57,515 nucleotides of DNA, from assembly GCA_002787235.1 (NCBI GenBank), contig PCWG01000015.1, positions 216,437 to 273,951 of the forward strand, given 5' to 3'. The stretch is from Nitrospinae bacterium CG11_big_fil_rev_8_21_14_0_20_45_15. GTDB taxonomy: Bacteria; Nitrospinota; Nitrospinia; Nitrospinales; VA-1. The translations under genes and the position numbers were made by a program. Under the pieces are notes generated by a model. That model was not told the DNA's origin. It did not search any database and saw nothing but the letters and a program-made list of their open reading frames with translations. Below, piece by piece: positions 1 to 57,515 of this stretch; positions within the stretch are counted from its first letter, which is position 1, and every line of letters starts with the position of its first letter.

Positions 1-1
1 C

Positions 2-100
2 ATGACAGAAAATCCCATACTCATCCAGAGGCCCATCGTCGTCACCCCAAAAGGCACCGCGATCTGCCGCCCTGCAGAAGACGTCAAAAAACTGCTTTGA
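2..100 (+). CDS. arsC: ArsC-family arsenate reductase, C-terminal fragment
   Basis: Only the last 32 codons of the reading frame lie in the window, and they run to a TGA at 98-100. The fragment contains NPILIQRPIVV followed by a short beta-hairpin and a GRP-like turn (CRPAEDVKKLL), which is the conserved tail of the ArsC/Spx glutaredoxin-like arsenate reductase family. The catalytic N-terminal Cys is outside the window, so true arsenate reductase and the ArsC-like YffB/Spx proteins cannot be separated. The ATG at position 2 is probably internal. The gene converges on the DyP-like gene with a gap of about 26 bases. Confidence 0.7.
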   Translation: MTENPILIQRPIVVTPKGTAICRPAEDVKKLL

Positions 101-126
101 CTCTCATTTTTTAATAAATTTTCCAA

Positions 127-891
127 TCACAAACTTTTCCAGATGGCGGTGGGTGAAAGGGAGCCCATCCTCAATCCGCCCATTCTGAGTCCGGTCAAGA
201 GGTCGAGCGAAGGAAGCATAAAGGTGGATCCTGTGATGGGTTGACCCCATTTCAAGTCGCGGGCGCAATCCTGAAACACAAAGGGATTGGAACTGAACTG
301 GATGGAACATCGCTCGGAGACTTCGGGATTTTCCAAAAGATGATCCAGTGTTATTGGGCTTCCGGGGCTGCCAACCTTTTCAGGCTCCCCTTGCCAGCGT
401 CGGATGTAAGCAAAACTGCTTTGTTCCAATTCCGGATTTCTATTCCCCAGAAAAATTTCTTTTTCATCCACTCTCACAGTATCTTGCACAGTACAAACTG
501 TTCCCTCAATTTGCTCACTGGATTCGGTCATTGATTGAGTGTACTCTACAACGTTCTTCGCCAACTCTCGATTGAACTCGGAGGAATCCGATGAAAAGTA
601 CAACAGAAAATCTCCGCCAGTGTAGGGAGCTTCATTCGTCGGCTTTAAAGCACGAAATGCGGTGCTGTAGCTGTCCAACAGGATGAGGCTCCACAACTGT
701 GGTCCAAATCCAACCATCGCTTTCAGTTGCGCTTCCGGGCGTTTTGAGCTCACCTCACTGCAGAGTTGTGGTGTCATCGCCCCTATTTTGGCAATGCTCA
801 TGGCAGTGAGTGGCATGTCTTCTATTGTAAGAATAAGGAGTAACCTGTGCTTGCCAAGAGAATTGAGGATGCCTGTTTGAGCTTGCGACAT
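127..891 (-). CDS. DyP-type peroxidase-like protein lacking catalytic residues
   Basis: A 254-residue protein whose order of motifs follows the YfeX/DyP heme peroxidase family: an MSQ-Q-GIL start, a VGFGPQLW strand at about residues 60-67, GGDFLLYFSSDS at about 92-103, an FAYIRRWQ segment matching the FVQRW region, and a C-terminal PITGSTFMLPSLDLL that matches the family's PVTGGYYFAPSLD ending. Where active enzymes carry GFVDGTENP, with the catalytic Asp, this protein has IFLGNRNPE. I also see no match to the HLTR-type heme-ligand segment, and the protein is about 45 residues shorter than YfeX. It is probably a heme-less pseudoenzyme or a decaying gene. The family call rests on recalled motifs. 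No clear ribosome binding site precedes the ATG. Confidence 0.6.
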   Translation of the reverse strand: MSQAQTGILNSLGKHRLLLILTIEDMPLTAMSIAKIGAMTPQLCSEVSSKRPEAQLKAMVGFGPQLWSLILLDSYSTAFRALKPTNEAPYTGGDFLLYFSSDSSEFNRELAKNVVEYTQSMTESSEQIEGTVCTVQDTVRVDEKEIFLGNRNPELEQSSFAYIRRWQGEPEKVGSPGSPITLDHLLENPEVSERCSIQFSSNPFVFQDCARDLKWGQPITGSTFMLPSLDLLTGLRMGGLRMGSLSPTAIWKSL

Positions 892-910
892 GGGAATAGA
901 TGTTGGAGGT

Positions 911-950
911 TAAAATAAAAAACCCCTCCCCCGGCAAACCGGAGAAGGGG
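911..950 (-). terminator. Rho-independent terminator of aclBA
   Basis: On the minus strand, just after the aclA stop, a G+C-rich hairpin (CCCC..CCGG pairing with CCGG..GGGG, with a small internal mismatch) is followed by TTTTTTATTTT. It lies between aclA and the DyP-like gene, so it would isolate the acl transcript. Confidence 0.8.
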
Positions 951-967
951 CTTCTATTATTTCACCG

Positions 968-3682
968 TTAGCTGATGTAAACGCATTGGCTAGCGGCTGT
1001 TCGTGTGTCCATATTTTTACCACGGTTGGTGTGATCGTCGATTTCGGCGGCACACCCGATCATCCTGCCGAAAAGGAAGGTCGAGAAACTTGCGGTCTCG
1101 ATATCTCTCTCGTCCAGTTTTCCGGCTTTGTATTCTTTCCAAACCATCTTCAGCAAAATGACCGCAATAACCGCGTCGATGTTGACGCAGTATATGTCTT
1201 TGCTGACTTTGGCTTTGAACAAACCGTTCACCAGTTGGTGATAATAATCGAGGAAAACGTTGTTCAGTCCCTTCTCCTCAAACAATTTGTTAACGAATAC
1301 TTCGCGCGGATCGTAGTTGACTTCCTTCCCTTTAAATATGGGATGGTTGACACAGGGAATCTTGTCAAATGCCAGGTTACCGATCGCTTTTTGTTTGGCC
1401 TTGTATGCGCCGTACTCTTTCGCACAAGTCAAAGCCATCTCTTCAAGATCCAAACCATGATTTTTGTCAGCAGCATCTGTCAGGTTGGTATCTTTGAATT
1501 GCTTGATCAAAAATGCCGCCGCTTCGTAACCGTTGCCACCATGTGCGAAGCCGGTATGCGTCAAGAATCCAATGAACGCCTTGTTGACTTGTACGCGTTC
1601 GGGTTGTTCGGGACCGTCCGCACTCACTGCGCCTTTGGAGCCTTGAGCAGAAATGGTTCCCGGACCGTTAGTGATGATGAGACCCAACAAAACCTGAAAC
1701 TCGTACAATTCATTATCGCTCGGCTCTCTGCCCATCAAGGCCAGAAATGCGGTTCTTGTGAAGCTGAATTCAGTGATCAGTTTCTTCAATTCAACGCCAC
1801 AAAAGGTGCTATCCGTTTGCGATGCGGCGGGAGCAGTGATACCCACCAGGGTGCTGTAGATTCGTGAATACCAGGGCAAACGAACCAGCGTGTCTTTGGA
1901 AATTTTCTTCCCTTTCAAGCTCGCCCAACCCAGCGTCATCCAGGTAGCCGCCATCAGTGCATCCAGTGTCAACGACTTGCCTTGTTTTTTTGCAAGATCC
2001 TGAAGGAAGCTGACGAACACGGATTTACCGGCAGAGTTCATTATCTCAGCCCAACCTGTCGCGCATCCATTTTCCTCGTCCGCCAAAAATGCAGACGCCT
2101 GCTCAACACCTTTGTCAATCAGATGCGAGTAGTCGAAGTCTTCACAAGGATCGGTCATTTTTTCATATTGAAAAATATCCAACAATGCTTGTGATGCCTG
2201 CATCGCTTTTTCAGCAACCTTTTTACCCACAACGGAGAGTGCTCCTGCGGCTACCGTATTGGGAGAATTGCCATTGGCGCGAGAAGCTTCAGCCACTGCG
2301 AGAGTCGCTTGGTCGTGTTGGCTGACATATCCGTTCAATGCCAGATTCGCGATCTTTTCACCATATTCGCAAGGATACTGACGTACCAATGCAAAAACGA
2401 GGTTGGCTTCAAATGTGTGTGTCGACGCATCCAAAATGGAAGTATTATGAATACGGGAAACTTGCGTTTTCGGATCCATCATCGAAGCACCACTGGCATC
2501 CTTCAAGGTTTCGCGACGGAACTGGGCACCTACATGTTTTTCCAACGCCGCAATCTGCTCGTTGTAGGGAGCGATCGCCTCTTCCGATTGGATGTCCAAC
2601 TCTGCCGGGAGTTCTACACCCTGATTGTTCGCAAACCAACACTTGAGGTCCAGATTTCCTTTGGGAGCGAAGTCTGGTTCTTGTCCATTGAGCTTCATAA
2701 CCGCAGTCAAAGCCGCCGGGATATGTGCGATGTTGGTGACAAGCGCGCCCTTCTTGGAGAATATGGGTTTCTCCGGGGTATAAATATCCTCGACACCAAA
2801 ATAGTCCATGAACCAACGCTCTTTTGCAAATGCATCGTCACCAGAACCCGCCAAAGAACCGGCATGACCGCACGCTTTTGTCAGGCGAGCTTTCCAACGA
2901 CCCACCACACAAGCGACTATGGGTTTATCGGAAGTCAAACCATATTCATAGTATCCACCGGGTTCGCTATACAAAACGGCCGCTTTGGAACGATCATCGT
3001 TTCCAAACGCATGCAGAAATTCCTGCGGTCCGTACTGGATATAAACGTCTTTACCGCTGGAAACGGATGTCGTTGTTCCCCATCCCCCCGTTGCCAGGTA
3101 AACGGCGATCGTCGTGGTAAAGTTGCCCGAGTTTGAAAAAAGCGCAACCGAACCTTTGATGAGTGACTCTTCAGGAGCATTGCCACCCAAAGCTCCGCCG
3201 ATGCGGACATGGTTCCATGAATCCGCCAGGCCCAGACAATTGCCGCCAAACAGATCGACCCCATTGGTCTGGCAGATAGCACGCATGATGCGCGAATCTT
3301 TAACGGAGACCTTTTCCGTCAAAACAATTACCTTTTTTAGATTGGGGTTGTGTCGAACCGCTTCCGCAACACCGTCTTTTACACCGGAAGGAGGCAAGTA
3401 CACAATGACCGTATTGAATTTATGGCCAGCTTCGCAACCTTCTTTGATCGAATTGTAAACCGGGATGTTACCGATTTTTGTGGGCAAAAATTTTCCCGAT
3501 TTTCCGGGACCCGTTCCAAACACAACATTCCCACCTGAATATTCATGGCTGATGGGGGTTACTGTGGAACTTTCATTTCCTAAAATATTTAAAACGACGA
3601 CGCGGTCGTCTTTAGTTGCTAGCTGATCCAACGAATTGATTCCTACATAGTAGGGGAATTCCTTGATGCCTTCCTTATGCAT
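968..3682 (-). CDS. aclA: ATP-citrate lyase, large (alpha) subunit, divergent type
   Basis: With AclB this cleaves citrate with ATP and CoA to oxaloacetate and acetyl-CoA, the step that closes the reductive TCA cycle. The N-terminal half is a succinyl-CoA-synthetase-like CoA-binding/ligase module (GNCLG at about 147-151; phosphohistidine loop CGHAGSLAGSG with His273). The C-terminal half is a citrate-synthase-like module, with THTGFAHGGNGYEAA, a conserved His780 in VNHPIFKGK, and CVNIDAVIAV. At 904 residues it is about 300 longer than the Chlorobium AclA. The extra length, an alpha-helical stretch around residues 490-640, fits the divergent (type II) ACL. A GGGAGA ribosome site precedes the ATG. 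It is co-transcribed with aclB, 45 bases upstream. Confidence 0.9.
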   Translation of the reverse strand: MHKEGIKEFPYYVGINSLDQLATKDDRVVVLNILGNESSTVTPISHEYSGGNVVFGTGPGKSGKFLPTKIGNIPVYNSIKEGCEAGHKFNTVIVYLPPSGVKDGVAEAVRHNPNLKKVIVLTEKVSVKDSRIMRAICQTNGVDLFGGNCLGLADSWNHVRIGGALGGNAPEESLIKGSVALFSNSGNFTTTIAVYLATGGWGTTTSVSSGKDVYIQYGPQEFLHAFGNDDRSKAAVLYSEPGGYYEYGLTSDKPIVACVVGRWKARLTKACGHAGSLAGSGDDAFAKERWFMDYFGVEDIYTPEKPIFSKKGALVTNIAHIPAALTAVMKLNGQEPDFAPKGNLDLKCWFANNQGVELPAELDIQSEEAIAPYNEQIAALEKHVGAQFRRETLKDASGASMMDPKTQVSRIHNTSILDASTHTFEANLVFALVRQYPCEYGEKIANLALNGYVSQHDQATLAVAEASRANGNSPNTVAAGALSVVGKKVAEKAMQASQALLDIFQYEKMTDPCEDFDYSHLIDKGVEQASAFLADEENGCATGWAEIMNSAGKSVFVSFLQDLAKKQGKSLTLDALMAATWMTLGWASLKGKKISKDTLVRLPWYSRIYSTLVGITAPAASQTDSTFCGVELKKLITEFSFTRTAFLALMGREPSDNELYEFQVLLGLIITNGPGTISAQGSKGAVSADGPEQPERVQVNKAFIGFLTHTGFAHGGNGYEAAAFLIKQFKDTNLTDAADKNHGLDLEEMALTCAKEYGAYKAKQKAIGNLAFDKIPCVNHPIFKGKEVNYDPREVFVNKLFEEKGLNNVFLDYYHQLVNGLFKAKVSKDIYCVNIDAVIAVILLKMVWKEYKAGKLDERDIETASFSTFLFGRMIGCAAEIDDHTNRGKNMDTRTAASQCVYIS

Positions 3683-3727
3683 TATTTCAGTCTCCCTGAA
3701 TGGATATTACGATTCTGTTTCTGATAA

Positions 3728-4990
3728 CTAGATATTCATCTTCCCTTTAATCACTTCGGCTCCGCCATTTTTCATCCAATTATTCACTTTCATGGTGTAA
3801 TTGACGACTTCTGACATGGCACTGTCAAAACCGAAGAAACGATAAGGCAAGCCTAGCTGATCCAGGGTGTCGCGAAAATAGGACATGCCTCTGATCACGT
3901 TCGGTCCACCTCGGCCAACCACAACGAACAAAGGTTTCGGCCCGTGCTCTTGAAAATATGTTCTCAATGCGTCTGCAATTGCGCGGAAAGTTTCATAAAT
4001 ATCCGTATTATTCGCCTTACCACCGATGACAAACAGGACGTTGGATTGTCCCAACCAGTGATTGAAAGTGATTCGGGAAATCTCATTCATCTTTTCATAA
4101 GGTGGATTGCCACCAAAGTCAGATGAAATCGTCGCACTCTCGCCCAAAAGTTCCGTCACCATCGCATTTGCTCCACCACCAAAAGTTGGGGCAGTCACGT
4201 CGCCATTTTCGTTGATAACAAAAACGTCACTCTGGCCCTGATAGGTTCGCAATTGGTTGATCTCTTGCTCAAACTCAGAATAATCCGACGCAAAAATATG
4301 AGACGGAAGGTTCAGACGCTTCCAAGCCGGATCGTCAATATCGAAAGCACATTTGAAGTCACAGGCAACTGGAGTCAAACGTTTGCCCTTCATCATGCGA
4401 ATCGGATTCAACTCCAGCATGGTCATTCCATAGTTATTGAACAAATCCCAAAGCTTCGGCAAGTTTTGTACCAGCGGGCTGATGATCTCGCTTGGAGCAC
4501 CCAGACTCATCAAAGCATTGGAGACATGAAAGGCTTTCAATCCAGTCAATGGATCGAAAGGGACTTCAATGATTTTATCTTTGTCCAGCTCCTCGATATC
4601 CACACCACCGTGATGCGTGATGGTCATCGTCGGGGCTCGATATTTGGTATTGTCCGCGATCGAAAAATAGACCTCATAATCTGCAGGAACACCGCCTTCA
4701 TAAGTAACACCATCAGACTTATTGATGGAATCACCTACTTTATGTTCAGCAAAGTAAAGACGTTCTTTTTCCTTCAATGCATCTGTGATGTTGTTCACAC
4801 GACCCAATAACCCAGCCTTGCCTTTTTTACCAACACCGCCTTTGAAAACAGGTTTGATAAAAACCTGACCATGGCGTTTGATCATGTCTTTGATTTCATC
4901 AACACTGAGTTCTGGTCCACGTACTTCTGAATGCGGGAACTCCACAAGGTCCAGCAATTTCCTTCCCCAAAGCATACCCGTAATTTGCAT
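3728..4990 (-). CDS. aclB: ATP-citrate lyase, small (beta) subunit
   Basis: The ATP-grasp, citrate-binding subunit of ATP-citrate lyase. The 420 residues include VFIKPVFKGGVGKKGKAGL near residue 43 (ATP-grasp lysines), a MLELNPIRM strand (Glu and Asn for Mg-nucleotide), CDFKCAFD, and a C-terminal flavodoxin-like citrate domain with TFGGGANAM, SDFGGNPP and VVVGRGGPNVIRGM. The length is close to the roughly 400 residues of the Chlorobium subunit. A GGAGG site lies about 13 bases before the ATG. It is the first gene of the aclBA pair, so both subunits would be made from one message. Confidence 0.9.
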   Translation of the reverse strand: MQITGMLWGRKLLDLVEFPHSEVRGPELSVDEIKDMIKRHGQVFIKPVFKGGVGKKGKAGLLGRVNNITDALKEKERLYFAEHKVGDSINKSDGVTYEGGVPADYEVYFSIADNTKYRAPTMTITHHGGVDIEELDKDKIIEVPFDPLTGLKAFHVSNALMSLGAPSEIISPLVQNLPKLWDLFNNYGMTMLELNPIRMMKGKRLTPVACDFKCAFDIDDPAWKRLNLPSHIFASDYSEFEQEINQLRTYQGQSDVFVINENGDVTAPTFGGGANAMVTELLGESATISSDFGGNPPYEKMNEISRITFNHWLGQSNVLFVIGGKANNTDIYETFRAIADALRTYFQEHGPKPLFVVVGRGGPNVIRGMSYFRDTLDQLGLPYRFFGFDSAMSEVVNYTMKVNNWMKNGGAEVIKGKMNI

Positions 4991-5677
4991 AACCCTCTCT
5001 TATCCTCCAAGCTGTTTAAAGAAAATAAAGGCAAATAGATCAATGGAGCCAATCCGAAGCAAAGAAAATGCCTCTCCTACTCCAAAATAAAACATAGTTC
5101 GAATAAAAAACCCCCATTCTAAAGAATTTACAGCCCATGTCAAACCTAAAAGAAGAAGATTCACAAGAATTATCATCGTTCAAAGCATTCATTATCATTT
5201 CAATGAATTTCAATCGTTCTAAGATTTTTCGCCTCCAGGACCACAACCGTTTCTAACCCCGTCTATAAAAAAACAGCCTCAGTTTAAAAATCAAAATTAC
5301 TTATTTTTAAATGTAATTGATGTGAAAAACATTTTAGAGCTCCAGATACGGGAATCCCGAAAGCAAATTTTCACGCACAAAATCCTCAATCCAATAAATA
5401 AAAATTGACCAACGACTCCTTGAAAATATTATTGCCCACGCAATTCTGAGAATTCCGATAGGTGAAAAAACAGGGGAATATTATTCTAAAACCATTAAAT
5501 TTTATTTTTTTTACTTTTAGCACCAAAATTGCAATAAATTCCTTGCTTTTTTCTAATTTGACTGGTATTTTCTTTGATTTATTTATTATGGGAGTAATAG
5601 TATTACCAGTTGGGTCTACTTTTTCTTACAGAAATCGATCACTTTAGATTATAAGTGCATCTCTTGGGGGGGCGACC
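4991..5677. other. A+T-rich intergenic region between divergent aclB and the DksA-like gene
   Basis: About 690 bases separate the two divergent genes. Apart from the weak aclB promoter candidate I see no RNA gene and no convincing ORF. The one 68-codon ORF on the minus strand (5040-5246) has no family resemblance and no good start signal. The region probably holds the promoters of both flanking genes. Confidence 0.5.
5015..5043 (-). promoter_or_regulatory. aclB: Possible sigma70-type promoter of aclBA
   Basis: On the minus strand TTGATC is followed by 17 bases and TTTAAA, about 25 bases before the aclB ATG. Each box matches four of six consensus positions. The leader would be very short, so this is a weak candidate. 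Confidence 0.3.
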
Positions 5678-6553
5678 ATGGCGAATACAAAAAAAAAGGT
5701 AGCAACTAAAAAAAATCCTGGGAAAGCCCCTGAAAAGGCAACAAAAAAGAAAGTCAATTTGAAAAAATCTAATCTTTCATCCACTAAGAAAGCTGGCGTT
5801 GCAAAAGTCTCCAAAAAAGAAGTACCCAAAAAGGTTTCCGCTACTTCCCAAAAACGGGTAGATAAAAAAAAGAGTATTGCAAAAGCTTCCCCAAAAGCGG
5901 CATCCAAAAAGATTTCTGCTACTTCCCCAAAACCGGCAAATAAAAAAAAGAGTGTCGCAAAAATTTCCCAAAAAACGGTAACGAAAAAGGTTTCTGCCAC
6001 TTCCCCAAAACCGGCAAATAAAAAAAAGAGTGCCGCAAAAATTTCCAAAAAAACGGTAACGAAAAAGGTTTCTAAAGTGTCACCCAAATCCTCTCCAAAA
6101 AAGAAGACTCCTGTAGCAAAAACCAAGTCCACTCCTGCAAAGAGAACAGTCATCGCCAGGGAAGAGGTCGTGGAGCAGAAAAAAAGTCCGTCCACAAACG
6201 CTTTGTCCGATCCTTTAATAAAAAAAATAAAGGAAAATCTGGTCAGTTCGAGAGAAGAGCTTCTTAGAATTATCCACTCCTCCCAGAATATGGAAAGAGA
6301 TATAGGTGATCTCACATTCAGCAATGAGATCGACTTGGCATCTAGTCTGGAAGGAAGGGAAATGATGTTTCAGTTGACCAGCAGAGACCGCAATGGTTTG
6401 AAGTTGATCGACGATGCTTTGATTAAAATTAAGGAGGGGACTTACGGTTATTGTGAATCCTGCGAAAAGAAAATCAGTTCCAAACGTTTGCAAATCCTTC
6501 CGCTAAGCCCGCTTTGCATTGAATGCCAAACAACGGCTGAAAACAACGGTTGA
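5678..6553 (+). CDS. DksA/TraR-type zinc-finger protein with histone H1-like lysine-rich N-terminal tail
   Basis: The C-terminal third (about residues 190-291) is a DksA/TraR-type domain: a helical coiled-coil segment, then a four-Cys zinc finger with Cys259, Cys262, Cys280 and Cys283 (GYCESCEKKIS...PLCIECQ). Such proteins bind the RNA polymerase secondary channel and modulate transcription. The first 165 or so residues are almost only Lys, Ala, Ser, Thr, Pro and Val, in imperfect repeats of about 24 residues (KKVSATSPKPANKKKS-type), like histone H1 or AlgP tails that coat DNA. The repeats are also visible in the DNA at about 5820-6075. The ATG at 5678 follows a G7 run (5666-5672) that may serve as the ribosome site. 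Tail function is inferred from composition. Confidence 0.85.
   Translation: MANTKKKVATKKNPGKAPEKATKKKVNLKKSNLSSTKKAGVAKVSKKEVPKKVSATSQKRVDKKKSIAKASPKAASKKISATSPKPANKKKSVAKISQKTVTKKVSATSPKPANKKKSAAKISKKTVTKKVSKVSPKSSPKKKTPVAKTKSTPAKRTVIAREEVVEQKKSPSTNALSDPLIKKIKENLVSSREELLRIIHSSQNMERDIGDLTFSNEIDLASSLEGREMMFQLTSRDRNGLKLIDDALIKIKEGTYGYCESCEKKISSKRLQILPLSPLCIECQTTAENNG
5820..6075 (+). repeat. In-frame tandem repeats of about 72 bases encoding the lysine-rich tail
   Basis: Three to four imperfect copies of a 72-base unit (24 codons) run in frame. The best pair covers the two blocks that each begin AAGGTTTCTGC and contain CCGGCAAATAAAAAAAAGAG. Near identity between the last copies suggests recent duplication and possible length variation between strains. 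Confidence 0.75.
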
Positions 6554-6614
6554 GCTTCCTCTTCTACAAAAAGTAACGGTTCAGAACTCACCACCGAATA
6601 GGAAACCGTTGATC

Positions 6615-6624
6615 GGGGGGGGGG
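6615..6624 (+). repeat. G10 homopolymer tract
   Basis: Ten consecutive G residues lie between the 3' end of the DksA-like gene and the 3' end of secA. The tract is outside both coding regions. Such tracts are prone to slippage and sequencing error. Confidence 0.8.
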
Positions 6625-6666
6625 CAATGTACTCCTACAATAATCTCTGGTTATGAGAGTCTCTCT

Positions 6667-9249
6667 TCACTGACCGCAACACTTCTTGTATTTTTTGCCA
6701 CTGCCACACGAACAGGGGTCGTTCCGCCCTACTTTCATTTCATCTCTTTTCACCGGTTCCGGCGTTTCTTCAATCACTTCATCACCACGATGTTCCACTA
6801 CCTTAGGCTCTTTATGTTCGAGCTCTTTAATGGAGTGACTTTCTTCGGGATGACTTTCTTCAAAGCTGTATTGAGCTTTGAAAAGAAATTCGACACATTC
6901 TTCCTGAATCAGGTTCATCATCTCAGCAAACATGGCGAACCCTTCTTTCTTATACTCGGTCAGAGGATTCTTCTGAGCGTAACCACGAAGTCCAATGCCC
7001 TCTTTCATGTGGTCCATTCCCAACAGATGGTCTTTCCATAATTTGTCGAGAACTTGAAGCATGACCATCTTTTCCAAATTTCTAATCGCTTCAGGTCGGA
7101 TATCTTCGACTTTATGATTGTAAACCCGCACCAGTTCGTCAAAAATAGCTGTCGTCAATTTTGTTTTGTCGCAATGCTCCAGCGGTAAAGTAATATTTTC
7201 ATTGATGATGATTTCTTCATCGCTTGGCTTTTCTACTCCGATACCAAACATTCGGAAAAGAAACTCATTCAATTCCTCTATATTCCATTCTTCTGGATAA
7301 ACAGAGTCCGGCGCAATTTCTTCGATTCGATTTATCAGAACCTCTTCTGCCATTTCCATCAGCAGTTCATTTTGATTCTCACCCAACAGGATGTCTTTTC
7401 GCAAGGAATACAAAACCTCACGTTGTTTGTTCATGACATCGTCGTACTCAAGGAGATGTTTGCGGCTGTCAAAATGATGGGCTTCTACTTTTTTCTGTGC
7501 ATTGGCCACCGCCCGACTGATCATAGTGTGTTCGATTGGCTGTCCATTTTCCAAGCCCAACTTTTGCATGAGACCGGAAATTTTTTCGGAACCAAAAATC
7601 CGCATGAGGTCATCATCCAGCGACAAGTAAAAGCGGGAGGAACCTTTGTCTCCCTGCCTACCCGAACGACCGCGCAACTGGTTGTCGATTCGCCGACTTT
7701 CATGGCGCTCTGTTCCCAGAATATGCAATCCACCCAGAGCAGGAACCGTTTCCCCTAAAACAATATCCGTTCCTCTACCTGCCATATTGGTCGCAATCGT
7801 CACGGCACCCTCTTGACCCGCCTGGGCAATGATTTCGGCTTCCTGAGCATGACGTTTGGCATTCAACACATTGTGCTTGATACCAAAACGCGTCAATACT
7901 TTGCTCAATGCTTCGGACTTTTCAATTGAAATTGTTCCGACCAAAACCGGGCGTCCGATTTTATTGAGTTCACGAACCTCCTCAACCACGGCATCAAATT
8001 TTTCTTTTTCTGTACCGTAAATCACATCGGGGTAATCTTCTCTCACCATCGGTTTATTGGTGGGGATAACGACCACTTCCAAACCGTAAATGGAATGAAA
8101 TTCACTGGCTTCTGTATCCGCTGTTCCCGTCATTCCTGCAAGCTTGTCGTACATACGGAAATAATTCTGAAAGGTGATCGTCGCCAGGGTTTGATTTTCG
8201 TTTTCAATCGTCACACCTTCTTTAGCTTCCAGAGCTTGATGGAGTCCGTCGCCATAACGTCGCCCCGTCATCATGCGTCCGGTGAATTCATCGATAATGA
8301 CAACCTGCCCCTCGTCATTCACAACATAATCCACTTCGTTCTTGTACATGGTGTGCGCCCTTAGAGCCTGGGAAACACAGTGCAGAATTTCAATATTTTT
8401 AGGGTCGTAGAGGTTCTCAATTCCTAATATTTTTTCAACATCAGCGATACCCACTTCTGTGAGAGCCGCGGTCTTTGTTTTTTCTTCAACCGTGTAATGT
8501 TTTTCTTTCTTCAGATGAGGAATGACTTTATTTGCTTCTGCATATTTGGTTGTAGATTCTTCAGCAAGACCGGATATGATGAGAGGCGTTCTCGACTCGT
8601 CGATCAAAATGCTGTCCACTTCATCCACAATCGCAAAGTTCAACTCGCGTTGAGCAAACTGACGGGCATCGTACTTCATGTTATCCCGCAGATAATCGAA
8701 ACCAAGTTCGTTATTGGTAGCATAGGTGACATCGCAATGGTAGGCCGCCCTACGCTCTATATCATTTAAACTGTGGCGCACCACACCCACCGACAAGCCC
8801 ATATATGTATAGAGTTTTCCCATCCACTCCGCATCACGCTGGGCCAGATATTCATTGACCGTAACAACATGAACACCCTTACCGGTCAAGGCATTCAAAT
8901 AAACAGGTAACGTCGCAACCAGAGTTTTACCTTCTCCGGTTTTCATTTCGGAAATCTTTCCCTCATGGAGAACCAAACCACCTATCAGCTGAACATCAAA
9001 ATGCCTCATGCCCAACGAACGCACCCCGGCTTCACGCACCACAGCAAAAGCCTCGGGTAAGATTTCATCCAGAGTCGCACCTTGACTCAAACGTTCCTTA
9101 AACTCAATTGTTTTGGCTTTCAAAGCATCGTCGTCAAGTTTCACAATGCTTTCTTCCAACGCATTGATTCGGTCAACCATTTGACGGTATCGTCTCAATT
9201 CTCTTTCATTGCGCGTACCAAATATCTTTGAAATAAATCCTAACGCCAT
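6667..9249 (-). CDS. secA: Preprotein translocase ATPase SecA
   Basis: The motor that drives unfolded precursors through SecYEG. All hallmark motifs are present: Walker A in [30 protein letters not shown] (Walker B), [28 protein letters not shown] and [12 protein letters not shown]. The C-terminus ends in the zinc-binding SecB-interaction tail [13 protein letters not shown]. At 860 residues it is of normal length. It lies downstream of an M23 peptidase gene on the same strand. Confidence 0.98.
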
Positions 9250-9473
9250 AATTTCGGTATCTTTAAGATAGTAAAAAAGCTGTTATAAATTCTATTCGGT
9301 AACTGACCAATTTCCGTCAGAACCGCAAATTTCAACACAGAAAACAAGAAGAACTGCCCAGCAAACAACTGAATAAAAGAATAGAGGGAGGAGCGAAAAA
9401 ATAGGCAGGGTTTGCATTTTCCTAAAAGCCCCAAGCTCCTGACTCAGGGCCTAAACATTTGAGCTGTGAAAAC

Positions 9474-9490
9474 GGCCGGGATCAACCGGC
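9474..9490 (-). terminator. Weak hairpin after the M23 peptidase gene
   Basis: On the minus strand GCCGG-TTGATC-CCGGC is followed by CGTTTT, about 45 bases after the stop of the M23 gene. The stem is only five base pairs, so it may terminate transcription only partly before secA. Confidence 0.45.
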
Positions 9491-9531
9491 TCTCTCAGAA
9501 AAAACAACAATCTTTAAATTTTCTCTTCAAA

Positions 9532-10461
9532 TCATTCTTCGAAAATATATTTATTGGGGTTCACCGGAACTCCATGAAGCAAAACCTCATAGTGCAGATG
9601 AGGCCCAGTGCTCCTGCCTGTATTGCCTACTTCAGCAACAACCTGCCCTCTCTTTACCCGGTCCCCTACCTTGACCAAATGCTTTGAGTTATGTCCGTAT
9701 CGCGTTACCAACCCGTAACCGTGATCGACTTCCACCACCTTGCCATAGCCATAACCACGCCCCGAAACAACCACCACACCATCGGCTGTAGAACGAACAG
9801 GAGAGCCAAGCCGAGCTGCAATATCAATCCCTTCGTGCCTCTCTCTCAAACCAGTGAACGGAGATTTTCGGAATCCGAAACCAGAAGTCACCCAACCACG
9901 TAGAGGCCAAACAGATGGCGTCGAAGACAACAGTGAGGTCTGGCTTTTGAAATATTCATCCAACTGTTGAAAACTTACCGCTTGCACCTTGGTTTGATTG
10001 GTCAATGTCTCCAGACTAAAAGATATCTTCTCTGCTAAATTTTTAGCATCCTGTTCCAGTGAAGTGGAAAAACTGGATCCATCGAGTCCATAAGAACCAC
10101 CGACCCCCCAACTCTTATCTTCTGTATTCACAGAATCTTCAAGAGCAGTGATCATTCTCAGTTTCTTTTCAAAACGCTCCAGACGGGCAACTTCGTCCTC
10201 AATGCCCCTCACTTGCTTTGAAAACTTTTCTACCTGTATCTTCTGAAGTTTCGCTTGACGACGTAAGTCCACAAGCTGTTTCTTCTCTGAAGTAAGGGCC
10301 TGGTATTTTTTGGAAAAGTACACCGAGGTCCCAACCAGCCCCACTGAAACGATCAAAATAAAAGATAACGCAAATTTAAACAGGCGCTTGGAAACCCGAG
10401 CTCTTCTGGGTTCCGCCGCGGTTCCTGGGAAAATCATTAATGTGTAATAATCCTTTTCCAC
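9532..10461 (-). CDS. Membrane-anchored M23 (LytM-type) peptidoglycan endopeptidase
   Basis: A 309-residue cell-envelope protein. There is one N-terminal membrane segment (about residues 29-47), then a coiled coil (about 50-105), then a C-terminal M23 metallopeptidase domain. The zinc-site residues are present: HEGIDIA (His and Asp), YGHNSKH and the HLHYE motif (HxH). Such proteins cleave peptide crosslinks in peptidoglycan or act as amidase activators. The metal ligands are intact, so catalysis is likely. It precedes secA. Confidence 0.9.
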   Translation of the reverse strand: MEKDYYTLMIFPGTAAEPRRARVSKRLFKFALSFILIVSVGLVGTSVYFSKKYQALTSEKKQLVDLRRQAKLQKIQVEKFSKQVRGIEDEVARLERFEKKLRMITALEDSVNTEDKSWGVGGSYGLDGSSFSTSLEQDAKNLAEKISFSLETLTNQTKVQAVSFQQLDEYFKSQTSLLSSTPSVWPLRGWVTSGFGFRKSPFTGLRERHEGIDIAARLGSPVRSTADGVVVVSGRGYGYGKVVEVDHGYGLVTRYGHNSKHLVKVGDRVKRGQVVAEVGNTGRSTGPHLHYEVLLHGVPVNPNKYIFEE

Positions 10462-10621
10462 TCAACCTCCGAAATTGGGTAAAACTATACTGATATGCCC
10501 GCACAAACTCCGGGCAATATATCTTTAACTCTTTATTTTGTCAATATTTAATTAAGTTTTATGGGTACCAATGCAACGCTTGCAAATCAACTCTGATCTG
10601 CCATTATTTTTCTCGATATAT

Positions 10622-11533
10622 TTATTTAATCTTGTCTCTGGCCTGCAGGTGTTGTGGATTAAGACTCAGAACTCTTTGAAAATAAAGCTGTGATGTTTTT
10701 ATATCCCCTTTTTCTTCGTACAAGAGGCCCAGACTGAATAAAGCCGGGACCAACCCAGACACATAATGAACCTCATTGTAAATTTTTTCCATTTTCAAAA
10801 AAGGTTCGATCGCCAAATCAATCTTGTTTTGAGAATAAAGCCTAAACCCTTCTTGTCGCAATTCCCGAGTCAATACTTTGGCAAATCCCAAGGCAACTTC
10901 CAACTCTCCCTTTTCAACCTGCTCATTATATTTATCCACAAACAAATCGGGGTGTTTCATTTGCTTGTAGATAAAACGGAGGTTATCAAAAAACAGGGAT
11001 TCCTCTGGATTGATTCGAATCGCCTCCCAATTTTTTTGGACCGCGGCATCATAAGAACCCCTATCGGCCAACAAAGTACTCCATGCATTCCAGGCCAATG
11101 CGTTTTGGGAGTTGATCTTTAAAGATTCATCAAACAATGATTCTGCGGTATCATTTTTACCTTGATACAACGCAGACAAGCCTTGCGCAAATTTCACTTC
11201 AGAGGAGTTCGGATATTTTTTTTCCAAATGCAGAAGAATTTGATCGGCCTCATCCAGCCTGTCCACACCTTTGAATGCTTTGACAAATCCACGCAATAGA
11301 TAGCTGTCGGCACCCTCTTTCTGTACCAATTGAACAAAATCAGGAATCGCATTTTCATATTCCTTTCTTGCCAGTGCCAGAAGTGCGCGATCTTTTTGGG
11401 AGAGTGATTGATCCGAGTGATGGGGATTCTCCTCAGCTTTCAGATCTGAAAACGAGAATACAAGAACTTGGAGGCTCGCTATGAAAACTAAAAAAAGTGA
11501 GAATTTCCTCCGATGGTGAGGATTCATATCCAT
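10622..11533 (-). CDS. Exported TPR-repeat protein
   Basis: 303 residues with an N-terminal hydrophobic signal (FSLFLVFIASLQVLVFSF), then helical TPR units throughout. Recognisable TPR-type signatures include NSSEVKFAQGLSALYQGKNDTAESLFDES-like and ALFSLGLLYEEKGDIKTSQLYF-like repeats (consensus positions W/L-G-Y-A-P). TPR proteins are scaffolds; the partner is not evident. It is the last gene of the rpsF-to-dnaB run, starting about 30 bases after dnaB. Two ATGs lie six bases apart and neither has a clear ribosome site. Confidence 0.75.
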   Translation of the reverse strand: MDMNPHHRRKFSLFLVFIASLQVLVFSFSDLKAEENPHHSDQSLSQKDRALLALARKEYENAIPDFVQLVQKEGADSYLLRGFVKAFKGVDRLDEADQILLHLEKKYPNSSEVKFAQGLSALYQGKNDTAESLFDESLKINSQNALAWNAWSTLLADRGSYDAAVQKNWEAIRINPEESLFFDNLRFIYKQMKHPDLFVDKYNEQVEKGELEVALGFAKVLTRELRQEGFRLYSQNKIDLAIEPFLKMEKIYNEVHYVSGLVPALFSLGLLYEEKGDIKTSQLYFQRVLSLNPQHLQARDKIK

Positions 11534-11562
11534 AGAAACACGGTTTCAGAAATTGAGAGTTT

Positions 11563-12966
11563 TTAAAAGGGAACTTCAAAGTCATCTGGAATGGGTGGAG
11601 CATCGTCTGGATTTGGAGCATCTTCCCTTGAGCTGACATTATGGAATCGGGTGAATTGGTTTTCAAACCCTAAACGTACATCTCCAATCGGTCCATTTCG
11701 TTGTTTGCGTATCAGAACTTCTGCAATACCAACATCTTGCGTTTCTGGATTATAAACTTCATCGCGATAAATAAACATCACCACATCGGCATCCTGCTCG
11801 ATAGCACCCGACTCTCTCAAGTCCGAAAGCAATGGTCGTTTATCCGTTCGACTTTCGACAGCACGACTCAACTGCGACAAGGCAATGACGGGAATATTCA
11901 ATTCCTTGGCAAGGGATTTCAATCCGCGGGAGATTTCCGATATTTCCAGTTGCCGGCTTTCCTTACCAGAAGCAGAATGCATGAGTTGCAGGTAATCCAC
12001 AATGATCAAACCCAAATTTTGCTCTGCCGCCAACCTTCGAGTTCGCGCTCTTATTTCCAGACCGGAAAGCGATCCACTGTCATCAATAAAAATGGGTGCC
12101 TGAGAAAGCCGTGCTCCGGCCTGATGCAATTTTGGCCAATCACTTTTAGCAATGTACCCTGTCCGCAATTTATTTGAATCGACGCGCGCCTCGGCGCACA
12201 GCATACGATTGACCAATTGTTCTTTCGACATTTCCAGACTGAAAACAACCGAAGGTGCCTGGGCATGGATGGCGGCATGTCGGGCAATGTCCAGGGCAAA
12301 ACTGGTTTTACCCATACTGGGCCTTCCCGCAAGGATGATCAGATCCGATGGCTGCAAGCCGGAGGTCATATGATCTAAATCCAGAAAGCCGGTAGGAATT
12401 CCTGTCACCATACCCGGTTCTTCAGAGAGCTTCTCAGCGTCACGGATATTTGTTTTTACAACATCGGAAACTCTGACAAAATTACGGGTGGTTCTTTTAT
12501 CCGAAATTTCAAAAATATTTTTCTCGGCCTGATCCAGAATCTGATCAATGCTCTCAAACTCATTGTAACTGTTGGAAACTATTTCAGTCGCCGTTTGAAT
12601 CAATTCGCGCAGGATTTTTTTATCCTTAACGATTTTGGCATGGTGAGCAATTGCTGATGAGGTAGGTACAAAATCTTCCAGAAAGCTGAGGTATTCCAGA
12701 CCGCCAACTTCTTCAAAAATTTTTTCTCTACGCAAACCCTCACTGAGGGTGAGGATGTCTATTGACATGTTTTCTTCAAACAGTTTGCGGAGAACGGTGT
12801 AAATTTTTTGATGGGAAGACTTGTAGAAATCTTCCGTCGTCAAAGTTTCCAGAGAGCGGGCGAAAGACTCGCTGGACTTCAGGCAAGCACTCAAAACGCT
12901 TTGCTCCGCTTCCAAATTATAGGGAGGGAGTTTGTTCTGCGGAATGCTACCTGCGAAATCCGACAT
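11563..12966 (-). CDS. dnaB: Replicative DNA helicase DnaB
   Basis: The hexameric fork helicase. The N-terminal primase-interaction domain begins PPYNLEAEQSVLSACL. The RecA-like domain shows Walker A GRPSMGKTSFALDIA, Walker B IIVDYLQLM, and DLRESGAIEQDADVVMFIYRDE-type motif IV residues. The length of 467 is normal and no intein interrupts it. It follows rplI by 27 bases across a perfect small hairpin, an order shared with many bacteria (rpsF-ssb-rpsR-rplI-dnaB). Confidence 0.97.
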   Translation of the reverse strand: MSDFAGSIPQNKLPPYNLEAEQSVLSACLKSSESFARSLETLTTEDFYKSSHQKIYTVLRKLFEENMSIDILTLSEGLRREKIFEEVGGLEYLSFLEDFVPTSSAIAHHAKIVKDKKILRELIQTATEIVSNSYNEFESIDQILDQAEKNIFEISDKRTTRNFVRVSDVVKTNIRDAEKLSEEPGMVTGIPTGFLDLDHMTSGLQPSDLIILAGRPSMGKTSFALDIARHAAIHAQAPSVVFSLEMSKEQLVNRMLCAEARVDSNKLRTGYIAKSDWPKLHQAGARLSQAPIFIDDSGSLSGLEIRARTRRLAAEQNLGLIIVDYLQLMHSASGKESRQLEISEISRGLKSLAKELNIPVIALSQLSRAVESRTDKRPLLSDLRESGAIEQDADVVMFIYRDEVYNPETQDVGIAEVLIRKQRNGPIGDVRLGFENQFTRFHNVSSREDAPNPDDAPPIPDDFEVPF

Positions 12967-12983
12967 TTTAGCCAGGGGATGAA

Positions 12984-13002
12984 ACCGCCTGAATCAGGCG
13001 GT
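12984..13002 (-). promoter_or_regulatory. Perfect hairpin across the rplI stop codon
   Basis: ACCGCCTGA-A-TCAGGCGGT is a perfect short inverted repeat covering the rplI stop codon (12994-12996) and the start of the rplI-dnaB gap. No T-run follows, so it is more likely an mRNA processing, stability or attenuation element than a full terminator. Confidence 0.5.
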
Positions 13003-13512
13003 CTCCGATGTAGATTCGTTTTCACTATTTTCGGGAGTCGTCTCCGGGGCTTTAGCAGCCGGAGGAGGATTCTCGGCAACAACGGTCACACTGATTTGAG
13101 CAATGACTTCAGGATGTAACTTATAGGGAGCTTTGAATTCGCCCAAAGTTCGGATCGGCTCGTCCAGGTGGATTTTTTTACGATCGACCGCAATCCCTTT
13201 GCCGTGCAAAAAGTCAGCAATATCCTGAGCCGTCACAGAACCAAACAACTTGCCATGGTCACCAATTTTTTTAGTGATGATACAAACGATTTTAGAAATC
13301 TCCAAAGCTCTTTCTTCAGCCCCAACTTTGGCCTTTCGAAGTCGCCCTTGGACAATGCTCTTTTGGTGATTGAACTGCTTTAGATTTTTCGGGGTCGCTT
13401 GAATTGCCAAGCCCTGAGGGACCAGATAATTTCGACCGTATCCGTCTTTCACTTCCACTTCATCGCCACAATCGCCGAGACCATCAATATTTTCTTTGAG
13501 TAGTAACTTCAT
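12994..13512 (-). CDS. rplI: Large ribosomal subunit protein bL9
   Basis: 172 residues. The N-terminal RNA-binding domain is typical: MKLLLKENIDGLGDCGDEVEVKDGYGRNYLVPQGLA-like with the conserved GYGRNYL motif. A long helix and the C-terminal domain (GKLFGSVTAQDIA) follow. The last 27 or so residues form a Pro/Ala/Glu/Ser-rich tail that bL9 proteins usually lack (typical length about 150). It sits between the DUF2232 membrane gene and dnaB. Confidence 0.97.
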   Translation of the reverse strand: MKLLLKENIDGLGDCGDEVEVKDGYGRNYLVPQGLAIQATPKNLKQFNHQKSIVQGRLRKAKVGAEERALEISKIVCIITKKIGDHGKLFGSVTAQDIADFLHGKGIAVDRKKIHLDEPIRTLGEFKAPYKLHPEVIAQISVTVVAENPPPAAKAPETTPENSENESTSETA

Positions 13513-13555
13513 GATTACAACTGCTCCTTAATTTATAATAAATAAACCCATCACG

Positions 13556-14506
13556 TCATTCCGACTGAAAGGGGATCGATCTGAGTTTTCTAAAATCTGC
13601 CCAAAGGTCGAAAACCCCTATCCCAATTGTGATCCCGATCAAAATCGGTTGCAACATGATGAGAAAAAATGTGACAAACCAAATCAGGCGGGCAAACTTC
13701 CGGGTCTGTAGAAAATGAACGACCACCGCCACGCCCTGTATAAAATATGCGAATAAAACAACAACCAGCAGGTTTGTTCCAACAGACCCCAATCCACCGC
13801 CCAAAGCTACAGCAGCACCAGAAACCAGCAGAAACCAAACCATTGACTCGGGCAAATTCCACTCAGAAAACTTCTCCCTGCAAAAGGGAAACAAAACTTC
13901 GAGTTTTCCTGCAAAAAACTGCAAAGCAAAATAATTTATCAATGCCATAATCAACGAGCCAACCAATAACAACGAGGGATATATTTCCGAAAAAAGCTTC
14001 GCCACGCTACTGAAATTCTTTTCCAGCAGAAGCATATCTTCCGAGCTCCCTTCCTGCGCAGATTTCATAGCGTCTACTGTTATCTGAACTTGAGCTGAAA
14101 CCTGCTTCTCAATAAACTCAGACACCCCTACATCCTGTTCTGCCAAAAAAACAAACAAAAGCAGAACCGATACAGCGGTCGATCCCAAAGCCGAAAAGAA
14201 TACGCACCGATCCATCGGTTGACTTTGCCGAATTCCTTCTGCCATGACCCAGGCAAGAACACCGTACTCTGCAAAAAAAACTCTTGCGGGCAAATCTCCC
14301 GCAAAAATCAGCAAAAATAAAAAAACCAGCCCAATCAGCACCACACCCTGAGCTCGCCCCCCTCGAACAAAAGTCCAAATGATGGGCAGAGGCATCAACA
14401 CTCCCAAAACCATCCCCAAAAATGGAACAGTTACAGTCAGTGCCAATATCCCCAGAATGAGGACCAGAGGCAACCCCTGTTCCTTGGGATTAAACGACGG
14501 GAACAA
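13556..14506 (-). CDS. DUF2232 (YybS-like) multi-pass membrane protein
   Basis: 316 residues with about eight hydrophobic helices, resembling the DUF2232/YybS family often found between rpsR and rplI. The function of the family is not established. The reading frame begins with TTG at 14504-14506, three bases after the rpsR stop, so translation is probably coupled to rpsR. The cytoplasmic segment at about residues 130-165 is polar and helical. No catalytic motif was seen. Confidence 0.8.
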   Translation of the reverse strand: MFPSFNPKEQGLPLVLILGILALTVTVPFLGMVLGVLMPLPIIWTFVRGGRAQGVVLIGLVFLFLLIFAGDLPARVFFAEYGVLAWVMAEGIRQSQPMDRCVFFSALGSTAVSVLLLFVFLAEQDVGVSEFIEKQVSAQVQITVDAMKSAQEGSSEDMLLLEKNFSSVAKLFSEIYPSLLLVGSLIMALINYFALQFFAGKLEVLFPFCREKFSEWNLPESMVWFLLVSGAAVALGGGLGSVGTNLLVVVLFAYFIQGVAVVVHFLQTRKFARLIWFVTFFLIMLQPILIGITIGIGVFDLWADFRKLRSIPFQSE

Positions 14507-14509
14507 AGT

Positions 14510-14746
14510 TCAGCGTTCAACCGAAAAGGGCAACAATGCAATATTGCGCGCGAGCTTGACGGCTTCTGTCAAACGTCTTTGATGCTTCGCACAATTCCCA
14601 GAAATTCGTGAAGGGATGATTTTCCCTCTTTCTGAAATCAAAGGCTTCAATAGTTTAATGTCATAAAAGTCGATCACTTCTACTTTTTCTGCACAAAATC
14701 GGCAGATCTTTTGAGCAAAGAAACTTCTTTTTTTTGTATAGGTCAT
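14510..14746 (-). CDS. rpsR: Small ribosomal subunit protein bS18
   Basis: 78 residues with the S18 core [32 protein letters not shown]. Cysteines in KICRFC and GNCAKHQ suggest the zinc-binding (C+) form. It lies in the ribosomal/replication operon downstream of ssb; bS18 forms a heterodimer with bS6, which is encoded two genes upstream. Confidence 0.97.
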
Positions 14747-14824
14747 CTTATTTCCTAAGGTGATTATATGAATGTTCGGCCAACAATTTTAAATAAAACC
14801 GCACCGAAAATATTATATTTATTT

Positions 14825-15238
14825 TTAAAAGGGAACGTCGTCGTCCCCGTGCATGCTTGGAGAATCTTGAGACGACGTCTCTCCCCCACCCATGGCTCCG
14901 GGACCGTCACCACGACCGCCTAAAAACTGAACCGTGGTGGCTGTGACATCCAGCTTGCTTCTTTTTTGACCGCCATCGGCCTCCCATGTGGAAAAACGCA
15001 AATATCCTTCAACAAAGACAGGCCGTCCCTTACTGAGATATTCTGAACAATTTTCGCCCTGCTTCCCCCAGACAGTGATGTCGACAAAACAAACTTCGTC
15101 TTTCCATTCATCACCCTGTTTGAATTTGCGGTTGACAGCAATTCCAAAACTTGCCAAGGCTGTGCCACTCGCGGTGTACCTCAACTCGGGATCGCGGGTC
15201 AAATTACCCATAAGTAAAACTTTATTAAAACTTGCCAT
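14825..15238 (-). CDS. ssb: Single-stranded DNA-binding protein
   Basis: 137 residues. The OB-fold begins [22 protein letters not shown]-like and includes [21 protein letters not shown]. The acidic C-terminal tail ends DDDVPF, the peptide that recruits SSB partner proteins. It starts four bases after the rpsF stop, with a GAGGA ribosome site inside the end of rpsF, so the two are translationally linked. Confidence 0.97.
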
Positions 15239-15242
15239 GCAA

Positions 15243-15728
15243 CTAATCCTCTAAATCAGCTATTGTCGCATCATCGTCATCATCATCCGTTGCCGAATCA
15301 TCATCGTCATCGTCGGAAAGACCCTCAGTTGCATCAACTTCATTTATGCGATTCAAAGCTCGTTCGAGCTCTTTATCCGTTAAGCGGAGGACCAAAAACT
15401 TGATGATCGAGTCATTCAGGAAAAAATCCTTTTCCAATTCTACAACTCGAACATTTTCGCAGGTGTGGTAAAAATTCAAATAGATACCAAAACGATTCTT
15501 CTTCACACGATATGCGAGTCGCTTTTTGCCCCAGTTCTGAACATTCAAAGTGGAACCACCGTATTTTTTGAAATACTCGCCCACCTTTTCAATCATTGCG
15601 TTGACACCCGCATCATCTAGATCGGGCTTTAAAATTAAAACTGTCTGATAAGATCTCAAGATTTGCTCCTCTTGGGTTATAGCCTCAATTCCGGATGAAT
15701 TGAGGTGAGGGATTGATAAACGTTGCAT
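15243..15728 (-). CDS. rpsF: Small ribosomal subunit protein bS6 with acidic tail
   Basis: 161 residues. The bS6 core ([15 protein letters not shown]..., [22 protein letters not shown]) is normal. After about residue 135 comes a tail of mostly Asp with Ser, Thr and Ala ([15 protein letters not shown]), encoded by repeated GAT/GAC codons. Some bS6 proteins carry C-terminal Glu tails added by RimK; here an Asp tail is genetically encoded. It heads the minus-strand operon down to dnaB. Confidence 0.95.
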
Positions 15729-15940
15729 TCTTCCATAAGATTCGATTTAAATCAAGGATTAAGGCAAACTCTTGCTAAAAACAGCAAATAACTAATCTTT
15801 AATGCAATGACATTAGCAACCGGGTCTTTCATATCGTCCCATTGCCCATAACATTTTCCATGTATTTAGTAATCTGCTTGCAGTCTCTATGGCTACGCAA
15901 CAAGCTAAAACACCACGAAAAAATATAAATATTTGCTAAT

Positions 15941-15970
15941 TTGACAAGTATGTTTTAGTTTCAATTACAT
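15941..15970 (+). promoter_or_regulatory. Sigma70-type promoter of the accessory cassette
   Basis: A perfect TTGACA at 15941-15946 is followed after 18 bases by TTACAT at 15965-15970. Downstream at 15991-16000 lies TAAGGAGGAC, a near-perfect ribosome binding site for the gene starting at 16010. Confidence 0.55.
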
Positions 15971-16009
15971 TTATTACTTATACAGAATATTAAGGAGGAC
16001 TGCTCTGAG

Positions 16010-16549
16010 ATGTCACCTGATGAAATAGAAAAAATGTTCCTGGCGAGGGGCAATACGATCATCAAAAATCCTTCTGTTGACCCGCAAATATTGATTGACG
16101 ATATCTGCTGGAGTACGGCGATTGATGACCCTGAAATCACTCGCGTTTTAGTTTCTATTGGCGGCGCGGATGGGCTACCATACATCCGTACAAAACTGTG
16201 CCGAAGTGGCACATCACTCATGACCATTGGTGGGATAGATCAATCTCTTTATTTGTTAAATCACGGGCTCCTAGAAATTTCTACCCTGGATGATGAAAAC
16301 ATTCAAATCAAGGCACAAGAATGGATTGGAGAACGTTTTTTTGCCGATATTTTCAGAGGCAGAACCGCGAATGTGACTTCTGTTGAACGAACACAACTGA
16401 TTGAAATCAATTCGGCCTTATTCGAAGTGACTCCGAAACTTCAGGTCTGTTTCAAAGATTTAATCATTCAGATCATGGACCGTAAAATCGGTGCTCTCTA
16501 CCGGCAGTTTGCGGAAATGAAAAAAGGGATGAGTAACACCAGCGGCTAA
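16010..16549 (+). CDS. Cyclic-nucleotide-binding-domain-like protein without DNA-binding domain
   Basis: 179 residues, not assigned to a named family by obvious motifs, but the central and C-terminal parts read like a Crp-type cyclic-nucleotide fold. There is a GTSLMTIGGIDQSLYLLNHGLLEIS stretch (residues 67-91) like the beta-roll pair GxxLfreGdxgdslYlilsGxvev, then IGERFFADIFRGRTANV (106-122) like the phosphate-binding cassette with its Arg (Arg118), then QLIEINSALFE and a helix. No helix-turn-helix follows, so it would be a stand-alone sensor domain. The first 60 residues are unlike the fold. It has its own promoter and strong ribosome site. Its base composition is like the chromosome (47% G+C in a 60-base sample), unlike the next two intact genes. 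Confidence 0.6.
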   Translation: MSPDEIEKMFLARGNTIIKNPSVDPQILIDDICWSTAIDDPEITRVLVSIGGADGLPYIRTKLCRSGTSLMTIGGIDQSLYLLNHGLLEISTLDDENIQIKAQEWIGERFFADIFRGRTANVTSVERTQLIEINSALFEVTPKLQVCFKDLIIQIMDRKIGALYRQFAEMKKGMSNTSG

Positions 16550-16579
16550 AAGTTAAAATACTCTAAGGTAACGTTATGT

Positions 16580-16807
16580 TTGAACGCACCTCATATCCTT
16601 GTAACCGAGGCATCTGGTCTGGTGGGAAGCACCCTGACCAATGCATTCCGCATCCAAGCCTACGCCATGCAAAATTGCGATAGAAACGTCCATACCTTCA
16701 ACTTCACCCATATCAGCAACGTGACTCGGGCTATACTTGTGTTGATGCTCTATTTGTTCGTTGGCCTGCGGGGAAAACCATCCAAGCCGTTACCAAAGGA
16801 AGTGTAG
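16580..16807 (+). pseudogene. Collapsed NAD-dependent sugar epimerase/dehydratase remnant
   Basis: A 75-codon frame joins two distant motifs of extended short-chain dehydrogenases. The start (HILVTEASGLVGSTLTNAF) mirrors the Rossmann TGASGxVGSxL motif with its first Gly changed to Glu. Soon after, FNFTHISNVTRAILVLM mirrors the DFTYIDDVVRAI motif that normally lies about 200 residues later. The catalytic YxxxK region is absent. This is best explained as an epimerase gene with a large internal deletion. The frame starts with TTG and its TAG stop (16805-16807) abuts the next gene's start. Confidence 0.55.
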
Positions 16808-16808
16808 T

Positions 16809-19163
16809 TTGAAGATTCTCCAAGTCATCCACGGCTATCCGATGCGCTATAATGCCGGCTCTGAGGTCTATACGCAGACCCTTTGCCACGCCCTAGCGAA
16901 GCACCACAAAGTCCACATCTTCACCCGCGAAGAGGACTCCTTCGCGCCTGACTACCAACTCCGCCAGGAAACCGATTCCGACGAACCATGCATCACCCTC
17001 CATATCGTCAATAATCCCCGACTGAAGGACCGATATCGGGCAACCGGCATCGACCGCCGGTTCGCCGAGGTTTTGGAAGAAGTGGAGCCAGATATCGTTC
17101 ATGTCGGGCACCTGAACCATCTGTCCACCTCGTTGTTACGGGAGGCGGCGGCTCGGCAGATCCCGATCGTCTTTACTTTGCACGATTACTGGCTGATGTG
17201 TCCTCGTGGTCAGTTTATGCAGATGTTCCCCGAAGATGGACAGACCCTATGGTCGGCTTGCGACGGGCAGGACGACCGAAAATGTGCGGAACGCTGTTAT
17301 GCGCGCTATTTCGGCGGCAATCCAGAGGACCATGAGGCTGACATCGCTTACTGGTCAGACTGGGTCTCGCGGCGTATGAATCATATCCGCGAGATGGCGG
17401 AATTGGTCGACCTGTTCATAGCTCCCTCCCGCTATCTCCATGACCGATTCCGCGACGATTTTGGCTTACCGGCGCGCAAGTTGGTTGTTTTAGATTATGG
17501 TTTCGCCCGCGACAAAATGACGGGCCGCTATCGCTCAATAGGAGAATCGTTTACCTTCGGCTATATTGGTACTCACATTCCCGCCAAGGGCATCCACGAT
17601 CTAATCACCGCATTTGGCCAATTGGTCGGGACACCCCGATTGCGGATTTGGGGGCGACCGAAGGGGCAAGACACCGAATCTCTGCGGAAACTGGCAGCAA
17701 GACTTCCATCTGGAATTGTCGAGCGCATCGACTGGCTGTCGGAATATCACAACGCGAACATCGTCGAAGACGTATTCAATCGAGTTGATGCCATAGTGGT
17801 TCCGTCAATCTGGGTCGAGAACTCGCCATTGGTCATTCACGAGGCGCAACAGGCAAGAGTGCCAGTGATCACTGCCGACGCTGGTGGCATGGCGGAATAT
17901 GTGCATCACAATGTGAACGGCTTGCTGTTCAAGCACCGCTCACCTTCTGGCTTGGCTGAGCAAATGCAGCGTTTTGTTGACAACCCTGCCTTTGCCCGAC
18001 AGTTAGGAAATCATGGCTACCTCCATGATGAGAATGGTGACGTCCCAGAGATTCAATCGCATGCTAAGCAGATTGAAGCTCTTTACAAGCAAGTAATTCG
18101 ACGACAAGCTTCGTCTCGGGTCACGGTTGCTCCTGGCCCTTGGCGAATCACTTTCGATACCAATCCCGACACCTGCAATCTGCACTGCATCATGTGCGAA
18201 GAGCATTCGCCGCACAGTACTCTCCAGAAAACTCGTCGTGACCAAGGGCGTCCACCTCGGATTATGCCATTCGAAATCATCGAAAGGGTGGTCGCTGAAG
18301 CAGCACCACATGGCTTGCGCGAAATCATTCCCTCTACCATGGGGGAGCCCCTACTTTATGACCGATTTGAGGACATAATCGACCTGTGCCGACGATATGA
18401 CGTGAAACTCAACCTGACCACCAACGGAACCTTTCCCCGCTTGGGAGCAAAAAGCTGGGCAGAACGGATCGTTCCAGTGGCATCGGACGTCAAAATTTCC
18501 TGGAACGGATCGACAAAAAGCACCCACGAGCGCATCATGCAGGGGAACCGGTGGGAGGACGATATCAACAATCTCCGAACATTCATTGCCGTTCGCGATC
18601 GGTTTGCGAGTAATAATGAAAACCGTTGCCAAGTCACCCTTCAACTCACCTTCCTAGAGGAGAACTTGGACGAAGTGCCCGACATCGTCAAACTTGCTAC
18701 TGAGCTTGGTGTCGACCGAGTGAAGGGCCATCATTTATGGGCGCATTTTCCCGAGATCACCGAGCAATCCATGAGACGCAACCCCTCCGCTATCGCACGC
18801 TGGAATGCGACTGTAGAAGCATCACGGCAAGTGGCGAAGTCACGACGGTTGCCCAATGGCCAGCATGTACAGCTCAACAATTTCCTCCTGCTGGAGGACG
18901 GAGCGAACGAGGACCTGATCCCCGGAGGACCTTGCCCCTTCCTAGGACAAGAAGCCTGGGTGGACACCGAAGGGCGCTTCAATCCATGCTGTGCACCGGA
19001 CCAGCAACGCCGAAGCCTAGGAGAATTCGGCAATCTCCATGACCGGTCGCTTATAGGAATCTGGACTAGCACCGAGTACCGTGATCTGCTGACAACCTAC
19101 CGGACCCGTACCTTGTGTCTCTCTTGCAACATGCGGCGACCAGCGGCGGAAGATAACCAATGA
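16809..19163 (+). CDS. Glycosyltransferase family 4 / radical SAM-SPASM fusion protein
   Basis: 784 residues from a TTG at 16809, preceded by GGAAG; this start gives the normal GT4 N-terminus MKILQVIHGYPMRYNAGSE. Residues 1 to about 430 are a GT-B glycosyltransferase: HDYWLMCPRGQ, FGYIGTHIPAKGIHDL, and the nucleotide-sugar EX7E-like region in SIWVENSPLVIHEAQQA. Residues from about 440 are radical SAM, with the CX3CX2C cluster at Cys456, Cys460 and Cys463 (CNLHCIMCEEH). A SPASM-like tail has a Cys at 709, a Cys pair in FNPCCAPD, and CLSC at 770-773. Both activities in one chain suggest coupled sugar transfer and radical modification; the substrate is unknown. The DNA is G+C-rich (63% in a sampled 60 bases at 17101) against about 47% nearby, a sign of transfer. 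The stop overlaps the next start (ATGA). Confidence 0.8.
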   Translation: MKILQVIHGYPMRYNAGSEVYTQTLCHALAKHHKVHIFTREEDSFAPDYQLRQETDSDEPCITLHIVNNPRLKDRYRATGIDRRFAEVLEEVEPDIVHVGHLNHLSTSLLREAAARQIPIVFTLHDYWLMCPRGQFMQMFPEDGQTLWSACDGQDDRKCAERCYARYFGGNPEDHEADIAYWSDWVSRRMNHIREMAELVDLFIAPSRYLHDRFRDDFGLPARKLVVLDYGFARDKMTGRYRSIGESFTFGYIGTHIPAKGIHDLITAFGQLVGTPRLRIWGRPKGQDTESLRKLAARLPSGIVERIDWLSEYHNANIVEDVFNRVDAIVVPSIWVENSPLVIHEAQQARVPVITADAGGMAEYVHHNVNGLLFKHRSPSGLAEQMQRFVDNPAFARQLGNHGYLHDENGDVPEIQSHAKQIEALYKQVIRRQASSRVTVAPGPWRITFDTNPDTCNLHCIMCEEHSPHSTLQKTRRDQGRPPRIMPFEIIERVVAEAAPHGLREIIPSTMGEPLLYDRFEDIIDLCRRYDVKLNLTTNGTFPRLGAKSWAERIVPVASDVKISWNGSTKSTHERIMQGNRWEDDINNLRTFIAVRDRFASNNENRCQVTLQLTFLEENLDEVPDIVKLATELGVDRVKGHHLWAHFPEITEQSMRRNPSAIARWNATVEASRQVAKSRRLPNGQHVQLNNFLLLEDGANEDLIPGGPCPFLGQEAWVDTEGRFNPCCAPDQQRRSLGEFGNLHDRSLIGIWTSTEYRDLLTTYRTRTLCLSCNMRRPAAEDNQ

Positions 19164-20821
19164 GCAACTTTCCAATCCCGGCACTAGAGGGAACCTACCA
19201 TCTAATCGGCTCACGGCCAGCCTATTCGCGTCGGTTCGACGCTGTTCTCACCTTCCACCCTCCCGGCTTGGCACCGGTGAGTGTGAAGAACAACGCCTGG
19301 CATATCCGAACCGACGGTTCTGACGCCTATGCCCGCCGGTTCATGAAAACCTTCGGCTTTTACGACGGAATGGCCGCGGTCGTATCGGCAGACGGTTGGC
19401 ATCACATCGACCTGAGTGGGAAGGACGTCTATCCGCATCGATATGGCTGGTGCGGCAATTTTCAAGGGGGACTTTGCTCCGTCCGAGATCGACAGGAAAA
19501 CTATTTCCATATCACCGAGGCTGGAACACCGGCTTATTCCCACCAGTGGCGATATGCCGGTGATTTCCGCAACGGTATCGGCGTCGTGCAAGCTAACGAT
19601 GGCCGATCCACTCACATCAAGACTGACGGCAGCCTACTCCACGGTCGTTGGTTCCTGGATCTCGATGTGTTTCATAAGGGCTTCGCCCGCGCCCGCGACG
19701 AAGATGGATGGACTCATGTGACCCTTGCTGGGGAACCGGCCTATGTTCGCCGATTTTCTGCCGTCGAGCCTTTTTATAACGGTCAGTCCCGGGTCGAGTG
19801 CTTTGATGGTGGATTGGAAATCATCGGGGAGAACGGGGCCACCATCACCGAGTTGCGTTCCCCCCTGTGCTCCGACTTTACCGAACTGTCCCGCGACATG
19901 GTTGGTTTCTGGCGGACACAGACTATAGCGACGGCAGTTGCACTGGGAGTGTTCGAACAACTTCCGGCTCCCGCATCAGCTATGGCAGATCAATGTGGAC
20001 TTGACCCTCAGCCCACGGTTCGCCTGCTGCATGCGCTGGGTGAACTGGGTTTGGTCATGCAAGAAGAAGACACTTGGCACGCTACAACAAAAGGCAGTTA
20101 TCTGGTCCTGGGAGCTGAGCTCACTCTAGCCGATGCTGCACTGGAATATGCAGGGCCACTTTCTGATTTGTGGAATGCATTGCCACAAGTACTGAGGGCG
20201 GAGAGCAGCTGGCAGGCTGCTGACATCTTTGCCGAGGTTGCTGGCGACGAACAGCGTTTGATACCCCATCACCGCATGCTGCGCAGTTATGCACGACACG
20301 ATTATGTACTGGTGCCCTCCGCCCTTGCGCTTGGGGGTGGCGAGCACGTCATTGATGCGGGTGGCGGCCTAGGAACCCTCGGACAAACTCTGCTGAAAAC
20401 ATATCCCGGGCTGTCCGTCACAGTGCTCGAACGCCCCCAGGTAGTTGCCCAAGCTGCATTGATGGCCTCACCCGGTCTCGCATGGAAGGCGGGCGACTTG
20501 TTCTTGCCTTGGGAAATCGCGGGGGACGTGGTGGTATTGGCACGTGTTCTTCATAACTGGGCCGATCCCGAAGCGGGCCAAATCCTACAACACGCTCGCG
20601 CCTCCCTTCCGAAAGGCGGGCAACTGTTTCTAGTTGAGATGCTTCTACCGGAAGCGGGATTTTCTGGAGCCCTTTGCGATCTCCACTTGCTTGTCTCTAC
20701 TGGCGGTCAAGAACGCCCTGAAAGCGCATATCGAAAACTCTTAGAGGAAAATGGATTCGCCCTCACCGAGGTTCGCAGAATTCCGGCTTTGCCCGCTATT
20801 CTCGTAGGTATAGCGCAATGA
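19160..20821 (+). CDS. WG-repeat / SAM-dependent O-methyltransferase fusion protein
   Basis: 553 residues. Residues 1 to about 235 contain five to six WG-type repeats of about 40 residues (pattern YARRF...FYDGxAxVxxxDGWxHIDxxG). Residues from about 245 form a plant-type O-methyltransferase: dimerisation helix (WRTQTIATAVALGVFEQL), SAM motif VIDAGGGLGTLG at about 397-408, and VLHNWADP with His465 at the position of the catalytic base in the VLHDWxD motif. The C-terminus (ESAYRKLLEENGF...EVRRIP) is also typical. WG repeats joined to this methyltransferase are unusual. It overlaps both neighbours by four bases (ATGA), so the three genes are likely one translational unit. G+C is high (58% in a sampled 60 bases). 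Confidence 0.8.
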   Translation: MSNFPIPALEGTYHLIGSRPAYSRRFDAVLTFHPPGLAPVSVKNNAWHIRTDGSDAYARRFMKTFGFYDGMAAVVSADGWHHIDLSGKDVYPHRYGWCGNFQGGLCSVRDRQENYFHITEAGTPAYSHQWRYAGDFRNGIGVVQANDGRSTHIKTDGSLLHGRWFLDLDVFHKGFARARDEDGWTHVTLAGEPAYVRRFSAVEPFYNGQSRVECFDGGLEIIGENGATITELRSPLCSDFTELSRDMVGFWRTQTIATAVALGVFEQLPAPASAMADQCGLDPQPTVRLLHALGELGLVMQEEDTWHATTKGSYLVLGAELTLADAALEYAGPLSDLWNALPQVLRAESSWQAADIFAEVAGDEQRLIPHHRMLRSYARHDYVLVPSALALGGGEHVIDAGGGLGTLGQTLLKTYPGLSVTVLERPQVVAQAALMASPGLAWKAGDLFLPWEIAGDVVVLARVLHNWADPEAGQILQHARASLPKGGQLFLVEMLLPEAGFSGALCDLHLLVSTGGQERPESAYRKLLEENGFALTEVRRIPALPAILVGIAQ

Positions 20822-21510
20822 TTGAAAGCATCACCTATGATATCCCTTTAGGAGTCCTCAAAATTATTAATAAGCTGCCACAAAATATCCCCGTAGTGAT
20901 GCTTATGCGACATTCAGTACGCCACGAACTGCCCCCTGATGCACCGGGTAATGATATTCCCTTGACGAAGGAAGGCAGGACCTTGGCCTTTAAACTTGGA
21001 GCTCAAATTGGCGAGCGTTTAAAAAGCTTACACTCCAGCCCGATCCTTCGCTGCATGGAGACTGCGGAAATGATCCGTGATGGAGCTAAACTGAATCTGA
21101 AAGTCTTCCCTGACCGTCGTTTAGGCGATCCTGGCATTTTTGTACTCAATGCCCAAAAAGCCTGGCAAAACTGGCAACAACTGGGTAACGACGGAGTAAT
21201 GTCAAAATTGGTGACGGGTTCCGAAATAATGCCCGGTATGGCCGAACCAAACAAAGCCGCGCGACACCTTGTCCATTCGATGCTTGACCAAGTTAAGGAT
21301 CCCGGCATCCATGTTTTTGTCACTCATGATATCGTTATCGCTGCAACTGTTTCACACCTGCTTGGTCGTCCCTATGGTCCGCCCAAAGGCCCAAGCTACC
21401 TTGAAGGTGCATTTTTTATGCTAGTCGACGACAAGGTTCGATACCTTTTTCGCGACGTAGACAATCACATGCCTGGACCTATTTATGACACAGTGATCGA
21501 TAGGGAGTAA
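20818..21510 (+). CDS. Histidine phosphatase superfamily protein
   Basis: 230 residues. The catalytic RH motif is MLMRHSVRH (Arg31, His32). It is followed by PLTKEGRTLAFKLG, SSPILRCMETAEMI and a second catalytic His in FVTHDIVIA. This is the phosphoglycerate-mutase/SixA-like fold, which removes phosphate through a phosphohistidine. It is the last gene of the cassette and overlaps the methyltransferase gene by ATGA. Its G+C (45% in a sampled 60 bases) drops back to the chromosomal level. A phosphorylated sugar or nucleotide substrate is possible, but that is inference from context. Confidence 0.85.
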   Translation: MIESITYDIPLGVLKIINKLPQNIPVVMLMRHSVRHELPPDAPGNDIPLTKEGRTLAFKLGAQIGERLKSLHSSPILRCMETAEMIRDGAKLNLKVFPDRRLGDPGIFVLNAQKAWQNWQQLGNDGVMSKLVTGSEIMPGMAEPNKAARHLVHSMLDQVKDPGIHVFVTHDIVIAATVSHLLGRPYGPPKGPSYLEGAFFMLVDDKVRYLFRDVDNHMPGPIYDTVIDRE

Positions 21511-21739
21511 CAACAAAAAAAGCGGTTTACAATCCTCACCCAAGAATTTCCCAATCTCTGTCAATAGCCGAGGATTCTGCCACGTGGAATAATAGTGTCC
21601 ATTATGAGTTATGGAACAACTGGTTTGGGGAATGATTGTGGCAGTTATCCAAATCATGACTTGGGAGGGGGCAGTTTCTGAGAACTTTCCCAAATAAGCA
21701 CGTTCTCTTTCAAAAGTCGGGAGGTTCTTCCCCAATTGC

Positions 21740-22252
21740 TTAAAACTGGAGTAGAAACTCGTCGTCCATTTCTTCGGTGAGATATTCCGGTAGTTGCGTT
21801 TTGGCATCCACCAACGCCGACTTGATCTGGCTGGAGGTCATGCCCGTCGCGGTAGAAAGATTCGCACCCTTCAAGTTTGCCTGATCCAATAATACGTTCT
21901 CATTGAACTGGACACCGCGCAAATCTGCATTTTCCAGATCGGCACTTTGCAAATTCGATTCCATCAAACTTGCCCCCGTCAAATTGGCATTGCGCAGACA
22001 AGCTCCATATAAATTGGCTTCTAAAAGCCGGGCTCCTGCAAGGTTTGCGCCTTCTAAATTTGCTTTTTGCAACTTGGTAAACTGCAACTTGGCATCCTGC
22101 AAACAGGCATGATGGAGGTTTGCATTTTTAAGATCCACGCCCCGTAAATCGACCTTGGACAAATCCAAAGCCACATCGCCATTCTGTTCCCGCCACTGGT
22201 TCCAAGTTTCCACACCCTGCCTGATGCATTCCAGCAAACTTTTCTGAGTCAT
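21740..22252 (-). CDS. Pentapeptide-repeat protein
   Basis: 170 residues. After an N-terminal segment (WNQWREQNGDVALDLS), about 20 pentapeptide units of the A(D/N)LXX type follow (ANLHHA, ANLEGA, ANLYGA, ADLENA, ANLKGA), forming a right-handed quadrilateral beta-helix. The ending ATGMTSSQIKSALVDAKTQLPEYL is often seen at the C-terminus of such proteins. No function is known for this type. A second pentapeptide protein lies at 48472. Confidence 0.9.
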   Translation of the reverse strand: MTQKSLLECIRQGVETWNQWREQNGDVALDLSKVDLRGVDLKNANLHHACLQDAKLQFTKLQKANLEGANLAGARLLEANLYGACLRNANLTGASLMESNLQSADLENADLRGVQFNENVLLDQANLKGANLSTATGMTSSQIKSALVDAKTQLPEYLTEEMDDEFLLQF

Positions 22253-22285
22253 TTTTTCTCTTTCATATTTGTATTTAAAAGCAAT

Positions 22286-24448
22286 CTAGCCACTGAGACC
22301 CGATTGCTTGAAGATATTGGACATGACACCGAGGAACTGGGCATTTTCGTTGCTGTTCATTTCTGCGGTGTATTTTTCTTCGTCGAAAATATTGAGGCGT
22401 ATTTCTTGCGGTGCGGACAAAATATTTTGCAGTGCCTTGGCACTGTGCACGGGCGGGTGGCAGGTTCCCGCTTGACAAAGATAGACTGCGGGCCTGCCGC
22501 CATCACTGTGCTTCCCTGCTGTCAGGGGAAACATTTTTTCGTTTTCTGCATTCTCGCGCCACACCACAATCTTGTTGGGGCGATAATCCCGAAATGCTTC
22601 GGCCTGCAATTCTTTGAACTCGGTGTCTTCCCGATCGCCGGTGAGTATGATTTCTGTCGGCAATGTGTTTAAAAATTCCTGTGCGGATAACAAGGCATGA
22701 TAAGCGGCGGGTGATTGCTGAAGCTTGTCTCCCATAACGGTCAGTGCGTTGCGCGCCTTTTGTGTGTAACTCTCGCGCCCCACAAGCATGCCCAGACGGA
22801 TGAGTGCTTCAACCGCATAGGCATAAGCGGATGGCGCAGAGTCGTCTGCCGGACTCTTGATGCGCACAGGCAGGTCGGTGCGATCTTTTGCGGTGGTGAA
22901 AAATCCTCCCGTTTCATCTTCAAAGTTTTCGATCATCGCGTCGGCTAACAGCACGGCACGTTCGATCCACTTGGAGTCCAGTCCCGCAAAATAAAGCTCG
23001 ATGTATCCATTCAGGAGGTAAGCGTAATCTTCCAGTGTTCCCGGCTTTACGGATGTTGCACTTGTGTTGATTCTTAACAATGAACCTTCGTGCCAATGCT
23101 CGCGCCAGATGAACTCGGCGCATTGTGTCGCAGTTTCCAAATAAGTGGTGTCTCGCAAAACAGAAAAACCCAAAGCATAGGCCGAGATCATGAGTCCATT
23201 CCAGCCTGCGATGACTTTTTCATCACGCGCCGGTGGCTTGCGTTTGTTACGGGTTTCTTCCAACATTTTTTGCGCGGAGTTCAAAATATGCGGGACTTCA
23301 AAAATCGGCACTTGAGAAAGTTCTGCGATTTTTTCTACAGAAACTCGACGGGTCAAAACGTTCCGGCGGTTGAAATTTCCGGCAGAGGTGATTCCATAAG
23401 CGACGGCAACAACTTTGGCGTGGCGCGGCCCTAGCAAGTTCAGTATTTCTTTCAGATCCCAAAGGTAATATTCTCCCTCACGACCTTCATCGTGTGCGGA
23501 CAGGCTGGAATAAAAACCGCCTTCAGGTGCTGTCAATTCCCTTGCAACAAAGGCAAATGTTCTTTGCGCGATGTCACTGTACATTTCCTGCTTGGTGGCT
23601 TGAAAACCTTCTAAAAATAATCGCGCCAGAAAACCATTGTCGCAAAGCATTTTTTCAAAATGAGGAACGGTCCAGTTTCGATCAACAGCGTAACGATGAA
23701 AACCTCCTCCCAATTGATCAAACATACCTCCCTGACACATGGAGGTAAGACTCTTGTCAAACATTTCCATAGATTCGGAGGAACCTGCACTGGCCCAGTG
23801 GCGCAGTAACACACCGTATGCGGAAGGCTCCGGGAATTTCATGCCATATCCAAAACCGCCAAATTCCCGATCATAATTTTCATCCAATATCGCGAAAATA
23901 TCGCGCAAACCCACGTCACGCTCGTGTTCACTCTGACCTGCGGAAAGGTCTTGCAGACTGTGAAGAATTTTCAATCCATCGGATTCCGTTGCTTCTCTTT
24001 TTTCCTCAAATTTCAGCAATGCATCTTTTAAAAGATCCAGAAAACCGGGTCGATTGTCTTTACCACGAGCCGGGAAATAAGTTCCGCCCGCGACTGGAGC
24101 AAGGGCCGGAGTAAGAATCACATTCAAAGGCCAGCCACCCTGCCCGTTCATGGCAATGAGTGCCTGCATATACAGAGCATCGATTTCAGGACGTTCCTCA
24201 CGATCCACTTTGATGCTTATAAATTTTTGATTCAGAAGCTGGACAATGACGGGATCTTCAAAGGCTTCTTTAGCCATCACATGACACCAGCGGCAGGCAG
24301 AGTAACCACTACTGAGAAGTATGGGTTTGTTTTCACGTCGAGCTAGTTCCAAAGCCTCGTCGGACCAGGGAAACCAGTTCACGGCCTGATGGGAATGTTG
24401 CAATAAGTAAGGGCTGGACTCTTGAGATAAACGGTTCTGAGACGCCAT
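22286..24448 (-). CDS. Thioredoxin-domain protein of the DUF255 / YyaL (spermatogenesis-associated 20-like) family
   Basis: 720 residues. The N-terminus has the family hallmarks SPYLLQHSHQAVNWFPW, then a thioredoxin-like active site SGYSACRWCHVM (CxxC; most relatives have CHWC), then VDREERPEIDALYM and GQGGWPLNV. A long (alpha/alpha)6-barrel-like region follows (GGFHRYAVDRNWTVPHFEKMLCDN, WNGLMISAYA). The barrel resembles GlcNAc 2-epimerase-type glycosidase folds. The cellular role of this widespread family is uncertain; a redox or carbohydrate role has been suggested from the fold. No signal peptide was seen. Confidence 0.9.
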   Translation of the reverse strand: MASQNRLSQESSPYLLQHSHQAVNWFPWSDEALELARRENKPILLSSGYSACRWCHVMAKEAFEDPVIVQLLNQKFISIKVDREERPEIDALYMQALIAMNGQGGWPLNVILTPALAPVAGGTYFPARGKDNRPGFLDLLKDALLKFEEKREATESDGLKILHSLQDLSAGQSEHERDVGLRDIFAILDENYDREFGGFGYGMKFPEPSAYGVLLRHWASAGSSESMEMFDKSLTSMCQGGMFDQLGGGFHRYAVDRNWTVPHFEKMLCDNGFLARLFLEGFQATKQEMYSDIAQRTFAFVARELTAPEGGFYSSLSAHDEGREGEYYLWDLKEILNLLGPRHAKVVAVAYGITSAGNFNRRNVLTRRVSVEKIAELSQVPIFEVPHILNSAQKMLEETRNKRKPPARDEKVIAGWNGLMISAYALGFSVLRDTTYLETATQCAEFIWREHWHEGSLLRINTSATSVKPGTLEDYAYLLNGYIELYFAGLDSKWIERAVLLADAMIENFEDETGGFFTTAKDRTDLPVRIKSPADDSAPSAYAYAVEALIRLGMLVGRESYTQKARNALTVMGDKLQQSPAAYHALLSAQEFLNTLPTEIILTGDREDTEFKELQAEAFRDYRPNKIVVWRENAENEKMFPLTAGKHSDGGRPAVYLCQAGTCHPPVHSAKALQNILSAPQEIRLNIFDEEKYTAEMNSNENAQFLGVMSNIFKQSGLSG

Positions 24449-24567
24449 ATAAGGATTTTAAGAGAGAGTGATATTCCTTCGTTAAAAAAACACAAGCTTA
24501 CAGGAATCGGAGGGGAAAAGAAAGGAAAGGGGGTAAAAACTTATATAAACGGGTGCTGGTTTTCGAC

Positions 24568-25680
24568 TTATTTTGCGAGCAAACCTTCACGATATTGATG
24601 ATAAAAGTCACGCACACTTTCATATTTATCCAGTGCGCTATCGTCAATTGATTTTTTGTCGTCAATGATAAATGAAACCGAATTGGTTCTTTCTTCCAGC
24701 GTGATACCCGCTCCCACCAGAAAAGATGGTGAAAACTGAGCTGTAGGACTGAGCAGGGAATCCATAACTCTACCGGTAAAATCTCGAGCTGAGGAAGGGC
24801 CAAAAAAGGGCAATACGAGATAAGGTCCTGTTGGCACACCCCAATGACCCAGTGCCTGATCCATATCTTCCTGCACATTTTCGACAGCATAACCATCGCC
24901 CGCAACATCGAAAAGCCCACCCAAACCAACTGTGGTGTTGAGTACAAGGCGGCTTAAAACTCGCGCCGATTTATCCAAATCTCCCTGAAGCGCACTGCTG
25001 ACAAATTTCACTGGAGACATAGCATTGTCAAAAACATTCCTGATTGCCAATCGAATATTTTCATGAACCACCGCACGATATCCGCGGGCAACAGGTTCCA
25101 TGAAATTATCATAAATACTCTCATTCACACTATACATCCACCGGTTGTAACCTTCAAAAGGGTCCTTCTGAACAGGAATCACCGCCTCTTTTTCAGCAAA
25201 AGGATCTTCCATATCTTTGAAAGATTTCTCTTTAACCTCTACCTCTTTAGCCTCTACCAGCGACACAGTGCCCGGAACCATTTCAGTTGATTCGGAAGTG
25301 TTTGCACCCGCTTTGCTCTCAGAGGCTTGTTTTGCGTCAACAGTAATGGCGTTGGACTCAACAGCAGGTGTCTTGGGCTCAGAAGCATCTACTACGATAC
25401 TATTTGTAAATAATTTGTCTGCCTCTTGGGAAGATACACGCTTATCAACCTCGGATTGGGATGGCATCCGTTTTTCTAAATTGATGGTCACTTCGGAACT
25501 TTGAACCAGATACAAATCGGAAAAATCAATGTCATGACCGCCCGTTTTCTTGGCATAACCTGCTGAACCAGCAACTTTCGAATCCATAACCGAGGCAACA
25601 ACAATGCCCTTTGAAGTGGCAATCAGAAAAACTGACACTAAAAACCAAAGCAAGCTATTTCGGTTCCAAAGATTTTTCAC
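24568..25680 (-). CDS. mlaA: MlaA (VacJ)-family outer-membrane lipid asymmetry protein with long N-terminal extension
   Basis: The MlaA domain fills residues from about 170: DPFEGYNRWMYSVNESIYD, RNVFDNAMSPVKFVSSALQGD, RLVLNTTVGLGGLFDVA, MDQALGHWGVPTGPYLVLPFFGPSSARD. MlaA removes misplaced phospholipids from the outer leaflet of the outer membrane. I chose the GTG at 25678-25680 because GGGGAG lies eight bases before it and it places a signal peptide (NSLLWFLVSVFLIAT) at the N-terminus; an upstream frame opening exists. No lipobox Cys follows the signal, unlike standard MlaA lipoproteins. About 130 low-complexity residues rich in Glu, Ser, Ala and Val separate the signal from the domain. No mla transporter genes are adjacent. 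Confidence 0.85.
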   Translation of the reverse strand: MKNLWNRNSLLWFLVSVFLIATSKGIVVASVMDSKVAGSAGYAKKTGGHDIDFSDLYLVQSSEVTINLEKRMPSQSEVDKRVSSQEADKLFTNSIVVDASEPKTPAVESNAITVDAKQASESKAGANTSESTEMVPGTVSLVEAKEVEVKEKSFKDMEDPFAEKEAVIPVQKDPFEGYNRWMYSVNESIYDNFMEPVARGYRAVVHENIRLAIRNVFDNAMSPVKFVSSALQGDLDKSARVLSRLVLNTTVGLGGLFDVAGDGYAVENVQEDMDQALGHWGVPTGPYLVLPFFGPSSARDFTGRVMDSLLSPTAQFSPSFLVGAGITLEERTNSVSFIIDDKKSIDDSALDKYESVRDFYHQYREGLLAK

Positions 25681-25899
25681 TGCTGTTTCTCCCCAGTTAA
25701 GCTGGTCAATAAATTCGCAATAATCAAACATACAAGACTGCCCGTTAATAAATCATTAACGGGACAAGTGCTGAAAAACTCAAGAAAATGAATCAACCAA
25801 ACACACAAAACCTTTTAAAAATTTACCGCAAAAAACCCAATATTTCAAATAAAAACATGAAATCGCTCGACATTTTATGCAGCTATTGCCACACCAGAG

Positions 25900-26646
25900 T
25901 TATGGGGTTGCCCCGGTCATCGGCTCTGGAAACGCATCGACCAATCGTTTTAAGGAAGCTTCTGAGATACTGATGTTCAATTCTCTAGACTTTTTAACGA
26001 TCTCCCAGGCCTGTTTGTATTGTTTTGAGTGGTAATACATATCCACTAACAAACCGTAGGACATGGGTTCAAATTTGTTGGCATTAATGGCCAAAACCAG
26101 TTTTTCTGCGGCCTCTTTGTATTTTCCCTGTTGGCTCAATGCCGATCCCCAGTATGCATAGGCACGTGCGTTTTCCGGGTCCAGTGTCACTGCCGCTTCG
26201 TATTTTTCCATCGCCTCATCCAAACGCTTGTCCATGGAGAGCGCGAGCCCCCAATAGAGAAAGGTTTTCGTATTAGTCGCATTTAACAGCGCAGACCTTT
26301 CAAATTTATCCATCGCTTCTGAATTTCTATTGGCTTTGACCAACGAAATTCCCCACCAAGTGAATACCCGGGCGGAATCCGGGTTGAGCTTTGCTAATTC
26401 TGTGGCCAATTCTATGGCTTCGGAAAATTTCCCCATCGCGTTCAATTCCTGAAGTTCTTTGATTGGATCAGGCGGTGGGGCTTTTTGAGCTTGCATTTTG
26501 CGGTCAAACTCTTTATTCGCCGCTAATTCCTTCTTGGTAGACATTTTACTAGACATTTCCATCTTGGATTTCACAGAACTTCCCAGAAAACCAAAGAAAA
26601 TGATCAGAATACAGAAAATCCAGGTAATTTTTATTTTGAGTGGCAT
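25900..26646 (-). CDS. Membrane-anchored TPR protein
   Basis: About 248 residues from the ATG at 26646, which puts the hydrophobic anchor (KITWIFCILIIFFGFLGSS) right at the N-terminus; a TTG eight codons upstream is the alternative and neither has a good ribosome site. A Lys/Met-rich linker is followed by four or five TPR units with a repeated WG signature (FTWWGISLVKANRNSEAM, FLYWGLALSMDKRLDEAM, YAYWGSALSQQGKYKEAA). It probably acts as a scaffold at the membrane. It lies between the large synthase/TPR gene and mlaA on the same strand. Confidence 0.8.
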   Translation of the reverse strand: MPLKIKITWIFCILIIFFGFLGSSVKSKMEMSSKMSTKKELAANKEFDRKMQAQKAPPPDPIKELQELNAMGKFSEAIELATELAKLNPDSARVFTWWGISLVKANRNSEAMDKFERSALLNATNTKTFLYWGLALSMDKRLDEAMEKYEAAVTLDPENARAYAYWGSALSQQGKYKEAAEKLVLAINANKFEPMSYGLLVDMYYHSKQYKQAWEIVKKSRELNISISEASLKRLVDAFPEPMTGATP

Positions 26647-26745
26647 GAAAAATCGTGTGTCGAAGGGCAACTGCGCCGCAATTTAATTGATTGAATAAAA
26701 CCAGCAGTAAAAAAAACAGCTAGTATACGTTATATGATTTATGTG

Positions 26746-29700
26746 TCAAAGCTTGTTTAAGAAGTTTTCTGCCCGTGTCACCAGTTCTTTATTTCTGTCG
26801 TGTTTTCGAGATAATTTAATGAATCGCTGAAAGCTTTTCCGGGCTTGAGCTGGATTTTGGCCTTTATACTGCAATCCCAGATAAAAATGGGGAAGCGCAT
26901 ACTCTGTATCCAGCACAATGGCTTGTTCAAATTCACGAATCGCCTCTGGAACTTTTTTGTCAAATGCATAGGCCAGCCCAAGCTGAAATCGCAACTCTTT
27001 CTCCTGAGGGTATTTTTTAACAAAACCAGAAAGAGCTTCTACTGCTTTACCCGCTTGATTCAAGGCAAAATAACTTTTTGCCAATTCCAAAACACCAAAA
27101 ATATAGTGTGGGTTGATTTCAAGGGTTTTACGATAAGCGGCCGATGCGGCCTGAAAACGTTTCATCGCCATCAAAACATTTCCCAAATTATAATAAGTCA
27201 GCACATGCTCGGAGTCTATTTTAAGAATATCCCGATAATTCTCAAGAGCGGTCACTAAATTTCCTTGTTTGACTGCGGACTGGGCAAGTTCCAGTAAATG
27301 ATCGATCTGCACTTGTCGCTTGATCGCGGCAACCTGACTTTCCGAACGCTTCAACGAGGCAACCTGTGCCAGTGTCTCTTGTTCCAGTTCTTTATCTGTG
27401 CCTTCAAATTTCAACAGATCGGGATTGATTTTGAAATAGGATCCTAACTGACGAACAATCTGGCTCCTGTCATCCTTATAAATATATTTTGGCGCACTGA
27501 ACTCAAGCAAAGCATTGTCGTCGGTATGGATGGGTGCTTCTGCACTGAATTCTATCAAACCATCGCGGTCCAGAATCATCAAGCTCATCAGGTCGGGTAC
27601 GTTATAAACACCAATTTTATTCAAATCCTTTTGACTGGACGGGGCCGCAAGCAAGTCTTTCACTTTTTTATTGAGCAATCCCAAGGGAACCTGCGAACCA
27701 ATGAGCAAATAATCGTCACCGACAATGGACTCCCATAATGTCGCATAGGGAAACACATTTACATAGGAGCGGATAATTGATTTGAAGCCTTCGGGCGACA
27801 TATTGGTGTGTACCCAAATACAAAATACTCCATCTGGAGTCAATCGGTTGCGTGCCAGCTCAAAAAAGTCGCGAGTGAACAAGGCACCCACTCCTGCAAT
27901 CCAGGGATTGGAGGGTTCGGATATGATCACATCGTATTTTTTAGGTGTCAGCGCGATATGATTTCTACCGTCCTCAACGACAAGATTCACGCGCGGATCT
28001 TCCAGTGCGTTATGGTTGAATGGAGAAAAGTAACGCGAACCTTCGAGCACTGCGGATGAAATCTCAACCAGATCGACCGTTTCCATTTTGGGGAATTGCT
28101 CTACAGCCCCGAGTGTGATGCCACTGCCCTGCCCCACGACAAGAACCGATTTGGGATTCTTGTGAAACGACATTGGCAGGTAACCCGATAACAATTGCGT
28201 TCGCATGTCCAATGCGAGTGACGCATCGGTTTTGCCATTGACCCGAAGGAATACATTTCCGGAAACCGCGAGTTCAACCGTTACCGTGGTGTGCATTCCC
28301 TCCTGATAGAAAAGAATTTTATTTTCCCTCTTCTCAGCGGACCCCAAATCTTCAATCCGGTACGGCATGAAAGAACCGCTGGAAATCACCGCCTTGTCCC
28401 AATCGCCCACCATCCGCGCTCCCATGACACATAAAACTGCGACCAGAGGAGCACCATAAATTTTCAAATTTGATCCTGCGCTGGGACTTTTCCAAATCAG
28501 CAAAACAGCAAAAGTGAGGTTGAGAAAAATCGCCATTTTAATGGACTCTTGCACGCCGATTCCCGGGATCAGAAAAAACCCGGCGCAAAAGGCTCCAATA
28601 ATGGCACCAATGGTATTGGCGGAATACACCCTCCCTACGTTTTCTCCCAAATCTGTCAAACGACGAATCGTTATTTTAACAACGACGGGAAACTGTCCTC
28701 CCAACAGAAAAGTGGGAACAAATAAAAACGCAAGGATCACCAGAAACATGAATACCTGGATCGTCAAAAAATCGTAGTTCCAGGTTTGATACACCCATCG
28801 GTTGACAAAGGGAATTTCCCCAAAGAAAGGTATGGCCAGCAGTGCGGATATGCCAATACCCGCCTGCAAAAAAGCAAACAGCTTATACAAATCGCTGAAG
28901 CGGTTCACCACCCGCGAGAAAAAAGCCGTTCCGAGAGCCAATCCCAAAATAAAGGTGGTCAAAATCAGGCTGAAAGCATAAATCGAAGAACCCAACAATA
29001 ATGAAAAAATACGATTCCAGGCGATTTGATAGATCATCGCACACACGCCGGAACCTGCAAAAACCAACAGGATTTGAAGATCGTCCCGGTTCATTGCTGA
29101 TTTTTTATTCGATTCGGATTTTATATCTGCATCAGCGGTCGAGCTGGGCTGGTTCCAAAAAAACCGCCAGATAAAAAGGGCAATGGCAATATTCAGTGAA
29201 GCGGCAATCGCATTCGCGGCCTGAACACCGAACAAACGTATCAGCACAATCCCGGAACAGAAAGCCCCCAGAACCGCACCGAAAGTATTGATTGCGTAAA
29301 GCGTCCCGACATCGCGACCGATGAATCTTTCGTCACGTGTCACAAATTTACCTAAAACCGGTAAAGTGGCACCCATCAAGGAGGTGGGAATCAACAGAAT
29401 CGTTCCACAGACCAAAAATCTGTAAAGACTCGCGGTCCTATGCGAATCGCCAACTTGTGCATAGATCGACTGGAATACAGGAAATGCGGTGTCAATGAGG
29501 GTGGGAATCAGAAAACAATAGATGCCGATAGAGGCTTCCAGCAGGGCATACATTTTGAGGGGCGAGCTCTGACGATCGACCAGGCGACCGCCAAGAAAAC
29601 TGCCGAGTGCCAGTCCTCCCATGAACAGGGTAAGAACCGTGGCTACCGAATACTGGGTGTTGCCCATCACCAGAGTCAGGAGACGGGTCCAAATCACCTC

Positions 29701-29769
29701 ATAAATCAGACCCGTAGCGCCTGAAACGAAAAAGAAAAGATAAACCCAGATTCTGGAGTGAGGTTTCAA
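26746..29769 (-). CDS. Membrane-bound spermidine-synthase-like / TPR fusion protein
   Basis: 1007 residues. About residues 1-440 are a twelve-or-more-helix membrane domain in two similar halves (YEVIWTRLLTLVMGNTQYSV and YQIAWNRIFSLLLGSSIYAF are matching starts). Next is a spermidine-synthase-like methyltransferase fold (about 450-700): VLVVGQGSGITLGAV, VEDGRNHIALTPKKYDVIISEPSNPWIAGVGALFT. The rest is TPR (LTYYNLGNVLMAMKRFQAAS). Fused proteins of this kind are common in environmental bacteria. Whether they make polyamines is doubtful, and the substrate is unknown. Confidence 0.85.
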   Translation of the reverse strand: MKPHSRIWVYLFFFVSGATGLIYEVIWTRLLTLVMGNTQYSVATVLTLFMGGLALGSFLGGRLVDRQSSPLKMYALLEASIGIYCFLIPTLIDTAFPVFQSIYAQVGDSHRTASLYRFLVCGTILLIPTSLMGATLPVLGKFVTRDERFIGRDVGTLYAINTFGAVLGAFCSGIVLIRLFGVQAANAIAASLNIAIALFIWRFFWNQPSSTADADIKSESNKKSAMNRDDLQILLVFAGSGVCAMIYQIAWNRIFSLLLGSSIYAFSLILTTFILGLALGTAFFSRVVNRFSDLYKLFAFLQAGIGISALLAIPFFGEIPFVNRWVYQTWNYDFLTIQVFMFLVILAFLFVPTFLLGGQFPVVVKITIRRLTDLGENVGRVYSANTIGAIIGAFCAGFFLIPGIGVQESIKMAIFLNLTFAVLLIWKSPSAGSNLKIYGAPLVAVLCVMGARMVGDWDKAVISSGSFMPYRIEDLGSAEKRENKILFYQEGMHTTVTVELAVSGNVFLRVNGKTDASLALDMRTQLLSGYLPMSFHKNPKSVLVVGQGSGITLGAVEQFPKMETVDLVEISSAVLEGSRYFSPFNHNALEDPRVNLVVEDGRNHIALTPKKYDVIISEPSNPWIAGVGALFTRDFFELARNRLTPDGVFCIWVHTNMSPEGFKSIIRSYVNVFPYATLWESIVGDDYLLIGSQVPLGLLNKKVKDLLAAPSSQKDLNKIGVYNVPDLMSLMILDRDGLIEFSAEAPIHTDDNALLEFSAPKYIYKDDRSQIVRQLGSYFKINPDLLKFEGTDKELEQETLAQVASLKRSESQVAAIKRQVQIDHLLELAQSAVKQGNLVTALENYRDILKIDSEHVLTYYNLGNVLMAMKRFQAASAAYRKTLEINPHYIFGVLELAKSYFALNQAGKAVEALSGFVKKYPQEKELRFQLGLAYAFDKKVPEAIREFEQAIVLDTEYALPHFYLGLQYKGQNPAQARKSFQRFIKLSRKHDRNKELVTRAENFLNKL

Positions 29770-29848
29770 CAGTTCGAACTATGAACGTGAGTTATTTGGG
29801 CAGGGGAATACCATCGATCCCCCGTATTATAAATAAAGTTTTGGGAAA

Positions 29849-30745
29849 CTATTTTTTATCCTTTTTGGACAAACCACAACGAAATCCCAAAATGCTGTCT
29901 TTTCTTCCAGGCGTCGCGGCAAAACGTTTGGCGGCACGCACATCAACTTTACGCGCATCCCACGAGCCGCCTCGAAAAACTCGGTTGCTCTGATTTTCGG
30001 GACCTTCCGGATTCATCATAGGAGATTTGGCATAATAGAACTGATCGTACCAATCGTTGACCCACTCTGAAGCGTTGCCTGCCATATCGTAAACTCCGTA
30101 CATACTTCTTCCCATAGGGAAACTTCCTACCGGGGCAGGAAATTCAAAACCATCGGCGGTGCCATTGATGTTCGCCCTCTTGTCTAAAAACTTGGAACCC
30201 CAGGGATACGTCAAGCCATGGGTGCCACGCGCCGCTTTTTCCCATTCGGCTTCGGTGAGCAAACGTTTGCCAGCCCATTCGCAATAGTTGCCAGCATCCA
30301 TCCATGAAACGCCCACAACGGGGAAATTGGGTGTATCAAAAATTTTGCTATCCCCCAAGAAGAAAGGGAACGATGGTTTCACATAATCTGCCGCACGACG
30401 GAATCTTTCATAAGCCTCAACCGTTACTTCATATTTATCCACATAAAACGCATCGAGATAAATCTCCTGCTCAGGCTTTTCGTCGTACCCGCCGTTATCC
30501 GCACCGCGTGTGAATACACCTTCGGGAACCAGAATCATTTCTCTTTCGTCTGAGCCTATGTACGTTTCATAGATACTAAAATCGCGATTATCCCCAGACA
30601 CCAGGGTTTTGGCCTTACCCGCTTTCTCACGAATAATTTTGTCGTTCTCTACTGATTTTTGAATTTCCCAGATGATCACGCCCAAGAAGAAAATCGTAAT
30701 CGCGAAACAACCAATCACTCCAAACATCAATTTTTTATCGTTCAT
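29849..30745 (-). CDS. SUMF1/formylglycine-generating-enzyme-fold protein, membrane anchored
   Basis: 298 residues with one N-terminal membrane helix (FGVIGCFAITIFFLGVIIW), then a full SUMF1 domain: MILVPEGVFTRGADNGGYDEKP, FYVDKYEVTVEAYERF, FPVVGVSWMDAGNYCEWAGKRLLTEAEWEKAARG-like, YDMAGNASEWVNDWY, and RVFRGGSWDARKVDVRAAKR. The paired Cys of genuine formylglycine-generating enzymes is not evident near the C-terminus, so it is probably a structural or ligand-binding relative. It is on the same strand as the spermidine-synthase-like gene, 79 bases apart. Confidence 0.88.
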   Translation of the reverse strand: MNDKKLMFGVIGCFAITIFFLGVIIWEIQKSVENDKIIREKAGKAKTLVSGDNRDFSIYETYIGSDEREMILVPEGVFTRGADNGGYDEKPEQEIYLDAFYVDKYEVTVEAYERFRRAADYVKPSFPFFLGDSKIFDTPNFPVVGVSWMDAGNYCEWAGKRLLTEAEWEKAARGTHGLTYPWGSKFLDKRANINGTADGFEFPAPVGSFPMGRSMYGVYDMAGNASEWVNDWYDQFYYAKSPMMNPEGPENQSNRVFRGGSWDARKVDVRAAKRFAATPGRKDSILGFRCGLSKKDKK

Positions 30746-31191
30746 ATTTTTTTAGGTAATATCTGTTATGGCTAAGAGACCTTAATAAGGCCTCACATAA
30801 TGACAATATTAGGAAAAGAGATTGATTCACCAAATCAGTAATGGTTAATTTGGCAAAATTGAAGTATCAAATTGCGAGGTATAAAGAAAAGATTATATTT
30901 TATATGTTTCAGGAAATGCAAGATTTATAAATCTCGCAACACAATTCCTCATTTTAAAACATCCCTTGCTTGCACTCATTCCTCATCAATTACAATAGAT
31001 CCCCTTCTCTCATCACGCGCACGATCCCCTTACAGAGGAATTATAAATTAGCGGGCAAGATCACAAATAACCGATGGTGTCAAAAAAAGAATTTTATCGT
31101 ATCTCTGACACCAAGATAACAATATTCGAATTGTTGAGAGAATTTGTTATACTCCACCCACTCACAATTATGTAATAGGATTAAAGGAACT
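30746..31191. other. Intergenic region between divergent SUMF1 and hisN-like genes
   Basis: About 450 bases, A+T-rich, with no ORF of interest. It contains an eight-base inverted repeat and a possible -10 box near the hisN-like gene, listed separately. No RNA gene was recognised. Confidence 0.5.
31075..31153 (+). promoter_or_regulatory. Inverted repeat (possible operator) and -10 box before the hisN-like gene
   Basis: TGGTGTCA at 31075-31082 and TGACACCA at 31106-31113 are perfect inverted copies with a 23-base spacer. A TATACT at 31148-31153 could be a -10 box, but the matching -35 (TTCGAA) is poor. The half-site spacing, about three helical turns centre to centre, would suit a dimeric or tetrameric regulator. 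The role is inferred. Confidence 0.35.
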
Positions 31192-31959
31192 ATGGATTTA
31201 ATAAACGCTAAAGATGCGGCTCTGGATTACCTGAGTGTCGCTGAAAAAGAAACACTGAAATGGTTTCGAAAGGAATTTAAAGTTGCACTGAAGGCCGATC
31301 AAAGTCCCGTAACGGTCGCTGATCGCAATGCAGAAACCTTGTTGCGAAAAAGAATCCTGCAAGACTTTCCTCATTGCGGCATCATTGGCGAAGAATTCGG
31401 CAATGTGAATGAAAATGCGGAATGGGTTTGGACGATTGACCCCATCGACGGAACACGCTCCTTCATTCAAGGTCTCCCCCTGTTCGCCTCGTTGATTTCA
31501 CTACTGCATAAAGGCGAACCGGTCATGGGTGTGATTTCTTTACCGGCGTTGGGAGAAAAAGCCTGGGCTGTCAAAGGACAGGGGGCCTGGCTCGGTAAAG
31601 AACAGCTAAAGGTATCCCCACATAAAAAATTGGAAGGGGCAACAGTCGCCGTTGCCGATATCTATTGCTTTTCCGAAAAAAAATGCAAGCGGCTATTTGA
31701 CCATATCAGCCGAACGGCAAATCTCACAAGAACCTACCCCGATGCCTTTGGACACTTGATGGCCATTCGCGGTGTGGTAGACGTCATGGTCGATCCCTGG
31801 GCTTATATTTGGGATTTTGCCCCTTGTAAAATTCTGGCAGAAGAAGCCGGGGGCACCTTTGCTAATTTTAGCGGCAACCGGAAAGACATCCGGGAGGGAA
31901 ATGCATTGGTTGGCAATCCTCACTTGGTCAAGGAAATCCGCAAGTGGATCAAGGGCTGA
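31192..31959 (+). CDS. hisN: Inositol-monophosphatase-family phosphatase, HisN-type histidinol-phosphatase likely
   Basis: 255 residues from the ATG at 31192, preceded by AAAGGA; a longer upstream opening in the same frame lacks a start signal. Metal-site motifs are intact: GEEFG (residues about 66-70), WTIDPIDGTRSFIQGLP and WDFAP near the C-terminus. The RSFIQGLPLFASLISLL form after DPIDGT resembles HisN, which dephosphorylates histidinol phosphate, more than inositol or PAP phosphatases, but substrate choice is not certain from sequence. hisC lies about 15 kb away (46163), so histidine genes appear dispersed. Confidence 0.8.
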   Translation: MDLINAKDAALDYLSVAEKETLKWFRKEFKVALKADQSPVTVADRNAETLLRKRILQDFPHCGIIGEEFGNVNENAEWVWTIDPIDGTRSFIQGLPLFASLISLLHKGEPVMGVISLPALGEKAWAVKGQGAWLGKEQLKVSPHKKLEGATVAVADIYCFSEKKCKRLFDHISRTANLTRTYPDAFGHLMAIRGVVDVMVDPWAYIWDFAPCKILAEEAGGTFANFSGNRKDIREGNALVGNPHLVKEIRKWIKG

Positions 31960-32008
31960 AGGTCGCCTCAATCCTTGTATCAAACAAAGCTCAAAGGCCC
32001 AAAGCCGG

Positions 32009-32422
32009 CTACTCTGGCTCCGGCTCCTGAATATCTCCAGGCTGAATTTTTCTGCGTCCGGCAAAACCCCCGTTGATATCATGCCAGAATTCGATTTTCT
32101 GTTCGGGTAATTTCCAGCAAAGGTAGACTTCCCTCCCCTCGATCAACCCTAGAAAATCGACCAGTCCATGCTCAATTCCCTTCAGGATGCACCCTTTTTC
32201 CTCCAGGTCTTTGATCATTGACTGAAAAACTTTGGCAACCCGAAGGTACTCTGCCCCATGCATACTCCCCCCATTCAAATGGGCGTTCCTTCGGGCTTGC
32301 GCTACATCCGGAAAATCTGTTTCGAGTCTTTCAGATAATTTCTGGATCTTGGGAATATCGATCAACAACCGAGGTATCAAGGAATTCGCTTCCGTTACCG
32401 TAAAGAATTTTTTATTTGCCAC
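32009..32422 (-). CDS. DUF2203 family protein
   Basis: 137 residues with the conserved pattern of the family: FFTVTEANSLIPRL at the N-terminus, VDFLGLIEGREVYLCWKLPE, and IEFWHDINGGFAGRR near the end. No function is established. It converges on the hisN-like gene with a gap of about 50 bases. It ends in a short acidic tail. Confidence 0.85.
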   Translation of the reverse strand: MANKKFFTVTEANSLIPRLLIDIPKIQKLSERLETDFPDVAQARRNAHLNGGSMHGAEYLRVAKVFQSMIKDLEEKGCILKGIEHGLVDFLGLIEGREVYLCWKLPEQKIEFWHDINGGFAGRRKIQPGDIQEPEPE

Positions 32423-32748
32423 AATAAGTCAGTTTCCATTTAAAAATTTACAAAAATTTAATTTAAACTCATCGAGATCAATTACAAAATCTAATTTTCG
32501 ACTGAACATTAAAATCCTTTAATATTCAATGGCTTTAAAAAAAACTCGCCAAGTGCAAATACACAGTCAATCTATTTTACGCCATCAGAAGCGATAATTG
32601 CAGATAATTATTTGAAATAAGCGTTAAAACAAATGGATTTTTTATTGACAAATGACTCATAAGGTTATACATTTTGGCTTCTACGTGAGGAAGCGTAAAG
32701 CAGGCCTTGTTTTCTTCCAGTCCTGTTTTAAATATATATTAGTACGGT

Positions 32749-32777
32749 TTGACATGTTCAATAGTGCAGTATATTAA
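32749..32777 (+). promoter_or_regulatory. Strong sigma70-type promoter
   Basis: TTGACA (32749-32754) is separated by exactly 17 bases from TATTAA (32772-32777). Transcription would start near 32784, leaving a leader of about 60 bases before the small exported protein. A second, weaker TTGACA/TATACA pair with 15-base spacing lies at 32645-32671. The rest of the 420-base gap from 32423 to 32844 is A+T-rich and shows no ORF or RNA gene. Confidence 0.65.
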
Positions 32778-32844
32778 GCTCGGACAGTTGGCGGGTTAGG
32801 TTAACCGGGCAAATTTTCATTTTTTTTATTGGGGAGGCTTTGGA

Positions 32845-33303
32845 ATGAAAAGAAAGGCAATTCTTGCTATCGTAGCAGTGGGTTCTATGATTTTTGCGTC
32901 GAGTGCTTCGGCAGACGAACTTCTTCCTGGTGCTTATGCACAACGAGATGCTAGCGTAATGGGTGTTAGTAAAACAATGGTAGAAATTGGAGCACGTGAC
33001 CGAGTACTGACAAATGCTGTTAACCTTGCGTCACGAGCAGATATGTCTCGTAGCAATGCATCTGGTCCTATCAACATTGATTATCAATTCGGTTCTTCTC
33101 AACAAGATCAAAGCTGGAAATCAGCTACCTTGAATCGCTCTATTGAAGAAGGTCGTGTTGTAGGTTTGATCCCCGGCGACTGTCGTGGTGATAACTCTGA
33201 CGACAAATACCGACAAATGATGAATCAAAACCGTGATGGCTACACGCCTGAGCCTTTAGTATCTAATGCTCAATGTGCGGAAGATCATCCAACCTTGAAG
33301 TAA
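32845..33303 (+). CDS. Small exported protein of unknown family
   Basis: 152 residues. A classic signal peptide (KRKAILAIVAVGSMIFASSASA, cleavage likely after ASA at about residue 23) is followed by a mature chain of about 129 residues with no motif I recognise. It is polar, with two Cys (in PGDCRGD and NAQCAED) that could form a disulfide, and an Asp/Asn/Gln-rich C-terminal half. GGGGAGG lies ten bases before the ATG. It stands alone between a strong promoter and a strong terminator, so it is probably an abundant single-gene transcript. A periplasmic or surface role is inferred. Confidence 0.8.
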   Translation: MKRKAILAIVAVGSMIFASSASADELLPGAYAQRDASVMGVSKTMVEIGARDRVLTNAVNLASRADMSRSNASGPINIDYQFGSSQQDQSWKSATLNRSIEEGRVVGLIPGDCRGDNSDDKYRQMMNQNRDGYTPEPLVSNAQCAEDHPTLK

Positions 33304-33318
33304 TTCAGTTTTAAATCA

Positions 33319-33355
33319 AGCCGATAGAACTCAGGTTCTATCGGCTTTTTTTATT
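33319..33355 (+). terminator. Strong rho-independent terminator
   Basis: A perfect 12-base-pair stem (AGCCGATAGAAC / GTTCTATCGGCT) with a TCAG loop is followed by TTTTTTTATTT. It ends the transcript of the small exported protein. Confidence 0.92.
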
Positions 33356-33589
33356 TCCCCACATAGAATATTTTACGAAATTCTTCTTTTCAGAATCTTT
33401 CTCCCCTTTTTCATCTCTAAATAGACACAAGACTATTTTTCAAAGAATTTTCATGGTCTTTACGGTATTGGGCGGAAGCCGAACAGCAAGACCGGGTGCA
33501 ATTTACCTCTCCTCCGAATCCCTTTCTTGTTGGGCGGTTTCCGTCATAACACTTGTTCTTAATTTAAAAATCATTCAATGAGGAGAACC
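33356..33589 (+). other. Leader region of the DUF1566 gene
   Basis: This gap holds a G+C-richer patch at about 33460-33545 with an eight-base direct repeat TTGGGCGG at 33468 and 33530, 62 bases apart. It could be a structured leader, but it matches no riboswitch class I know well enough to name. Confidence 0.3.
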
Positions 33590-34018
33590 ATGTCCCGATT
33601 TACCGAAAGTCAAGGCGAAGTCATCATCGATAATGAAACCGGCTTATTCTGGCATAAAAAGGATTCTCGGCAATTGACTGGTAAATGGCTTCACCTTGAG
33701 AAAGCACGGAAGTTTGCAGAGGAACAAAATAAGGCGGGTTTTGGTGGCTATGATGATTGGCGTATACCCACGCTCGATGAAGTAAAAACCATCTATGGCA
33801 AGGAATTCAGCAACCGGGACTTTGGTAATAATGAAATCTTTATTCCCGATACGTTTGAGAAGGGTTGTGCCGACAGCACATGGACCGACACCGTCAATGG
33901 TGAACGCGCGATGATGTTCAGCCTGGTAAAGGGGCGATCGAGCTGGATCAATAAATTTGGTGAGGGACCTTTCGCCGTTCGATTGGTCAGGGGAACCCCA
34001 TCCACCGAAGAAAGTTAA
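33590..34018 (+). CDS. DUF1566 (Lcl-like) domain protein
   Basis: 142 residues from the ATG at 33590, chosen because GAGGAG lies just before it; an ATG four codons upstream is on the wrong side of that site. The DUF1566 pattern is clear: VIIDNETGLFWHKKD, a W-x(5)-A helix, GFGGYDDWRIPTLDEVKTIY, and an ending FAVRLVRG. No signal peptide is present, unlike many members. The domain is a carbohydrate- or collagen-binding-like fold in some proteins; the role here is unknown. Confidence 0.85.
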   Translation: MSRFTESQGEVIIDNETGLFWHKKDSRQLTGKWLHLEKARKFAEEQNKAGFGGYDDWRIPTLDEVKTIYGKEFSNRDFGNNEIFIPDTFEKGCADSTWTDTVNGERAMMFSLVKGRSSWINKFGEGPFAVRLVRGTPSTEES

Positions 34019-34048
34019 CAAACAAAGCTTTTTTGACTGGATTTCAAC

Positions 34049-34405
34049 TCAGCCCTTGGTAGTACTTGCGAATAACCAAATACCTGTTCCTATCAGCATC
34101 ACTGAAAAAATCCTTTTGAAAAGATTGTCCGGGGCCTGTTGCAATAACATGGGCCCCAATTGGGCTCCGAGCACACCTCCTACAGCTAAAGCAATTCCCA
34201 TTTCCCAATCGAGCCGACTCACTTTGAAATGAGCGATCAAAGCTGATATCGCGGTAAACAAGATAAAAATAAAGGACGTGCCGACAGCGATCTTTACATC
34301 CTTACCCATCGCGATCAACAAAGGGACGACTAAGAAACCACCCCCAAGCCCCGTGCCCGATGACAAAACACCCACCAGCAATCCTAAAATAACTGCGGTA
34401 ATCAT
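34049..34405 (-). CDS. Half-length TauE/SafE (TSUP) family membrane protein
   Basis: 118 residues with four hydrophobic helices. The start ILGLLVGVLSSGTGLGGGFLVVPLL carries the GxGGGxxxVPLL signature of TauE/SafE anion exporters, followed by VGTSFIFILFTAISALIAH. Full members have two such repeats in about 250 residues; this has one, so it would have to work as a dimer. The ATG overlaps the stop of the upstream symporter gene (ATGA), indicating co-translation. Confidence 0.8.
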   Translation of the reverse strand: MITAVILGLLVGVLSSGTGLGGGFLVVPLLIAMGKDVKIAVGTSFIFILFTAISALIAHFKVSRLDWEMGIALAVGGVLGAQLGPMLLQQAPDNLFKRIFSVMLIGTGIWLFASTTKG

Positions 34406-35643
34406 GTCGCATTCTCTCCTTCAACGTATTTTTCTTCCAATGCGGCAACCACGGCACAACCCACCGAATCGCCCCAGACATTGACCGTTGTCCGACAACG
34501 ATCCAGAAACCAGTCGATGGATAAAAGCATGCCAATGCCTTCCAGCGGAAGCCCCACCGATTGAAGCACCATGACCATTGTCACCAATCCTGCTTCAGGA
34601 ATACCCGCCGCCCCAATCGCCGCCAGAGTGGCTGTCATGAATATGATCGTTTGCTCCATCATACTCAATTCGATTCCCATCATTTGAGCGATAAAAATGG
34701 CGGCCACTGACTCATACATTGCCGTGCCATCCATATTCACCGTCGCCCCAATCGGCAATACGAACTGAACCGCTTTGGGTGAAATTCTGTTTTCTTCAAT
34801 CGCACATTCCATTGTGACCGGAAGTGTTGCAGAACTGCTCGCGGTGGAAAAAGCCGTGGTCAATGCCTCACTCGTGTTTTTGAAAAAGATCCAGGGATTT
34901 CTCTTCGTCAAGAGATACAACAATCCCGCAAGTATGATTGCAGAATGGACCAATAGAGCGGACACTACGGTGAGGGCATATTTCCCGATTTTCATCAACT
35001 CTGCCACAAACATATCTCCTCCTCCTGCGGCCCCAAGCTTCGAAGAGATGAGAGCAAACACTCCGAGGGGAGAAATCAGCATGATGAGGTGAACCATTTT
35101 CATAATGGCCAGATTGACACCTTCAAAAAAGGCGATCACGGGTTTGCCACTTTCCCCCAAAGTTGTCAAGGTGCCACCGAACAACAGGGAAAATACGATG
35201 ATTGGCAAAATGTCCATTTTCACCATCGCTTCAAACAAATTGGGAGAAACAAAACTTTTCATGATATCGGTGAGGCCGGTGCTGACCTTTCCTGCCACCC
35301 GTTCGGGAACCCCCGTGGTTAATTCGACCCCAACACCCGGCTGAATCAAATTGACCATGATCATTCCTACCATGACGGCCAAAGCAGTTGTGCCGCAGAA
35401 ATAGGCCAGAGTGATCCCTCCCGTCTTACCGACTTTTCGGATATCCCCCAATCCAGCAATGCCCACAATCATGGACGAAACAATGAGAGGGATGACCAGC
35501 ATTTTCAAAACATCCAAAAACATTTCGCCTATCCAGGCCACCACTTCCATTTTTTTTCCGAAATTCCAGCCACAGATAATTCCCAGAAAAATGCCACCCA
35601 GCATAAAATACAGAAGTAAATTTTTTGATTTCATAAATCGCAA
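34402..35643 (-). CDS. Dicarboxylate/amino acid:cation symporter (GltP/DctA family)
   Basis: 413 residues with about eight hydrophobic helices plus re-entrant loops. Family motifs are AFSTASSSATLPVTMECA (the serine-rich hairpin), GATVNMDGTAMYESVAAIF and SIDWFLDRCRTTVNVWGDSVG. These residues bind substrate and sodium or protons, so the protein should import glutamate, aspartate or C4-dicarboxylates. The exact substrate is not decidable here. It overlaps the half-length TauE gene downstream. Confidence 0.93.
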   Translation of the reverse strand: MRFMKSKNLLLYFMLGGIFLGIICGWNFGKKMEVVAWIGEMFLDVLKMLVIPLIVSSMIVGIAGLGDIRKVGKTGGITLAYFCGTTALAVMVGMIMVNLIQPGVGVELTTGVPERVAGKVSTGLTDIMKSFVSPNLFEAMVKMDILPIIVFSLLFGGTLTTLGESGKPVIAFFEGVNLAIMKMVHLIMLISPLGVFALISSKLGAAGGGDMFVAELMKIGKYALTVVSALLVHSAIILAGLLYLLTKRNPWIFFKNTSEALTTAFSTASSSATLPVTMECAIEENRISPKAVQFVLPIGATVNMDGTAMYESVAAIFIAQMMGIELSMMEQTIIFMTATLAAIGAAGIPEAGLVTMVMVLQSVGLPLEGIGMLLSIDWFLDRCRTTVNVWGDSVGCAVVAALEEKYVEGENAT

Positions 35644-35997
35644 ATTCTGGCAGGTTCACTGAAACAATCGCCTAGTAACACCATCCTGTCGGCATTTTAA
35701 ATGCCTGAAAATTCAAATCAAGCTCGCAAGCAACAATCATTTAATTTAAATAATATCATTTATATATGAATATTTAAATATTAATACTAAATCTAATACA
35801 TAAACTATTTACAAGTTCAACCGTTTGTAATTTGAAGTCAGAGCAAAATCATATCACATGTATTTATAGTCACTATAGAATTCCAGACATCTTCAATTCC
35901 GAATATATAAAAAATTCTAGGTGCCGAATTCTCCATAGTTCGATATAATGATCCAAGTAAAAATCACTGTCATCAAACACATCGAGGTCATCAGATT
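35644..35997. other. A+T-rich intergenic region between divergent symporter and gltA genes
   Basis: About 350 bases, very A+T-rich at 35690-35880, with no ORF or RNA gene recognised. It should hold the divergent promoters; a TATAAT on the gltA side is listed separately. Confidence 0.5.
35922..35949 (+). promoter_or_regulatory. gltA: Possible gltA promoter
   Basis: A perfect TATAAT at 35944-35949 would give a leader of about 40 bases, but the -35 region is poor. An activator may be needed. GAGG lies ten bases before the gltA ATG. Confidence 0.35.
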
Positions 35998-37287
35998 ATG
36001 AACGACATGGCGCAGTTTGTTTATGATGGGAAGACCTACGAGTTTCCAGTTCTCGAAGGCTCCTCTGGCGAAAAAGCGATCGACATCACGCAACTCAGAG
36101 CGAAGACAGGTCTCATCACCTATGACCCGGGCTTCATGAGTACCGGCTCTTGTAAAAGTGCCATCACTTATCTGGATGGTGATAAAGGCATTCTTCTCTA
36201 TCGTGGAATCCCGATTGAAGAACTCGCCGAAAAAAGCAATTTCATCGAAACCTCCTATTTGCTGATCTACGGAGAATTGCCGACCCAAAAACAGCTCGAA
36301 GAATTCAACTACCACGTCACCCATCATTCGATGGTTCACGAGTCTATAAAAAATTTCTACGATGGATTCCCCAATAACCCACACCCAATGGCCGTTTGTT
36401 CTGCCGTTGTAGGGTCGCTCGCGACGTTTTACCAAAATGAGTTGAGCGTGCGCAATGAGCGTGAAATTGAAATCACCATCCACCGTTTATTGGCCAAGCT
36501 TCCAACCATTGCGGCCTACAGTTACAAAAAATCAACCGGCCAACCCCTGCCCTACCCAGACAATACACTGAGCTATTCTGAAAATTTTCTGAAAATGATG
36601 TTTTCGAAACCTTGCGAGCCCTATCAACCCAATCCACTGGCCGCGAAAGCCATCGATACTCTGCTACTGCTTCATGCCGATCACGAGCAAAACTGTTCGA
36701 CCAGTGCGGTGCGTCTGGTGGGTAGCTCCATGTGCAATCTGTTCGCTTCTGTATCTGCTGGAATTTATGCATTATGGGGGCCTTTGCACGGTGGGGCCAA
36801 TCAGGCGGTGATGGAAATGCTGGAAACCATCCTGAAAGATGGCGGGAATGTTAAAAAGTATGTGGAAAAAGCGAAAGATATCAATGATCCCTTCAGACTG
36901 ATGGGCTTTGGGCATCGCGTCTACAAGAATTTTGATCCTCGTTCACGCATTATCAAGAAAATGTCGCACGAATTGATCGAACCGATGGGTGGCAAAGAAC
37001 CTTTGCTCGACATCGCACTGCAATTGGAACACATTGCATTGGAAGACAGTTATTTCCTCGAAAAGAAACTGTACCCCAATGTCGATTTCTATTCAGGTCT
37101 CATCTACAAGACTTTAAATATACCCGTGAATATGTTCCCGGTAATGTTCGCGATGGGCCGACTGCCAGGATGGATCGCCCAGTGGAAAGAACTGCAAGAA
37201 GACGAAAGCTTCAAAATTGGACGTCCGCGTCAGGTTTACTCAGGCTACATGGACAGAAAATACGTTCCCATGGACGAACGCTCATAA
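35998..37287 (+). CDS. gltA: Citrate synthase
   Basis: Condenses oxaloacetate and acetyl-CoA to citrate. At 429 residues it is a full type II enzyme. The catalytic triad is visible: His in GPLHGGANQAVMEML, His in GFGHRVYKNFDPR, and Asp in YPNVDFYSGLIY. CoA-binding Arg residues lie in the same blocks. It is a single gene separate from aclBA, whose enzyme does the reverse reaction; the pair would allow flow in both directions. Confidence 0.97.
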   Translation: MNDMAQFVYDGKTYEFPVLEGSSGEKAIDITQLRAKTGLITYDPGFMSTGSCKSAITYLDGDKGILLYRGIPIEELAEKSNFIETSYLLIYGELPTQKQLEEFNYHVTHHSMVHESIKNFYDGFPNNPHPMAVCSAVVGSLATFYQNELSVRNEREIEITIHRLLAKLPTIAAYSYKKSTGQPLPYPDNTLSYSENFLKMMFSKPCEPYQPNPLAAKAIDTLLLLHADHEQNCSTSAVRLVGSSMCNLFASVSAGIYALWGPLHGGANQAVMEMLETILKDGGNVKKYVEKAKDINDPFRLMGFGHRVYKNFDPRSRIIKKMSHELIEPMGGKEPLLDIALQLEHIALEDSYFLEKKLYPNVDFYSGLIYKTLNIPVNMFPVMFAMGRLPGWIAQWKELQEDESFKIGRPRQVYSGYMDRKYVPMDERS

Positions 37288-37301
37288 TCGATAGAACGAG
37301 A

Positions 37302-37345
37302 AAACAACCCGCCTGTGCCTTCGGCAGGTCGAAGGCAGGTTGTTT
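37302..37345. terminator. Hairpin between convergent gltA and clpS
   Basis: AAACAACC (37302-37309) pairs with GGTTGTTT (37338-37345), and an inner CCTG/CAGG stem adds stability. Because the outer arms are A-rich and T-rich, it could end transcription from both sides. It overlaps the clpS stop. Confidence 0.5.
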
Positions 37346-37676
37346 ACTCGCGCTCAATCGTACAAGTGAAGGGAAATTGCTCCATAGCGGCGGCGTTATG
37401 TACTTGCTCTACCTTGAACTCAGCTTGCTCCAAAGGCAACGTCGCAACATAAGCCGACCCTGAATTATGGATTTCGTACATGATCTGCTCAGCCGAATCA
37501 AAATCTTTGCCAAACAAATGAATTAAAATACGAATCACAAATTCCATTGTGGTGACATTATCGTCCCACATGATCACACGATACATTGGCATATAAGACA
37601 AGCCTTCTTTGTGATCGAGAATCTCTTCCACATCTGGTAAAGTGGTGGTCGCTACTGTAGTCATCGTTTGAATCAT
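37344..37676 (-). CDS. clpS: ClpS, N-end-rule adaptor for ClpA(P)
   Basis: 110 residues with the ClpS fold: YRVIMWDDNVTTMEFVIRILIHLFGKDFDSAEQIMYEIH, then VATLPLEQAEFKVEQVHNAA. The DDNVTTMEFV loop holds the Asp and Met that bind destabilising N-termini. The N-terminal 25 or so residues are the flexible tail that engages ClpA. clpA is not adjacent in the window; the gene stands alone, facing gltA. Confidence 0.93.
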   Translation of the reverse strand: MIQTMTTVATTTLPDVEEILDHKEGLSYMPMYRVIMWDDNVTTMEFVIRILIHLFGKDFDSAEQIMYEIHNSGSAYVATLPLEQAEFKVEQVHNAAAMEQFPFTCTIERE

Positions 37677-37783
37677 GTCTGAAGAAAGGGAGTTAAAAAT
37701 AACTTCGAAAATACACTTTTATTTTTCCATAAAATCTTCAATCGGGCAAGCTCAGATTCACTTTTTTTTGTAACGGAAATAGA

Positions 37784-38812
37784 ATGAATCTTCTTTTAAA
37801 ACTACAAATATTGATCGTTTTTACTTTCTTTGGATTCGCAAGCGCATCCATTCCTGCATTCGGTGCCGAATCTCCACCACCCTCAACTCCTGAAGTAAAA
37901 GAAGCTTCTCCAACACCGGAAACGCCATCAAAGCCAGCAGAAACCGCTGAAAGTGTTCCTGCAAGCCCACCCGTTCCCAGCCCCACCCGATTGGGGGAAT
38001 ACCCTTCATTCACAGCTTCTGGCGATATATCCCGTTTTGCAGGGGAAAAACTCTACATCGATATCAGTTTCCTTTGGTTTAAAAATGCCGCCAAGGCCGA
38101 AATCGGATTGTACAAAAACAAAGATGGCAGTTTCTATTCCATACTACAGGCGGAAACTCTGGGTTTTGTCGGTTTTTTCACCTCTTACAGAAAACATGTG
38201 TATCGAGCTGAACATCAAATCATCGACGGGGGAAAGCGATTGAGGACCACTCGTTTTGTACGCGAAGTGACCATTGCCGATGAAGTGGAAAAATCCATAA
38301 ACGTCATGAATTATGAAACACGAATCAATAAATGGTACAAATTCATAAACGAACAGCTGGTATCCAAGGGGAGTCGGGAAATCCCATCCGATGTTCAATT
38401 CGACGGTATCCTTGCCGCATTTTACAACTTCCGCAACGGCGTTTACGGTCCGTTTAAAGAAGGAGCCGATTACAGCATCCACACTATCCCTGAGAAAAAC
38501 ACTGCCGAGTTTAAAGTCCATGTCCTCAGCGCGGAGGAAAGAAGTACTTTGAGTCAAATCGAAGGCAGACCTCAGAACGATGGCTACGCCCTCCGCGTCA
38601 CCATTCCTCCTGAAATTTTCAAGACAAGCAATGGGGAGCTCCAATTCTGGAGTTCAAAGCATCTCATCCCCATAGAAACCGTTGTCCAGGACTACTTCAT
38701 GCTGGGTGATCTTCACGCCAAGCTGAATCGCAGGGAAATGAATGCTCCCATTATTGAAGTTCGACAACTATCGGCCCCTGTAGCTCCCAAAACCGAAACC
38801 GTCACTCCCTGA
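37784..38812 (+). CDS. Exported DUF3108 protein
   Basis: 342 residues with a signal peptide (FTFFGFASASIPAFGA), a 50-residue Pro/Ser/Thr/Glu-rich linker, and a DUF3108 beta-rich domain from about residue 75: EKLYIDISFLWFKNAAKAEIGL, FFTSYRKHVYRAEHQIID, DGILAAFYNFRN. The family has a beta-barrel-like fold and is often periplasmic; its function is not known. It diverges from clpS by about 107 bases. Confidence 0.85.
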   Translation: MNLLLKLQILIVFTFFGFASASIPAFGAESPPPSTPEVKEASPTPETPSKPAETAESVPASPPVPSPTRLGEYPSFTASGDISRFAGEKLYIDISFLWFKNAAKAEIGLYKNKDGSFYSILQAETLGFVGFFTSYRKHVYRAEHQIIDGGKRLRTTRFVREVTIADEVEKSINVMNYETRINKWYKFINEQLVSKGSREIPSDVQFDGILAAFYNFRNGVYGPFKEGADYSIHTIPEKNTAEFKVHVLSAEERSTLSQIEGRPQNDGYALRVTIPPEIFKTSNGELQFWSSKHLIPIETVVQDYFMLGDLHAKLNRREMNAPIIEVRQLSAPVAPKTETVTP

Positions 38813-38846
38813 CGGAATAATACCCCATCATTCGCAAAAAGTAACA

Positions 38847-38872
38847 ACTCCCTTCAATGGCTTGAAGGGAGT
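38847..38872. terminator. Bidirectional hairpin between convergent genes
   Basis: ACTCCCTTCAA (38847-38857) and TTGAAGGGAGT (38862-38872) form a perfect 11-base-pair stem with a TGGC loop. It lies between the DUF3108 gene and the convergent nfuA pair. A T-rich run (ACTTTTTG) follows only on the minus strand. Confidence 0.6.
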
Positions 38873-38884
38873 ATGAACATCTTC

Positions 38885-39229
38885 CTAAACATCAAACGTC
38901 GGTTGAGGAGGGTCTTTCCAGATATTGAGTTCCGTCGTTTCATCCAGAACAACCTCACCCAAAGTCACGGAATACGGAGCGATGGCATCAGGTTCAAAAT
39001 CAACCTGTACCCTTTTGATATTCCAGTTTCCTTTTTCCGGGCCGACCAGGGTCAAGCTATGAGCAAAACTCCTGACTTCAAATCCGCCTTCAAATGTCTG
39101 GCCTGCCGCGGTTGAACCAACACAATCTTCCAAAGGAACCTGGTGACTGTTGATACAAAATCTCACCGGACCCTCCATTCCAGCGTCGCCCGTTTCAATT
39201 TTAATTTTAAAACGATTCAATTTAGGCAT
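38885..39229 (-). CDS. Unrecognised protein coupled to nfuA
   Basis: 114 residues, no family recognised. It is beta-rich by pattern (alternating hydrophobic strands such as FKIKIETG, VRFCINSHQV, FEVRSFAHSLTLVG, IKRVQVDFEP) with two Cys (RFCINS and EDCVGS). Its ATG overlaps the end of nfuA by eight bases, so it is almost certainly translated with it; an Fe-S related role is inferred from that link only. Confidence 0.65.
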   Translation of the reverse strand: MPKLNRFKIKIETGDAGMEGPVRFCINSHQVPLEDCVGSTAAGQTFEGGFEVRSFAHSLTLVGPEKGNWNIKRVQVDFEPDAIAPYSVTLGEVVLDETTELNIWKDPPQPTFDV

Positions 39230-40088
39230 TCAGCTCTCCCTGGAAAAAAGGATTGAGTCCTGCCGCATGATCGGTTTCGTCGTAAATCGCTCCAACCTTG
39301 GGCACATACTTTCGGAAAGTGGTGTGAATTCCCTGCTTTAAGGTGAGGTCCGCCGCACTGCACCCCTGACACCCTCCTCCCATCTTTATGGTCACGGTAT
39401 TACCCGTCACAGACAATAATGTGACGTTGCCACCATGCCCGGCAACCCCAGGATTCACCTCTTCATCAATGGCTTTTTGAATCCCCTCTCGAATTTCGTT
39501 TTCAGACGGTATTTCAGCAATTATTTTTGGGGACAGCAAGGTTCCCCCATCTGCCAGCAATTCTCGAACCGCTTTGCCCACTTCGATAGCAAGGGGTTTC
39601 CAGTCAACGATTGTTTTATCTTCCCGCGTCAGAGTAAACGCTGTTTCATGGACCAAAATCGTCGCCACGTCGCCCAAACTGAACAGGCGTTCTGCAAAAG
39701 GAGAACCCTCGGCTGATTCAAAACCAGAAAAAAACCAGGAATACCCTTCCAGCAAATTTCGATTGATTCGAAACATGCACTGGTCACCCGTTGGAGAAGG
39801 TTGAGCCTTGATCAATATCTCCTGACTTTCTGGAAACAACTCCTCATCAATGACGGGGGCTTGAATGACTCTACGGACAACAGGTTTCTCTTCATATTCA
39901 TCACGTGAAGGACGTTCGATGGTCTCTCCAACGCTTTCAACAGGCAATACAGAAGGCACTACTTCTTCCTGCCTGCTTTCAGTTGTATTTTTCTCAATAG
40001 GAACAGAAACATCGGCTGTGCTTTGCGTACTCACTTTCTCCATTTCTCCTCCAGAAAAGATCGTTTTTACCTTATTTAAAAAACTCAA
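39222..40088 (-). CDS. nfuA: NfuA-type Fe-S cluster carrier
   Basis: 288 residues. A variable N-terminal 90 or so residues are acidic and low in complexity. An Nfu N-terminal domain follows (CMFRINRNLLEGYSWFFSGFE-like, with SPFAERLFSLGDVATILVHETAFTLTRE). The C-terminal NifU domain carries the cluster-binding CxxC in MGGGCQGCSAADLTLKQGI. Such proteins accept Fe-S clusters and deliver them to apo-targets. The first codon is TTG with GGAG seven bases before it. It overlaps the following unknown gene. Confidence 0.88.
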   Translation of the reverse strand: MSFLNKVKTIFSGGEMEKVSTQSTADVSVPIEKNTTESRQEEVVPSVLPVESVGETIERPSRDEYEEKPVVRRVIQAPVIDEELFPESQEILIKAQPSPTGDQCMFRINRNLLEGYSWFFSGFESAEGSPFAERLFSLGDVATILVHETAFTLTREDKTIVDWKPLAIEVGKAVRELLADGGTLLSPKIIAEIPSENEIREGIQKAIDEEVNPGVAGHGGNVTLLSVTGNTVTIKMGGGCQGCSAADLTLKQGIHTTFRKYVPKVGAIYDETDHAAGLNPFFQGELNA

Positions 40089-40314
40089 AGCCTTCTCCTT
40101 TTAAAAATCACTCGAAAGCAAAAATAAAGCGAAAATATTTAAAACATCGCTATTGCACTCTATTGGGAGAAAAATTTTCGCTAAAAGTTTTAAATTATTA
40201 CAAAAATATCCAATTAAAAAATGTGCATAGGAAAAAACTCGGTGCGACTTTGGGGAAAAATTCCTGCAGACAGCCCCCTCCAGACATCCTGTAGCAAAGG
40301 ACATTGACAGCCCC

Positions 40315-40677
40315 TCAGGCCCTAAAAGCGTTTTCTACAATTTGAACTTTCCAGTCTCCAGGCTTGCCCTCAACCGTCACAACATCGAAACGGATGTCTC
40401 TTCCCGTCACTTTATACCGAGCCAAAAAACTCTCAGCAACCATAATAATTTTTCTTTGTTTATGAATGTTTACAGCAACTAATGCACCGCCAAATCTAGC
40501 ACTGGAGCGGGTTTTTACTTCAATGAATACGAGTGCATTGCCCTGCTCGGCAATCACATCAATCTCTCCCACGGCCACTCGAAAATTGGTTTGTAAAATA
40601 CGGTAACCCTTTTTCTTAAGGTGTCTGACCGCTTCCGCCTCGCCCAACGCTCCCAATGTTTTTCGCTCTTGAGTCAA
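40315..40677 (-). CDS. yraN: YraN (UPF0102) endonuclease-like protein
   Basis: About 120 residues from a TTG at 40675-40677, chosen because GGAG lies just before it and it gives the usual family length; a longer frame opens at 40722. The PD-(D/E)XK nuclease-like signature is intact: GEAEAVRHLKKKGYRIL, VGEIDVIAEQGNALVFIEVKTR, and RFDVVTVEG. The biological role is unsettled. It lies alone between nfuA and a small membrane protein gene. Confidence 0.85.
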   Translation of the reverse strand: MTQERKTLGALGEAEAVRHLKKKGYRILQTNFRVAVGEIDVIAEQGNALVFIEVKTRSSARFGGALVAVNIHKQRKIIMVAESFLARYKVTGRDIRFDVVTVEGKPGDWKVQIVENAFRA

Positions 40678-40897
40678 CGCAATCGCTCCGTTATGTAAAT
40701 AAAAAAGAAACAATCTAAACAATCACAAGCCAACCACCGTGTGATCCGATTTAAAAATCAAAGTTTCTATGGAGCCCCATATTTCCTGATAAACCTCATA
40801 GAGGAACAATCTCAAATAGCTTGAAGATAATAAAATTCTTCGGGAAATTACTTTTACAGCTTGGATTTTGCATAATGTACTGTGATATGCTTGGCAC

Positions 40898-41296
40898 ATG
40901 ATTTTAAGCTTGGAAGACATCCCATGGAGCGGCGGAATACTCTCCTTTTTAGTATGGCTCGCACAGTCAGCAGTTTTTTACTTCGTCTGCTTTGTTGCCG
41001 CGATGAATGCCATTGACGATTACACCCGCAATAGCGCACTCAAAGTTCCCATGATGTGGGGCGTCTCTATTCTATCTGCCGGTTTGATGTTCGTATTGAA
41101 CTATCGCCCAATGGCTTTGATCCTGGTCATGGTGGTCGCAAACTGGTTTCGCGTCGCACAACTTGAAAAGAAAATGGCAAACGAAAATCCGCCTGCCGTG
41201 ATAAACAAGGCCCTTTATTTTGTGGCCAGTTATGGCTACATCGCCCTCACCTATTACTTAAACTTAAAGATAAGGTTATTAGTTGTAACTATTTAA
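40898..41296 (+). CDS. Small multi-pass membrane protein, unrecognised
   Basis: 132 residues with four hydrophobic segments (about residues 13-38, 49-64, 68-83 and 104-122). The third and fourth are joined by a short charged loop (RVAQLEKKMANENPP). No motif or family was recognised. It converges on the methyltransferase-like gene with only five bases between stops. Confidence 0.6.
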   Translation: MILSLEDIPWSGGILSFLVWLAQSAVFYFVCFVAAMNAIDDYTRNSALKVPMMWGVSILSAGLMFVLNYRPMALILVMVVANWFRVAQLEKKMANENPPAVINKALYFVASYGYIALTYYLNLKIRLLVVTI

Positions 41297-41301
41297 TAAC
41301 A

Positions 41302-42009
41302 TTATATAATTCCCCAAGCGTTTGTTTTCTCCCGATACTTTCGGTAAGGCTCTCCAAACTGTTTCTCAAGGGCTTTTTCTTCGTGATGAATTCGGAACTG
41401 AAAGCCAAACCATGCTGAAAACATAGCCAGAATACCTACCGACCAGGAATGTGCATTGACGGCATAGGCGAAGATGACCACCATCATTCCAACATAAGTG
41501 GGATGTCTCATCCAGCGATACAATTGATCGGTCTTCAAGGTTTGCTCTGCTCTGAAAGCGATATCAAACTTGAATCCCAGCAGACCGATTTGGTAAACCG
41601 CCAAAGCTCTCAGAATCGCTCCTGTAAAAAAGATGACAGAGATCAGCCCCCATTCCCAAAACAAAACCGGATCACTACAGTTTCTTGCGGTAAAGGAAGT
41701 CAAAAGCAATGCAAACGCGATCGGCAATGTGTGCCCGAATAATTGCGCGAAATATTCTCTGGAAAAAGAGGCATCCCCTTTGTGAACAGTCAGAACAAAT
41801 AAAACCAATTCCAGCAGTCCAAAAATCAGATTGAGGTAAGAAGTGATGAGAAATCGGTCTGCATATTGCTCCTCAAACCCCAATGGAACCAACGGCGCGA
41901 GGTAAATCAAACCGACCAGTAAAGTCGTGACATTCAGGTTCTTCAGCAAAGCCACAACAAAAGCAAACAGAAACAGGTAAAAATTAATGTAAACGAGTGA
42001 TTGCATCAT
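41302..42009 (-). CDS. ICMT/PEMT-like membrane methyltransferase
   Basis: 235 residues with about six membrane helices. The C-terminus carries the signature of the isoprenylcysteine/phospholipid methyltransferase family: WMRHPTYVGMM (RHPxYxG, SAM-binding) and HHEEKALEKQFGEPYRKYREK (EE...FG..Y..Y). It should methylate a lipid-like substrate; which one is unknown. It is divergent from the sulfite reductase gene. Confidence 0.85.
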   Translation of the reverse strand: MMQSLVYINFYLFLFAFVVALLKNLNVTTLLVGLIYLAPLVPLGFEEQYADRFLITSYLNLIFGLLELVLFVLTVHKGDASFSREYFAQLFGHTLPIAFALLLTSFTARNCSDPVLFWEWGLISVIFFTGAILRALAVYQIGLLGFKFDIAFRAEQTLKTDQLYRWMRHPTYVGMMVVIFAYAVNAHSWSVGILAMFSAWFGFQFRIHHEEKALEKQFGEPYRKYREKTNAWGII

Positions 42010-42137
42010 AAGTGTTTTAGATAGTCATGCAAAACATAGACACCCGCATTCCGGGCCATATACCCCCTGAGCACGTCACGCAAACCCCTATTTGAGAGCG
42101 TCAAAAGTGCTTTCAAGCATTAAAGTACAGTATTTCT

Positions 42138-42165
42138 TTGTCTTTTGGGACCCATTTATTATAAA
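42138..42165 (+). promoter_or_regulatory. Sigma70-type promoter of the sulfite reductase gene
   Basis: TTGTCT (42138-42143), 16 bases, then TATAAA (42160-42165). The leader is about 30 bases; GAGG lies before the ATG at 42202. Confidence 0.45.
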
Positions 42166-42201
42166 ATGGTTTTTTAATCCTATTTCTATGAGGTTGGCAA
42201 A

Positions 42202-44574
42202 ATGGACGCCAAAGTAGTTAATATACCCGAAATTGTTCGACGCGAAATTGAAGAATTCGCCGCAGAAGTCGAGCGCCTCAATCGTGGAGAGGTCAGCGAT
42301 GACGATTTCAAACGTTTTCGTCTGCAACAAGGCATTTATGGTCAACGCCAGGAAAATCAGCAAATGGTGCGAACCAAATTGCCACAAGGTCAAATCACCG
42401 CAGAGCAGTTAGATACTCTAGCTGACTTTGCTGATAAATATTCCAATAAAATTTTGCATGTCACCACACGTCAAGACATCCAGTTTCATTATGTAAATGT
42501 GAACGATGTTCCTGAAGCCATGACGCTTCTGGCTGAAAAAGGCATGACCACACGGGAAGCCTGTGGCAATACTGTAAGAAATGTAACGGCTTGTCATAAA
42601 GCGGGCACTTGTTCAGCAGAGCTGTTCGACGTGGTTCCTTATGGTCGAGCGGTCACCGATTTCCTTCTGCGCAAACAAATCACCCAGAATTTACCCAGAA
42701 AATTCAAAATCAGTCTGGGTGGATGCAAAGGCTGTGGCTTGTCTCCCATGCACGACATCGGTCTGAATGCCGCAGTGCGTGAAGAAAACGGTCAAACCAT
42801 TCGTGGATTCAAGGTATTGATCGGTGGTGGCCTTGGGTCCTCCCCCAGAACGGCGCAACACTTCACTGATTTTGTATCCGCGGACGACCTGCTGAGGCTC
42901 TGCGAATCTGTCGTTGCTGTTTTCGACAAGCATGGAGACAAGAAAAACCGGAACAAGGCGCGTCTGAAATACGTTCTGGACAGATTGGGTTCGGAAAAAG
43001 TCAACGAACTCGTGGAAGAAGAATTTAAAAAGCGCGAAGGACAAAAGTATCCGAAGATAGAGATACCCGATCCGTCGATTCCCAGCATTCCGGCATTCGC
43101 TTCAACCAGTGAATTTGACAACGACCCTGAGTTCAAATCCTGGGCCGCACGAAACACACTGGAGCAAAAACAAAAGGGCTTTTTTAACGTTCAGATCAAA
43201 CTCGCTCTGGGCGATATGGGAAGCGATCAGGCACGCGCCATCAGTTCGGCGTCTTCTCAATTTGCCGCAGGGAAAATTGTCATGACGGTCAATCAGAACG
43301 TCATGATTCCCTGGGTGAAAAAAGAAGCCTTTGCAAATATCTTTGGCGAACTCAAAAAAATAGGGCTTCATAAAGCCGGTACAGAAGAGATCAGTGACAT
43401 CACCTGTTGCCCCGGCTCTGAAACCTGTAATCTGGGTATCACTGCATCGCGTGGGCTCTCCGCAGAACTCAATAAGGAAATGGAGAACGGTTTCCCCCTT
43501 TCCGACGACTTGAGCCATATCAGCATCAAAGCCAGCGGATGCCCCAATTCCTGCGGTCAGCATCATATCGCATCGATCGGACTGCATGGCGGAGCAAAGA
43601 AAATCAACGGTGTTTTGACTCCTCATTATGAAATATTTCTAGGGGGACGAACCACTGAAGACAAGATGACTTTTGGCCTCCCGGTGATCAAAATACCCGC
43701 GAAGAATTCCCCTTCTGCGGTAAGAAAAATCATTGACGATTATAAAGAAGCCAAACAGGAAGATGAAAGTTTCGGTGACTTCTTCGATCGCAAAGGGAAA
43801 AGCTATTTCCGAACCCTCCTCGATCCCTTCACAGCACTGAAGAGCATCGAAGAAACGCCTTTTGCTTATATCGACTATGGCTCGGACAAGAAGTTTTCTC
43901 TGGAAGACCGTGGTCAGGGCGAATGTGCCGGCGCAGTCACCGATATGATCGAAGATCGTTTGTCAGAAGCGGAGAGAGCCCAGTTCCAAAGCAAGCTTTC
44001 CATCGAAAAAGGCAACCTGGCAGAATCTGTCGATCACGGCAAGCGCTCCGTTGTGGCTTCAGCCCGTGCCCTGCTTGTGACCGAAGGCATGGATTTCACA
44101 GACGATCTGGAATGTATGGAAAAATTCCACTCCCTCATCATCGATATGGAAATCGTTGAAGCACGATTTGAGAAGCTATTGAAACGATTTGGGGAAAAAA
44201 CCGTAGACAAAGAAACGGCACAATGGTGGTCAGACAATGCTTTGGATTTGCTGGAACAATGTAAACAAATCAATGACCGTCTCCATAGTGAAAAAACCTT
44301 GCGAATCAGAACCGGAGGAGAAGAAAGCAGTGCCGCACCCGAATCCTCCGCTCCGAGCCAGAGCATGGACCTGCTTGGAGTCAAATGTCCCTTCAACTAC
44401 GTCAAAGCGAAGTTGAAACTGGAGACCATGGGTTCCGGGCAAATTCTGGAAATTACGCTCGATGATGGAGAGCCGATTCACAATGTTCCCAAAAGTCTTC
44501 GTAATGACGGACATGAGATACTGTCTCAAACCGAAGAAGACGGTCATCATCGGATCGTGGTCAAAAAAGCATGA
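42202..44574 (+). CDS. Siroheme sulfite/nitrite reductase fused to a TusA-like domain
   Basis: 790 residues. Residues 1 to about 580 are a two-repeat ferredoxin-type sulfite/nitrite reductase with N-terminal VRTKLPQGQITAEQL, an EACGNTVRNVTACH motif near residue 115, and the Fe4S4-siroheme Cys set in CCPGSETCNLG and SGCPNSCGQHHIA. A helical linker (about 600-700) follows. The last 70 residues match TusA: MDLLGVKCPFNYVKAKLKLETMGSGQILEI. The sulfur-carrying Cys is in CPFN, where free TusA has CPxP. Six-electron reduction to sulfide or ammonia, handing sulfur to the TusA Cys, is a reasonable model but inferred. Sulfite against nitrite cannot be decided by eye. Confidence 0.87.
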   Translation: MDAKVVNIPEIVRREIEEFAAEVERLNRGEVSDDDFKRFRLQQGIYGQRQENQQMVRTKLPQGQITAEQLDTLADFADKYSNKILHVTTRQDIQFHYVNVNDVPEAMTLLAEKGMTTREACGNTVRNVTACHKAGTCSAELFDVVPYGRAVTDFLLRKQITQNLPRKFKISLGGCKGCGLSPMHDIGLNAAVREENGQTIRGFKVLIGGGLGSSPRTAQHFTDFVSADDLLRLCESVVAVFDKHGDKKNRNKARLKYVLDRLGSEKVNELVEEEFKKREGQKYPKIEIPDPSIPSIPAFASTSEFDNDPEFKSWAARNTLEQKQKGFFNVQIKLALGDMGSDQARAISSASSQFAAGKIVMTVNQNVMIPWVKKEAFANIFGELKKIGLHKAGTEEISDITCCPGSETCNLGITASRGLSAELNKEMENGFPLSDDLSHISIKASGCPNSCGQHHIASIGLHGGAKKINGVLTPHYEIFLGGRTTEDKMTFGLPVIKIPAKNSPSAVRKIIDDYKEAKQEDESFGDFFDRKGKSYFRTLLDPFTALKSIEETPFAYIDYGSDKKFSLEDRGQGECAGAVTDMIEDRLSEAERAQFQSKLSIEKGNLAESVDHGKRSVVASARALLVTEGMDFTDDLECMEKFHSLIIDMEIVEARFEKLLKRFGEKTVDKETAQWWSDNALDLLEQCKQINDRLHSEKTLRIRTGGEESSAAPESSAPSQSMDLLGVKCPFNYVKAKLKLETMGSGQILEITLDDGEPIHNVPKSLRNDGHEILSQTEEDGHHRIVVKKA

Positions 44575-44594
44575 CAAAAATTACATTCACAAGT

Positions 44595-44624
44595 GAGCTT
44601 GAGCTGAGAAATCAGCTCAAGCTC
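44595..44624 (+). promoter_or_regulatory. Perfect 13-base-pair hairpin with GAAA tetraloop
   Basis: GAGCTTGAGCTGA-GAAA-TCAGCTCAAGCTC lies in the 69-base gap between the sulfite reductase and yicC, ending 19 bases before the yicC ATG. There is no T-run after it, so it resembles an mRNA processing, stability or attenuator hairpin more than a classic terminator. Confidence 0.7.
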
Positions 44625-44643
44625 CAATTCCGGTATTCCTCTA

Positions 44644-45525
44644 ATGTTTAGAAGTATGACCGGATTCGGTCGATCCGAATTACAAAGCGACGATTACACC
44701 TGCAAGGTGGAAATCCGTTCCGTGAACAACCGTTTTCTCGATGTAAAAACCCGTCTGCCTCGCAATTTTGCAAACTTGGAGTTTGAACTTAAAAAACGAA
44801 TTAAGGACAAATGTTCGCGTGGATCAATAGACGTATCGATTTCCTTTCAAAGAGACGAGACGGAGGGATCGGGTACTGAAATTCGCCCGAATCTGGTGCT
44901 TGCGACTCAATATCTGGGGGCATTCAAATTACTTCGCGATAAACTTGGCCTGTCTGGAGAAATAGACATCAGCACCATTCTTTCGTTGAAAGATGTTATC
45001 CAGTTCGAACCGCTGGCACTCAGTAGCAGCATTGAGGAACTGATCATAAATGCGACCGAAGCGGCGATGGATCAACTCATAGAAATGCGTAATGAAGAAG
45101 GCAAACACCTCGAAAAAGAAATTCTTGAGCTCCTGAACGAGGTAGAAAAACAGAAAGACCTCATCAAACCGCGTCAATCCATCATGGTCAAACAATATCG
45201 TGATCGATTGAACGAACGCATTAAAAGCCTGACCGAGGGAACCGCCATTGAACCCGGTCGATTGGATCAGGAAGTCGCGCTGCTCGCAGAACGATGTGAT
45301 ATTACAGAAGAAATCACCCGATTGGAAAGCCATTTGAGTCACTTTCGGCAATTGGTCCAATCGGAAGAACCCATGGGACGCAAACTCGAGTTCCTTATCC
45401 AGGAATTCAATCGTGAGGCCAATACCATCGGTTCCAAAACCCTGGACATTGAAGTATCTCGATCTTCCATTGAGATTAAAAGTGCATTAGAAAAAATTCG
45501 CGAACAACTTGCCAATATAGAATGA
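44644..45525 (+). CDS. YicC family RNA endonuclease-like protein
   Basis: 293 residues. The start FRSMTGFGRSELQSDDYTCKVEIRSVNNRFLDVKTRLP and the ending LIQEFNREANTIGSKTLDIEVSRSSIEIKSALEKIREQLANIE are the two conserved blocks of the YicC N and C domains. Members act as endoribonucleases or RNA-decay adaptors in enterobacteria. It ends in an ATGA overlap with gmk, a frequent neighbour. No clear ribosome site precedes the ATG, and a hairpin lies close before it. Confidence 0.93.
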   Translation: MFRSMTGFGRSELQSDDYTCKVEIRSVNNRFLDVKTRLPRNFANLEFELKKRIKDKCSRGSIDVSISFQRDETEGSGTEIRPNLVLATQYLGAFKLLRDKLGLSGEIDISTILSLKDVIQFEPLALSSSIEELIINATEAAMDQLIEMRNEEGKHLEKEILELLNEVEKQKDLIKPRQSIMVKQYRDRLNERIKSLTEGTAIEPGRLDQEVALLAERCDITEEITRLESHLSHFRQLVQSEEPMGRKLEFLIQEFNREANTIGSKTLDIEVSRSSIEIKSALEKIREQLANIE

Positions 45526-46193
45526 CGACAACGACACTCAAACCTGGAATTCCTTATGTCATTTCTGCCCCTTCCGGGACCGGGAAAACGACTATTTGTG
45601 GCATTCTCCGGAAAAAACTTCCAGCCCTTCAGTTTTCTGTTTCCCATACCACGCGTCCACAACGCGAAGGAGAACAGGAAGGCGTCGATTATTTTTTTAT
45701 ATCGAATGAAGAATTTGAGCGGAAAATCAAAGACAAAGAATTTCTGGAATGGGCGAAAATACACAATAATTATTACGGAACATCTTTTACAACCATTACA
45801 GCACACACACATAAAGGGCGCGATCTCCTTCTTGAGCTGGATGTGCAAGGTGTTGAGTCACTCAGAAAATCTGATTATCCGGCTGTATTCATATTTATAT
45901 TGCCGCCCTCATTAGAAGAATTACAAAGACGGTTAGAATTTCGCGGCACAGAATCTCCAGAAAAAATCGCATTGCGACTTGAAACCGGTAAAAATGAAAT
46001 TCTGAAATACCCCGCTTATGATTATGTACTCACCAATTACATTGCAGAAGAAACTGCAAATGACATCGCTTCCATTATGTGTAGTGAAAAGCTTCGCGCT
46101 GGAATGTACACTCCGACTGCCTCAGATATACAAACCCTATTAAACCAGAAAACAAACGCTTCATGCTCTCCAGCTCCCTTGAAAAATTCATAA
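45522..46193 (+). CDS. gmk: Guanylate kinase
   Basis: 223 residues. Phosphorylates GMP to GDP. The P-loop is SAPSGTGKTTI, followed by SHTTRPQREGEQEGVDYFF (GMP-binding), YYGTSF, and LLELDVQGVESLR. The length is slightly above the usual 205 because of a C-terminal extension. It overlaps yicC by four bases and hisC by about 30, so the three should be co-translated. Confidence 0.97.
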   Translation: MTTTTLKPGIPYVISAPSGTGKTTICGILRKKLPALQFSVSHTTRPQREGEQEGVDYFFISNEEFERKIKDKEFLEWAKIHNNYYGTSFTTITAHTHKGRDLLLELDVQGVESLRKSDYPAVFIFILPPSLEELQRRLEFRGTESPEKIALRLETGKNEILKYPAYDYVLTNYIAEETANDIASIMCSEKLRAGMYTPTASDIQTLLNQKTNASCSPAPLKNS

Positions 46194-47236
46194 CAGAAAA
46201 AGCACTCAATCTAGCCGCGTATAAAGCCGAACATGTCTCCGCTCCGGTTTCATTGCATGCGAACGAGAATCCCTACCCTCCTTCACCTGAATTGTTGAAT
46301 GAATTGCGGGAATCGCTGGAAATGCTCGAACTGAACAGATACCCCGATCCGGATGGGCACAAACTCAAAGCACGCTTGTCGGAGAGACTGGACACAGCTC
46401 CTGAAAATTTAGTGTTAGGAAATGGTTCTGACGAATTGATTCAACTTCTGATGCAGGTTTTTTGCAATCCCGGGGACAGAATCGCTTTTCCAGATCCAAC
46501 GTTTTCTATGTACTCGATCATTGCCCGAGGTTTGGGAGTTGAGCCTTATCCCCTGGAACTGAATGATCAATGGGACTTTGAGGCACCCGAAAATTTTGAA
46601 TTGTGGAAAAAAGAACGCGTCAAAATCGTTTTCTTCAGTTATCCCAATAACCCGACGGGCAATTGTTTTTCTGCGGATGAAATACAAAAAGTCCTCGATA
46701 ATTTTGACGGCATTATCGTATTAGACGAGGCCTACTATGACTTTGCCCGCAAGAGTTTCATCGAAAAATTAAAAGAATATCCCAACCTTATTCTTTTGCG
46801 AAGCCTTTCAAAGATCGGGCTCGCTGGCTTTCGAGTTGGCTATGGCATTGCAGATCCCTGCATCATCAGCCACATTAACAAAATGCGCCTTCCCTACAAT
46901 TTGAATTCCGTCTCACAATTCATGGCCGAGCGTTTGTTAGCCCGGTTTTCCACGGTTGAAGATCAGGTCAATCTCCTGCTTAAGGAAAGAGAGCGTCTGA
47001 ATACTCAGTTGATGAATACTGAGGGAATCACCCCCTACCCCAGTGATTCAAACTTTATTTTATTCAAAACGGCAGGGGACGGAACCACACTGCACCAACG
47101 CTTATTGAGCGACGGAGTTCTGATAAGAAATCTGATCGGTCATCCTCGCTTGAAAGACTGCCTCCGTGTGACGGTAGGAACACCTGAACAAAACGACCAA
47201 TTCATATCGTTTCTTACAAAAAAAGTCTCCGAATAA
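46163..47236 (+). CDS. hisC: Histidinol-phosphate aminotransferase
   Basis: 357 residues, a PLP-dependent fold I aminotransferase. The N-terminus has LHANENPYPPSPELL and RYPDPDGHKLKARLSERL. The PLP region shows GNGSDELIQLLMQVF, SYPNNPTGNCFS, LDEAYYDFARK, and the catalytic Lys in RSLSKIGLAGFRVGY. This pattern is that of HisC, making histidinol phosphate from imidazole acetol phosphate. The ATG lies inside the end of gmk. Confidence 0.93.
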   Translation: MLSSSLEKFITEKALNLAAYKAEHVSAPVSLHANENPYPPSPELLNELRESLEMLELNRYPDPDGHKLKARLSERLDTAPENLVLGNGSDELIQLLMQVFCNPGDRIAFPDPTFSMYSIIARGLGVEPYPLELNDQWDFEAPENFELWKKERVKIVFFSYPNNPTGNCFSADEIQKVLDNFDGIIVLDEAYYDFARKSFIEKLKEYPNLILLRSLSKIGLAGFRVGYGIADPCIISHINKMRLPYNLNSVSQFMAERLLARFSTVEDQVNLLLKERERLNTQLMNTEGITPYPSDSNFILFKTAGDGTTLHQRLLSDGVLIRNLIGHPRLKDCLRVTVGTPEQNDQFISFLTKKVSE

Positions 47237-47255
47237 AGCAAAGGTCTACTACGAT

Positions 47256-48260
47256 ATGCGGTATTTCAAGTATGCAATCGTAGGAGGCTATATAGCAGGC
47301 ATTACTCTGCTATTTTACATCATCGGTCTGCTGTACCATCAAACCACCACCGCAGCGGGAACAAATAATAACTCTGTCATCGTAGAAATTCCACAGGGAG
47401 CCAGTCTCACCCGCATTTCGCATATTCTTTCCGAGCAAGGTCTGATACTCAGTCCTTCTGCATTTCGCCTGCTCGCCTACATCAAAAACAAGCAGAAACA
47501 AATTCAACTTGGCGAATTTGATTTGAATGCCACCATGACACCGGGGGAAATTCTCGAAAAAATCACATCCGGCAAAGCCCTCCTGCACAGCATCACCATT
47601 CCCGAAGGCTACCGTATTCTGGAAATCAATCAATTATTGGTAAGCAAGGGGCTCACCAAAGGCGACGAATTTATTTCGCAGACAAAAAATCCGACTTTAC
47701 TCAAGCAATTGAACATCCCGACAGATTCACTGGAAGGCTACCTGTTTCCAGATACGTACCATTTTGCCCGAAATACCAGTGCCCAAGCCATCGTCGAAAC
47801 GATGATCAATACATTTAAAGACAAAGTCCTGAAAAAAGAATTCTTACAGCAAGCACAAACGATGGGGTTTAGCTTTCACGAAATCATAACACTCGCATCC
47901 ATCATAGAAAAAGAAACGGGTGCCGCCGAAGAAAGAAAAATGATCTCATCCGTTTTTCACAATCGTTTGAAAAAACATATGCTCCTGCAAACGGACCCGA
48001 CAGTGATTTACGCCATCAAGGATTTTGACGGTAACCTGAGAAAAAAAGACTTGTCCATGGATTCGCCCTATAATACCTATCGTTATAGCGGACTGCCACC
48101 GGGTCCCATTGCAAGCCCGGGACTTGAGTCCATCACTGCGGCTTTGAATCCTTCTGAGACTCAAAACCTGTACTTTGTTTCCAAGCAAGATGGCCATCAT
48201 CAGTTCTCAACGAATCTATCTGCACACAATATGGCTGTACGTAAATACCAATTGCGATAA
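47256..48260 (+). CDS. mltG: Endolytic murein transglycosylase MltG (YceG-like)
   Basis: 334 residues with one N-terminal membrane helix (YAIVGGYIAGITLLFYIIGLLY), then a LysM-like domain (VEIPQGASLTRISHILSEQGLI) and the YceG catalytic domain: EGYLFPDTYHF, ITLASIIEKETGAAEERKMISSVFHNRL (with the catalytic Glu), LQTDPTVIYA, and SPYNTYRYSGLPPGPIASPGLESI. MltG cleaves nascent glycan strands and sets their length. It follows hisC by 20 bases. Confidence 0.95.
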   Translation: MRYFKYAIVGGYIAGITLLFYIIGLLYHQTTTAAGTNNNSVIVEIPQGASLTRISHILSEQGLILSPSAFRLLAYIKNKQKQIQLGEFDLNATMTPGEILEKITSGKALLHSITIPEGYRILEINQLLVSKGLTKGDEFISQTKNPTLLKQLNIPTDSLEGYLFPDTYHFARNTSAQAIVETMINTFKDKVLKKEFLQQAQTMGFSFHEIITLASIIEKETGAAEERKMISSVFHNRLKKHMLLQTDPTVIYAIKDFDGNLRKKDLSMDSPYNTYRYSGLPPGPIASPGLESITAALNPSETQNLYFVSKQDGHHQFSTNLSAHNMAVRKYQLR

Positions 48261-48471
48261 ACTCATCACTGAGACAAAATAGCAGTTCCAATTGAAATAA
48301 ATTAAACTATTCTTGCTTCAGACAATTTCCAACGGGCAACCACTTCCCCAATTGGAATGATCTGCATTGCAAGCAAACGTTTTATACCAAAAAATGAAAA
48401 CTCTCCGCACATACCTGTTTTCAAAATTGTCGGTATGTAAAATTCAAGTAGCAATTGTTACGAGGAGATAA

Positions 48472-49218
48472 TTGATGGCTATAGAGAATGATGATATAGA
48501 TCTGAGCAAAGAGGAAATTGCAGAAATCGAAAGTCAGGAAGAAAAGCGTCTGGCTGAACTTAAAATAATTGAGAAAAATAAAAATAACCTGGCTTACAAA
48601 AATTTGACCGGAAAAAATTTGACCGGAGTCAACCTGAGCAATGGGAAAATCAACCATGTCATCATGCCAAATTCCATTTTGATCGATGCAAACCTGACCG
48701 GTGCCAACCTATGCGATGCCAATCTCTACAATACCGACCTGAATAAAGCCCGGCTGAACGGTGCGGCCTGTATACAGGCAAATTTTGTGCAATGCAATCT
48801 TTCCCAGACGGATTTGACGGAAGCTGACTTTCGAGACGCTTTTCTAGAAAATGCCGACCTTAAAAATGCCTGCCTCAATGGTGCCGATTTCAGTTGGGCT
48901 AATTTGAGTTTTGCCACGCTGGAACAAGCTCAATTGATCGAAACGGACTTAACGGAAGCCAACCTGCACGGAGCCAATTTGCGTGGCGCAAATTTAACGG
49001 ATGCCAATTTGGAAAATGCGTTGTTAACAGATACCTTTCTGAAAGGCGTGGACCTGTCCACTCAAAGCAATTTGACCGTTGAACAAATGGAATCGGCCGA
49101 TATAGATAAAACAACCATCCTACCAGATCACTTATCGATCACATGGATAACGGAAAAAACTTTCAAATGCAGAATCAATGAAGAAACCGATAAAAAGAAG
49201 AAAAAAACTAATGAATAA
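48472..49218 (+). CDS. Pentapeptide-repeat protein with charged N-terminal helix
   Basis: 248 residues. The first 50 are a charged, probably coiled-coil helix (DLSKEEIAEIESQEEKRLAELKIIEKNKNN). A long A(D/N)LXX repeat region follows (ANLTGANLCDANLYNTDLNKA...ANLHGANLRGANLTDANL), a right-handed beta-helix. The tail is basic (KKKKK). It resembles the family of the protein at 21740, but has its own N-terminus. No function is known. Confidence 0.88.
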   Translation: MMAIENDDIDLSKEEIAEIESQEEKRLAELKIIEKNKNNLAYKNLTGKNLTGVNLSNGKINHVIMPNSILIDANLTGANLCDANLYNTDLNKARLNGAACIQANFVQCNLSQTDLTEADFRDAFLENADLKNACLNGADFSWANLSFATLEQAQLIETDLTEANLHGANLRGANLTDANLENALLTDTFLKGVDLSTQSNLTVEQMESADIDKTTILPDHLSITWITEKTFKCRINEETDKKKKKTNE

Positions 49219-49250
49219 AAAAACTCTCTTCACCTTCTAAAAGACATCTA

Positions 49251-49793
49251 TCAAAGGGTCCTGGATCTTGAGTCCCGCAAGGCTTCAACGAGTCGCACCC
49301 ATTCACTGACCAAAGTAAAAATTCGTTCACGAATTTTAGGATCCGTAAGTTTTTCCCCATCAAAATCCGAACCCAGCGCATACACAAAACGTGGAACAAT
49401 CCAGCATCTAAAGTCGAGCATCAGACTATTCGCCAAACTCACAGGCCCCATATAGCTTGCTTTTCCTCCTGCGGCGCATAGAAATCCAACGACCTTTTCT
49501 TTCCAGGCATTACCCCCAAGCTCCAAAAGGTTCTTGGCGGCGGCACTGGCATAAAAATTATAGACGGGAACCGCTAACAGAATTCCTTCTGCCTTGGTAA
49601 TCCTCTCTCGCATTCGAATGACTCTCTCATCCTCAAAAACAGAGTCTCCATCGCATAAAGGCAAGTCTTCATCAACAAGGTCGATCCAATCCGCACTGTA
49701 TCCCAATTTTGTGAGCTCTAAAAGAGCCTCTCGGGCAAGCAAACAGCTTCGACTCTTAGGATTCAGGCTTGCAGAAATAATCAAATACGACAT
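49251..49793 (-). CDS. NADPH-dependent FMN reductase family protein
   Basis: 180 residues with a flavodoxin-like fold: an N-terminal phosphate-binding loop (ISASLNPKSRS), the middle VPVYNFYASAAAKNLLELGGNAWKEKVVGFLCAAGGKASYMGPVSLANSLM, and a conserved helix end. Members reduce FMN, quinones or chromate with NAD(P)H. The substrate here is not known. It converges on the pentapeptide gene. Confidence 0.85.
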   Translation of the reverse strand: MSYLIISASLNPKSRSCLLAREALLELTKLGYSADWIDLVDEDLPLCDGDSVFEDERVIRMRERITKAEGILLAVPVYNFYASAAAKNLLELGGNAWKEKVVGFLCAAGGKASYMGPVSLANSLMLDFRCWIVPRFVYALGSDFDGEKLTDPKIRERIFTLVSEWVRLVEALRDSRSRTL

Positions 49794-49889
49794 AATATCC
49801 TTAAAAAAAATTTTCTTCGGAAACCGTTTTAAAATTCTTCTATCAATCTAAATAGTCACCACTCAATCGTTACAAAAGAAATAAGCTCA

Positions 49890-50081
49890 ATGAAAACCGC
49901 TTTGATCACAATTGTCGCCATCGTACTGGGATACTACCTCTTACCAATTATAGGATCCTTTATTGCCTTTGCCTTTAAAAGTTTTCTATTCCACTTTATA
50001 TTAGACTACGGACTTTACATCGTTGCTTTCGCTGGAGGTGGCGGTTATTTTTGGTGGAAGTATCTCAGAAAACTGGATTGA
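49890..50081 (+). CDS. Small two-helix membrane protein
   Basis: 63 residues with hydrophobic helices at about 4-28 and 34-53 and a basic C-terminus (WWKYLRKLD). No family was recognised. The start is an ATG with a weak AAGAAA-type leader. The amphipathic pattern and the clean frame between genes support it as real, but it is short. Confidence 0.5.
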   Translation: MKTALITIVAIVLGYYLLPIIGSFIAFAFKSFLFHFILDYGLYIVAFAGGGGYFWWKYLRKLD

Positions 50082-50197
50082 GAAAACGACATTTTCTAAC
50101 AATTTTCAATGCATCCACGATATTATCCGTCACTGATTTTTCAAATGTGCGGATTAAAAAAGAACGGCATATGATCCTATACTCAAATCCGATGACA

Positions 50198-50440
50198 TCA
50201 TCCCATAAAGAAAAAAATCGCTTCCTTGATATCTTCAGTTTTAAATTTTTTTAAAGTGGGTCTGCTGTTAACGTCCGAATAACGTTCCACGATAATCCAT
50301 TGGTCGCTAATACCCGCTTTCTCCAAATAGATTGAAGCCCCCTCTTTCATTACCCTTCCCGAACCATTGGATAAATCCTCTAAAATTGCTCTTACCGAAT
50401 ATTCCAGACTCAAACCATTGCCATTAATTGTATCCGACAT
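50198..50440 (-). CDS. Small protein of unknown function
   Basis: 80 residues from the ATG at 50440, preceded by GAGAGG. An upstream start in the same frame would give 86. The sequence has an N-terminal helix (LEYSVRAILEDLSNG), then beta-strands (ASIYLEKAG, QWIIVERYS), and an FKTEDIKEAIFFFMG end. No family was recognised. Confidence 0.5.
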   Translation of the reverse strand: MSDTINGNGLSLEYSVRAILEDLSNGSGRVMKEGASIYLEKAGISDQWIIVERYSDVNSRPTLKKFKTEDIKEAIFFFMG

Positions 50441-50496
50441 CATTAAGACCTCTCGCAAAATTCACCAAACACGTTCAAAAAGTAAATTCATACAAT

Positions 50497-50529
50497 CCCC
50501 GCAAAATGAAACGGGGTTTTATTTTGTGG
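50497..50529 (+). terminator. Rho-independent terminator-like hairpin
   Basis: CCCCG-N10-CGGGG is followed by TTTTATTTT. It lies about 415 bases after the small membrane protein stop and about 130 before cheB, so which transcript it ends is unclear. Confidence 0.55.
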
Positions 50530-50659
50530 TAAATCTTAGCCTTTTGGGTTAATCTAATAAGCGTTTAATTTTTATGAGCTTAGGTAATCAGTTTACAGTT
50601 TCAATTCCGATTTACCTATAATTTTTAATGGATTTTATAACAGATATCCACGAATAAGT

Positions 50660-51748
50660 ATGCGAAAAATTAAGGTATTGATCGTTGACGATGCCGTAGT
50701 CGTAAGGAAAATTGTTTCTGATTCACTGAGTGTAGACCCCGAAATTGAAATTGTGGGAACAGCTGCAAATGGTAAAATCGGCTTAGCAAAAATCGAGCAA
50801 TTGCAACCCGATTGTGTGACCCTGGATATAGAAATGCCGGAAATGGACGGGCTCGAAACTCTCGTCGAAATAAGGAAAAAATATCGCGACCTTCCCGTCA
50901 TCATGTTCAGCACATTAACAGAACGTGGTGGCGTAAGCACACTTGAAGCTCTTTCTTTGGGAGCGACGGACTATGTCACCAAGCCAGCGAATGTCGGCAG
51001 TGTATCCATCGCAATGCAACGTGTCCGAGAAGAACTCATCCCAAAAATAAAATTGTTCTGCTCTAAAGCCGCGGGAGTCCAGCTCCCACAACTGGCAATT
51101 CCAGCAAAAAAATTCAGTCCAGCACTTCCAAAAACTCCGGTTACTCCACCAAAACCAACGGAAAAAAAACGAATCGATATTGTAGCCATCGGAGTGTCAA
51201 CGGGAGGCCCCAACGCATTGGCCGACCTGTTTCCCATGCTACCCGGTAATTTACCCGTTCCAATCGTTCTGACACAACACATGCCGCCCTACTTCACAAG
51301 GTTGCTGGCGGAAAGACTCTCATCAAAATCAGAACTGAGTATTCAAGAAGGACGACCCGGCCAGATCATCCATCCCGGAGAAGTATGGATTGCACCAGGA
51401 GATTATCATATGGAAGTGGCAAGAGTTGGGACAAGCGTGCAATTGCAAACCAATCAAAATCCACCGGAGAATTCATGTCGTCCTGCAGTTGACCCCATGT
51501 TCAGATCCGTACTGAAGGTCTATGGTGCACATACCCTCGCTGTCATCATGACAGGCATGGGCCAGGATGGTTTGAAAGGATGTGCGGAAGTCAAAGAAGC
51601 TGGCGGACAAGTGATCGTACAGGATGAAGAAACAAGTGTTGTGTGGGGAATGCCAGGCTTTGTAAGTCGGGCAGGACTCGCAGATAAAGTCCTGCCCCTG
51701 AATCAAATCGCGGGAGAAATAATCAATCGTCTGAAATTTGGTCGTTAA
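50660..51748 (+). CDS. cheB: CheB, chemotaxis protein-glutamate methylesterase
   Basis: 362 residues. The N-terminal receiver domain has the acidic pair Asp10/Asp11, phospho-acceptor Asp56 (VTLDIEMPEMDG), and KPAN near 111. A Pro/Lys-rich linker leads to the methylesterase domain, whose triad is visible: Ser in GVSTGGP, His in TQHMPPYFT, and Asp in MTGMGQDGLKG. It removes methyl groups from chemoreceptors. No cheR or cheA is seen in the window. The start is an ATG with no strong ribosome site. Confidence 0.95.
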   Translation: MRKIKVLIVDDAVVVRKIVSDSLSVDPEIEIVGTAANGKIGLAKIEQLQPDCVTLDIEMPEMDGLETLVEIRKKYRDLPVIMFSTLTERGGVSTLEALSLGATDYVTKPANVGSVSIAMQRVREELIPKIKLFCSKAAGVQLPQLAIPAKKFSPALPKTPVTPPKPTEKKRIDIVAIGVSTGGPNALADLFPMLPGNLPVPIVLTQHMPPYFTRLLAERLSSKSELSIQEGRPGQIIHPGEVWIAPGDYHMEVARVGTSVQLQTNQNPPENSCRPAVDPMFRSVLKVYGAHTLAVIMTGMGQDGLKGCAEVKEAGGQVIVQDEETSVVWGMPGFVSRAGLADKVLPLNQIAGEIINRLKFGR

Positions 51749-51764
51749 AGCACCCTTCTAAAAC

Positions 51765-52283
51765 TCAAGTACCCGGTTTTCTACCTACTGATTCGCCCGG
51801 TTTGATACCTGCAATTTTTAATAGCATCTCACCTTCAGCCATAGTGAAATGTTGCTTGCAGGAAGGAGTATTTCTTGGGAGGATAGGTTCAACGTCAATG
51901 CCCCGCATCATAGTTGGGAGTGACATCGCAGTCTTAATACCCAGAGCCGACAAACGCGCTACGATATCGCCCGCCAAACAATTTGCCAATTCAGCAACAA
52001 CGCCCCCCATATCTTCACAGTCATAGGGAATTTCAATACCTACAAATTTGAGTGCAATTTTCTCAGCTGAAGACCTGGGTAAAGTCAACATCAACAACCA
52101 GGTTATATCACCAGTAAATGAGATCGTGCCAACCACGCCTTCGCCTACTTTTTTAGAGTCGTCGCTACCGTCAAAACTGGGTTCTTCACCCATAATCATA
52201 TTGAACACCGAAGCGACAGAGTCCTTGACGCAATCTGAAAGCTCTTCAGGTATAACACCATCCTTCATCTGCAGATCGACCAT
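51765..52283 (-). CDS. CheX-like chemotaxis phosphatase
   Basis: 172 residues with the CheC/CheX fold. The E-x2-N phosphatase signature is ELANCLAGD (Glu98, Asn101). Around it are VVGTISFTGDITWLLMLTLP and AEKIALKFVG. Such proteins dephosphorylate CheY. AAGGAGG lies just before the ATG. It converges on cheB, which ends 17 bases away. CheX usually works as a dimer; the partner CheY could be the one encoded at 52748. Confidence 0.85.
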   Translation of the reverse strand: MVDLQMKDGVIPEELSDCVKDSVASVFNMIMGEEPSFDGSDDSKKVGEGVVGTISFTGDITWLLMLTLPRSSAEKIALKFVGIEIPYDCEDMGGVVAELANCLAGDIVARLSALGIKTAMSLPTMMRGIDVEPILPRNTPSCKQHFTMAEGEMLLKIAGIKPGESVGRKPGT

Positions 52284-52747
52284 ACTCCTCCTTTGGTCTA
52301 CAGGGTAAATTCAAAATATAATGAGCATCTCTCACTTAAAAAAAATATGCAGAAAACCCTAACGAAAAAATAAGGCAAGTCCGCATAATTCCAAAACTCA
52401 TTAAATCTTAAAGTAGCAAATGTTGCTCCCCTGAAAACTCAATCAGCTGTTAATCAAACTCCACATAATGTATGTAAAAACAATTATATAGCTTTTAAAT
52501 AAAAAGGTCAATCCAAACTGAGTATTTTTTTAACAATTTGATGAAGGAAAGATAAATATTTAAAACAGCACAAACGGTTCTGAAGCTAAACTGGGTATTC
52601 CAAAAAAATAGGGTCGGTTTAAAAATCCAGAATATTTAAATCAGAAAAAGCTTGAGGGCTTGAGGGTGTGAATTGGTCATTCAGATAATAAAATAACCTA
52701 TAAGGGGAACGGGGAGAGTCAAAACCCTCCCCGTAAATCGTAACATG
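52284..52747. other. Intergenic region between cheX-like and cheY
   Basis: About 460 bases, A+T-rich. Apart from the hairpin at 52709-52734, which is near the cheY end, I see no ORF or RNA gene. Confidence 0.5.
52709..52734 (-). terminator. Hairpin after cheY
   Basis: ACGGGGAG (52709-52716) pairs with CTCCCCGT (52727-52734), a perfect eight-base-pair stem about 15 bases past the cheY stop. Only a weak T-rich stretch follows on the minus strand. Confidence 0.55.
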
Positions 52748-53134
52748 TCATTTAAAAATAGCAGACACTTTTTCATCCAATTGATTCGCGTTGAAAGGCT
52801 TCACAATGTATTGATTAACACCTGCCTTCACCGCTTCCATAATTTTTTCTTTATCCGCTTCCGAAGTTACCATAATGAAGTTGACTTTCTTAATCGCATC
52901 GCTACCACCGCGAACGGCTTTCAGAAACTCAATGCCCGTCATCTTCGGCATATTCCAATCCGAAACCACTAAATCGACAGGGTTTTCCTGAAGTTTCTTT
53001 AAACCCATCGCCCCATCTTCGGCATCCGAAATATTTCCAGGGGTGAAACCAAGTTGTTTCAAAGTATTTTTAATAATTTGGCGCATTACTGCGGAATCGT
53101 CAACAACCAGAACCTTTAAACTATCGTATGCCAT
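52748..53134 (-). CDS. cheY: CheY-type response regulator
   Basis: 128 residues from the ATG at 53134, chosen because AAGGG lies six bases before it. A stand-alone receiver: VVDDSAVMRQI (Asp12/Asp13), phospho-acceptor Asp59 in VVSDWNMPKMTG, Thr in IMVTSEA, and Lys in YIVKPFN. The WNMPKMTGIEFLKAVR form is typical of single-domain CheY. It is close to cheB and the cheX-like gene, which supports a chemotaxis or motility role. Confidence 0.93.
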   Translation of the reverse strand: MAYDSLKVLVVDDSAVMRQIIKNTLKQLGFTPGNISDAEDGAMGLKKLQENPVDLVVSDWNMPKMTGIEFLKAVRGGSDAIKKVNFIMVTSEADKEKIMEAVKAGVNQYIVKPFNANQLDEKVSAIFK

Positions 53135-53140
53135 ACGCAA

Positions 53141-53443
53141 CCCTTCCCAAAGAAAATCAAAAAAGTTTGCAGTCTAAATCTACCGACTGTTGAAGGAGAG
53201 CAACACTCTCAAGCCCCCGTCCCCTTCCCACTGGACTGATACAAAATCATACCTGAATCTACAGAAATTAAGCACACAATGCAAACTAATTAAACAAGCC
53301 CCAGTAGACCATTTCCTAAGAAAAACTACGTCACAACCCTACAAAATATCTATACAATCTTTGTAGTATATTGTAATTAAATACTTAAAGTGATCGTATC
53401 GTTCCATCGAACAAGAGCATAAAAAATATTTCAGCCCTCTAAT
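53141..53443. other. Intergenic region between cheY and mqnE
   Basis: About 300 A+T-rich bases. No ORF, RNA gene or clear hairpin was recognised. It probably holds the cheY promoter on the minus strand. Confidence 0.4.
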
Positions 53444-54550
53444 TTACACTGCCAGGAAGTTAAAATCTTCGTAAAGAGTGTCCCGCTCCACAGGAACACG
53501 TCCCGATTCCCGAATCATATCGATGATCGTGTCTTTTCGAAAAATCTGATCCGTAACAGCACCTGCCGCATGAGTGATTTTTTCCTCAACCACCGTTCCA
53601 TCCATATCATCCGCACCGTAAGACAAAGCCATCTGCGCAATTTTTGGAGTGATCATGATCCAGAAAGCTTTGATGTGAGGGAAATTATCCAACATCAAAC
53701 GCGACACCGCCAAAGCCCTCAAATCCAATTGACCGGGAGTCGTGTGCAAAAAACTGAGATTCGTATTTTCAGGGTGAAATGCCAGAGGAATGAAAGTAAG
53801 AAAACCACCCGTTTCATCCTGCAATTCACGTAATCGAACCAAGTGGTCCACACGCTCTTCTGCATACTCAAGATGACCATACAACATCGTCGCGTTGCTT
53901 TTCATTCCCGCTTGATGAACTTTCCTGTGAACACTCAACCAATCCTCTGCATCGGTTTTCTCAGAACAAATTTTGCGTCGCACCCGTGTGGCAAAAATTT
54001 CAGCCCCGCCACCTGGTATCGATCCCAAACCATGATCCCTGAGCAAGCAAATTGTCTCCATCAAATCTTTTCCCGCAAGCTCGGCCAAATACTCCAGTTC
54101 AACCGCAGTGAACGCTTGAATATGCACCGCCGGAAAACGTTCCTTAAGTCCCGACAACATATCGAGATAATATTGAAAAGGCAGATCGGGATGAAGCCCA
54201 CCCACAATATGGAATTCACTGACCTTGCCACCCTGGTAATTTTCAGCGTCTTCAAAAATTGTGTCCAGAGATTTTGTATAAGCCGTCGGGTCATCTGCCT
54301 TAACACCAAACGCGCAAAACTGGCAACTGTTCACACAGACATTCGTGTGGTTGATATGACGATTGTGAATAAAGTACGTACGATCCCCATGCAAACGTTC
54401 ACGAACAATATTGGCAAGGTAACCAACCCCAAGCAAGTCCGGCGTCTTCCATAAAACAACCCCATCATCAAACGACAACCGCTCACCATTGGCCGTTTTC
54501 TCAGCAATGGAAATCAATCTTTGGTCTTCAAATTCAAAAAGCATGTTCAA
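53444..54550 (-). CDS. mqnE: Aminofutalosine synthase, radical SAM enzyme MqnE
   Basis: 368 residues. The radical SAM cluster is TNVCVNSCQFCAF (CX3CX2C). The MqnE/MqnC-type motifs HIVGGLHPDLPFQYYLDML and FIPLAFHPENTNL are present. MqnE joins 3-(1-carboxyvinyloxy)benzoate to SAM-derived adenosine in the futalosine route to menaquinone. The HIVGGLHP motif with DLPFxYYLDML favours MqnE over MqnC. It is followed upstream on the same strand by a UbiA-type prenyltransferase gene, which fits a menaquinone cluster. Confidence 0.9.
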   Translation of the reverse strand: MNMLFEFEDQRLISIAEKTANGERLSFDDGVVLWKTPDLLGVGYLANIVRERLHGDRTYFIHNRHINHTNVCVNSCQFCAFGVKADDPTAYTKSLDTIFEDAENYQGGKVSEFHIVGGLHPDLPFQYYLDMLSGLKERFPAVHIQAFTAVELEYLAELAGKDLMETICLLRDHGLGSIPGGGAEIFATRVRRKICSEKTDAEDWLSVHRKVHQAGMKSNATMLYGHLEYAEERVDHLVRLRELQDETGGFLTFIPLAFHPENTNLSFLHTTPGQLDLRALAVSRLMLDNFPHIKAFWIMITPKIAQMALSYGADDMDGTVVEEKITHAAGAVTDQIFRKDTIIDMIRESGRVPVERDTLYEDFNFLAV

Positions 54551-54703
54551 GTGCCTGAAAAAAATATTAAAAAATATTTTCCTCTGTCAATTTCCAGAAC
54601 GACAAAGAAACCAGAAAAACAAGAAACCTATCGCATTAATTTTTAAAAATCAAGCCCATAGGTATTTAAACAGACAGGTTGTTGCCAATGCCCACCCCAG
54701 ATA

Positions 54704-55597
54704 TCAAATCCATACGCAATCCGTGATCACAAGAATCATCAGTATAACGCTCAAACAACCATTGACATTAAAAAATGCCACATTGACCTTGGACAAATCA
54801 TCCGCCTTGACCAGAGAATGCTCGTAACAAAGCAAAAGAGCCGCACCTGCAACCCCTACTAAATACAACCAATCCAGCAGAGGCTCGCGCCATAAAGCCA
54901 GCAGGAACACGATCATGATCGCATGAAAGATACCTGCAAGCTTTAAAGCCTGCCCCACCCCAAACCGACGCGGAATGGAATACAAATCATTCTTTTCATC
55001 CGAGACTGCATCTTGACATGAATAAATCACATCAAAACCCGCAAGCCAAAAAACAACCGCCGCACCAAGTAATAATGACGTTAAAGAAATTTCCTGCCGC
55101 ACCGCCACCCAGGCACCCACAGGAGCCGCCGAAATAGCCAGACCCAACCAAAAGTGAGAATAACTGGTAAACCGCTTCGTTAACGAATAAAAAAATACCA
55201 GAATCAACGCAACCGGAGACAAATAAAATGCCAGCGGATTCAACATATAACTGGCAAAGACCAATAATCCCGAAGAAACGAAAAGAAAAAACCAGTACAC
55301 AACAGGAGAAACCTTTCCAGCAGGAATCGCACGCCCAAGCGTACGCGGATTCAACCCATCAAAACGGGCATCCATCAAACGATTGAACGCCATCGCCGCA
55401 TTTCTCGCGCCGAACATGGCAACCACAATCCAAAACAAAACCATCCCGTTCGGCCATCCCCCAGCCGCCAGAAAAGCACTCATCACCGCAAACGGAAGAG
55501 CAAAAACCGTGTGATGAATTTTGATATCAGCAAAAATGATCTTAAGACTGTTCCAAATATTCACAGAAAACGAAATCCTATCTAAAAAAAGAATCAC
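54704..55597 (-). CDS. UbiA-family prenyltransferase, likely MqnP of the futalosine pathway
   Basis: 297 residues with about eight membrane helices. The first Asp-rich site is FNRLMDARFDGLNPRTLGR (NRxxDxxxDxxNPRT), and the second region is SCQDAVSDEKNDLYSIPRRFG. The enzyme adds a prenyl chain to an aromatic ring. Because mqnE follows on the same strand, the menaquinone enzyme MqnP is more likely than UbiA of ubiquinone synthesis. The frame starts with GTG at 55597; a GTG 11 codons in, with a better site, is an alternative. Confidence 0.85.
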   Translation of the reverse strand: MILFLDRISFSVNIWNSLKIIFADIKIHHTVFALPFAVMSAFLAAGGWPNGMVLFWIVVAMFGARNAAMAFNRLMDARFDGLNPRTLGRAIPAGKVSPVVYWFFLFVSSGLLVFASYMLNPLAFYLSPVALILVFFYSLTKRFTSYSHFWLGLAISAAPVGAWVAVRQEISLTSLLLGAAVVFWLAGFDVIYSCQDAVSDEKNDLYSIPRRFGVGQALKLAGIFHAIMIVFLLALWREPLLDWLYLVGVAGAALLLCYEHSLVKADDLSKVNVAFFNVNGCLSVILMILVITDCVWI

Positions 55598-55815
55598 ACC
55601 CGTTACTTATATAGAAACCTTACATTAAACATTAAAAACACAAGTAAATTTATTTTCACAATCCAGATGCCCCAAAACCTAACCAGACCGCTACCTAAAA
55701 GGCAGAACAAGTCCAACCCAAAAAAACTGAAAGGATCTACAAAAACTCAAACCCCGAAAAAAAATATGCTAGAGTTTTCCATAAAAATAAAAAACCTCAA
55801 CCCACATTTTCAAAC

Positions 55816-57515
55816 ATGATCCTGTACAAACGGTTTTTAGCCTTACTACTACCACACAAAACAACGCTTCTTATAGGAAGTCTGTTTCTAGTCATAGCCT
55901 CAGGAACCAATCTAGCCGTTCCCCTGTTCATCAAACAAATGGTAGACGTCGTCATGGTGGAAAAAGACCTCAGCCACCTCAACCAGATTGCCCTGTCCAT
56001 CGCCCTGCTCTTCCTATTACAACTCGTATGCTCAACACTGCACAATTACCTTTTTGACCTGACCGAAAAGCGGATCATAGCCGATTTCAGAAAAAAAATA
56101 TTCAACCATCTGCACAATCTCTCACTCAACTTCTTTACCAAACGCAGAACAGGTGAAATCGTATCCCGAATGACCAACGACGTCACCGCCATAGAAAACC
56201 TGATAACCGATCTTCCAGCCACCCTGCTCCAGCAATCCATAAGACTTTTTGGCGGCATCATAATCATTATATATATGAACTGGAAGTTGACCTTCATGAT
56301 TCTGGCCCTGACCCCCATTCTCGTATTATTCGCAAGGACCTTCGGACGACGACTAAAGAAACTGTCCAAAGAATTTCAGGACAAACTGGCCACCGCAACC
56401 ACCATCATAGAAGAAAACATATCCTGCATACAAATCGTCAAATCCTTCGTGCGCGACACACTAGAAAGAGAACGATTTTCCAGAGCCATAGAAGACAGCT
56501 TTCAAACCGCCAAAAGTCGCGTCATCATCTCCTCATTTTTTGGCCCCACCATAGGCTTCATCGCCTTCAGCGTATCCCTCGCACTCCTGTGGTATGGAGG
56601 CCGAGCCGTCATCACAGGAGACATCAGTCCCGGCGAATTGATCGCCTTCATCCTGTACGCCACAATCATCGCCGGCCCCATGGGAAGCTTCGCCCGCCTG
56701 TATGCTCGCCTGCAAGAAGGCATCGGCTCTGGAGAACGCATCTTCGAAATACTCGACCAGCAGAGCGAAATTCAAGAACCCGCCAATCCAACCATTCTGG
56801 CAAACATAAAAGGGAATATAGAAGTCCACAAACTGCAATTCCATTACCAACCCGGACAAGAAATTCTCAAAGGACTCAATTTCAGCGTGCCCGCAGGCAA
56901 AATGACCGCCCTCGTCGGACCCAGCGGATCTGGGAAAAGCACCCTGGTAAAACTCCTGCACCGGTTTTATGACCCGACCCGAGGCCAAATACTCATCGAC
57001 AACGTCCCCCTCACCAGCCTGAAACTGGAAAACTACTGGCAGCAAATAGGCATCGTCCCCCAGGAAACCATCCTGTTTGGAGGAAGCATCGAAGACAACA
57101 TCCTCTACGCCAAACCCGGAGCCAGCCAGGAAGAAATGAAAAACGCAGCCAAAACCGCAAATGCCCACGACTTTATCCAGTCCTTTCCCAAAGGCTATCA
57201 AACCATCGTCGGCGAAAAAGGCATCCGCCTCTCAGCAGGACAAAGACAACGCATCGCCATCGCCCGCGCCATCCTCAAAAACCCACAAATCCTCATATTA
57301 GACGAAGCCACCTCCGCCCTCGACAACGAATCAGAATTATTGATCCAGGATGCACTCGACCACCTCATGCAAGGCAGAACATCCATCGTAATCGCCCACA
57401 GATTATCGACGATTCATAAGGCGGACCAGATATTAGTGTTGGATGGGGGGCGGATAGTGGAGAGTGGAGATCATGCCAAGTTGATGGAAACAAAGGGATT
57501 GTATCATCGGTTGTA
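55816..57515 (+). CDS. MsbA-like ABC exporter (membrane domain plus ATPase), truncated by the window end
   Basis: About 566 codons lie in the window and the frame runs off the 3' edge, probably only a few residues short of the end. The start ATG at 55816 begins MILYKRFLALLLPHKTTLL. Six membrane helices are followed by an ABC ATPase: Walker A in VGPSGSGKSTLVKLL, Q-loop PQETILFGGSIEDN, signature LSAGQRQRIAIARAIL, Walker B ILILDEATSALD, and H-loop IAHRLSTI. It is of the lipid-A/lipid or multidrug exporter type; the substrate is unknown. It diverges from the UbiA gene by about 220 A+T-rich bases. Confidence 0.93.
   Translation, partial: MILYKRFLALLLPHKTTLLIGSLFLVIASGTNLAVPLFIKQMVDVVMVEKDLSHLNQIALSIALLFLLQLVCSTLHNYLFDLTEKRIIADFRKKIFNHLHNLSLNFFTKRRTGEIVSRMTNDVTAIENLITDLPATLLQQSIRLFGGIIIIIYMNWKLTFMILALTPILVLFARTFGRRLKKLSKEFQDKLATATTIIEENISCIQIVKSFVRDTLERERFSRAIEDSFQTAKSRVIISSFFGPTIGFIAFSVSLALLWYGGRAVITGDISPGELIAFILYATIIAGPMGSFARLYARLQEGIGSGERIFEILDQQSEIQEPANPTILANIKGNIEVHKLQFHYQPGQEILKGLNFSVPAGKMTALVGPSGSGKSTLVKLLHRFYDPTRGQILIDNVPLTSLKLENYWQQIGIVPQETILFGGSIEDNILYAKPGASQEEMKNAAKTANAHDFIQSFPKGYQTIVGEKGIRLSAGQRQRIAIARAILKNPQILILDEATSALDNESELLIQDALDHLMQGRTSIVIAHRLSTIHKADQILVLDGGRIVESGDHAKLMETKGLYHRL

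Follow-up and report, generated by a model that had tools for sequence, protein, structure and literature searches.

A tailed DksA-type gene convergent to secA

The window, by which we mean the whole analysed stretch of 57,515 nucleotides, comes from the 3.37-Mb genome of a Nitrospinae bacterium of the order Nitrospinales. It contains a gene that joins a histone H1-like tail to a DksA-type domain and converges on secA (Table 1). The ATG that opens the frame is preceded by a G-rich ribosome-binding stretch. A misplaced start or a wrong frame was rejected as the source of the tail; GGAG-like ribosome-binding sequences precede most of the chosen starts. A viral or plasmid origin was also rejected: the ten pattern matches in viral contigs included none that codes for a relative, and among plasmids and phages the top matches were to ordinary DksA/TraR proteins.

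Table 1. Features of the tailed DksA-type gene and its neighbour, in window coordinates
Feature	Position	Strand	Basis
Whole gene, H1-like tail plus DksA-type domain, 291 aa	5678..6553	+	Open frame; orthologues in 54/64 order genomes
Lysine-rich disordered tail (predicted), residues 1-176	5678..6205	+	Composition; low pLDDT, no secondary structure
Tandem array, 78-base (26-aa) unit, 3.5 copies	5799..6073	+	TRF score 354; repeat search: 4 copies spaced 78, 78, 78
Decayed fourth repeat copy	extends to 6110	+	
DksA-type core, residues 177-291, coiled coil plus zinc finger	6206..6550	+	PDB sequence match, Foldseek, structural Z
Coiled-coil tip FSNEIDLAS, residues 214-222	6317..6343	+	Alignment with E. 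coli DksA
C4 zinc finger, residues 254-288 (C259, C262, C280, C283)	6437..6541	+	PF01258
secA, convergent neighbour marking the conserved locus	6667..9249	-	Pfam SecA domains

Two runs of G lie close to the gene, one of seven at 5666-5672, in its ribosome-binding region, and one of ten at 6615-6624, just 3' of it. The 7-G run is not kept in the nearest relative (genome G025), which leaves a slippage switch as no more than an idea. Opposite the tail, a 226-codon antisense frame (5644-6324, minus strand) forms a Phe/Leu-rich mirror of the lysine codons and is probably a by-product. Upstream, on the opposite strand, lies an ATP-citrate-lyase-type gene pair (Citrate_bind, ATP-grasp, Succ_CoA_lig; 968-4990); such a pair adjoins the gene in 2 of 109 loci, seen within limited flanks, both from one genome.

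The profile PF01258 (DksA/TraR zinc finger) matched the core at 41.8 bits, against a curated cut-off of 24.9, and matched all 26 aligned order members; a PDB sequence search found E. coli DksA (1tjl) at 1.1e-10. An AlphaFold2 model built from the 26 aligned members predicted helices at residues 179-210 and 224-253 followed by the zinc-finger region, with pLDDT mostly about 90 and 59-77 around the tip. Residues 173-291 of the model are the part that matches DksA structures. The top Foldseek matches were P. aeruginosa DksA2 (4ijj, 3.4e-6) and then E. coli DksA (7khi, 5vsw and 1tjl, the last at 9.4e-5), and VIA-align gave Z scores of 11.9-12.1 for 5vsw, 4ijj, 1tjl and 7khi, with 9.4 for the next unrelated row. 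Beyond DksA relatives, the PDB matches from Foldseek and VIA-align were only common coiled coils. The first-pass annotation had read the protein as a DksA-type domain joined to an H1-like tail, and profile match, fold and composition bear out both parts; the lack of a DksA fold, which it had allowed for, is not what the structure prediction gave. Because the core scores below the NCBIfam DksA equivalogs (73.9 against a cut-off of 105 for NF033459 and 66.4 against 115.5 for TIGR02420), we class it as DksA-type and not as DksA.

Equivalents of E. coli D74, A76 (which we take to be a coiled-coil tip residue of that protein) and R91, together with the four cysteines, are kept in 21 of 21 order rows. 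The same 21 rows all have N at the D71 equivalent, and L, M or R in place of K98, the ppGpp site 2 residue; the untailed sister rows (3/3) have D71 and lack K98. The tip FSNEIDLAS is invariant or nearly so in both alignments (A1 and A2) and, together with the helix that follows, is conserved more strongly than the rest of the protein. In E. coli DksA, according to a section of PMC10746185, R91A weakens polymerase binding, D71N/D74N spoils regulation while leaving binding intact, and K98A blocks ppGpp at site 2. The protein thus has in common with E. coli DksA (1tjl) and P. aeruginosa DksA2 (4ijj) the fold, D74, A76, R91, the C4 zinc finger and the length of the coiled coil, the distance from D74 to the first cysteine being equal. 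Unlike them, it has a 176-aa basic tail, N at 71 and no K98, and it falls under the NCBIfam DksA cut-offs. Separately, we observed two DksA-type proteins with replaced zinc-finger cysteines, L179 (G279), which retains one of the four, and L213 (G576).

Composition and repeats of the tail across the order

An orthologue was found in 54 of 64 order genomes searched, 46 of which belong to the family of the window and 18 to three other families. The ten genomes without one are G002 (91% complete) and nine of 59-86% completeness; a second, contig-edge copy in G042 was left out of the counts. Close relatives of the core in named genomes (48 loci) are nearly all from Nitrospina, Nitrospinaceae, Nitrospinota or Nitrospinae, with three labelled Nitrospirae/Nitrospirota.

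In the window protein, tail residues 1-176 comprise 31% K, 12.5% A, 23% S+T and 7% P, with a net charge of +51 and no F, W, Y or C. AlphaFold2 gave no secondary structure over residues 1-170 and a pLDDT of about 44-53 per ten-residue block. This segment is histone H1-like in being disordered, by prediction, as well as dominated by K/A/P/S/T and strongly positive.

With the start set at the first start codon having at least 4 K within 12 residues, a tail was present in all 48 orthologues with a readable N-terminus, at 102-205 aa (median 125). Five further orthologues, from G011, G018, G019, G029 and G032, are truncated at contig ends and lysine-rich as far as they go, and that of G014 has a masked N-terminus; these six were excluded from the 48. 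The first-pass annotation had envisaged a tail absent or frame-broken in all close relatives, and the reverse was found, every readable tail being open and lysine-rich. Across the 48 rows the tails contain 29-49% K (median 41%), carry net charges of +37 to +84, and are nearly free of F, W, Y and C; core charges are about -7 to +2 (54 rows). Third-position GC of the core spans 34-76% across the order. Tail lysine falls weakly with GC (rho -0.27, p 0.06), and it still makes up 29-37% of tails where core GC3 is 70-76%.

The tail DNA of the window matches itself at 60% with a lag of 78 and at 28% with a lag of 72. The repeat had been described as near-identical units of 72 bases; by self-match and TRF the period is instead 78 bases (26 codons), and identity to the first copy is 79-81% for copies 2 and 3 and 60% for copy 4 (86% match over the array). 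That the tail is tandemly repeated was correct: a TRF score of at least 100 was reached by 22 of 54 order tails, compared with 0.35 expected from codon-shuffled tails. The best periods were multiples of 3 in 42 of 43 cases, repeat units vary from lineage to lineage, and 11 of the 54 tails have no array at a TRF score of 40. Pooled pN/pS among the window copies is 0.79, indicating that amino-acid change is weakly restrained.

The suggestion that tail length may vary also holds, since repeat number differs between species: the 3.5 copies here compare with 4.4 copies of a related 78-base unit, at 96% match, in G025. The 26-aa units of these two species have on average 11.5 of 26 residues identical, with 7.3 lysine-on-lysine matches, each measure being reached by 4 of 20000 column permutations. 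The common unit points to one inherited array that would then have been homogenised or re-amplified separately. We conclude from these comparisons of sequence that the tail is conserved as a composition, namely charge, lysine density and length, and not as a fixed sequence.

Origin of the tail and tailed proteins elsewhere

Convergence with secA holds at 53 of the 54 order loci, and at the other one the contig runs out. In the nearest outgroup family, f7, the orthologue is untailed in all three cases, with 4-7 codons of open frame ahead of the ATG; it is convergent to secA in two of the three loci, and the third lies near a contig end. In a tree of 98 of the 106 rows, from which eight paralogue rows were excluded, the 20 order rows came out as a single clade (100/100), with the f7 rows next to it (85/80). 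Because an untailed sister form occupies the same secA locus while the tail is order-wide, the tail would most simply be an N-terminal addition at one fixed locus. An earlier tailed ancestor, followed by loss of the tail in f7, is possible, since the outgroup row of G046 is tailed and took no firm place in the tree. That row's locus, L131, encodes at 1808-2428 a DksA with a tail of about 80 aa and 51% K; it belongs to another family of the class and is not beside secA. We take the gene that follows it to resemble a sugar-phosphate isomerase.

The core profile was matched in 304 of 385 sampled genomes, 42 of them from the phylum of the window and the rest from elsewhere in the domain. Outside the phylum, 11 of 40 fetched places were tailed by a fixed rule, in a non-random set of which 28 were picked for long open frames and 12 as short. 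In a WhiB-bearing phylum, by inference the actinobacteria, 12 of 20 fetched places were tailed by the rule, including 6 of 8 in the genus coded g240, where rows G596 and G653 fail the rule yet carry a weaker K/A stretch. The g240 genomes are 6-10 Mb in size with a GC of 0.70-0.73 and WhiB present; we infer that this genus is Streptomyces and take its proteins as DdbA-like. On the tree, the tailed label changes at least 15 times, 11 of these changes being forced by starred branches. In family f18 we observed a candidate recent gain, in which tailed L159 (G359) clusters with untailed L152 (G228) and L154 (G085) at 100/98.

The DdbA-like actinobacterial cores form a distant clade. A single tailed ancestor shared with them was rejected: forcing the 20 order rows and eight g240 rows into one clade lowered lnL by 44.9 (p-AU 0.0066), where the eight rows were chosen after the tree had been seen, are presumed to be Streptomyces and are classed as DdbA-like, not as DdbA. 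The tailed places in other phyla argue that tailed DksAs recur, and rejection of the joint clade argues that the form of the order is independent of the DdbA-like ones. The first-pass annotation had held that few DksA proteins have such tails, which is not the case, with all 48 readable orthologues of the order tailed and other phyla represented too.

The architecture itself has been published before, for DdbA (SCO2075) of Streptomyces coelicolor, which was reportedly described by Aldridge et al. (2013, NAR 41:4813). A portion of PMC9043899 gives it an H1-like N-terminal domain and a DksA C-terminal end, and a portion of PMC11942623 has it modulating polymerase with ppGpp and organising DNA; between them the two papers present it as a protein that binds DNA. 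Common to DdbA and the Nitrospinales form are an N-terminal Lys/Ala-rich H1-like segment, a C-terminal DksA-like zinc finger and a proposed coupling of DNA conformation to transcription. The Nitrospinales form keeps the equivalents of R91 and A76, whereas both are missing from the DdbA-like g240 cores (2/2 rows checked); it lacks a DdbA-type acidic or spacer stretch before the core and has more K and less A. It has the DdbA architecture with a more DksA-like core, one locus across the order and, by the tree, a separate origin.

Other parallels concern the tail. Myxococcus CarD also combines a polymerase-binding domain with a basic, disordered DNA-binding tail, but its polymerase-binding domain is of the unrelated CdnL type and its HMGA-like tail is C-terminal, with AT-hooks. 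That tail can be exchanged for human histone H1, or for the disordered C-terminal region of H1, as stated in a section of PMC8156234, a precedent suggesting that a non-specific polycation is sufficient in principle. AlgP/AlgR3 and PhaF of Pseudomonas likewise have a repeat-built, Lys-rich disordered tail (KPAA repeats) of variable copy number, but no DksA domain, and the tail is C-terminal. Within the literature collection searched, papers on tailed DksAs were confined to Streptomyces; literature on H1-like or disordered tails with DksA consisted of AlgP, CarD and unrelated work, and that on Nitrospina with DksA of unrelated work only.

Proposed role and competing explanations

We consider it reasonably probable, from sequence, model and analogy, that the protein acts on RNA polymerase through the secondary channel and is anchored to the nucleoid by its polycationic tail, which would bind non-specifically. 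Judging by fold and residues, the C-terminal coiled coil would enter the secondary channel of RNA polymerase and act at its tip like DksA. Given its charge, its predicted disorder and the cases of DdbA, AlgP and CarD, the tail would attach to DNA, and to RNA in the vicinity, whatever the sequence. When bound to DNA, it would keep the factor on the nucleoid near transcribing polymerase, raising its local concentration, and it would perhaps compact DNA. Selection would act on charge, lysine density and length and not on a fixed sequence, leaving the tail free to grow and shrink by repeat slippage.

Because R91, D74 and the fold are kept while D71 and K98 are changed, polymerase binding through the secondary channel is expected, with a dependence on ppGpp that is changed or lost. 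At promoters the protein may act differently from DksA, given N at 71 and the replacement of K98. RelA/SpoT and HU-family proteins are encoded in all three genomes of the genus, as is an omega subunit (loci L221, L222 and L223) that begins with MKMQ or MEMQ. None of the three omegas starts with MAR, which we take to be the N-terminal omega motif of ppGpp site 1. The D71-to-N change at the tip and the gain of the tail map to one and the same segment of the tree, the f7 sister family having D. The joint appearance of N71 and the tail, the lost K98 and an omega without MAR raise the thought that polymerase might be controlled independently of ppGpp, with tail length doing the tuning. A stringent-response factor would then have been rebuilt in the order: tethered to chromatin, this DksA-type protein would owe its residency near polymerase to its tail and not to ppGpp site 2; we regard this as decidedly doubtful.

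The non-specific binding proposed for the tail could also concern another partner. Lys-rich tails are unspecific binders of polyanions, RNA included, and H1-like AlgP associates with DNA and with polyphosphate granules, according to a part of PMC9239181. The tail could thus mainly bind RNA, ribosomes or a polyanion such as polyphosphate, linking polymerase to transcripts or stress granules in place of coating DNA. Against polyphosphate as the target, the polyphosphate kinase profile PF02503 (PPK1) matched none of the three genus genomes but 7 of 14 control genomes, in a search confined to this one kinase family, PPK2 being another, and overall we hold this explanation to be unlikely. Another possibility is that the protein is in the first place a nucleoid-packing protein, its core a remnant or a dimer or anchor module without regulatory effect. 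The N at tip position 71 and the loss of K98 would fit, and the other DksA/TraR protein of the genome (own_par1), which has D71, D74 and A76, could be the working factor. However, own_par1 lacks R91, the tip and the next helix are the most conserved part of the tailed protein, with D74, A76 and R91 in every row examined, and HU-family packing proteins are already present, with five matches in the window genome. We consider a core without regulatory effect quite improbable.

The repeats invite a third explanation, in which the tail would have grown by replication slippage of A-rich codons, as low-complexity sequence that is almost neutral. Arrays are common and their units lineage-specific, amino-acid change among the copies is weakly restrained, and lysine declines slightly with GC. 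Drift of this kind is nevertheless hard to reconcile with the retention of an in-frame, strongly positive tail in 48 of 48 readable cases, with the 11 tails that lack a detectable array, or with a lysine content that stays at 29% or more where core GC3 is highest; we think it very improbable.

Returning to the tethered polymerase factor, the tailed DksA of Nitrospinales looks like a separate invention that was kept throughout the order, and its retention suggests that the protein probably ties transcription control to DNA itself. The combination of an H1-like tail and a DksA-type domain is not peculiar to Streptomyces, having a separate origin here and holding one locus across four families. 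The tailed form of the order and the untailed form of its sister family, at the same place, make a natural pair for asking what is gained from a chromatin-tethered polymerase factor. In addition, the turnover of repeats with charge kept would be a clean case of selection on composition.
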